32,259 nt of DNA from IMG/VR virus record IMGVR_UViG_3300044632_001024, positions 1-32,259 of that record. One strand, written 5' to 3'. A program made the position numbers and the translations under genes. This DNA comes from a virus. The notes under the pieces were generated by a model. The model was not told where the DNA came from, made no database searches, and worked only from the letters and a program-made list of their open reading frames with translations. Shown in pieces: positions 1 through 32,259 of this stretch (position 1 is its first letter; the number at the start of each line of letters is the position of its first letter).

Positions 1-127
1 TTTGAGATAACTTTATGAGTTCCTCATCAATCTGAATATAGCTCATGAAGTTAGCTTCTTGTGCTATTGTTGGAATAATGAACCCCTCAGTTGTGGTAAC
101 TGGGATTGATGTTTGAATATTTGTAAT
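1..127. repeat. Terminal direct repeat, left copy (circular-assembly overlap)
   Basis: These 127 bases are identical to 32133-32259. The repeat lies inside the tail hub gene, which reads in frame through it from either end. An exact overlap of 127 bases is what de Bruijn assemblers leave on a circular contig when the largest k-mer is 127, so I read it as an assembly signature rather than a biological terminal redundancy. It shows that the genome is complete and either circular or circularly permuted, with 32,132 unique bases. Confidence 0.95.
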
Positions 128-673
128 GGCCGCCGTAGTTTCTGAATATGCAGCGTTTAAAACATCTTGTCTTTTAAGTTGATCAGGGTGAGCAATGTTT
201 AAAATATAAACGCCATGCTTGACTTGAAATGAATCAATGAACCCACTAAACAAAAGAACGTAATCAATTGGGAATTCCCCACCTTTAAAACCCATAAACA
301 CTTGAGCTTGTGAAGAAAGTAAATCAGCGACATAGTTTCCCGATTTAAAATATTCATCTAGTTCACCATTGTTATTTACTAGTGAAATAGAAAAAGATTG
401 AACTGAACCAGCCCCACCTTTATCCAATAGTAGCTGTTGAGTTAATTGGTTTGTAGTGCCCTCAAGTGAAACAAAATCCCTGCCAGTTTCATCAATCACG
501 GGCGTGTCAAAATAAAGCAACTCATCAAACAAATAATCTTGATCAAAAAAAGGAGCTATTAATACACTGCTCGTTGAAAACTTAAATGGAATTCCATCAA
601 TTACCAAAACAAGTTGTGGAGTTTTTCCAACTTGATCCTTTAGAGATGCGGCGGTTTTAGATATTTGAAACAT
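1..673 (-). CDS. Tail hub/tip protein, N-terminal part (gene crosses the join)
   Basis: ATG at 673, eight bases after an AGGG ribosome-binding site and directly after the stop codon of the 71-aa gene. The frame is open to base 1 and continues in the same frame at 32132, ending at 30388; the whole protein is about 805 aa. The first 224 residues are beta-rich, with segments such as TPQLVLVIDGIPFKF and GFKGGEFPIDYVLLFSGFID. The latter recalls the OB-like barrels of tail hub and baseplate proteins, which often describe a surface as a field with a displacement. Position after the tape measure and distal tail genes, and length, fit a central tail hub or tip component. I recognise no peptidase or lysozyme motif. 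The function is inferred from place and fold impression. Confidence 0.75.
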   Translation of the reverse strand, partial: MFQISKTAASLKDQVGKTPQLVLVIDGIPFKFSTSSVLIAPFFDQDYLFDELLYFDTPVIDETGRDFVSLEGTTNQLTQQLLLDKGGAGSVQSFSISLVNNNGELDEYFKSGNYVADLLSSQAQVFMGFKGGEFPIDYVLLFSGFIDSFQVKHGVYILNIAHPDQLKRQDVLNAAYSETTAAITNIQTSIPVTTTEGFIIPTIAQEANFMSYIQIDEELIKLSQ

Positions 674-889
674 TTACAACCCTAATTTTGCCTTTATAAA
701 TTCAGCCCCTGCATGAAGCGATATAAACAATGTAGCAGTCCACTTTTTAAATGCGTTAACATCTTTTTCAAGATTGACTACTCGCATTTCTATTTTATCT
801 TCTAATCTATCAAGACGCTTTTCAAAACGCACCTCTGCTCTATCTATTCTTTCCATTATTGCATCGAGGCGTTTATTTGTTTCGTCCAT
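674..889 (-). CDS. Small coiled-coil protein, possibly XhlA-like
   Basis: 71 aa, ATG at 889 after an AGAGGA ribosome-binding site. Residues 1-48 form a strongly charged heptad-rich coiled coil (MERIDRAEVRFEKRLDRLED). The C-terminal 24 residues (KKWTATLFISLHAGAEFIK) are weakly hydrophobic. This plan, a coiled coil followed by one C-terminal hydrophobic segment, resembles XhlA/hemolysin-type accessory lysis proteins of phages, but the hydrophobic part is short and contains His and Glu. It sits between the secreted-looking 769-aa protein and the tail hub, so a small structural or assembly role is equally possible. It is a real gene by its start site and tight packing; its function is unknown. 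Confidence 0.7.
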   Translation of the reverse strand: MDETNKRLDAIMERIDRAEVRFEKRLDRLEDKIEMRVVNLEKDVNAFKKWTATLFISLHAGAEFIKAKLGL

Positions 890-897
890 AAAATCCT

Positions 898-3207
898 CTA
901 TGGTGAATCACCAATACAAGTTATAATAAATCTTGAATCGGCAACACCTGATGAGCCATCCCTGAATATAAAATTTTCAGAGGCGGCACCGCTAACGTTA
1001 GAAAGCGACCCGGTATGGATAGAATTTCTTAGCACCTGAACATTGCTTCCATATATAGAGCAATCAATAAAAGTGTCAGCCTTGAATAATCCGTTTGAAG
1101 TTGTAAACGTATAGTTTCCAGTGGATGCTCTTGTAACCGTAATAAGCGAAGGATTCCCACTGTAGACTGTACATGGAGAAGCTGCGCAGATATTAGCTCT
1201 TGCTGTGCCAGCAACAAACCAACTATATCTAGTAGGTCTTGTCACATTAGGCACGTACATCATCTCATTAGTTGTTGCAGCCTTGGCAGTTTTTGGTTTG
1301 TAGTCAGAGCCTTGTTTTTGGCATTGCAAATGGAACGCCTGAGCTACTGCTGTGCCGCCTTCTCTAATTCTTATTCCAATAGCACTTGAACTATTTGATT
1401 CAATTTGTGCAGTCCTTGCGGTTGCCCCAACAGTCTCAACGGTTGCAGTACAATTCATGCTATTAGAAACAATTCCAGAATTAAAAGAACATGTATATAG
1501 TGAAGTTGCACTAACAACACAACTCCCATTTATCCAATCTATGTTTTCGTCACTTGTTACTCCGGTGGCAGAAATTTTAGCACTGAACGCATCGCTGCAC
1601 TCATACGCATCAGAGCACTTCTCAATACCCTCGAAAGTTCCGATGATCGGGTTGTCTTTTGGAGGGAAGTATTTAACTGTGGTATGAAGCGCATTACCAG
1701 AAAACATTGCTGGATAAGTTCTTGCTGTGCCAGTTGCAATCATTGCATAATTAATACGCCCAGTAGTTGATGCTTCTATTCTTTGACAGTATTCGTGAGT
1801 TGACCATCTTCCACCGTAATTAGTCGCTGCATGCCAAGGATTAGTCTCAAAAGTTTGAATAGCTGCACCTGTGCCAATTGTAAATGTTCTGGCTGATACA
1901 TTAAATGAGTCGGAGTTAATTGCACCCCCATCTTGATAGCCAATATATGTACTGCATACTTCATAAGTCCCACGACTAACCGCCAAAAATGATACTCCAA
2001 CAGCTTTGTTCCCAGTGACACATCCTGCGCCTGTGCCAAGTGACCAGTTAGAGCAAATATTTAAAACATCGCCTGTTGTGCTAACTGTCATTGAATTGTT
2101 AGCCATTGGAGTTCCAGATACGTTTAAAGTTCCAGCCGCTAAATACTTAACTGTTCCGACCACCTGAGCATGAGGATATATTGTGTCACCTGAGTAAATT
2201 TTAGATTTTGGTGGGTAGTATTCAAGGATGAATTTTGTGCCACTGGCTGGAGATGTTCTACTGTTTATTATTCTTGCAATGTCCGCATTAGTGCCAGCAT
2301 ATATCTCAAAACTTCGATTGCCAGCCTCTGAATAGCTAAAGGTACAGGTTAAAGTGTGAGCCCCATGTGTGTTGGTAGAACTAACTCCCGAAGTTGCATA
2401 ACATGTAGTTGCCCCATCATTTATTGCATACACAGGACGACCCGACGTACTACTCACAATGCTTTCAATTTGAAACATTGCCTTGTACTGTCCAGCTGGC
2501 AAATTATTAATCGTAATTCTTGGTAAGTTGACATCTGTTGTTTGCCATGCACCTATGTTTTGACTAACAATGGTTGGGGCGGGGCAATCTAATACTGCAC
2601 CAAAAGCTCCAATGGTTAAACTTGACCTTTCCCAAATGCAATTTGTTGTCCCAGCAAAATAAGCCTCACCGGCAATCTGGGCTTGACTAATTTCTGGCAT
2701 CATTGTCGCTGGCATTACACCCACGAAAGCTTGATCAATGTAAGTAGTAGCACTATCACTTGCAGATTTAACTCTAATTCCGTTATTAGTTGAACCCATA
2801 ATGAAAGGTATAACGTATTCTTTCCAAGTATTATTTGCTTCGATGGTCACGCACTTAGTATCAACCGAGTCAGCAACCGCGCATAGCTCAGAGATTGCGC
2901 TAGTGGATTTAATCCACGCACTAGCTATGCCTTGTTGTCCCGATGATTGAGCAGCGTATTTTGTAATAACCTGAGACAGATTTACTGTCTGAGCTGATGA
3001 AACAATTTTCAAAGATTGAAGACCAAAGCGCACAATTGATTGCTCAAGTGTGTCGGTAGCTGTACCGCTTTCAGTCCAGCTTGTTCGACCGCTTTCAAAG
3101 CCATTGTTTAAAAGGTAGTTCTCGCCTTGCATATATTGTTGATCGGCCGGTCTAATTTGAGCTTCTGCTGCAACTAGAATAAAGAAGAAAAGTGTAAACA
3201 GTTTCAT
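898..3207 (-). CDS. Large Cys-rich beta-sandwich protein with Sec signal peptide, in the tail cluster
   Basis: 769 aa from the ATG at 3207, chosen because AAAGG lies seven bases upstream; the longer frame from 3237 has no such site and would overlap the upstream stop. Residues 1-16 (MKLFTLFFFILVAAEA) form a clear Sec signal peptide with an AEA cleavage motif. The mature part opens with a carbohydrate-binding-module-like stretch (YLLNNGFESGRTSWTESG, then SLKIVSSAQ), followed by repeated beta domains, two of which end in YYPPK or YFPPK. I count about 20 cysteines, far more than in other structural proteins here, which fits disulfide bonding in the periplasm or outside. It lies between two tail genes, so it is either a tail fibre routed unusually or a phage-encoded exported surface protein. 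Confidence 0.85.
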   Translation of the reverse strand: MKLFTLFFFILVAAEAQIRPADQQYMQGENYLLNNGFESGRTSWTESGTATDTLEQSIVRFGLQSLKIVSSAQTVNLSQVITKYAAQSSGQQGIASAWIKSTSAISELCAVADSVDTKCVTIEANNTWKEYVIPFIMGSTNNGIRVKSASDSATTYIDQAFVGVMPATMMPEISQAQIAGEAYFAGTTNCIWERSSLTIGAFGAVLDCPAPTIVSQNIGAWQTTDVNLPRITINNLPAGQYKAMFQIESIVSSTSGRPVYAINDGATTCYATSGVSSTNTHGAHTLTCTFSYSEAGNRSFEIYAGTNADIARIINSRTSPASGTKFILEYYPPKSKIYSGDTIYPHAQVVGTVKYLAAGTLNVSGTPMANNSMTVSTTGDVLNICSNWSLGTGAGCVTGNKAVGVSFLAVSRGTYEVCSTYIGYQDGGAINSDSFNVSARTFTIGTGAAIQTFETNPWHAATNYGGRWSTHEYCQRIEASTTGRINYAMIATGTARTYPAMFSGNALHTTVKYFPPKDNPIIGTFEGIEKCSDAYECSDAFSAKISATGVTSDENIDWINGSCVVSATSLYTCSFNSGIVSNSMNCTATVETVGATARTAQIESNSSSAIGIRIREGGTAVAQAFHLQCQKQGSDYKPKTAKAATTNEMMYVPNVTRPTRYSWFVAGTARANICAASPCTVYSGNPSLITVTRASTGNYTFTTSNGLFKADTFIDCSIYGSNVQVLRNSIHTGSLSNVSGAASENFIFRDGSSGVADSRFIITCIGDSP

Positions 3208-3217
3208 AATTAACCTT

Positions 3218-4618
3218 TTATATAAAAGTAACTTCAAAAGAATCAGTAATCAATCTAGCATCTTCGCTTGCAGGTGATGACTCTGAAGCATAATCTCTAA
3301 TTAATCTAATTCGCAATTTATTTCCTGCTTGAACTTGTATTGAATTAATCTCACCCAGTGAATTAGTTAAATCAATATCACCTATAGATGTAACAGTATT
3401 AGCTACAGCATTTGCTGTAACCTGCATATTAGTAGAATTGTAAATATTTGGATAAGTTCCAATTACGGTCGAGCTTGTAATTAAAGCTGTTTCGCATTTA
3501 AACTTAATATTTCCAGTAGTAGCACTTGTGAAGAAAATGCCAGACTTAATTTTAATTGGCTTTCCCGTAGTGTATGACTCTGGAACTGTCAGGATTGCGA
3601 ATAATTCTTGCTGATCAGTAGAGCCAAAGCCCATATATTCAAAGCCGCTTAGTTGATCATTTAGTGGTGCAATAGAACCTTCAATCCATCTTAAAGTTGT
3701 ACCACCACCGCCGCCGCTTCCGCTTATTGGTTGCCAAACAGCAGCGCCAAGAGTTGCAGACTCGCATATAAAAAGCACATTAAGAACATTATCATACCAA
3801 AAAGAACCAGTTGAATAATTTTCGCTTGAGTCATTTACTGGAAGTGGCGAAACATTCGTGACATTGTTTTTCTTTGACCAATAGCGAGTAGCTGTTTCAG
3901 CAATATCGTCCGCATCTAATACAATTACATTATTATATCCATTAACACTTATAACATCGCTTGCTGAAATTTCGACATAGACTGTACCAGTCCATCGATA
4001 TGTTCTATTGGTATCTATTGCGACATATATTTTCCCATCCTCTCCAGTGAGTGGAAACGATATCAAGTCAGCATACTCTAAAACATCGTCAACATAACTC
4101 GGAAGATATAAAGCATCTATTTTACTTGAAGCATTTAGTGGGCATATTCCATTTGCTGCACCAACTGAATCTTCAATGGCTTGTATATCTGTCTCGGTTG
4201 TATCAACTCTTACCTCAACTTCATCAATGGCATCTTGAACCTTTAAGGCAGCAAGACCTGAAGTCGTATTGTCGTAATTAATATTTTCTGCCAAGTGTGC
4301 ATCAGTAGAATTTATATGCGCATCAACAGTGTCATAAGTAGCCTTTAAGTTAGCATCTAGTTTTTCAATTGCTACCTTTTGATTGTCGCCATTTGCAATA
4401 TAGTTTTGATTTGCATAATTTTTAGCGTTCGGGTCACCTTCACCAGTACCAGAAACATCAAATAATTCATTGACCGACTTTTGAACAGAGAAAACCTGAT
4501 TGCCTTCAGATGCTTTATTTAGTCCTAGCTGGCCAACCTTTACATCATTGGCTTGCTTTGAAATAAAAGCGTTATTAACAACCGAAGACTTTACTGGTGC
4601 TTTAAATGAGACTGTCAT
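3218..4618 (-). CDS. Tail fibre/baseplate-type protein with a shared LPSYVDDVLE module
   Basis: 466 aa. ATG overlaps the upstream stop (TAATG at 4618) and follows a GAGGA site. The N-terminus (MTVSFKAPVKSSVVNNAFIS) looks like a virion-docking segment. Residues 80-160 are helical or coiled-coil. Residues 165-240 carry the module LPSYVDDVLEYADLISFP then GKIYVAIDTNRTYRW and SVNGYNNVIVLDADDI, which is repeated in the 811-aa fibre at 10037-12472. A Gly run (SGSGGGGG) links to a C-terminal beta domain of about 150 residues, probably the outermost part. Modules of this kind are common in T4 short-fibre-like and baseplate wedge proteins. Fibre function is inferred. Confidence 0.8.
   Translation of the reverse strand: MTVSFKAPVKSSVVNNAFISKQANDVKVGQLGLNKASEGNQVFSVQKSVNELFDVSGTGEGDPNAKNYANQNYIANGDNQKVAIEKLDANLKATYDTVDAHINSTDAHLAENINYDNTTSGLAALKVQDAIDEVEVRVDTTETDIQAIEDSVGAANGICPLNASSKIDALYLPSYVDDVLEYADLISFPLTGEDGKIYVAIDTNRTYRWTGTVYVEISASDVISVNGYNNVIVLDADDIAETATRYWSKKNNVTNVSPLPVNDSSENYSTGSFWYDNVLNVLFICESATLGAAVWQPISGSGGGGGTTLRWIEGSIAPLNDQLSGFEYMGFGSTDQQELFAILTVPESYTTGKPIKIKSGIFFTSATTGNIKFKCETALITSSTVIGTYPNIYNSTNMQVTANAVANTVTSIGDIDLTNSLGEINSIQVQAGNKLRIRLIRDYASESSPASEDARLITDSFEVTFI
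3899..4126 (-). repeat. Coding repeat: LPSYVDDVLE module, copy 2
   Basis: This stretch encodes residues about 165-240 of the 466-aa fibre protein. It matches residues about 613-688 of the 811-aa fibre (10409-10636) in nearly every conserved position: LPSYVDDVLE, FP then GE, GKIYVA, DTN, YRW, YVEI, SVNG and VVLDA-DI. The protein identity is high while the bases have drifted, so the duplication or exchange is not recent. Confidence 0.85.
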
Positions 4619-5406
4619 TATAGTTCCTCAATTTTTCTAAATTTTAGCGAACCAGTCTCGAAATATCCATTTAAACTTTGTGCATATAATTCACGAAGTT
4701 CAAAAGCCGTACCGTCCGCTCCGCCAGATGCGCTCTCTAAAATACATTCACTGTATTCATTTGGATCATCGCGGTCAGGTATAAACTCAACGCGCCCTTT
4801 AGTTATAAGGTATTCGAGAAAAGTTAAAATATTATTTACTGCATCAAGATCATTTTCAAATGGAGAATTGTGGGTCTGGGGATATTGATTAATGTATTTA
4901 ATGTTACATGTCATAGTTTTGACATTGCCATAAGACACAACTTCAACCAATCCACTAGCTGATTGATTAACACTAGCCGCTGCTGATCTTTGATTAAATC
5001 TAAAATCTTGAAAATCTTGTAAAAAGAATTGTGGCCTATAAACTTCGCCACTGCCAAATTGTCCAGTGTAAGAAGCTGAACCTGTTAAATCTTGCAGATC
5101 ATTAAAACCCATAGTCATAAATGCTGATATTAAAATAATGCTTGCCGTTTGGGTATATAGCGTGAAGGGGGCATCCCCTGTAATTGTGATAAATCGAGTT
5201 GCGCGGTCAACTGTGGTGTTGTAATTATTACCACCGCTGACTTCATTCATTGCTCGCTTTACTTCTTTAACGTAACCTTCCAAGGAATAATTTCCAATTC
5301 TAAGCTCGGCAATCAGTTCATTGATTCCGTCTTCACTAAATGAAATTGCTCGATTATCGTTAGTTACTGTGTGTCCAAAATAGAAACTTGATCTTGTGTA
5401 TATCAT
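4618..5406 (-). CDS. Putative distal tail protein
   Basis: 262 aa, starting inside the end of the tape measure gene (overlap of four bases, ATGA type). It begins MIYTRSSFYFGHTVT and has an N-terminal region of mixed alpha/beta (ELIAELRIGNYSLEGYVKEV), a long beta region (ASIILISAFMTMGF) and a C-terminal stretch ending in GYFETGSLKFRKIEEL. Position straight after the tape measure and before fibre genes, and length, match the distal tail (Dit-like) adaptor of siphoviruses, which closes the tail tube and binds fibres. No diagnostic motif is visible, so the call rests on gene order. Confidence 0.65.
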   Translation of the reverse strand: MIYTRSSFYFGHTVTNDNRAISFSEDGINELIAELRIGNYSLEGYVKEVKRAMNEVSGGNNYNTTVDRATRFITITGDAPFTLYTQTASIILISAFMTMGFNDLQDLTGSASYTGQFGSGEVYRPQFFLQDFQDFRFNQRSAAASVNQSASGLVEVVSYGNVKTMTCNIKYINQYPQTHNSPFENDLDAVNNILTFLEYLITKGRVEFIPDRDDPNEYSECILESASGGADGTAFELRELYAQSLNGYFETGSLKFRKIEEL

Positions 5407-7250
5407 GCGAACCTTGCATTGTTAAAACTATTCCCTTTAGTTTCAAAGTTGGCGTTGATTATGTCAATTATTCGATTACCAGTTTCATCGGTATCAAACA
5501 CATTACCTTGAATTGTTACCTGTACGCGTGGCCCTGATTCGCTTCTTTGTGCTACTTCATCAGGTTGCGTTAATGTTTCGGGTGATGCGACTACTTGAGT
5601 GTCAGCATTTGCACTAATACCACCGCCGCCCACTGAAGGTTTGCTGCTACTGCCTGCGCCCAATGCTCCACCGAGCGCCGCAAGAGTTGCACCTGCTGCA
5701 ATCATGCCTGCGCCAACGCCTTGGAATCCTGGCCTAAACAACAATGCAGTACCTTCCAATATAAACGCTGTACCTTGTTGGACTGCTACTTGCCCAATAG
5801 ACTGAATGAATGCTTTTTCAAAAGCCTTTGTGGCGTTCTCGCCCTCAGCTAGTGCTTTACCAAACGCAGCAAAACCATTGGCAGCACTAACACCCACGCC
5901 GTTTCGAATTGCTTCACCTGTTCTTTTTGAGAATGCAGCTATTTGCTCATTTGTTTTTTTAACACCTTCCGATGTTTTATTTATTAAGCCGTCGTAAATA
6001 CCACCAACAATGCCAGTCAATCCGACTGCTTGATCAGTTGCTTCAGTTATTGCTTTATTATTTTCTTCTTTTAATATTGTGTTTCTGCTCGCTAAGTTAG
6101 CTCTTATTTCTTCGTTTTTAACAGCTAGCCCATCAGCTATTGGGAAGTCTAAGATTGATTGGAATGAAGCACTTGCTGTATTGGCCGCATCAATAAAAAC
6201 TTGATTAGATGTTTCACCAAATGTTTTTAATCCTTGAGTTAATTCGTTATCAACTCCAAACTTACCAAGAAACTCAGCAAGCTTTACACCAAAACCACCG
6301 ATCACTGAAACCGCAGCAGCGACTCCTTCGACAATCTTATTAAATGCAAACACGCCAATGTTGCCAATGAGCTCTAGTGGTGCAACTACAAACGTGATTA
6401 CTCCATCAGCAAATGACGAAAGTGGATTAATTAAATCTTCAACCGCATTAAAGTTTTGTCTAAATGTTGCTATGCCCTGCGCACCTGCATTGAAAGCATC
6501 GCGAGCATCTTTTATTAGTGAAATAACAATAGGGCTTTTAACGATGAAGTTGCCAAGTTCTTCAAATAAATCACCATAAGAGTTTGACGCCTGAGCTATT
6601 GCGCCTGCATAAGTATTAATTTCAGCTTGTGCCGATCCACCAAATTTTGATTCGATTGCAGTTAAAACATTTGCAAGCGTTTCAGTTTCATTTGCACCTT
6701 GTTGTACTTTAATTCCATATCGACTTAACGCCGCAGTGTTACCTTCAATTGACTTAGCAACTAATGTACCAGCACTTTCAAGGTCAATCCTTAAAGCACT
6801 CGCTAGGTCAGTGGCGGCAACTGTGGCTTTCTTTAATCCTTGAGTATCAAGGTTTGCTAGTTGTTGAATATAAGCAGCGGTAGAAATTACAGCATCATCA
6901 CCAAATTTTGTCGTGGCCTGTAATTGACTTGCAAAGTTTTGTAAATCTTGACTTGTTTGCTGTGAGAATTTACCTGTAATTTGTAATGCAGTATTAAGTC
7001 TATTGATTGCGTTTTCTTGATTAGCAGCTTCAGCAATACCTTTTTTAAAGGCTAATGTTATGGCAGCACCAGCAGCAACAACCGCAACCGCACCAGCTTT
7101 AGCAATACCAGCAGCACTTAATTCAAAGCCCTTACCAAAACCTTTACCAGCTTCTTCACCAGCTTTCTTTGCTTCGCCCTCGATCTTTTTAAAACCCTTG
7201 GCATCAGACTTCGTATTTAAAATTAAATCAACACTTACTTCATTTGCCAC
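5403..7250 (-). CDS. Tape measure protein
   Basis: 615 aa. It starts in the last codons of the tail chaperone extension (overlap of 11 bases). Helical and Ala/Gly-rich throughout, it shows the hallmarks of a tape measure: a basic N-terminus (KKIEGEAKKAGEEAGKGFGKG), hydrophobic segments at residues about 45-70 and 240-330, coiled-coil stretches (ENAINRLNTALQITGKFSQQ), a conserved-looking SALRIDLESAGTLVAKSIEG stretch around residues 150-170, and a Gly-rich C-terminus. I see no cysteines. It sets tail length; at roughly 1.5 angstrom per residue the tail would be about 90 nm, which is short for a siphovirus. I see no lytic domain. It is chaperoned by the frameshift pair upstream. Confidence 0.92.
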   Translation of the reverse strand: MANEVSVDLILNTKSDAKGFKKIEGEAKKAGEEAGKGFGKGFELSAAGIAKAGAVAVVAAGAAITLAFKKGIAEAANQENAINRLNTALQITGKFSQQTSQDLQNFASQLQATTKFGDDAVISTAAYIQQLANLDTQGLKKATVAATDLASALRIDLESAGTLVAKSIEGNTAALSRYGIKVQQGANETETLANVLTAIESKFGGSAQAEINTYAGAIAQASNSYGDLFEELGNFIVKSPIVISLIKDARDAFNAGAQGIATFRQNFNAVEDLINPLSSFADGVITFVVAPLELIGNIGVFAFNKIVEGVAAAVSVIGGFGVKLAEFLGKFGVDNELTQGLKTFGETSNQVFIDAANTASASFQSILDFPIADGLAVKNEEIRANLASRNTILKEENNKAITEATDQAVGLTGIVGGIYDGLINKTSEGVKKTNEQIAAFSKRTGEAIRNGVGVSAANGFAAFGKALAEGENATKAFEKAFIQSIGQVAVQQGTAFILEGTALLFRPGFQGVGAGMIAAGATLAALGGALGAGSSSKPSVGGGGISANADTQVVASPETLTQPDEVAQRSESGPRVQVTIQGNVFDTDETGNRIIDIINANFETKGNSFNNARFA

Positions 7251-7787
7251 GCTTTAACCTCGAAAGCTCGATCATCATTTGATCGGTTGTTAAGACTTCC
7301 CTGTTATCCAGCTCGCTTGGAAATGCTACCTTCCAAATCTTTTTATGAGCATCTTTTCTGGCCTTGTCACTCATATGAGGATAAGCCACGCAATCCATTG
7401 AGACTAATCGCTCTCGCGCTTCAATGATTGATATGTATTTTTCAAAGTCATTAAAATCGCACGCATCCATACTAAGCACGTCAACAAGAGACATACTGTA
7501 AAAACGTGAAAATTGTGCAATCCTAAGCTCATTAAATTCTACTTTTTTTTAGCGTTAAACGCTTCTAGTATTTCGGTTAAGTGATCAGACTCAAGTTCAC
7601 CTGCTAAATGCTCAGGCATGCCAAGTTGGCACAAGAAACCAATAATACAGTTAACAGCTTCCAATGGTTGATCTTTTAAATCCTCATATTTTTTTGAGAA
7701 TTCCATCTGCTGCGCTACCGTTGGAAACTTAACAATGACATCCTGTCCGTCAAATTTAATATTCAGTACTCTCTTTTTTAATTCCAT
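7240..7787 (-). CDS. Tail assembly chaperone, -1 frameshift fusion (G-GT type)
   Basis: The 82-aa frame at 7539-7787 ends AKKK-stop in a run of eight A (minus strand). A -1 slip there reads KKKVEFNELRIAQFSRFYS into the downstream frame that contains the 84-aa open frame ending at 7240, giving a 182-aa fusion. The downstream frame has an ATG at 7494 but no ribosome-binding site before it (TTTTTACAGTATG), and the bridging residues look coding, so it is made mainly as the fusion. The position between tail tube and tape measure genes is exactly that of lambda G and GT, chaperones that coat the tape measure. The C-terminal part is rich in charged helices (FEKYISIIEARERLVSMD). Confidence 0.88.
7539..7787 (-). 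CDS. Tail assembly chaperone, short (G-like) product
   Basis: 82 aa, ATG at 7787 after an AAAGGA site. It starts MELKKRVLNIKFDGQDVIVKFPTV, a beta-hairpin opening common in siphovirus tail chaperones, followed by helices (AQQMEFSKKYEDLKDQ and ILEAFNAKKK). This is the product of ribosomes that do not slip. In lambda the equivalent protein is made in large excess over the fusion, and the ratio matters for tail assembly; that ratio is known for lambda and only assumed here. Confidence 0.88.
   Translation of the reverse strand: MELKKRVLNIKFDGQDVIVKFPTVAQQMEFSKKYEDLKDQPLEAVNCIIGFLCQLGMPEHLAGELESDHLTEILEAFNAKKK
7540..7551 (-). promoter_or_regulatory. Programmed -1 frameshift slippery site (A-AAA-AAG)
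   Basis: On the minus strand the zero frame reads GCT AAA AAA AAG TAG. The heptamer A AAA AAG is the same as the dnaX slippery site. Slipping by -1 replaces AAG-TAG with AAA-GTA and enters the downstream chaperone frame, avoiding the stop. A small palindrome (AGCGTTTAACGCT) lies directly upstream of the A-run. I see no strong stem directly downstream. Confidence 0.85.
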
Positions 7788-7806
7788 GTGTTTCCTTTTG
7801 AAGGGA

Positions 7807-7828
7807 GCGCACCCAATAAAGGGCGCGC
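7807..7828 (-). terminator. Hairpin between tail tube and chaperone genes (no U-run)
   Basis: On the minus strand GCGCGCCC and GGGTGCGC form an 8-bp stem with one G-U pair around a 6-base loop (TTTATT). No U-run follows, so it is not a canonical intrinsic terminator. It lies in the 50-base gap after the abundant tail tube gene, where a partial terminator or an RNA-stabilising hairpin would lower expression of the chaperones downstream. The base pairs are certain; the role is inferred. Confidence 0.55.
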
Positions 7829-7837
7829 ATTATTTGA

Positions 7838-8740
7838 TTACAGTTTAGACCAGTCGCCCCAAGCAATTAGATTAATGCTTTCATCGACTGAAGGATCAAG
7901 ATATGCTTTGAAAGAAACATTTAAAACTTGTTGATCAGAACCAGAGTAATTAATGTCGTTCGGAAGTGGTGCACACTTATGAATAACAACATCATAAGAC
8001 TTGTCACTCATTGGAAGCCTGATCGGATGAAGGATCAAAGAACCGCCGAGATTAGCGAATGATTGATAAAGTCTTGACTGACCAAAGCCTACTAATTCAG
8101 TGCCAATTTCAGGACTGAATTTATCACCAGCAACACCGCCAATAATAGTTTCAAGTCTTTCTTTTGAAACTTCAATTAATCCCATTTCAACTGAAACTGA
8201 GTTACCTACTGCAATGTCATCTAGCACTAGTTCACCAGTTTGGTCAGATTTAATTTCTACCGTTTGGCTCTCAAGTGAAACAGTAGATCCACCCTGAGCA
8301 GTTCTACCAAGTTCGCCGCCAATACCTTGAATGTCGATTGAGTAAGAAACACCAGCATCAATATCAGCCTCAACTGTAGTTGCTCCGATGTATTTATTCA
8401 TGACTTCAATTTCTCCACCGCCAAGATTTTCAAAGACAACTGGAATCTCAAGCGCCTCAAGTGCAGCAATAACTTTACCAGCAATTACTACTTCTGAATC
8501 ATTCTCGGCAATAGTTACAGCATATGCTGTTTTCCCAGCAATTACAGGATTAGTGTTAAAGTAAACATATCCCAAAACTTCTTCAAGATCTGAGTTGATA
8601 TAATTAAACTCAAAAGCAGCGCCGAACAAACCTTCGGAAACATCTTCTTGAAACTGAAATTTTCTGCAATGTTTTGTACCCCAGTAAGCTCGAACTGCTT
8701 CCAGTTTAATTTCACTCGTGTTAGTCATACATAAAGCCAT
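7838..8740 (-). CDS. Major tail tube protein
   Basis: 300 aa, ATG at 8740 seven bases after AGGAG. Beta-rich with many short strands (EVVIAGKVIAALEALEIPVV, SYSIDIQGIGG, TVEIKSDQTGELVLDDIAVG), and a C-terminal half similar in style to tube proteins (SYDVVIHKCAPLPN, QQVLNVSFKAYLDP). Its place immediately before the tail chaperone pair and tape measure, and a flanking hairpin typical of highly expressed structural genes, support tail tube. A role as a capsid-associated protein is unlikely given the order. Confidence 0.82.
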   Translation of the reverse strand: MALCMTNTSEIKLEAVRAYWGTKHCRKFQFQEDVSEGLFGAAFEFNYINSDLEEVLGYVYFNTNPVIAGKTAYAVTIAENDSEVVIAGKVIAALEALEIPVVFENLGGGEIEVMNKYIGATTVEADIDAGVSYSIDIQGIGGELGRTAQGGSTVSLESQTVEIKSDQTGELVLDDIAVGNSVSVEMGLIEVSKERLETIIGGVAGDKFSPEIGTELVGFGQSRLYQSFANLGGSLILHPIRLPMSDKSYDVVIHKCAPLPNDINYSGSDQQVLNVSFKAYLDPSVDESINLIAWGDWSKL

Positions 8741-8753
8741 GTTTTATCTCCTA

Positions 8754-9173
8754 TTAAAAACCGTAATCAATCCTTACGTTAAATGTTAGTCTAATTTTTA
8801 TTGCCTTGTCATTATCAATTAATTCTTCAGGACTCATTGAAATTGATTCAATATCTGAAACGATTGTTTCATAAAGGTGAACAGGGCAAATTATTTGCTT
8901 TTTAATTTCCCATGCCTTTTCGTATAGCTCACCAAATGATTCATAGATATTACGCTTTGCATTGCCATAAATATCAAGCTCAACTCTCATCGTGTCGCTG
9001 TGGGAATTCCCATTTCTCTCGGATGAAATATCACCCAAAATAAGATTGTAGTACTTGTCGGCTTGTGGAAGTGATTCGTCATTATTCCCAAATAGATCGG
9101 ATTCATACTTTTGAACTAGTGGATCAACCTCGATAATGCGCTCATGAAAATAGGTGCGAATCTCAGCTATCAT
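8754..9173 (-). CDS. Tail completion/terminator-type protein
   Basis: 139 aa, overlapping the upstream gene by four bases (ATGA type). It begins MIAEIRTYFHERIIEVDP and ends with beta strands (AIKIRLTFNVRIDYGF). Small alpha/beta proteins of 120-150 aa just before the tail tube gene are usually the tail terminator (lambda gpU type), which caps the tube and joins it to the head. No specific motif; the call is from size, fold style and gene order. Confidence 0.62.
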   Translation of the reverse strand: MIAEIRTYFHERIIEVDPLVQKYESDLFGNNDESLPQADKYYNLILGDISSERNGNSHSDTMRVELDIYGNAKRNIYESFGELYEKAWEIKKQIICPVHLYETIVSDIESISMSPEELIDNDKAIKIRLTFNVRIDYGF

Positions 9174-9976
9174 ACTTTAAACGTCCTACCCTCAGTCTCA
9201 CCTAAGATGTCATCAGCTTCACCGTTATCATTGGAGTCAATCGATAAATAAACTAAACGAAATGACTCTCCGAACTTGTTTAAATAGTCGCGGTATTTGA
9301 TGTAGAACTTGTCATCATTACCTTGTGATACATCAAACATTAACTTAGATAAAGCTAGGTAAATAGCTGCTTGTCTAATTTCTTGAGGTTCTAAAAAATC
9401 CCATTTATTGAATTGCTTAAAATCTTTATTGAGTCGATCCACTGGAATTGACCAACCACCAACACGCATTGAGTTTACTATCTCATTTCGTGCAGCAACA
9501 TGATAAGCAATAAGAGAATTATCATTTTTTGCAACATAGTCTAGTACGTCCCTAAATTCTACTTTTAAGTCATGATCATCAGCGTAAACAATATCTATAC
9601 CTGCAAATGTAGCAGCAAAATCCGCCGCGCTAATCCTGATCCAAAATGCCTCTTTTGAATCAATTGTTGTTTTTTGCCAGTCATCTTTCTTTTCAATATA
9701 CCAAAAGCCCGACCTAATTAGTCCATTAGTATCATCAGCAACGTTATTTGAAACCCAAGTGCTACCATTAAAATAGCTAAATTGTAGAGAAACATCCGCA
9801 CTTGCTACCTCATTTAATTCGACATAAACCTGATTGAACTTTTTATAAAGGCCTAGATAAAGAAAGTCCTCAGTCGATGTAAACTCAATTTCGAACTCAT
9901 CTTTTAAAAGGTCTAGCTTGCGAGATAAATCAACAAATTGGGCATCATCTTTATGTGTTAAAATTAAATCATTCAT
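9170..9976 (-). CDS. Head-tail connector-type protein with an added beta domain and a Ca-binding-like loop
   Basis: 268 aa. Residues about 30-130 look like a small beta-sandwich (YKKFNQVYVELNEVA, LQFSYFNGSTWVSN, FWIRISAADFA) of the kind inserted in surface-exposed virion proteins. Residues 135-240 are helical (WDFLEPQEIRQAAIYLALSK) like head-tail connectors. Near the C-terminus SIDSNDNGEADDI matches the Asp-rich loop of EF-hand or dockerin-type calcium sites (D-x-N-D-x-G-x-x-D-D). It stands between the fibre gene and the tail terminator. A terminator hairpin lies upstream of it, so it may be transcribed at a lower level than the capsid genes. Exact role unknown. Confidence 0.65.
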   Translation of the reverse strand: MNDLILTHKDDAQFVDLSRKLDLLKDEFEIEFTSTEDFLYLGLYKKFNQVYVELNEVASADVSLQFSYFNGSTWVSNNVADDTNGLIRSGFWYIEKKDDWQKTTIDSKEAFWIRISAADFAATFAGIDIVYADDHDLKVEFRDVLDYVAKNDNSLIAYHVAARNEIVNSMRVGGWSIPVDRLNKDFKQFNKWDFLEPQEIRQAAIYLALSKLMFDVSQGNDDKFYIKYRDYLNKFGESFRLVYLSIDSNDNGEADDILGETEGRTFKV

Positions 9977-10003
9977 GCTGAAATTAAACCCTAATTTTTT
10001 TAT

Positions 10004-10030
10004 AAAGTAAAAGGGGGAGTTGCCTCCCCC
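10004..10030 (-). terminator. Intrinsic terminator after the 811-aa fibre gene
   Basis: On the minus strand GGGGGAG and CTCCCCC form a perfect 7-bp stem with a GCAA tetraloop, followed by TTTTACTTT. It begins only a few bases after the fibre stop codon and before the connector gene. In a long late transcript it would reduce read-through from the capsid and fibre block into the tail block, or mark a transcript end. Confidence 0.85.
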
Positions 10031-10036
10031 GATAAA

Positions 10037-12472
10037 TTAGTATGCTCCTGACCAAAATACCTTGTCACCCGTTTCAATCTTTTCTGAACCGCTTGGGTTT
10101 AGTAAAGAACCAATCCAAGTAATACGAGTTAGTCCACCAACTATTGAAGTTGTGTAATCTTCGTCTTCATGAACGGCAAGACGACCAACAGACATTGAAA
10201 GTATTGTTGCGTAAGTTCTGTCAAGATCAATAAAGCCAAGTTCTGAACCAATGGTTACAACACCTTTTGCAAAGCCTTTTTCTTCAAGGGCTTCAATTCT
10301 TAAATCAAGACCTGCCTCAACTCCTGCTGCCCTAGACTCTTCGGCGTCAATCTCATCTTGAAGAGAGACTAGCTTTGCTTCAATTGAAGTCGCTTCGGAA
10401 ACCATTTGGATATCACCAGCGTCAAGAACCACAACGCCATTCTGGCCATTGACCGAATCAACTGCACCAGATGTAATTTCAACGTATGTTGAACCTGACC
10501 AGCGGTAGCACTTGTTAGTGTCTAATGCTACATAGATTTTACCAGCTTCACCGCTCGCAGGAAAAGCAGCAAGGTTAGCAAATTCAAGCACGTCATCAAC
10601 GTAGCTTGGTAATTGACTAGCTGGAACTAATCCACCAACTAAATCAGCTTTAACAAGTAACGTTGACTCAACTGTGTCTAGTCTTGAATCAAGAGATACA
10701 AGCTCTGATTGAATCGGCGTTAAGTTAACTTCTGTTGTTACCGCCGAACTATTAATATAGTCGAACATTGGCAAGTCAATAACTGTCGTAACTTTTTGCG
10801 TAGAGCCTGCGCCGTTAATTACACCAGTGGCTAATAAGAATGTCTTTTCTTTGAAAAATGGTGAGCTAGTATCCATGCGAACAAGCCCGCGCATGCTAGA
10901 AAATTTCTTACTACCATCAGCATTCTTAGGCTCGAAAGTGTCGCCATATTTAACATTAGTTTTATCAAAGATATTAACCGAGCCAATTTTACCGTTATCT
11001 AATCCGATATGGATCATATCTTTAAACATGAATGGTAAGTTGTATATCTGAATAGAAGCTGGAGCTTGTACTCTTTTTAACTCTACTGGTAACTCTGGAT
11101 TAGCAAGATCTAAAACAACTGCATCCACGCCATTGTAACGCTGAGCAAATAAAAGCTTCTGGCCCTTAGAGTTTGTAAATACAGCAGTCCTACATGGGTT
11201 TACAATTGTAGCGAAGTTTAAAATCTCAGACCAATCACCAGTTGATGGATCTTTTTTCATTACGTGTAACTTACTATTGTAGTTTGCTACATATAAGTAA
11301 CCCGATGAATGAGCAACACCAGTACCAAAGTCAGATGCGCCAGCTCCTAAGATCAAAGATTTAACCAAAGTCCCAGCAGCTCGGTTGGTAATATCTACAA
11401 CATAGACTCTTTTATTTGTAGTGTTGGCAATAAATAAAGTATTTAACCCATCGGTGGTTACGTCAAAGTGTTGACCTGTGCCAATTGCAACAAACCCTAA
11501 GTTTTGAGGATTAGCTTTATCAGTCCAATCAAAGCAATATAAGCGACCGCCGCCTGTTGTCATGTAAACATAATTACCAACAGAAGTAGCAGCTTGTGGA
11601 AAGTTACTTCCACCAGTAGGAATTGTAAAAGATTGGATAATTTTAGCAGTAAAAGGATTTACAGCGTCAACAAAAATCATTTGAGTATCTGTAAAGTATG
11701 CCGCATATCTTTTATTAGCATCTAGCGCAACACCATTAGAGTAATGTCTAATTTGAGTTTCGATAGAATTTGGATTAGGCAAAAAACCATCAACGCCAAC
11801 GCCAGACAAAACAGCATCTACAGCTTTACTGTCTTGAGCATCAGCATAAGTTTTAACAGCTTTTTGCGTAGGATATAACTCATCGGATGCACCAAGGGCA
11901 ATATCAATAGACTTATTTGCTTTATCTTCTTTGCCGGCTAATGCCAACTCAACAGCATCAATTTCTAAGCCCAAAGCAGCGTCGCCGCCTTGTCTATCTA
12001 AAATCTCTTGAGCTAATGCAGCATTATTAGATAAAACATAACCAGCGAATGCTTCGTCGTTTGCAGTGTCAACAGAATTAATTAATGAAACAATTTCAGC
12101 AAAGCTATCTTTATCAGCTTCTGATGCGTCAAGTATTGCGTCAATTCTTCCTTTTTCAATTTCAATCTTAGCATCTAATGCTTCGTCTGCATCTTCTCTT
12201 ACTTGAGCTTCATTTTCTAATGCATTTCCTACATCTTCAATAGCTTGCTCAATTTCAGATAAATCAATTTCTGGAATTTCACTAATCTTTTGATCAGCAT
12301 AATCCTTAGCTTCTTGTTTTGCGTCATCAATTGATTCATTAATTTGAGCAACTACATCAATCTCTCCACCAGATCCATCTTTTTGTCTAATGGTTTGATT
12401 TTGCTCCAAAAGTAACTTTGAGCCGTCAATTGCATCATCAGCAATAAACTTCTTTTGAATTTGATTAGCCAT
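10037..12472 (-). CDS. Large fibre protein with a beta-propeller-like centre
   Basis: 811 aa. Residues 1-20 (MANQIQKKFIADDAIDGSKL) are a fibre N-terminus common in phages. Residues 40-220 form coiled coil (SEIEQAIEDVGNALENEAQV). Residues about 228-570 contain recurring blade-like units such as GNYVYMTTGGGRLYCFDW, LFIANTTNKRVYVVDITN and GYLYVANYNSKLHVM, typical of LVIVD/NHL-like beta-propellers. Residues 613-688 hold the LPSYVDDVLE module shared with the 466-aa fibre, followed by another coiled coil and a short C-terminal beta domain. It probably binds a host or carbohydrate surface, or decorates the head or neck, since the gene lies between capsid and connector genes rather than after the tape measure. 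Propeller assignment is by eye. Confidence 0.82.
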   Translation of the reverse strand: MANQIQKKFIADDAIDGSKLLLEQNQTIRQKDGSGGEIDVVAQINESIDDAKQEAKDYADQKISEIPEIDLSEIEQAIEDVGNALENEAQVREDADEALDAKIEIEKGRIDAILDASEADKDSFAEIVSLINSVDTANDEAFAGYVLSNNAALAQEILDRQGGDAALGLEIDAVELALAGKEDKANKSIDIALGASDELYPTQKAVKTYADAQDSKAVDAVLSGVGVDGFLPNPNSIETQIRHYSNGVALDANKRYAAYFTDTQMIFVDAVNPFTAKIIQSFTIPTGGSNFPQAATSVGNYVYMTTGGGRLYCFDWTDKANPQNLGFVAIGTGQHFDVTTDGLNTLFIANTTNKRVYVVDITNRAAGTLVKSLILGAGASDFGTGVAHSSGYLYVANYNSKLHVMKKDPSTGDWSEILNFATIVNPCRTAVFTNSKGQKLLFAQRYNGVDAVVLDLANPELPVELKRVQAPASIQIYNLPFMFKDMIHIGLDNGKIGSVNIFDKTNVKYGDTFEPKNADGSKKFSSMRGLVRMDTSSPFFKEKTFLLATGVINGAGSTQKVTTVIDLPMFDYINSSAVTTEVNLTPIQSELVSLDSRLDTVESTLLVKADLVGGLVPASQLPSYVDDVLEFANLAAFPASGEAGKIYVALDTNKCYRWSGSTYVEITSGAVDSVNGQNGVVVLDAGDIQMVSEATSIEAKLVSLQDEIDAEESRAAGVEAGLDLRIEALEEKGFAKGVVTIGSELGFIDLDRTYATILSMSVGRLAVHEDEDYTTSIVGGLTRITWIGSLLNPSGSEKIETGDKVFWSGAY
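10409..10636 (-). repeat. Coding repeat: LPSYVDDVLE module, copy 1
   Basis: Encodes residues about 613-688 of the 811-aa fibre. See 3899-4126 for the partner. Such modules link coiled-coil shafts to receptor-binding ends and are exchanged between fibre genes. Confidence 0.85.
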
Positions 12473-12494
12473 TTTAAAACCCTCCCATGGATTT

Positions 12495-12866
12495 TTAGTA
12501 CTGTATCACCAGCACATCATTGACTTCTAGAAAACCGTCTAAGCCTAAATTATCCCATGAGACAATTAAACCGACAACATCAAAATCAATGCCAAATATT
12601 TGCTGAGGGCCACCGCTGGGAGTTAACGTTATATTTGCAAGAGGTAAATTAGAAAGCGTTATAAATTTATTATCAATATCATTTTGAGTTAGTGTGATTA
12701 TTTCTGTAAATACTCCAGACCCTTCACCGAGAGGAAACCCACCAACACTAGACCCATCTCCACCAAAAAACTTTTTAGCGTCAACATCATAAACCAATTC
12801 TGACTCGCCAAATGTTAACTGTAGGCGTTGTGAAGTTGTGATTCGTGGTGCTTTAAAAATTGCCAT
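12495..12866 (-). CDS. Small virion protein, fibre or decoration type
   Basis: 123 aa. ATG at 12866 touches the stop codon of the 59-aa gene. It opens MAIFKAPRITTSQRLQLTFG then ELVYDVDAKKFFGGDGSS. This ITTSQR...ELVYD-D...GDG pattern is a widespread N-terminal motif of phage fibre, head-fibre and major-tropism-determinant-like proteins, where it forms the trimeric virion-attachment part. The remaining 75 residues are beta-rich (GIDFDVVGLIVSWDNLGL). Next to the 811-aa fibre it may act as an adaptor or as a short fibre. There is no reverse transcriptase gene in the genome, so tropism switching by a diversity-generating element is not supported. Confidence 0.7.
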   Translation of the reverse strand: MAIFKAPRITTSQRLQLTFGESELVYDVDAKKFFGGDGSSVGGFPLGEGSGVFTEIITLTQNDIDNKFITLSNLPLANITLTPSGGPQQIFGIDFDVVGLIVSWDNLGLDGFLEVNDVLVIQY

Positions 12867-13046
12867 TTAAACCTCAATGACCCTTAACCCTTGATCAACA
12901 ATAGATGAGTCATTCTCCCTCGATCCAAAGGATAATTCAAGGTCTGAGTTTACCTCGCTACCAAAGTCTGACAAACCATCTTGTATGAATTGACCTTGGC
13001 CCACTGTCCAAACTAGCTCAACTCTGATTGGATCAAATTTCCACAT
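12867..13046 (-). CDS. Tiny unknown protein in the capsid-fibre junction
   Basis: 59 aa. Its ATG at 13046 overlaps the stop of the 76-aa gene (TAATG), and its TAA stop at 12867 directly abuts the ATG of the 123-aa gene, so it fills the gap exactly and is translationally coupled on both sides. The sequence starts MWKFDPIRVELVWTVGQGQF and is acidic toward the C-terminus. I do not recognise it. Being the third of three small genes directly downstream of the major capsid gene suggests a minor head, decoration or connector role. Confidence 0.7.
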   Translation of the reverse strand: MWKFDPIRVELVWTVGQGQFIQDGLSDFGSEVNSDLELSFGSRENDSSIVDQGLRVIEV

Positions 13047-13276
13047 TAGTCGAACCTCGTTTTTTCAACTAAAACAATATCTTTTTTTGCATTACTTGAA
13101 TATGTAACAAGCACTGTCATAACTAATACATCGTTTTTGTAATAGGAAAATAAATCTGTGTTTGTGCTTGGGAATGTTGTTTCTATTTTATCCCATAAAA
13201 CATCGGATACGCTTTTGACCTCAACAACTTTTTTACCTTCAATATCTCTATAAATTCTCGAGTTAGGTATTAGCAT
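13046..13276 (-). CDS. Small unknown protein downstream of capsid
   Basis: 76 aa. ATG at 13276 overlaps the upstream stop (TAATG). It begins MLIPNSRIYRDIEGKKVVEV and is rich in beta strand with a hydrophobic run (KNDVLVMTVLVTYSS) and a basic tail. No family recognised. In other siphoviruses the genes here encode head-tail connectors or head decoration proteins. Confidence 0.7.
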   Translation of the reverse strand: MLIPNSRIYRDIEGKKVVEVKSVSDVLWDKIETTFPSTNTDLFSYYKNDVLVMTVLVTYSSNAKKDIVLVEKTRFD

Positions 13277-13476
13277 TATTCAACCTCAACTTTACGATAA
13301 GTGTTGATATCAGCATAAAACCAAACAACCCACTTTTTACCATCTTTGAATGGTTGGAAATAATTAAATGCTTTGCCATTTTGCGAGTTGTTAACATACA
13401 TGAGTTCTATTAGCTGCTCTTTCGAAGATGCTTCCAAATAGATCGGTATAATTGCAGGATTATAACTATCACTCAT
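13276..13476 (-). CDS. Small unknown protein directly after the capsid terminator
   Basis: 66 aa, ATG at 13476, about 12 bases after the hairpin that follows the capsid gene; no strong ribosome-binding site is visible and the U-rich tail of the terminator occupies that place. The protein (MSDSYNPAIIPIYLEASSKE, then KKWVVWFYADINTYRKVEVE) resembles small alpha/beta proteins with aromatic strands. Not recognised. Expression would depend on read-through of the terminator. Confidence 0.6.
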   Translation of the reverse strand: MSDSYNPAIIPIYLEASSKEQLIELMYVNNSQNGKAFNYFQPFKDGKKWVVWFYADINTYRKVEVE

Positions 13477-13479
13477 GTT

Positions 13480-13507
13480 TTAAAGAAGGGCCAACATACG
13501 CTGGCCC
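13480..13507 (-). terminator. Terminator after the major capsid gene
   Basis: On the minus strand GGGCCAGC and GTTGGCCC pair over 8 bp (one G-U) around GTAT, followed by TTCTTT. It lies about 20 bases after the capsid stop codon. A partial terminator straight after the major capsid gene is a common way to give capsid protein the highest yield. Confidence 0.8.
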
Positions 13508-13526
13508 GATTCCTTTTTTGAAAAAA

Positions 13527-14348
13527 TTAAGCGAACGCGATTACTCTTGATCCACTTGCATCAGTTGCCTTAGCACCGTATAGGTGAGTCAAAGCGTAGT
13601 CCCATCTCTGACCGAGAACATTTCTGTCTTGTTCAAATTTAGGCATGATCTGTCTAGCGAAAGCCATTGCATCACCTGAGTGAGCAACAAAGCCATCACC
13701 TAAAGCTGAAGAACTAGATTCAAGAATCATGAATCCATAGATACGAGTTACAAAACCAGCTTGAACTGGATCAGTTGAACCGTATTTATTGGCATTAATG
13801 ATTGAGTTGTCAGCTAACAATTTAGCAATGAAAGCTGGTGAACATTCTAAGTAACGGCCCATCTTTGGAACATTGTTCCCATCAAGGTATTCTTTAGCTG
13901 AAAGAATGTCAGCTAATGCACTTGATGTTAAAGCTTCAGGAGTTCCAGCGTTGTAGTTTGCAACCAATAGACCTAAAACATAATCATCAACTTGAGAAGC
14001 TAATGAGCGTGCGCCCATCTTAACAACTTCAGTGATGATATTTACTTTAGATTGTACATTTGTCTTGTCCGAGATTGAAAACGGAATAGACTTGTGTTGA
14101 TTTAAAACTAGATCAGCAGTTAAAACTGATGCAGTTTGTGGAGTCATTTCAGCAGTTTCAGAAACGTTCTGAATTGCCAATGGAGCAAATAGAGGGATCT
14201 TAAGTGTGTCCATTCCTGGGCCAACTTGAGAAGTAAAGTCACGTACTGCACCAAGCATTACTGACTCTTGTTGTAGAGCTTCTGTTACGATCGCCGAGAC
14301 GCGTTTCTCAATAATTGATGCAACGTCTGAAGTTTGAGTTATAGCCAT
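13527..14348 (-). CDS. Major capsid protein
   Basis: 273 aa. It starts MAITQTSDVASIIEKRVSAI and shows the capsid features of the compact HK97-fold group without a fused protease-cleaved arm: an early helix, then DTLKIPLFAPLAIQNVSET, VLNQHKSIPFSISDKTNVQS, a spine-like helix (ARSLASQVDDYVLGLLVANY), and a C-terminal stretch EQDRNVLGQRWDYALTHLYG typical of capsid P-domain and axial strands. A scaffold gene lies directly upstream and a terminator directly downstream, as usual. Length is at the short end for HK97-fold capsids. Confidence 0.9.
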   Translation of the reverse strand: MAITQTSDVASIIEKRVSAIVTEALQQESVMLGAVRDFTSQVGPGMDTLKIPLFAPLAIQNVSETAEMTPQTASVLTADLVLNQHKSIPFSISDKTNVQSKVNIITEVVKMGARSLASQVDDYVLGLLVANYNAGTPEALTSSALADILSAKEYLDGNNVPKMGRYLECSPAFIAKLLADNSIINANKYGSTDPVQAGFVTRIYGFMILESSSSALGDGFVAHSGDAMAFARQIMPKFEQDRNVLGQRWDYALTHLYGAKATDASGSRVIAFA

Positions 14349-14363
14349 TTTTTAATCCTTTGT

Positions 14364-14951
14364 TTAGCCTAATTTCATTAAGGCATCTTTAAATAATCTG
14401 TCTTGTTCATCGCTTGATAATTGATCAAATGAAACATTGCCAGCGTCTGCTCTAGGTCTTCCATCCACCATGCCAACTGGTTGCTTAACATTAAAGAGAT
14501 ATGGTTTTTTCTCCTTAACAAATGCCACCGCTTGCTCAACATTCTTAACCTCTAAAGCTTCCTCATCAATTTGAATAATGTCTTGAGGTAGCGAAGTAAT
14601 AATGTCGTTAATGTCGTAAGCACCTTGAGCTAGTCTTGCAACTTCAAAGTTAAGTTTCTGCTTCAATACTTGCTTTTTAGTTTGCTTGAATTTTTCTTGG
14701 AATTCGAAATTTTTGTTTCGTTCCATTTCAAGCAACTCTTTCCAGTTTTCTTGAGCTTCTAACTTCTCTTTTTCTTTTTGCTCAACTTCGCCCCTAAGCC
14801 CCTTATATTTAGTTTTGTACTCTCTCGACTCGTCTAGTAACCTTGCGTTAGTTTGTTCGAGCTGATTAAGCCTTTCTAAAATGGCCTTAGTTTCAACCTG
14901 TTCTGGTTGTGTCTCATTAACTTGTTCCTGAGTTTGATTTTCATCACTCAT
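14364..14951 (-). CDS. Capsid scaffolding protein
   Basis: 195 aa, highly charged and mostly helical. Acidic, Gln-rich N-terminus (MSDENQTQEQVNETQPEQVE), then a long coiled coil at residues about 25-100 (LERLNQLEQTNARLLDESRE, KEKEKLEAQENWKELLEMER), then a short globular part (ITSLPQDIIQIDEEALEVKN) and a C-terminal SSDEQDRLFKDALMKLG helix that could contact the coat. Directly before the capsid gene. Both composition and place are typical of scaffolds. No protease domain is seen, so removal after assembly is unexplained here. Confidence 0.85.
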   Translation of the reverse strand: MSDENQTQEQVNETQPEQVETKAILERLNQLEQTNARLLDESREYKTKYKGLRGEVEQKEKEKLEAQENWKELLEMERNKNFEFQEKFKQTKKQVLKQKLNFEVARLAQGAYDINDIITSLPQDIIQIDEEALEVKNVEQAVAFVKEKKPYLFNVKQPVGMVDGRPRADAGNVSFDQLSSDEQDRLFKDALMKLG

Positions 14952-14968
14952 AATTTTCCTTTGTTTTT

Positions 14969-14982
14969 GTAGCGTTCGCTAC
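14969..14982. repeat. Perfect 14-bp palindrome between neck and scaffold genes
   Basis: GTAGCG-AA-CGCTAC on the minus strand, with no U-run after it. The 3' arm-proximal bases include the TAG stop of the 210-aa gene. It could be a small hairpin tuning the scaffold or capsid mRNA end, or chance. Confidence 0.4.
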
Positions 14983-15611
14983 GTGAATATCTTTTGAATT
15001 AACCGCGTCAAAGATTCCCTTAACGTGGTGTTTATTGTTAAATTAAAACGCTCGCCGCTCTCGGTCGGCAACATGCGCCTTTTAACTTTTGCTTTTCCCA
15101 CTCCTTCATTATTGTGATAAACAAATTTCTCATTGTCAAAACGAATATTTACCCTGTCACCTCTATTCTTAACCTTGAGAGAATTAATTAAGTCACCAGT
15201 TACCTTTAGGTTTACAGGCGATGGAGTTTTTCCATTATCAACCAAATGCTTATTTAAAAGATAAATCATATCGCCAACTGTCTTATTATCAGCCTTAGCC
15301 TCGTCACTTGCTCGGTATTGCTTTAACTCTTTATTAGATAACTTCTCTAAAACAATAAACCCTCCATTGCGAGTGCGCCTAAATGCTTTCTTTAGTTTGA
15401 TCTGGTCAATGTAGCTTTGTGCGTATTTTTGAAACTTGCCCATTCGGTCAACTGGACTTCTGCCAATAGACAAGGCATCGAGTATTGCCGGGCCTATTGT
15501 TTTTGCCATGTCTGAAATAGCACTCTTTTTAAACTTAGCATATTTGGCAAGTAGTTTGGTTTGATCAACTTTAACTTTAAACCTCAAGTGATCCTTCCAG
15601 TAGGTCGTCAA
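14979..15611 (-). CDS. Neck/virion morphogenesis-type protein, paralog 2
   Basis: 210 aa, starting within the last codons of the 194-aa gene. Motifs include IGRSPVDRMGKFQKYAQSY, NLKVTGDLINSLKV and YHNNEGVGKAKVKRRMLPTE. This set (GxSPV, F-KYA, L-x-GDL-SL, RR-LP-E) is common to phage proteins that sit at the head-tail joint or complete the tail (HK97 gp10-like or virion-morphogenesis families). The neighbouring 194-aa protein has the same motifs in the same order, so the two are tandem paralogs. Confidence 0.75.
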   Translation of the reverse strand: MTTYWKDHLRFKVKVDQTKLLAKYAKFKKSAISDMAKTIGPAILDALSIGRSPVDRMGKFQKYAQSYIDQIKLKKAFRRTRNGGFIVLEKLSNKELKQYRASDEAKADNKTVGDMIYLLNKHLVDNGKTPSPVNLKVTGDLINSLKVKNRGDRVNIRFDNEKFVYHNNEGVGKAKVKRRMLPTESGERFNLTINTTLRESLTRLIQKIFT

Positions 15612-16161
15612 TTAATCTGCTCGCTATGACCTCATTAATGGTTATTGCTGCACCAATTTCAAGTGCACCGCCTCTTAAAATTGATCTAATATAGTCCGCT
15701 TCATCTTCATCTTGCTGAGTTGATTTTCTTGAATCAATTAAGGTTTGAACCTTGCGCATAATGGCAGGGCGAAATGATTCGTCTTTATTAGGAATAAATC
15801 TTCGTTGTGGGAGTTTTGAATCACCTGAAAAGTTATTATGCCCATCAGCTTTAGGCGTTTCTCTTTTATCGAATACACCTACAATCATTTTTGAATCATC
15901 AAATTCAACTGCGAGTGAATCCCAAAGATCGCCCTCCAAGTTCAAGTTTGGCGTTCTGTTTCCATTCTTTTCTGATTCAGCATATTTTTTACTTAGCGAT
16001 GGAAATGATTGCCCGTCTACTGGACTCTCACCCTTAGCTAGATAAGATTGAATTTCATCAATCACAACCTCAGCTATCTCGCGCTTAAGATCAATTATCT
16101 CAGCTTGCGGGACACCCGAAAAGTCTAGATCAATTTCTTTCGTTTGATCTGGTGTTGCCAA
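15577..16161 (-). CDS. Neck/virion morphogenesis-type protein, paralog 1
   Basis: 194 aa, starting inside the end of the portal gene. It carries KGESPVDGQSFPSLSKKYAE, LNLEGDLWDSLAVEF, a GVFDK beta strand and LPQRRFIPNKDESFRP, matching the motif series of the 210-aa protein downstream. N- and C-terminal tails are acidic. Placed between portal and scaffold, it may line the portal exit or take part in head maturation. Function inferred from family style and order. Confidence 0.75.
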   Translation of the reverse strand: MATPDQTKEIDLDFSGVPQAEIIDLKREIAEVVIDEIQSYLAKGESPVDGQSFPSLSKKYAESEKNGNRTPNLNLEGDLWDSLAVEFDDSKMIVGVFDKRETPKADGHNNFSGDSKLPQRRFIPNKDESFRPAIMRKVQTLIDSRKSTQQDEDEADYIRSILRGGALEIGAAITINEVIASRLIDDLLEGSLEV

Positions 16162-17623
16162 GTACTGCCCTCATTGAGTTCATTCTTTCGCCGTCAATTT
16201 CTAGTAATTTTTCTTTAGCCTGATTCTCTGACAAGTTTGGATCAATCATCATTAATGCTTCATAGCGTTGCATTAAGCCAAGATTTAAACGCTTCTCAAT
16301 ATTGGCGAGAGTTTCAGAATCACTTACCATAAGCTTGGGTTTGGGGAATGTTACCTCTAAAATATCATCCTCGATAAAATAACCAAGTCCCAATAGATCA
16401 GAGTATGCAGTTAAGATGCGTAAAACTTCACGCTCAACTGCGACATATAATTCCTGATTAGACTCAACTTGTCCCATCACATCAGCATTAGCCATTAGTC
16501 TTTCAAGACCACTTGAGAAAGTCTCACTAGCACCGTCAAGACCTTGCGACGTAGTAATACCATGCTCAGATAAAATCTGTCTCATGTACCCAAAGTAAAC
16601 ATCTTTTTGCGCGGCAAGTGCAGGACTTGGCGAGATGTATTCAACGGTCGTTTCCCTATCGCTTGGGTTACCTGATTGAGGTAATTTAATCGTGCTTGTT
16701 AGCCCAGTCGCAACGTCTTTAAACTTCCCCTCGTACTTCTCGGGATAAGATAAGACAAGTGTTCCAGTCCCTTGGATATTTGAAGCGGTTAAGACCTCAC
16801 TCATTAGAGCGTTGTAAATAACCGACTGCTTAAATAATGGCGAAGGTGTTGGCATATCTTGAGAGAGTTCTTTCGAGATAAAAATAAAAGGGATGGTTCC
16901 CAATTTATTCACATTGTCTGGATTACCTTCAATTGGCACGTAAGTAATTGAGCGTTTAATTTCAGTGCCGTTTTTTGTTTGAACCTTGGCCATCTCAACT
17001 TTAATCACAATGTGCTGCTCATTAGTCCATAATGCATACACCTGAGAGTTAGCCGATGAGTCAGCTTGGCTTTCAGCTATTAAATTATCATATCCATCAC
17101 CTGCGCGCGCGCCTGCAGTAATGTCAAGATTACCATAATTGAGGATCACGCATTCAAGTGCGCCTGTATCCTTGTTTCTTACGACTGAAAACTCATGCCC
17201 TTGCAGAGTCATAAACTGAAAGCGTTCCTCTTGCTCGCGATAGTTAACCCAAAAGAGTGAATACTTATGAAGATTAGTCACGCAATCCATGAAAGCTAAC
17301 TGTCTATGTGCATCAGCTTCCTTGTAAATGTCCTCAAGAAATGCAGTTTTCACATCATCATTAGAAACGCGTCTTCTTGGTTGCTTTCTATATGCTTGTG
17401 CTTTCTTGTCAGTAATTAATTTAGATAGTGATATGTTAGATACTGTATAGGCATTATGAGACTTTGGGCGCGTTCTTTCTAATTCAGCTTTAACATAAGG
17501 CTCTTGATTGCCAGCGTAAACTTGCCATGAATCAAAAGAATGCTTCTTACGGTTGCGGTCTTCGCTTCCATTGATATCGGAAATTATTGTTGAGATAACA
17601 GATTGATCTAGTAAGTTAATCAT
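16130..17623 (-). CDS. Portal protein
   Basis: 497 aa, starting MINLLDQSVISTIISDINGS. Typical SPP1/HK97-type portal features are visible: an N-terminal wing-like region (FDSWQVYAGNQEPYVKAELE, then KLITDKKAQAYRKQPRRRV), a beta-rich middle (YSLFWVNYREQEERFQFMTL), the stem region around residues 250-300, and a long C-terminal helical crown (ETLANIEKRLNLGLMQRYEA). It follows the large terminase with a 27-base gap and is succeeded by the neck-type genes. It forms the dodecameric DNA channel at one capsid vertex. Confidence 0.9.
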   Translation of the reverse strand: MINLLDQSVISTIISDINGSEDRNRKKHSFDSWQVYAGNQEPYVKAELERTRPKSHNAYTVSNISLSKLITDKKAQAYRKQPRRRVSNDDVKTAFLEDIYKEADAHRQLAFMDCVTNLHKYSLFWVNYREQEERFQFMTLQGHEFSVVRNKDTGALECVILNYGNLDITAGARAGDGYDNLIAESQADSSANSQVYALWTNEQHIVIKVEMAKVQTKNGTEIKRSITYVPIEGNPDNVNKLGTIPFIFISKELSQDMPTPSPLFKQSVIYNALMSEVLTASNIQGTGTLVLSYPEKYEGKFKDVATGLTSTIKLPQSGNPSDRETTVEYISPSPALAAQKDVYFGYMRQILSEHGITTSQGLDGASETFSSGLERLMANADVMGQVESNQELYVAVEREVLRILTAYSDLLGLGYFIEDDILEVTFPKPKLMVSDSETLANIEKRLNLGLMQRYEALMMIDPNLSENQAKEKLLEIDGERMNSMRAVLGNTRSNERN

Positions 17624-17650
17624 TTAAACCTCGAATTTAATTAATCATAA

Positions 17651-18934
17651 CTAGTCAAATGTAATAAAGCTAGTACCCAAGTCTCGTGGATCGTGAAAAT
17701 TAAAAAAATAATAACGAACCATATCGGCGGCGTCGTCATCAATTTTAAGTGGGTTTTCGTTTACAATAGTTCCATTCTTGTCTTGATAACGATATTTTTT
17801 AACGGCGTCAATTGTTTCAGTGCACTTAGGATTAATGTAATAACGCCTTGCTCCTATGGCTGATTTTATAAATGACCGAACGATACTTATGCCATATGCA
17901 ATAGCTGATTTTTTATATTTAAAATAAACACCATGCTGAGTAAACCAATCAATGTTTGATTGACCCGTTTGCTCTCTTTCTTGATTACCAGCAATATCAC
18001 AGCAATATTCATTAATGATATATGGCCTATCCTTAAGCCATTGAAGAAGTTCTTCTAGTCTAACTTTTGATCTGACAAATTCATCAATCTGATAAACAAT
18101 GTCTCGCTCAGGATCATATTGAAATATCCCAACTGCCATTTTATGAGTCCACCCCCAGTCGATTGCGCATCTCACTGGCAATCTTGGATTATATTTACAG
18201 TTGATGATATTTAAGTCTTCATCAAACTCATCATAAACTGCATACATTGGGCGAGAGTCCCAGTCAATTTCGAACATCGCTCGAAATGTCTTGCCATCTA
18301 GTAGCCGCTTATTTCGCTCAATTTCTTCTTTTGGGAAATGAGGATTTTCGATTGTTTTCCACTCGTAGCATTTAAACTCATTATCATTGGCCATCTTAAA
18401 ATACTTATAGGCCCAGTGGTTTTTAGGATTGATATGCTGTACACCTAGCGAACCGGTGCAAAATATCTTACCTTGGGTATCTGCCACCCTTGCGATACAC
18501 TCTAGAAATAATTGCTCGCTACATTGAAAGACTTCATCGATCCATATCCAGTTAGCTTTTAAACCTTCTACACGCTCAGGCCTGTCACCTGATATGCCAT
18601 AAACTAGCGACTCATTACCACTAACTGAATCATGCCACTCGATCAATTTGAAAGGTGATTCTTTTTGAGACTTAATAAATGGCTTAGCATAAGCGCAGAA
18701 TTTTTTCCATGATAGACGAGTAAGCATGTCATTCGTTGGCGCAATAATCACACCAAGGAAAGGATCAATGCCGTTTGAAGTATAACCCTCTTTTTGATCC
18801 TGAGTCATGATTGATTTAATAGCACCGACTTCAGTTTTTCCGCCGCGCTTTCCTGCGAACGCACCAAGAAAACGAGACTTATCTAATAAAAAATCTTTTT
18901 GCCTATTAAATGGCTTAAACCTCTGAGTCGCCAA
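17651..18934 (-). CDS. Terminase large subunit
   Basis: 427 aa, overlapping the small subunit gene. ATPase: Walker A FAGKRGGKT at residues 26-34 and Walker B WIWIDE at 129-134, with a coupling-motif-like CTGS at 159-162. RNase-H-fold nuclease: Asp259 in AIDWGW, Asp313 in YCCDIAG and the Asp cluster IDDDAADMVR at 398-407. Domain order and length are standard for a tailed-phage packaging motor. It cuts the DNA concatemer and pumps it into the procapsid through the portal. Whether packaging is headful or site-specific cannot be told from the sequence, but the seamless circular assembly favours permuted or headful packaging. Confidence 0.96.
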   Translation of the reverse strand: MATQRFKPFNRQKDFLLDKSRFLGAFAGKRGGKTEVGAIKSIMTQDQKEGYTSNGIDPFLGVIIAPTNDMLTRLSWKKFCAYAKPFIKSQKESPFKLIEWHDSVSGNESLVYGISGDRPERVEGLKANWIWIDEVFQCSEQLFLECIARVADTQGKIFCTGSLGVQHINPKNHWAYKYFKMANDNEFKCYEWKTIENPHFPKEEIERNKRLLDGKTFRAMFEIDWDSRPMYAVYDEFDEDLNIINCKYNPRLPVRCAIDWGWTHKMAVGIFQYDPERDIVYQIDEFVRSKVRLEELLQWLKDRPYIINEYCCDIAGNQEREQTGQSNIDWFTQHGVYFKYKKSAIAYGISIVRSFIKSAIGARRYYINPKCTETIDAVKKYRYQDKNGTIVNENPLKIDDDAADMVRYYFFNFHDPRDLGTSFITFD

Positions 18935-19268
18935 AATCGACCACCAGTTTATCCACGTTATGATTTATTGATTGTTCTTGCTTATCTGATTGACCTAAGT
19001 ACTGCTTACCAAGCCAAATTAAAAGGGCGGTATTCCCAGCCATAGCGGCTTCGTATTGTTTACGTCTAAGACTTATCTTGCCACTTGATCTCTTTTGGCT
19101 ATAATACTCCGAAAAAGTTACGCCATGCACCTCTTTAACGCGATTCTCAATTGTATCAACTGAGCAATTAAACCAACCAGCAATTTCCTCAAGTGTGCAT
19201 TGTAAGCCGCATAATTTATCAAACTCTTTGAAGTCTATTTCTATTCGAGGTCTACCCATTACGCTCAT
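18915..19268 (-). CDS. Terminase small subunit
   Basis: 117 aa, ATG at 19268 overlapping the methyltransferase stop (ATGA), with GAGG seven bases upstream; the GRPRIE start (Met4) is an alternative. An N-terminal helix-turn-helix is visible (CTLEEIAGWFNCSVDTIENR), followed by KRSSGKISLRRKQYEAAMAG and GNTALLIWLGKQYLGQSDK, the pattern of a common small-terminase family. It recognises phage DNA at the packaging start and regulates the large subunit. Confidence 0.92.
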   Translation of the reverse strand: MSVMGRPRIEIDFKEFDKLCGLQCTLEEIAGWFNCSVDTIENRVKEVHGVTFSEYYSQKRSSGKISLRRKQYEAAMAGNTALLIWLGKQYLGQSDKQEQSINHNVDKLVVDFGDSEV

Positions 19269-20461
19269 TTGTCACCTCGTTCTAGTTTTAGCTCTTCGTA
19301 TATTTGGCCAGTTAGTTCTAGTGTTGCTTTTTTACCAGTGAAATTTTGCCACCGATTTACTATTATATCACAATATTTTTCGTCTAATTCCATCCCGTAA
19401 CATTTTCTGTTTGTTTTCTCGCAAGCGATTAGAGTTGAACCAGAGCCAAGGAATAAATCTAAAATTAAATTTTCTGCTTTCAAATATTCAAAACATTTTT
19501 CAATTAAAAGCAATGGCTTCTGGTTTGGGTGCAACCTTTTCTCGTTCTCACCTTCTTTTATCATTCCTTTCCACGCCACCTTTATTGTCTTTGTGTGAAT
19601 TTCGCAATTAGTCCAAGCTATTTCCGTACCACAAAAATCGTCAGCAGGGAGATCGCCCCTTTTATCCCAGCATATAAAGCATTTAGTGTTCCCTAGGGCT
19701 GTTAAAAAATAATTTGCGCCCCAGTATAATTGTTTCCTTACCCCTAAGCCATTAACCAGATTTATCACATCAACAGCGCACTTAATCGAATTATCATTTT
19801 TAATATAATGATAATCTGTTTTTTTAGCTAGTCCGTTCCCGTTGCCGTCACCAATTTTCAAATTAATCCCATAAGGTGGATCAGTAAAAACCATGTCAGC
19901 CTTTTCACCATTCATTAACTTTTCAACATCATCAATCATGGTTGAATCACCGCACATCAATCTATGATTGCCAAGTAGCCAAATATCACCTTTTCTTGTA
20001 ATTGGATGAATAACTTCTGGTATTTCATCCTCATCGGTCAATGGGTCAAATTTCTCTATTGGTTCAATGGTAAAATCTTTTAAGCCTAGCATTTCAATTT
20101 CAAAATCAGGGCCTAAGTCCAACATCTCTTTGTTGATCTCACTCAAGTCCAGGTCTGCCCATTCTGCTATTGCATTATCACTAACAATAAAAGCGTATTC
20201 CTGCGCCTCGTCATTGAAGTCTTGATAATTAACTGCGGCTTTTTCCCATCCCAATTTTTTAATTGCCTCTAATCGTCCATGCCCCACAACTACAAAACCT
20301 GACCTGTTTGAAACGATAATCGGGTGTCTCTGCCCTTGATAATCAAGTAGCTTTGACAACCTATCAATCTGATCTTGTGGGTGCTTATTTGGATTCTTTG
20401 GGTTTGGGATAATCTTATGAAGCTCTAAGAGTTCATCATGTGCGCAATTTATTTTCATCAT
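19265..20461 (-). CDS. ParB-like / DNA methyltransferase fusion
   Basis: 398 aa, ATG-ATG start at 20461 after GAAGG. Residues 12-95 are a ParB/sulfiredoxin-like domain: NPKNPNKHPQDQIDRLSKLL and VVVGHGRLEAIKKLGW. Residues 155-380 are an amino-methyltransferase with the target motif TDPPYG (residues 194-199) before the SAM motif LDLFLGSGST (334-343), the beta-class order of N6-adenine or N4-cytosine enzymes. Such ParB-MTase fusions are frequent in phages and mobile elements. Position just before the terminase genes suggests methylation coupled to late expression or packaging, or protection against host restriction. No restriction partner gene is present. Recognition site unknown. Confidence 0.92.
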   Translation of the reverse strand: MMKINCAHDELLELHKIIPNPKNPNKHPQDQIDRLSKLLDYQGQRHPIIVSNRSGFVVVGHGRLEAIKKLGWEKAAVNYQDFNDEAQEYAFIVSDNAIAEWADLDLSEINKEMLDLGPDFEIEMLGLKDFTIEPIEKFDPLTDEDEIPEVIHPITRKGDIWLLGNHRLMCGDSTMIDDVEKLMNGEKADMVFTDPPYGINLKIGDGNGNGLAKKTDYHYIKNDNSIKCAVDVINLVNGLGVRKQLYWGANYFLTALGNTKCFICWDKRGDLPADDFCGTEIAWTNCEIHTKTIKVAWKGMIKEGENEKRLHPNQKPLLLIEKCFEYLKAENLILDLFLGSGSTLIACEKTNRKCYGMELDEKYCDIIVNRWQNFTGKKATLELTGQIYEELKLERGDK

Positions 20462-20510
20462 TTAACCTTCGTTAAAACATTCGTTTCATTGAAAGGCTAA
20501 CCATGAATTT

Positions 20511-21317
20511 TTAATGTGTCAAGTTTTTGACTGATGAAATTTCTTTTAGCTTTTTAATTTGATTCTTGTATTTTAATGATGTTTTTTCAAAATCTTTATA
20601 TAGCCTGTTTACTTTTTGCTGGTTTTTTTCTATCTCCATCTCTGCGTAATTAACCTCGACTATTTCAACTTCTCCTCGATCAACCTTCCATTCAAAGGCT
20701 CTACTGGCGTTAAGATAGCTTTTAAAATACCCTTTATATTTATGCATATTTTTACCAGTCTTTGAGCAAATACCCATATAAACTATGTCTGGCTTAAATC
20801 CCTTTTTATATTCATGGCTATTTTTAAGGTGCGAAATAAGCAATTTTGACTTAGCTTCATCATCAATATTGGCAGTGCTAATACACTCTATTGCCTCATA
20901 AGCATCCCTACTGGCCAATGCATTAACCACTCTGTGGGCTAAAAAATTACCATATTTCTCTGATGCGTCAAATGATCTCTTGTAGAGCTCATGAAACTTT
21001 TTACTAAATACTAATTTTTCATCCTGATGAACCTTGTAAATATCCTCTACGTAGTAAAAAAAATCCAAAACTTCTGGTATTTTACATTCATCAATAACCA
21101 AAAACGCATAATCAAACGCAAGATTTCTTAGCAAGCCCTTGCTGATTAACTTTTTTTTACTATCAAATAAAACCTTTTTTCTGTTTTCCCAAGATATTTT
21201 CTTAAGTCTAGCAAAGTCTATTAATGAATAACTTTTATTGTAATGATTTTCAAACTCAATTAGACAATCCTCGTAATTATTATTTTCTAAATATTCTCTG
21301 TTTATAATTTCTTTCAT
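20511..21317 (-). CDS. Unknown basic helical protein with GIY-YIG-like absent; possible accessory gene
   Basis: 268 aa from the ATG at 21317, chosen because a GAGGGGG site lies seven bases upstream; eight residues longer is possible from 21341. Lys- and Tyr-rich, helical. The first half (ENHYNKSYSLIDFARLKKIS, VLDFFYYVEDIYKVHQDEKL) looks globular; residues 180-230 contain GFKPDIVYMGICSKTGKNMH and YFKSYLNASRAFEWKVD, which read like a small nucleic-acid-contact or Tyr-rich region; the last 40 residues form a basic coiled coil. I recognise no family. It is noticeably more AT-rich than its neighbours and stands alone in its own gap, so it may be a later acquisition. Confidence 0.75.
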   Translation of the reverse strand: MKEIINREYLENNNYEDCLIEFENHYNKSYSLIDFARLKKISWENRKKVLFDSKKKLISKGLLRNLAFDYAFLVIDECKIPEVLDFFYYVEDIYKVHQDEKLVFSKKFHELYKRSFDASEKYGNFLAHRVVNALASRDAYEAIECISTANIDDEAKSKLLISHLKNSHEYKKGFKPDIVYMGICSKTGKNMHKYKGYFKSYLNASRAFEWKVDRGEVEIVEVNYAEMEIEKNQQKVNRLYKDFEKTSLKYKNQIKKLKEISSVKNLTH

Positions 21318-21437
21318 AACTACCCCCTCTTTTAATTGCAATGCTTCATTAAATTCCTACACCATTATTTTTAGTTTATCTTAGGTTTAATTTCAGAATC
21401 CATATCGCTGGTTTTTAAGATGATTTAAACCAGTGCA

Positions 21438-21665
21438 TTAATCCTCATTGTAAAAATGCTCCCGAACTTGCTTACACACTTCATCAATAACTGCATAGTC
21501 TCTCTCACTTAACTCCGTATCAAGTATTTTGTGGTCATATTTAATCCACTTTCTAAACACTGAATCGTAGAGTTCACTTATTAGCCGCTTAGCTACATGT
21601 CCCTCAATAGCTGCCTCGAACTCCTCTTGTTCTTCTGGTAAATTAAATTCTAATGTCGCTTTCAT
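21438..21665 (-). CDS. Small conserved-type phage protein (MKATLEFNLPEE)
   Basis: 75 aa from the ATG at 21665, chosen because GAGG lies six bases upstream; the longer frame from 21734 has no such site. The start MKATLEFNLPEEQEEFEAAI matches a small protein family that occurs widely in phages, where it precedes genes of replication or packaging; its function is unknown. The C-terminal half is acidic helix (AVIDEVCKQVREHFYNED). A palindromic operator-like site lies about 85 bases upstream over a promoter-like TATAAT. Confidence 0.75.
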   Translation of the reverse strand: MKATLEFNLPEEQEEFEAAIEGHVAKRLISELYDSVFRKWIKYDHKILDTELSERDYAVIDEVCKQVREHFYNED

Positions 21666-21746
21666 GCTTGCCTCATGTATAAAAAGTTTACTGTAGTTTA
21701 TTAATTCCAAATAACTCTTTCCAAATAAATACAATACGCAGTTGCG

Positions 21747-21763
21747 ATAATACTGTGTATTAT
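21747..21763 (-). promoter_or_regulatory. Operator-like palindrome over a -10 box
   Basis: ATAATAC-TGT-GTATTAT is a perfect palindrome with 7-base arms. On the minus strand its edge gives TATAAT (21759-21764), a consensus -10 box; the -35 side is weak (TGAAAA about 16 bases further). A dimeric regulator here would block transcription of the 75-aa gene and perhaps the whole methylase-terminase block downstream. No repressor gene was recognised. Confidence 0.5.
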
Positions 21764-21857
21764 AAAATAAGTTAATGCTGTTTTCATATATTCCCTTTAA
21801 GCTATAATTTATATTTATTCCCAGTTAGGAATATACTAAAATGCGCATAGGTTGTAT

Positions 21858-22037
21858 TTACACTTTTTTGCGTATAAATCCCATCGCTTTGCATTCTTCA
21901 ATTATCAACTCTTTATTTTGCCACTCAATCCTTTTAGCTTCTAAATATCTTGAGTAAGACAAAAGAGTAATTGATGCTGTAATTATTACAATGCAAACCA
22001 ATCCAATAAGTGGGATGATTAATTCTAAATATCTCAT
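21858..22037 (-). CDS. Small membrane protein with one transmembrane segment
   Basis: 59 aa. ATG at 22037 overlaps the stop of the 81-aa gene (ATGA), so the two are coupled. Residues 4-28 form one transmembrane helix (LELIIPLIGLVCIVIITASI). The rest is a cytoplasmic basic amphipathic helix (YLEAKRIEWQNKELIIEECK) ending IRKKV. No family recognised. A holin is possible on topology alone, but the gene is far from the endolysin and in the presumed early or middle block; superinfection exclusion or host takeover are other options. Confidence 0.65.
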   Translation of the reverse strand: MRYLELIIPLIGLVCIVIITASITLLSYSRYLEAKRIEWQNKELIIEECKAMGFIRKKV

Positions 22038-22279
22038 AACTTAAAATATCCAAATAGTTTTTCATTAATATCCGAGTGAACTTGTGCAACTTCTTTGACT
22101 TGATCTCTGTTTAATTCTAGATCAATTGCGTCAATAGCTGCGTCAATTGGGTTTACTTCATACATGTAGCAAGCTCCTTGATCTCCATCACTTGGGTCAA
22201 CTCTTGAGCAGATATCTTCTTTAATCCGTCTAAATTCTTGTAATAAGTTTTTGATTCTTTCAAGTTCTAGTGTTGTCAT
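22034..22279 (-). CDS. Unknown small protein
   Basis: 81 aa, ATG at 22279 with GGAGGGG just upstream, overlapping the end of the 107-aa gene. Mainly helical and acidic (LERIKNLLQEFRRIKEDICS, NPIDAAIDAIDLELNRDQVK), two cysteines. Unrecognised. Second gene of the leftward operon that begins at 22604. Confidence 0.7.
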   Translation of the reverse strand: MTTLELERIKNLLQEFRRIKEDICSRVDPSDGDQGACYMYEVNPIDAAIDAIDLELNRDQVKEVAQVHSDINEKLFGYFKL

Positions 22280-22280
22280 T

Positions 22281-22604
22281 TCACCCCTCCGTTTTTATAG
22301 CGTTTATTGCCTCAGTTATTGTCTTGCCAGAATTGATCAGCTTAATCATGCCAGCATATTCTTTCTTAAACCCTTTTCTTTCTTCACTGCAAACCATTAA
22401 AACTTTTCCAGTAGTATTTTCAAAAAAATCTTTAATCTCTTTTTCCTCTAAGTCAGATAAACAAAATACAGCAACCGCTAAAAACTTAGCTTTGATCCAG
22501 TCATCAATTTCAAATACTGAAATGCCTTGCTTGACTCCCATTCTAGAGCTGGCAATGTTTCCAATTTCAATAAAAGATTTGTCTGAATATAAATAAGTTT
22601 TCAT
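22281..22604 (-). CDS. Unknown protein, first gene of the leftward operon
   Basis: 107 aa. It begins MKTYLYSDKSFIEIGNIASS and looks alpha/beta (FLAVAVFCLSDLEEKEIKDF, GKVLMVCSEERKGFKKEYAG, LINSGKTITEAINAIKTEG). No family recognised. There is no ribosome-binding site before the ATG; instead a terminator-like hairpin with its U-run ends one base before it. The other strand is also open here, but this frame has the better protein and coupled downstream partners. Translation may be leaderless-like or depend on the hairpin state. Confidence 0.65.
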   Translation of the reverse strand: MKTYLYSDKSFIEIGNIASSRMGVKQGISVFEIDDWIKAKFLAVAVFCLSDLEEKEIKDFFENTTGKVLMVCSEERKGFKKEYAGMIKLINSGKTITEAINAIKTEG

Positions 22605-22648
22605 AAAATAAAACCCGACCTGTCACTCTCACTAGAAAACAGATCGGG
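22605..22648 (-). terminator. Terminator-like hairpin directly before the first leftward gene
   Basis: On the minus strand CCCGATCTGT (22648-22639) pairs with ACAGGTCGGG (22623-22614), 10 bp with one U-G, around a 15-base loop, then TTTTATTTT runs straight into the ATG at 22604. Its loop contains GTGAGAG, complementary to CTCTCAC in two upstream repeats. It therefore looks like an attenuator at the start of the leftward operon rather than the end of a transcript. Confidence 0.65.
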
Positions 22649-22715
22649 AATATTAATCTGAATCTTTTAATGTTTCGTTATAAAACTCAGATAATTTAAA
22701 AATAATAATTGCTTT

Positions 22716-22738
22716 GTGAGAGCTTGTAGAAAATAAGG
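22716..22738. repeat. Spaced repeat GTGAGAG-N4-TAGAAAA-AAGG, copy 1
   Basis: Shares GTGAGAG, four bases, TAGAAAA and AAGG with 22826-22849. On the minus strand it gives CTCTCAC, complementary to the loop of the hairpin at 22614-22648, which itself carries TAGAAAA (22633-22639). Confidence 0.6.
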
Positions 22739-22815
22739 CAAAACGAAAGAAAAGTAAAATATAATATTTAGATAAATAAGTAAGTTCTATATAATAATTA
22801 ACTAGAATATATTAA

Positions 22816-22942
22816 ATGCATTTTGGTGAGAGGGAATAGAAAAGCAAGGGAGATAAGACAAGCACTTAATTTAAATAAACTAAAGCTTAATTATCTCTTG
22901 CCTATTACTAGTCGTATAACCAATTTGCTTTATGCATTTTGG
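22816..22942. repeat. Direct repeat ATGCATTTTGG (two copies)
   Basis: Exact 11-base copies at 22816-22826 and 22932-22942, each followed by a GAGG block. Between them an inverted repeat is present: GCAAGGGAGATAA (22844-22856) against TTATCTCTTGC (22891-22901), with a two-base insertion in one arm. A 15-base repeat ACTAGAAT(A/C)TATTAA also recurs at 22801-22815 and 23206-23220. Confidence 0.6.
22826..22849. repeat. Spaced repeat GTGAGAG-N4-TAGAAAA-AAGG, copy 2
   Basis: Second copy, with one extra base between TAGAAAA and AAGG. Equal spacing of the two blocks points to protein-binding half-sites or to RNA pairing partners. Confidence 0.6.
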
Positions 22943-23090
22943 AGCCGAGGTTTATAGCTTGCTTCTAAGGTTTCATATCGCCATGTACAGACACTCGTAG
23001 ACGATAATCAATGCTGAAACAAGAATCACATAGGTCTGTAGGATGATTTTTAATGAATAATGCGCGTTATGTAAAGGGCTTATTTTAATC

Positions 23091-23118
23091 TATGCAATTT
23101 TTATATATGTAATTTTTA
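23091..23118 (+). repeat. Tandem 13-bp repeat upstream of the early promoter
   Basis: TATGCAATTTTTA (23091-23103) and TATGTAATTTTTA (23106-23118), one difference, 15-bp period. They end 18 bases before the -35 box, so they could be activator sites, an UP-like AT element or iterons. Confidence 0.6.
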
Positions 23119-23136
23119 CCTATCTAATTATTGTAG

Positions 23137-23164
23137 TTTACAAATTTAACCAATCTGATAATAT
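23137..23164 (+). promoter_or_regulatory. Candidate rightward early promoter
   Basis: TTTACA (23137-23142), 16-base spacer, TAATAT (23159-23164). The predicted start is about 23171, exactly where the first pairing arm of the leader begins. It is the only good sigma70-like pair I see upstream of the early operon. Confidence 0.5.
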
Positions 23165-23171
23165 GCCACTC

Positions 23172-23290
23172 AGCTTGGAAAGCCAAAAGCATCAAAACAG
23201 TATTGACTAGAATCTATTAACAGTTGTGTGTGGATTGTTCTAGTCATTGGCCTAGCGAGTTCCCCTTCCAAGCTCTCGCTGGGCTTTTAT
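23172..23290 (+). ncRNA. Structured leader with mutually exclusive terminator and antiterminator
   Basis: Terminator: GCCTAGCGAG (23250-23259) with CTCGCTGGGC (23275-23284), 10 bp with one wobble, then TTTTAT. Competing structure: AGCTTGGAA (23172-23180) with TTCCAAGCT (23266-23274, inside the terminator loop); GCCAA (23182-23186) with TTGGC (23247-23251); TGACTAGAA (23204-23212) with TTCTAGTCA (23238-23246). The competing stems use bases of the terminator arm and its loop, so both cannot form fully except as a pseudoknot. The first arm would be at the very 5' end of the RNA. The ribosome-binding site of the first gene starts eight bases after the terminator stem. Pairings are exact; the switch is inferred. 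Confidence 0.65.
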
Positions 23291-23304
23291 AAAGGAGGGG
23301 ATAT

Positions 23305-23529
23305 ATGATAATTAACTATAGAAATGATGACGACATGCTGCAGTTACTTAGCTTACTTGATCAGTTACAAGTTGATGTAATTAATTCTAGGGTTGATGCC
23401 AGAGAATTTATATCTATTATTCAGGGCTATCAAGCAGCACTTGAAAACACCAACAGATTAAATGAGCGCATAGCAAGTGCGTATACTTATGTCAGCGTGG
23501 CAGCTTCTAAACTTGAAGGCAAGATATGA
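23305..23529 (+). CDS. Unknown first gene of the early operon
   Basis: 74 aa, ATG at 23305 six bases after AAGGAGG, the strongest ribosome-binding site in the window. Helical, with a heptad-like pattern (LLSLLDQLQVDVINSRVDAR, ENTNRLNERIASAYTYVSVA). It overlaps the ERF gene start (ATGA). Small partners just before ERF annealing proteins are common in phages, and some are host nuclease inhibitors or single-strand-binding helpers; nothing here proves this. Its control by the leader attenuator makes it the first protein after antitermination. Confidence 0.75.
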   Translation: MIINYRNDDDMLQLLSLLDQLQVDVINSRVDAREFISIIQGYQAALENTNRLNERIASAYTYVSVAASKLEGKI

Positions 23530-24260
23530 GTGACCAATGGGATATATGCCCAGAGCATGGGCGATATGACGAGCTGGCATGTCCTGATTGTGCGATGAAA
23601 AAACCTATTAAAAATTTAGATAAAGCGATGGAGAAAATTATGACTCAAAAACTAAACCTATTCCAAAAGATGCAAGCAATATATAAGCAGGTTGACAGCG
23701 TTGATAAGGGAGCTCGAATCCAAGCAGGTTATGGATCATACACCGCAGTCTTACATGATGATGTTACAAGACTGCTTCATAAGCCAATGGCTGAACTTGG
23801 AATTATATGTGTGTCTGATGTTTACGAGCATAATCTTGTTCAAATGGAAGTAGTTAAGAAGGGCGGCGAATTAGGCGTATCTTACCGCTCAGAAGTATCA
23901 ATGAAACTTATTCTAATAAATGCTGATGAACCGACTGAGAAACTTGAGATTACTAGTCATTCTTTTGCTATTGATTCTGGGGATAAGTCTTATGGCAAGG
24001 CAGTGTCAATGGCTACAAAATATGCCCTATTAAAAGCTTTTATGCTTGAATCTAGAGATAACGAAGAGTCGAGAGATCAAGAGCCACAAGCGGTTAAATC
24101 AGTTGCGCAATCAGTGAAACCAGCATCAGATAAACAAAAGGAAATAATTAAGAATAACTTGCAAAAGCAAGGTAAGTTTTCTGATGCAACTCAAAAATGG
24201 CTTGATGCTTTGAGTTCCAAAGATGCCAGCGCACAGATTGAAAAGATCATGGGCAAATAA
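23526..24260 (+). CDS. erf: ERF-family single-strand annealing protein
   Basis: 244 aa. The ERF core runs from about residue 40 to 180: KLNLFQKMQAIYKQVDSVDK, GYGSYTAVLHDDVTRLLHKP, LEITSHSFAIDSGDKSYGKA, VSMATKYALLKAFMLESRD. These match the ERF family (P22 Erf type), recombinases that anneal complementary strands and can circularise or multiply phage DNA. Before the core lies a compact zinc-ribbon-like segment (Cys8, His11, Cys19, Cys22). The last 60 residues are a Lys- and Gln-rich helical tail. It works with the exonuclease and RusA-like resolvase of the same operon. Activity on this DNA is inferred. Confidence 0.93.
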   Translation: MSDQWDICPEHGRYDELACPDCAMKKPIKNLDKAMEKIMTQKLNLFQKMQAIYKQVDSVDKGARIQAGYGSYTAVLHDDVTRLLHKPMAELGIICVSDVYEHNLVQMEVVKKGGELGVSYRSEVSMKLILINADEPTEKLEITSHSFAIDSGDKSYGKAVSMATKYALLKAFMLESRDNEESRDQEPQAVKSVAQSVKPASDKQKEIIKNNLQKQGKFSDATQKWLDALSSKDASAQIEKIMGK

Positions 24261-24502
24261 TGAAGCGTTCACTTTACGAGCATATGGAAACTAAAAAAAG
24301 AATTGAGCTTCATAAGGTTGAAAATTACTATTATAGTATAGATCAAAGACGATACCATATTAAAGAAATTAGATGTCTTTATAAGTTTTTAGGTTACATT
24401 CACAATCGGATTATAATCAAAAGAAATTATGAAGCGCATCGAAATGTTAATGGGTTTTTAATTCGCAGCTATAAGAGGAAACATGATAACAGCAAAGCAT
24501 AA
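24260..24502 (+). CDS. Unknown small basic protein
   Basis: 80 aa, coupled to the ERF gene by TAATG. Very basic and Tyr/His-rich (MKRSLYEHMETKKRIELHKV, IHNRIIIKRNYEAHRNVNGF, IRSYKRKHDNSKA), so likely a nucleic-acid or phosphate-binding protein. No family recognised. Confidence 0.65.
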   Translation: MKRSLYEHMETKKRIELHKVENYYYSIDQRRYHIKEIRCLYKFLGYIHNRIIIKRNYEAHRNVNGFLIRSYKRKHDNSKA

Positions 24503-24770
24503 AATTTTTCACGTTTACAAGCATAAAGAAAGTGGACAGATTGTAAACTTGGTTTACATTAAGGGCGACACAAAACACCTAATGAGTGAGAGTAATGTCA
24601 AAGTGAGAAAGGTTGATTTAATATTTTACTATGAATTTATTGGCAAGCGCAGAATTAGACATGATCACCCACCCGTTTTAATATCAACTTTGGGTGGTCG
24701 AGAAGAAGAAAGAGTTACTAAATCAGGATTTAAATATAAGGTATTCATTAAGGATAATCATGATTCATAA
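24483..24770 (+). CDS. Unknown small basic protein
   Basis: 95 aa, ATG at 24483 after AGAGGAAAC, overlapping the preceding gene by 20 bases. Beta-rich and basic (KIFHVYKHKESGQIVNLVYI, VRKVDLIFYYEFIGKRRIR). No family recognised. Its style resembles the 80-aa neighbour, but no convincing alignment is visible. Confidence 0.65.
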   Translation: MITAKHKIFHVYKHKESGQIVNLVYIKGDTKHLMSESNVKVRKVDLIFYYEFIGKRRIRHDHPPVLISTLGGREEERVTKSGFKYKVFIKDNHDS

Positions 24771-25116
24771 GTCTGAAAATCTATTTAAACAAGGGCGCAA
24801 TGGCGTTCCCTTTAATCACTATGCGACTAAGTGTGGACTTAATGCAAGTTATGCCGAGGTATCTTTTTTATGGAAACCCGTGACGTGCAAACATTGTTTG
24901 TTATTTGCACCAATAAGACTAACAAGAAACAGCAATGATAAAGCTTCAGATAAAAGAAAAAGCGAATTAAAAAACATGTATTTAGTTCTTAAAAAGCTAA
25001 GATTTAATTATGATCAAATGGTTTTAGAAATGAATCGCTTGGGATTAAAAACCCAGACTGGCAAAGATGTTAACTTGCATAATCTTAAATCATTTGTTTA
25101 TCGTAATAATTTATGA
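24760..25116 (+). CDS. Zinc-finger-like small protein
   Basis: 118 aa from the ATG at 24760, which has AAGGA five bases upstream and overlaps the previous stop; the open frame begins 22 codons earlier but lacks a ribosome-binding site. Residues 17-45 hold HYATKCGLNASYAEVSF then PVTCKHC, a His/Cys pattern seen in many small phage zinc-finger proteins. The second half is a helix-rich DNA-binding-like part (NMYLVLKKLRFNYDQMVLEM, LKTQTGKDVNLHNLKSFVYR) reminiscent of recombinase-type or resolvase-associated helix-turn-helix. Function unknown. Confidence 0.7.
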   Translation: MIHKSENLFKQGRNGVPFNHYATKCGLNASYAEVSFLWKPVTCKHCLLFAPIRLTRNSNDKASDKRKSELKNMYLVLKKLRFNYDQMVLEMNRLGLKTQTGKDVNLHNLKSFVYRNNL

Positions 25117-25376
25117 GTTGGCAATCTAGTGAGCCTTGCGTAGCTTGTGGGACAATGATGGTCGATCGGTGCTATCATCATATTTACACTAGAAAAGCGC
25201 ACCCAGAATACGTCAATGAGTCTTGGAATTTAATGTCATTATGCTCACTGCATCACAATATGATTCATGCCAAGGGTGCAAAGCACATGGCTAGCAAGTT
25301 TCAATCAATTCGCATTTGGCTAATGGGAAATAATTGGCAATTTTGTGAACTAACTGGAAAGCTAACTCACGATTAG
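25113..25376 (+). CDS. HNH-like small nuclease or zinc protein
   Basis: 87 aa, ATGA overlap with the upstream gene. The motif series CVACG (Cys9, Cys12), CYHHIYTRKAHPEY, ESWNLMSLCSLHHNMIHAKG follows the HNH layout: a Cys pair, the catalytic-like HH, the Asn in WNLMSLC and the closing HH-x(3)-H. Such short HNH proteins in recombination modules of phages are related to NinG/DUF968-type nucleases. Catalytic activity is plausible but not certain, since the protein is minimal. Confidence 0.75.
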   Translation: MSWQSSEPCVACGTMMVDRCYHHIYTRKAHPEYVNESWNLMSLCSLHHNMIHAKGAKHMASKFQSIRIWLMGNNWQFCELTGKLTHD

Positions 25377-25394
25377 ACAATCAAAATATTCTCT

Positions 25395-25432
25395 GAAACA
25401 ATTAGGCTAATGGATTTGCATGAAATTGTTTC
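25395..25432 (+). promoter_or_regulatory. Inverted repeat around the exonuclease start
   Basis: GAAACAATT (25395-25403) and AATTGTTTC (25424-25432) are perfect 9-base arms. The 20-base loop contains the AGG site and the ATG at 25410. In RNA the start would be displayed in, or locked by, a hairpin loop; in DNA it could be an operator. Confidence 0.45.
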
Positions 25433-26372
25433 TCGCCTTAAACAGTTGGCCCAAGAATTAGGTCGCACTCCTAACTTACCGGAGTTCGTTAAGCTGTCTA
25501 AAGTTTCAAGGCGACAAATTGATAAGCATAAATATTCCGAGCTTTGCAAGATGGCAGGAATCCAAATTAATAAAAATCCCCACACAACCGAAGCGGTTAA
25601 GATTGAATCAACACCGCCAAAAATTTTAGCGTTCGATATTGAAACCGCGCCGCTTCTAGTGCACGTCTTTCAGCTCTTTGGGAATGATGCTATTGGAACT
25701 AATGCAATATCACAAGATTCGTTTATATTGTCATTTGCTGCCAAGTTTTTGGATGAAGACAAGGTTCATTATTTTGACAACCGCAAAGGAAAAGACAAAA
25801 CCAATGATAAAAAGATAATCGAACAAGCACACGCACTCATGAGGGAAGCTGACATATTACTTGGCCACAATATTGACCGCTTTGATATTAAAAAAATGAA
25901 CGCTAGATTTATAAAATATGGACTTGATCCATTGCCAAAGATTCAAACAATAGACACGCTTAAAATCGCCAAAAGATATTTTTCTTTTACATCAAATAAA
26001 TTAGAATATCTCGCCAAGTTTTTAGGTTGTACTCCTAAGTCAAGCCATGCAAAGTTTTCAGGTCTTGAGTTATGGACTGAGTGTCTTAAAAATAACCAAG
26101 CTGCATATGATGAGTTGCGCCTATATAACGAACAAGATGTTTTAACTCAGATTGAAGTTTATTATAAGCTGGCAAAATATGACCAATCACTTAACTTTCA
26201 AGCTTATCAATACGCCACATGTATTTGTGGATCAACTACATTTCATAAAGACGGCTACAACTATACCAAACAGGGCCAGTTCCAGAGGTATCGCTGCTCG
26301 CAGTGCGGCAAGATTTATATTGGTAAAGAAAACTTAATCCATAAAGATCTAAGAAAGAACTTCTTCAAATAG
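25410..26372 (+). CDS. DnaQ-like 3'-5' exonuclease with HTH and zinc ribbon
   Basis: 320 aa. Residues 1-55 form a helix-turn-helix-type region (LKQLAQELGRTPNLPEFVKL, VSRRQIDKHKYSELCKMAGI), like the repeats of homing-nuclease-associated proteins. Residues 70-255 are an RNase-H-like exonuclease: Exo I FDIETAP (Asp76, Glu78), Exo II LGHNIDRFDIKKMNAR (Asp156 or Asp159), Exo III YNEQDV (Tyr239, Asp243), so a DEDDy type. Residues 271-300 form a zinc ribbon (CICG and RCSQCG). It likely trims 3' ends or processes recombination intermediates together with ERF. There is no phage polymerase for it to proofread. Confidence 0.88.
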   Translation: MDLHEIVSRLKQLAQELGRTPNLPEFVKLSKVSRRQIDKHKYSELCKMAGIQINKNPHTTEAVKIESTPPKILAFDIETAPLLVHVFQLFGNDAIGTNAISQDSFILSFAAKFLDEDKVHYFDNRKGKDKTNDKKIIEQAHALMREADILLGHNIDRFDIKKMNARFIKYGLDPLPKIQTIDTLKIAKRYFSFTSNKLEYLAKFLGCTPKSSHAKFSGLELWTECLKNNQAAYDELRLYNEQDVLTQIEVYYKLAKYDQSLNFQAYQYATCICGSTTFHKDGYNYTKQGQFQRYRCSQCGKIYIGKENLIHKDLRKNFFK

Positions 26373-26534
26373 CCAGCCCCTGCAAATCCATTTGCAAAGA
26401 CTGACCCGAGCACACACTGGAGAGGAATACCGTAATTTTATTTTGCCGCAACGTGAACATTACGTATATTTAAAAGTGATCTAATCAAGTATTTATAAGT
26501 TTTTAAGCTATTTTATCTCGAGTAAAATAAGTTT
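26373..26534 (+). promoter_or_regulatory. Intergenic control region with two palindromes
   Basis: 162 bases without a gene. TGCAAAT-CC-ATTTGCA (26381-26396) is a perfect palindrome with 7-base arms. ATTTTA-T-CTCGAG-TAAAAT (26510-26528) is a near palindrome just before the metallopeptidase start and includes a possible -10 (TAAAAT) with a weak TTTTTA 17 bases before. A second promoter for the downstream genes is possible. Confidence 0.45.
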
Positions 26535-26843
26535 ATGATCCCAAAAAACATAACTGTTCTAGGCATGAAAATAAAGATTAAACAGGTCAAAGACTTAAAG
26601 CTTGACGGTCATTTAGTGCATGGTTATTTTGATCCAAATAACAGCGTAATTTGCATAGAGAAAGATATGAGCGACGAGCATAAGTGGAGAACTTTATTTC
26701 ACGAATTAAGCCATGCCTTGACGTTTAGAAACGGTCTTAGCTTTACAGGTTTTCCAAGCTCAATGGATGAGATTTTAGCAGAAACAAATTCAAGTATGAT
26801 CTATGAACTAATGATTCAACTCTTTGGTAATTGGCATGACTAA
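26535..26843 (+). CDS. HExxH metallopeptidase, ImmA/IrrE-like or SprT-like
   Basis: 102 aa. The zinc-peptidase motif LFHELSHAL (residues about 54-62) is followed about 20 residues later by DEILAETNSSMIYE, with Glu82 or Glu79 as the candidate third ligand. The N-terminal half is beta-rich (NITVLGMKIKIKQVKDLKLD). Minimal gluzincin-type proteins of this kind are common in phages; ImmA-type members cleave a repressor to trigger induction. No repressor gene lies next to it, so the substrate is unknown; a host regulator is one possibility. Confidence 0.8.
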   Translation: MIPKNITVLGMKIKIKQVKDLKLDGHLVHGYFDPNNSVICIEKDMSDEHKWRTLFHELSHALTFRNGLSFTGFPSSMDEILAETNSSMIYELMIQLFGNWHD

Positions 26844-27060
26844 ATGCCAAGTTATCTTTTTGCCTTATAAGGTGACTTCTAATGTCACGCCTGAAGATAG
26901 AGTCAAGAATTACAAAATGAACGAGAGGCTACAATTAGAGCTATCAAATTATCTTGATTCAATTAGACATTTACCAATCGGATTGTTTAAATATAAAAAA
27001 GGTCAAGCGCATAAATTAGTTAGATCAAAGTGGAGCGTAATTGAGAATCATAATAGCTGA
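26836..27060 (+). CDS. Unknown small protein
   Basis: 74 aa from the ATG at 26836, overlapping the metallopeptidase end; a TTG four codons earlier is an alternative. Sequence MTKCQVIFLPYKVTSNVTPE and IGLFKYKKGQAHKLVRSKW, basic C-terminus. No family recognised. The tight overlap supports translation. Confidence 0.6.
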   Translation: MTKCQVIFLPYKVTSNVTPEDRVKNYKMNERLQLELSNYLDSIRHLPIGLFKYKKGQAHKLVRSKWSVIENHNS

Positions 27061-27244
27061 GCCAAGTGGTCGAGAGCATACTTACTATGACCAAAAAGTA
27101 AGACGCTTATACGTTGACAAGGATCTTAATTTTCAGATAGGTATTGTAAACGATCAACAAACATGTGAAATTGAGATAACTATGAACAAGCAGGAGATGC
27201 TTGATTTTTTTGACGCATTATGTGAGGCATTAGCGAGTGAATAA
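27041..27244 (+). CDS. Unknown small protein with TTG start
   Basis: 67 aa. TTG at 27041 with GGAG five bases upstream is the only start with a ribosome-binding site; it lies inside the previous gene. Beta-rich N-terminal half (MRIIIAEPSGREHTYYDQKV, NFQIGIVNDQQTCEIEITMN) then an acidic helix (EMLDFFDALCEALASE). No family recognised. Confidence 0.65.
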   Translation: MRIIIAEPSGREHTYYDQKVRRLYVDKDLNFQIGIVNDQQTCEIEITMNKQEMLDFFDALCEALASE

Positions 27245-27626
27245 ATTAATTACATTGCCATTTTTACCAATATCATTAAACCGATTATACAAGAATTGGG
27301 GCGGTCGAATTACTATATCAAAAGAAGGTCGCGACTTCGTGGACATGTGCACGGCTCATCTTCTCCAATACGAATTAAAAGACTTTGGAAAAACCTACCA
27401 AGGTAATGGCATCATCCTGCATTTAACATTTTACACGCCTAAATTTTACACAAAAGCTGGGCAAATTTCTAACGTAGCTATTGACGTGGGAAACTCAGAA
27501 AAGAAGCTTGTCGACCTGATATTTAAGCAAATGAAAGTTAATGACGGGCAGATAACATCAATGTTAATCGAGAGACGCTACGACAAGACTGCTAGAACAG
27601 AAGTAATGATCAGCTTTATCGAATAG
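27237..27626 (+). CDS. RusA-like Holliday junction resolvase
   Basis: 129 aa, GTG start at 27237 with GAGG nine bases upstream. It opens LITLPFLPISLNRLYKNWGG and has the RusA-type catalytic region IDVGNSEKKLVDLIFKQMKV then NDGQI and ERRYDK. In RusA the pattern is D-x-D-N-x-x-K-x-x-x-D with a later D-D; here the second Asp of D-x-D is Gly (DVGN), while the first Asp, Asn, Lys and the later Asp remain. The fold assignment is fairly safe, the activity uncertain. It would resolve junctions left by ERF recombination before packaging and is the last clear gene of the early operon. Confidence 0.82.
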   Translation: MNKLITLPFLPISLNRLYKNWGGRITISKEGRDFVDMCTAHLLQYELKDFGKTYQGNGIILHLTFYTPKFYTKAGQISNVAIDVGNSEKKLVDLIFKQMKVNDGQITSMLIERRYDKTARTEVMISFIE

Positions 27627-27677
27627 TGTAAGATAATATTACTGTAAATTCTTTCAATTATTACGCATCATTTAATC

Positions 27678-27830
27678 ATGGTGAAGTTATTTTTATCTAG
27701 CTTGCTGGCCTTGGTTGCTCTCTTGATCATTGATGCTTTTGGTATTGAGGTAATTACTGATCCATATGAGGACATTGATTATGATGAGATCAATGTCTAC
27801 TATCCAAATGATCCATGCGACAAGGACTAA
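27678..27830 (+). CDS. Small signal-anchored acidic protein
   Basis: 50 aa, ATG at 27678 without a clear ribosome-binding site. Residues 3-20 form a signal peptide or transmembrane helix (KLFLSSLLALVALLIIDAFG); the rest is strongly acidic and Tyr-rich (DPYEDIDYDEINVYYPNDPC), ending in CDKD. The gene overlaps the oppositely transcribed lipoprotein gene by four bases, tail to tail. A 9-base inverted repeat (27771-27779, 27789-27797) lies in it. Coding status is moderate. Confidence 0.45.
   Translation: MVKLFLSSLLALVALLIIDAFGIEVITDPYEDIDYDEINVYYPNDPCDKD
27771..27797. repeat. 9-bp inverted repeat at the convergent gene ends
   Basis: GACATTGAT (27771-27779) and ATCAATGTC (27789-27797), 9-base spacer. 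It lies where rightward and leftward transcription meet. No U-run on either strand, so it is not a standard terminator. Confidence 0.4.
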
Positions 27831-28069
27831 GGTCTAGTTATATCACCAGCTCTTTCTTTTCTCGATTGCCTGCAAAATCTAATTATGTCTGCAAAATCAT
27901 CACCACTGAGACAGTAATACTCCTCGGCTTTTTGATCGCCACAACTTATGCGCTCGTTCTTTTCATTAACAAGCTCTAAGGTTTGGCTATCTATTGCGTA
28001 GAGTGTCCAGCTTTGCTTGCATCCGCTTAGCGCGTTCAGCAGCATCAGGAATAGAATTAATTTCTTCAA
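27827..28069 (-). CDS. Small lipoprotein, candidate o-spanin (Rz1-like)
   Basis: 80 aa from a TTG start at 28069. N-terminus MKKLILFLMLLNALSGC is a lipoprotein signal with lipobox LSGC (Cys17). The mature part has three more cysteines and an acidic-basic mix. Its first 27 codons lie inside the 3' end of the 67-aa gene in another frame, the arrangement of Rz1 inside Rz. It is longer and less Pro-rich than lambda Rz1. A role in joining inner and outer membrane at lysis is inferred from topology and place. Confidence 0.6.
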   Translation of the reverse strand: MKKLILFLMLLNALSGCKQSWTLYAIDSQTLELVNEKNERISCGDQKAEEYYCLSGDDFADIIRFCRQSRKERAGDITRP

Positions 28070-28190
28070 TTTCTTTTTTATCCTGTTTCTTTTGACGTTG
28101 GTTCTCTAAATGCTTTGCGATGGCATCCTTAATAACACCAATGATTTTCTCGAATAAAAAGCCAAGGATGAGTTTAAGAATGCCCTGCAT
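27987..28190 (-). CDS. Small membrane-anchored coiled-coil protein, candidate i-spanin
   Basis: 67 aa, ATG at 28190. Residues 3-25 are hydrophobic or amphipathic (GILKLILGFLFEKIIGVIKD), the remainder a charged coiled coil (NQRQKKQDKKEIEEINSIPD, AAERAKRMQAKLDTLRNR). This is the plan of an i-spanin, but at 67 aa it is short, and a holin-type membrane role is an alternative. It follows the 72-aa gene directly and shares 83 bases with the lipoprotein gene in a different frame. Confidence 0.55.
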   Translation of the reverse strand: MQGILKLILGFLFEKIIGVIKDAIAKHLENQRQKKQDKKEIEEINSIPDAAERAKRMQAKLDTLRNR

Positions 28191-28191
28191 A

Positions 28192-28410
28192 CTATTCGCT
28201 TATTTTTTCAGCTTGCTTTAAAATCAATTGCTCTAATTGAGGATAAATAAAAGTTGCCATGTCATCATATGGAGTCGCTGATAAAACTGCGCTCTCTCTT
28301 AACCATGCAAACATTTCTTTTACTGCTTGTTCTACTGCTTCCTCAGCTACTGGTAGACCAATGTTTTTCATTCTCATTCCTAAATCTTTTAAGTCGTACG
28401 CTTTTTCCAT
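28192..28410 (-). CDS. Unknown small protein in the lysis cluster
   Basis: 72 aa, ATG at 28410 seven bases after AAAGGA. Helical and soluble (MEKAYDLKDLGMRMKNIGLP, VEQAVKEMFAWLRESAVLSA, YPQLEQLILKQAEKISE), no transmembrane segment. Similar small proteins stand next to endolysin genes in other phages; the role is unknown. It is not a holin by topology. Confidence 0.7.
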   Translation of the reverse strand: MEKAYDLKDLGMRMKNIGLPVAEEAVEQAVKEMFAWLRESAVLSATPYDDMATFIYPQLEQLILKQAEKISE

Positions 28411-28423
28411 AGATATTCCTTTG

Positions 28424-28828
28424 TTAAACTTTCATCCATGCTAATGGATCACCATATGTTTGATTTAATTGTACATGCACATGCTCATTATCGCCATTGC
28501 CATGAATGTAAATAAGATTTTCTTGTCCTGATTTTGCTGAAATTGCACCATGTCCTTTATATTTATTGACAAAATAAGTCTGAAATTCTTTTTTAAACGA
28601 ATCACTCCAGTCATTGCAACGAAGGTCAAACGATCGGCCGCCTTGGTGCGTTGTGCTTTGCGCACCTAGCCTGCGGTCTTCGTGTGGTGATCTAATAACC
28701 GATGTAATCATTGGCGTGTAGCCATTGGATGCAACATACATAATCATATCTGCCATTATAAAAACGACCATGGGATGAATGTATAAAAGGTGCGTTGCGT
28801 GTTTTGGGTTTTTGAAGTGTTTAATCAT
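28424..28828 (-). CDS. Endolysin, M15-type peptidoglycan peptidase
   Basis: 134 aa, ATGA overlap with the upstream gene. Zinc-peptidase motifs: TSVIRSPHEDRR (residues 42-53), STTHQGGRSFDLR with His61 and Asp68, and EHVHVQ with His117 and His119. This S-x-x-H-x(6)-D and later H-x-H series marks the M15 family (VanY or L-Ala-D-Glu/D-Ala type), used by many phages as a compact endolysin. No signal peptide or wall-binding domain, so it would need a holin to reach the wall. Some tail-associated peptidases look alike, but it sits at the edge of the tail cluster beside the lysis candidates. Confidence 0.88.
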   Translation of the reverse strand: MIKHFKNPKHATHLLYIHPMVVFIMADMIMYVASNGYTPMITSVIRSPHEDRRLGAQSTTHQGGRSFDLRCNDWSDSFKKEFQTYFVNKYKGHGAISAKSGQENLIYIHGNGDNEHVHVQLNQTYGDPLAWMKV

Positions 28829-29160
28829 ATCTCATCATTCATTTTAAATATGTAAATATCAACAGTTAAATTTGCTCCACCCTTAACAAATTTCAAAGAT
28901 GAATTTTCTTGCAATTGCCCAATCATTAAATTCGTGAACGGAATAGATTGCCCGCTTTGGTAATATGCAAGGGACGTTGAAATTAATGCATTACTAGTAT
29001 TATAAATTGCAACTATGGACTGCGTGTTATTAACGATAGAGCTAACCCCGACAACGTAGCACATTACAATATAATTATTGTTGTCAGCAGTATATATTGT
29101 TTCATTGCTGCTTAGAAACTTTCCTTTAAATGATTTAACTAGGTTTATACCAGACAGCAT
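28825..29160 (-). CDS. Small beta-rich tail protein, trio member 3
   Basis: 111 aa, coupled to both neighbours. Begins MLSGINLVKSFKGKFLSS and ends with a strand VDIYIFKMNDEI. The start pattern M-[FL]-[AS]-G, the T-I/V-Y-T-A strand near residue 23 (ETIYTADNNNYIVMCYV) and the closing D-[VI]-Y-I strand are shared with the 111- and 116-aa proteins upstream. Likely a jelly-roll-like subunit of the tail tip or a receptor-binding assembly. Function inferred. Confidence 0.7.
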   Translation of the reverse strand: MLSGINLVKSFKGKFLSSNETIYTADNNNYIVMCYVVGVSSIVNNTQSIVAIYNTSNALISTSLAYYQSGQSIPFTNLMIGQLQENSSLKFVKGGANLTVDIYIFKMNDEI

Positions 29161-29510
29161 TATTCTTCCAGTGATATTATGTGCAACTTAAATGTTGCAC
29201 TTGGCGAGCCAATCTCATTTTCATAATAAATTACCCCACCAGTATCAACAATAAATAAATTTCTTAATTCTCGATAAACATTATCATCTCTAAAGAGACA
29301 AATAAGACTTTCTGTTCTTAGTAGTGATGTGTCTATTGTTCCGTCTGCAAATTTAAAATTATATCTAATTCTGCCACCACCACCAGTATTAACAACGTTA
29401 ACAAGCTCTATATAACAAAGAACTCTCTCTGTTGCTGTAAACACATTAAAGTTAGATGAACCAACTGAAAAATTTAAAATGGTTCTTTTTTTTGATGTAC
29501 CTGAAAACAT
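29160..29510 (-). CDS. Small beta-rich tail protein, trio member 2
   Basis: 116 aa. Begins MFSGTSKKRTILNFSVGSSN, then NVFTATERVLCYIELVNVV, and ends FKLHIISLEE. Same layout as its two neighbours: short N-terminal M-F-x-G, a T-A strand near residue 25, a middle loop region and a final hydrophobic strand. TAATG-type contact with the next gene. Probably arose by tandem duplication. Confidence 0.7.
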   Translation of the reverse strand: MFSGTSKKRTILNFSVGSSNFNVFTATERVLCYIELVNVVNTGGGGRIRYNFKFADGTIDTSLLRTESLICLFRDDNVYRELRNLFIVDTGGVIYYENEIGSPSATFKLHIISLEE

Positions 29511-29846
29511 TTAATCGCCCTCAAGTTTTAAGATATAAACATCAAAGACCCAAGTAAGTTGATCTGATGCTTGCCATCTTAAATTGTAGCCAGTTTTTAA
29601 GATGCCACAATTAAAATAAATAGTGCCACCCGGCACAAATGAGTCAACTCTAGTTCTGTATATTTGCCTACCATAATAAGGGCCATCACATATCATTCGG
29701 CCAGGCTCAAATCCAGATGATAAAACTGTATTTGAAATTGGAACACAAAAAACAAGACAATCCGTTGTTGCTGTATAAATAACTTTTGAGGACAATCCAA
29801 CAGCGACATTTTTTAAAATTGCATGATAAGAAAGTCCAGCAAACAT
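29511..29846 (-). CDS. Small beta-rich tail protein, trio member 1
   Basis: 111 aa. Begins MFAGLSYHAILKNVAVGLSS, then KVIYTATTDCLVFCVPISN, and ends WVFDVYILKLEGD. The ATG overlaps the stop of the 180-aa gene. With its two neighbours it forms a set of three related proteins, so the tail tip may carry hetero-oligomers or alternative receptor-binding subunits. Confidence 0.7.
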   Translation of the reverse strand: MFAGLSYHAILKNVAVGLSSKVIYTATTDCLVFCVPISNTVLSSGFEPGRMICDGPYYGRQIYRTRVDSFVPGGTIYFNCGILKTGYNLRWQASDQLTWVFDVYILKLEGD

Positions 29847-30388
29847 TAAGCCTCTCTTACAAGTAATTGGAAATATCCGTTATAGCCTCGATCTTGAATA
29901 CCTGTAACCTTTGAACGTATAGAATAACCTGCTGGAAATGTTGTAAAATTTAAAGTGCCTACAACTTTATTAGGGCCAGCATTTATATCAGTTGATTTCT
30001 CAATATTTCTACCTACAATTGAATTATTGCCAGATAAATATGATATTGATGGTGGCGTTGCAAACAAATTACCAAGCAAAGAGCCTGTTTCATCATACAC
30101 ATCAAAGTTAATAGCAAGTGATCCACTTAGCCCAGCCTGTGAATTTGATAAATAATAAGAAGTAATAACAGTTTCAGATTCAAAATATCTTAAACCACCA
30201 TAACCCTTGGTCGATACATCAGAAATAAAGTAATAACCAGTTAAATCAATCTCAATTTTGTCTTGCACGCGAGATAAAATATAGTTGATCGATGCGCCTA
30301 TACGCGTAAATGTTGCCTCGGAAATAGCTGCTTTATAGCGAACTTCTTCTTCTCGTATAAAGTTGGGACTTGGTGTTATTATTGCCAT
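29846..30388 (-). CDS. Beta-rich tail protein downstream of the hub
   Basis: 180 aa, ATG overlapping the hub stop codon at 30388. Begins MAIITPSPNFIREEEVRYKA, then strands (DKIEIDLTGYYFISDVSTKG, LAINFDVYDETGSLLGNLFA) and ends YNGYFQLLVREA. No family recognised. It probably binds the hub and links the trio of small proteins to it; inferred from order only. Confidence 0.7.
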   Translation of the reverse strand: MAIITPSPNFIREEEVRYKAAISEATFTRIGASINYILSRVQDKIEIDLTGYYFISDVSTKGYGGLRYFESETVITSYYLSNSQAGLSGSLAINFDVYDETGSLLGNLFATPPSISYLSGNNSIVGRNIEKSTDINAGPNKVVGTLNFTTFPAGYSIRSKVTGIQDRGYNGYFQLLVREA

Positions 30389-32259
30389 TATATATACCTA
30401 TATGGTGCACCGTTATCATCAGAGAAACCGATTAAATCAATCTTATCTCCAATAGTGGGCGCGTAATTCTCATTTAATGTTATGATGTTTCCAGTTACAT
30501 TGACAACTTCAAACTCATCACTTTGACTTGACCAGTCATTGGGATGAAAAACAACGGGTGAACCTTCGAAAAACAGACTGCCATCACTAACTTCTATCTC
30601 GTTTGCTGATACAATTGAAGCAACTTCAGCTTGTGGGCACATAGAGCCATATGAAGTTTTTTGATAATTACTTGCTTCGTCATAATCTGGCAGGTCAATG
30701 ATTGAAGTCGCGTCTAAAGTTATCGTAATTGGTGCGTTAAAAACTATCTCGTTATTATTTCCGAGGTTAAAAGTGGCAATATTTAACACTTGCACTTGAG
30801 TAAAATCCTCGTTTCTGATTCTAATTGGCTTGCCGGCAAACTCAACCCACTTCTCCCACTCTTCTTTATCGGGATCATAGCCAAAAGATTGCTCGATCAC
30901 CACGCTGTTTGCAGTGGGAGAACCAACAACTTTAGAACTTGGCGAGAAAACAACAAACCGACCATTTAGCTCAAATGCTGAATTGATTAAATCAAGCGTA
31001 ACTTTGCCGCGTTTAATGTCTATTTTTTTATTGTAGACCTCCATGAGCGTTTCACGAAATGTTTGCTCACCTGTTTCACTATTTGGAAGCAATAAACCAT
31101 TGCCACCAAACACTACAACATCACCTATCTCTAAATTGTAGCCATCTTTATAAAGCAACTCCACACCCTCAAGGAATTGAGGCGCGAACTTGTACTTGTC
31201 TAGTAGTCTTTCCGCTTGTCTTTGGATTAATGAGCGAGTAATTGAGTTATCCCTTAAACCATTGGCCTCTATGATTAACTGTTTGTTTCCAGTCTTAATC
31301 CGATTAAACGAATCCTCACTTGAGATAATTTCACCTGCTCGATACTTGCCAGAATCTAGTGATTTTTCTTCGAACTTATACACAACTGTATTATAAAGGT
31401 TCTTTTGAGTTGATCTTTTTACGCTTAAATTTGTGATATTTGTAATTGAATCAGGGTTAACCAGTACGGTCGAGCCAGCATTGAGTGGTGGCAGCGTTGC
31501 CCCTATAGATGATCGACCTTTTTTAGGTGCAGCATAAAGACCCAATGGCTTAAATAGCTCTCGCTCGATCCATTCTTTGGCGTTTATTTGATCGCGCACA
31601 TAGATGTCAATGTTTGGCAACGATGAACCTATAAGAGTATCAAGGTCATCAATACCATTAATATCAATTTGATTAGGCCTCATCGCAAGACCAAAAGGCA
31701 TTGTGTCATACTGTGATTTAAATGAACAGACTGCACTTGAATTAGCTTCAGGCGCAAGGGATTGATTAACAATCGCATAGTAAAATCCATCAATAAAACC
31801 AGTATCCAAAATAACTGCATCGGTAAAGTCATTCGATGCTGACCCACTAATAGTTATAAAGTCATTAACTTGAACATTGTATAAAAAGAAAATATCATCC
31901 TGAAAAAATACCGCATTTGTAATTGTTTGAATTCCATCATATGAAACGAATCTATCACTTGGCACATTAGCCTGATAAGTCCCAACACCTGACATCATTA
32001 TCTTGAGGTATAGATCAATTGGCTTGCCCATTATGCGATAAAATGAAACTACTTCTGTTTCATCATCATGTGCAGCGGCCGCAGTTCTTAGTTGATTCCT
32101 AAGCACGTTATTAAATGATGTTGCTGTATTTGTTTGAGATAACTTTATGAGTTCCTCATCAATCTGAATATAGCTCATGAAGTTAGCTTCTTGTGCTATT
32201 GTTGGAATAATGAACCCCTCAGTTGTGGTAACTGGGATTGATGTTTGAATATTTGTAAT
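30388..32259 (-). CDS. Tail hub/tip protein, C-terminal part (gene crosses the join)
   Basis: This is the continuation of the gene that starts at 673. A shorter open frame starting at the internal ATG at 32178 is only the part visible on a linear reading. The middle region (IDLYLKIMMSG, IYVRDQINAKEWIEREL, RSLIQRQAERLLDKYK) resembles tail hub proteins with alternating beta barrels and helices. The segment LEIGDVVVFGG is typical of the late beta domain that places the protein at the tail tip. The C-terminal 130 residues look like a separate beta domain. The stop codon overlaps the start of the next gene at 30388. The molecule is likely to sit at the distal end of the tail tube and carry the small tail proteins encoded downstream. 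The assignment as hub is an inference from order and length. Confidence 0.75.
   Translation of the reverse strand: MTNIQTSIPVTTTEGFIIPTIAQEANFMSYIQIDEELIKLSQTNTATSFNNVLRNQLRTAAAAHDDETEVVSFYRIMGKPIDLYLKIMMSGVGTYQANVPSDRFVSYDGIQTITNAVFFQDDIFFLYNVQVNDFITISGSASNDFTDAVILDTGFIDGFYYAIVNQSLAPEANSSAVCSFKSQYDTMPFGLAMRPNQIDINGIDDLDTLIGSSLPNIDIYVRDQINAKEWIERELFKPLGLYAAPKKGRSSIGATLPPLNAGSTVLVNPDSITNITNLSVKRSTQKNLYNTVVYKFEEKSLDSGKYRAGEIISSEDSFNRIKTGNKQLIIEANGLRDNSITRSLIQRQAERLLDKYKFAPQFLEGVELLYKDGYNLEIGDVVVFGGNGLLLPNSETGEQTFRETLMEVYNKKIDIKRGKVTLDLINSAFELNGRFVVFSPSSKVVGSPTANSVVIEQSFGYDPDKEEWEKWVEFAGKPIRIRNEDFTQVQVLNIATFNLGNNNEIVFNAPITITLDATSIIDLPDYDEASNYQKTSYGSMCPQAEVASIVSANEIEVSDGSLFFEGSPVVFHPNDWSSQSDEFEVVNVTGNIITLNENYAPTIGDKIDLIGFSDDNGAPYRYI
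32133..32259. repeat. Terminal direct repeat, right copy
   Basis: This is the second copy of the 127-base repeat found at 1-127. Removing one copy joins the two halves of the tail hub gene in frame. Confidence 0.95.

Follow-up and report, generated by a model that had tools for sequence, protein, structure and literature searches.

How are the early genes of this phage expressed, when a terminator-type hairpin stands directly in front of the first of them? The window analyzed here, by which we mean the whole stretch of 32,259 nucleotides, contains two divergent operons on either side of a 700-bp intergenic region. The rightward operon (+ strand), starting at 23305, encodes a 74-aa protein followed by ERF-like, HNH-like, DNA polymerase exonuclease subunit-like, metallopeptidase-like and RusA-like resolvase products, and since these are of recombination and replication types, "early operon" is a fair name for it. 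Its first gene (23305-23529, +; 74 aa) has no family match in PHROGs or Pfam, while the second (23526-24260, +) codes for an ERF-like single-strand annealing protein (phrog_155, 6e-18; PF04404, 1e-8) whose best matches by E-value are from Bdellovibrio phages. The leftward operon (- strand), which starts at 22604, holds the terminase and structural genes. An apparent ParB-like/DNA methyltransferase gene (19265-20461, -), named by reading of its sequence alone, adjoins the terminase small subunit gene and has relatives in contigs L007 and L008, at 53% identity.

The putative intrinsic terminator of the early leader (23250-23290, +) consists of a 10-bp stem (23250-23259/23275-23284; GCCTAGCGAG and CTCGCTGGGC, with one G-U and seven G-C pairs), a 15-nt loop (23260-23274) and the short U-tract TTTTAT, and is followed by the Shine-Dalgarno sequence GGAGGGG and by the ATG at 23305; it stands 20 nt upstream of this first early start codon. 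The hairpin alone is predicted at -16.9 kcal/mol, and 23250-23288 folds with z = -4.0 against shuffles. A search along both strands of the entire window, in which an uninterrupted stem of 8 bp or more, a loop no longer than 20 nt and a T-rich tail were required, gave three matches in 32 kb: 23250-23284 (+), 22648-22614 (-) and 13507-13488 (-). Whole-window shuffles yield one to four such terminators, which makes their number ordinary and leaves their position as the unusual feature: the 700-bp divergent region contains two of them, each on the transcribed strand and directly 5' of a first start codon, and the third stands just 5' of another late gene. A G+C-rich stem followed by a U-tract within a 5' leader is the arrangement of a terminator or attenuator leader, and that both the terminator and the early leader are genuine is, to our mind, highly probable. 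Two terminator-like hairpins just 5' of late-region start codons, at 13488-13507 (-) and 10013-10030 (-), are both kept in a contig 95% identical to the window (L012, at 4915-4934 and 8392-8409).

The promoter of this leader is predicted at 23137-23164 (+) from a consensus match, TTTACA-16-TAATAT with an extended TG, which ranks 20th among 32,223 positions of the + strand with an approximate matrix; a transcript start near 23170-23172 is plausible on that match alone. The promoter scan gave no convincing promoter between the terminator and the ATG at 23305, and in the only candidate inside the leader, whose -10 element is at 23239, the conserved A of that element is missing. The operon must therefore be transcribed through the terminator, and any credible upstream promoter has to read through 23250-23284. 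The hairpin, its place, the complementarities described below and this lack of a convincing promoter can be read directly from the DNA. The divergent promoters possibly overlap and have -10 DNA in common, at 23159-23164 (+) and 23163-23158 (-), within spans of 23137-23164 (+) and 23158-23186 (-).

We propose that the leader is an attenuator of the early, recombination and replication, operon that is off by default, a reading to which we give a probability of about one half. Transcription from the promoter near 23137-23164 would meet the terminator when the first start codon is still 20 nt away. By default this would yield a short RNA, roughly 120 nt long and spanning about 23171-23290, with only a fraction of the polymerases reading through. 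The first 15 nt or so of the transcript (23172-23186) would serve as a switch strand, pairing during synthesis with the 5' strand of the terminator at 23256-23261 and 23247-23251; a less durable partner would be the terminator loop (23266-23274). Such pairing would delay or disfavor the terminator. In the read-through mRNA, the terminator loop (23262-23268) would pair with 23294-23300 and partly mask the ribosome-binding site, a mask that could be broken when 23266-23274 is bound by a 5' arm, be it that of the mRNA itself or that of a second leader RNA. That the choice between these folds is regulated is what we infer from the layout, and the specific switch by the 5' arm is a tentative part of the proposal.

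The pairings on which this proposal draws had been listed in the sequence-only reading, and direct reading together with repeat and stem scans recovered all four of them at exactly the positions given there. Besides the terminator stem, these are the 9-bp pairing between the 5' arm and the terminator loop (AGCTTGGAA, 23172-23180, with TTCCAAGCT, 23266-23274), the 5-bp stem P1 (GCCAA, 23182-23186, with TTGGC, 23247-23251) and the 9-bp stem P2 (TGACTAGAA, 23204-23212, with TTCTAGTCA, 23238-23246). P1 closes around P2 in a predicted leader hairpin (23182-23251, +; z = -2.2), and shares two bases (23250-23251) with the terminator stem. The 5' arm, AGCUUGGAA (23172-23180, +), is a candidate switch strand by its complementarity and in the predicted folds, where it has several partners: CCAAAAGC nearby, through GCUUGG; 23256-23261 in the 5' strand of the terminator; and the loop at 23266-23274.

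The terminator and antiterminator folds had also been called exclusive, and this holds if pseudoknots are forbidden; however, the 9-bp arm pairs within the loop (23260-23274) and has no base in common with the stem. Arm and stem formed together make an H-type pseudoknot whose helices abut between 23274 and 23275, and the terminator might thus even be strengthened by the arm. A more credible competitor for the stem is the combination of 23172-23177/23256-23261 with 23182-23186/23247-23251, which occupies the 5' strand of the terminator and is thereby the alternative fold, sequestering terminator stem bases, that is expected of an attenuator. RNA polymerase covers about 14 nt of RNA, hence 23247-23261 would be free when the enzyme is near 23275, while the loop partner of the arm would become free only with the enzyme near 23288, the point of release. 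From this cover, the arm/loop helix appears to be a poor antiterminator, and 23172-23177/23256-23261 with P1 would be a better one.

The order in which the folds appear was predicted for transcripts of increasing length. The best fold of a transcript that stops at 23262 combines 23172-23177/23256-23261 with P1 and P2, the hairpin 23204-23246 being enclosed. At 3' ends 23276-23280 the arm/loop pairing reaches a predicted probability of 0.91-0.95, and at 23284-23298 the terminator takes over with 0.99-1.0. At 23300-23302 P1 and a ribosome-site hairpin, in which 23262-23268 pairs with 23294-23300 around a small inner hairpin, replace the terminator as the predicted fold, and at 23302-23320 the stem competitor is again the best fold, although at 23284-23298 the terminator is by far the stronger. 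The scheme of antiterminator and terminator put forward earlier thus agrees with the predicted order, arm/loop first (23276-23280) and terminator from 23284, but it is weakened by the energies: the terminator fold is favored over arm/loop pairing by about 10 kcal/mol, and antiterminator folds in general would lose to the terminator, without help, by about 10-14 kcal/mol.

Could a protein provide the control? In such a scheme, an N-like protein for the early operon and a Q-like one for the late operon would override both terminators, the arm/loop match being incidental. The two terminators invite this comparison: that of the leftward leader (22614-22648, -; 11-bp stem, 13-nt loop) has the same total length of 35 nt and the same TTTTAT tail as the early one, and such a matched pair before the first early and the first late gene is what N/Q-type control would look like. 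There are also several small early proteins without assigned function, one of which, the product of 24260-24502, is very basic. Against it, no N- or Q-family match was found among the proteins scanned with PHROGs and Pfam, and the two leaders showed no nut-like sequence in common, their repeats being short; boxA/boxB were looked for by eye only. We hold protein-dependent antitermination to be possible, if on the unlikely side. The argument that no N-like protein is recognizable, and that the leader may hence be an RNA-only switch, is half sustained: the protein scans agree with its first part, but given the small early proteins, one of them very basic, the second does not follow.

The leftward leader has peculiarities of its own. 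The tail of its terminator, TTTTATTTT, directly abuts the ATG at 22604, without a ribosome site. This recalls late control of the lambda type, exerted by a Q-like factor; alternatively, the true start lies further down. The loop of this terminator contains GUGAGAG, and the upstream left leader carries CUCUCAC twice, a complementarity with P = 0.02 in shuffles if the leader begins near 23151. The left leader could then have the same layout as the right one, a loop complementary to the upstream leader, although more weakly. A GTGAGAG...TAGAAAA repeat occurs as direct copies at 22716-22733 and 22826-22843 and inverted at 22619-22638, in the left terminator loop; possible roles are operator sites or leader/loop complementarity. 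Another direct repeat, ATTRACTAGAATMTATTAA, is found at 22797-22815 and 23202-23220 (17 of 19 positions identical, 405 nt apart) and may be an operator. ACTAGAA occurs on the + strand three times in the 700-bp region, against five times in the whole window.

Repeat comparison of the two leaders also bears on a control by put RNAs, which act without a dedicated protein. In phage HK022, putL and putR are about 70 nt long, form two stem-loops, are similar in both early leaders, bind the zinc-binding domain of the polymerase beta' subunit and act on terminators far downstream (PMC9378689). The early leader described here is likewise an early-operon leader RNA near its promoter, proposed to work without a dedicated protein; in contrast to HK022, a two-stem RNA alike in both leaders was not found, since they have only short repeats in common and their predicted folds differ, and any switch would involve a single adjacent terminator.

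A plain insulating terminator is the next explanation. It would block stray transcription into the early genes, unswitched, and the pairings would be due to chance. The statistics of the pairings are partly in its favor, since dinucleotide shuffling of the leader produces a perfect 9-mer inverted pair at a rate of 2% for 121 nt and of 5% for 168 nt. For two such pairs the rates are 0.5% and 1.7%, and the whole 700-bp intergenic region has three 9-mer pairs where 3.1 are expected by chance. The fold of 23170-23290 has z = -3.5 (none of 300 shuffles), and the terminator contributes most of this signal, the 23182-23251 hairpin less. On the other side, when the loop is kept fixed and the upstream leader is shuffled, a 9-mer arm/loop match has P = 0.0008; this 9-mer was picked after the fact, and P is 0.02-0.05 for the leader at large. 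The lack of a convincing promoter beyond the terminator, which means that the operon itself has to be read through, also argues against a mere insulator, and we regard this explanation as unlikely.

A further explanation places the control in trans. A small RNA derived from the leader, comparable to IsrK or to the immunity RNAs of P4 and P1, would bind the read-through mRNA at 23262-23274 and switch translation or termination. The predicted short RNA has its own terminator and carries, in its 5' arm, the complement of the strand that would mask the ribosome site. This strand is an anti-Shine-Dalgarno motif, CCCCUUC, in the terminator loop (23262-23268, +), complementary to the Shine-Dalgarno GGAGGGG of the first early gene (23294-23300, +); the duplex, at -14.4 kcal/mol, is equaled by 0.1% of random 15-mers of the window and by 7% of shuffled loops, and as 7% of shuffled C-rich loops match as well, it is suggestive only. 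For a transcript extending to 23340, the predicted probabilities are 0.40 for the terminator, 0.36 for the masking hairpin and 0.30 for an unpaired Shine-Dalgarno. When 23266-23274 is occupied, a state imposed by folding constraints on the native sequence, the last value rises from 0.30 to 0.75. The loop would thus have three predicted states: unpaired in the terminator, bound to the 5' arm and bound to the ribosome site.

There is a precedent with such logic. In the Gifsy-1 prophage of Salmonella, IsrK is made as a short terminated RNA and as a read-through mRNA whose ribosome site is masked until the short form exposes it in trans (PMC4825925). The early leader would resemble this system, the closest in logic among those compared, in a short terminated RNA and a masked read-through mRNA, both of them predictions here, in its alternative leader folds and in the complementarity of the short RNA to its own target. 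It differs in that no sequence relation is seen, the first genes match no antirepressor, and the short RNA is one that may act in trans, as we infer. The same complementarity is available in cis, and the leader has no Rfam match to the C4 model (RF01695) at the gathering score, so that membership in this family was rejected. Control by such a small RNA in trans is, on balance, quite improbable.

Phage leaders with internal complementarity are familiar. The C4 antisense RNA of P1 and P7 is one in which this complementarity governs premature termination before early genes. In satellite P4, pairing of the leader RNA by the CI RNA causes premature termination (PMC4825925). The likeness lies in internal complementarity of a leader RNA and in termination before early genes, but in the present leader the gene is directly preceded by an intrinsic terminator, and the complementary arm is at the 5' end. 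The atoC RNA motif (RF01733) of delta-proteobacteria (PMC2864571) likewise has a terminator-like hairpin at its end, complete with U-tract and CCCUCCU loop, and gives a weak full-length alignment to 23201-23291 (E = 0.14); at 23.4 bits against a cut-off of 50, and absent from the family search at E <= 10, membership was rejected. A leader peptide controlling the hairpins by its translation is hardly credible, the 15-codon frame from ATG 23163 to TAG 23208-23210 being present, with its stop inside the 5' strand of P2, but rejected for want of a Shine-Dalgarno sequence, with an ATG that overlaps the predicted -10 and no run of a single amino acid.

No relatives of the leader were found in phages or plasmids, and none among viral contigs queried with the first early gene, the ERF gene alone, the first left gene or 20511-21341. 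Neither the TerL relatives, nor the exonuclease-subunit relatives, nor the 61 ERF relatives carry the early leader, and the ERF and exonuclease relatives belong to phages with other leaders. A TerL search of genome contigs gave no relative. The contig of 95% nucleotide identity mentioned above (L012) ends inside TerL, short of the leader, and the nearest by terminase (L002; 75% amino-acid identity) does not reach it. In the Bdellovibrio phages phi1402 and MAC3UK, whose ERF proteins are closest by E-value, the records begin at the ERF gene and opposite-strand genes fill the record end. A DNA pattern made of the two 9-mer arms had 44 matches, unrelated and due to chance, several being copies of the same sequence. 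That no related leader turned up, and with it no conservation or covariation of the pairings, counts against the proposed attenuator.

The sequence-only reading had supposed a switch of a new type, a claim that is not supported, as leader RNAs of like kind are known in prophages and satellites (IsrK, P4 CI RNA; PMC4825925); an RNA-only switch of new type is very improbable. We give equally little credence to the most elaborate form of our proposal, in which the 5' end would be a three-way switch strand and the loop an anti-Shine-Dalgarno, one protein-free RNA setting termination as well as translation and the short RNA exerting feedback in trans. At present the leader is a well-formed attenuator candidate that rests on its sequence and predicted folds. 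Should it prove real, the phage would possess a device for timing or immunity that works at the RNA level, in a region for which the searched collections contain no close relative, and the leader would add a case of a single loop that governs both termination and translation.
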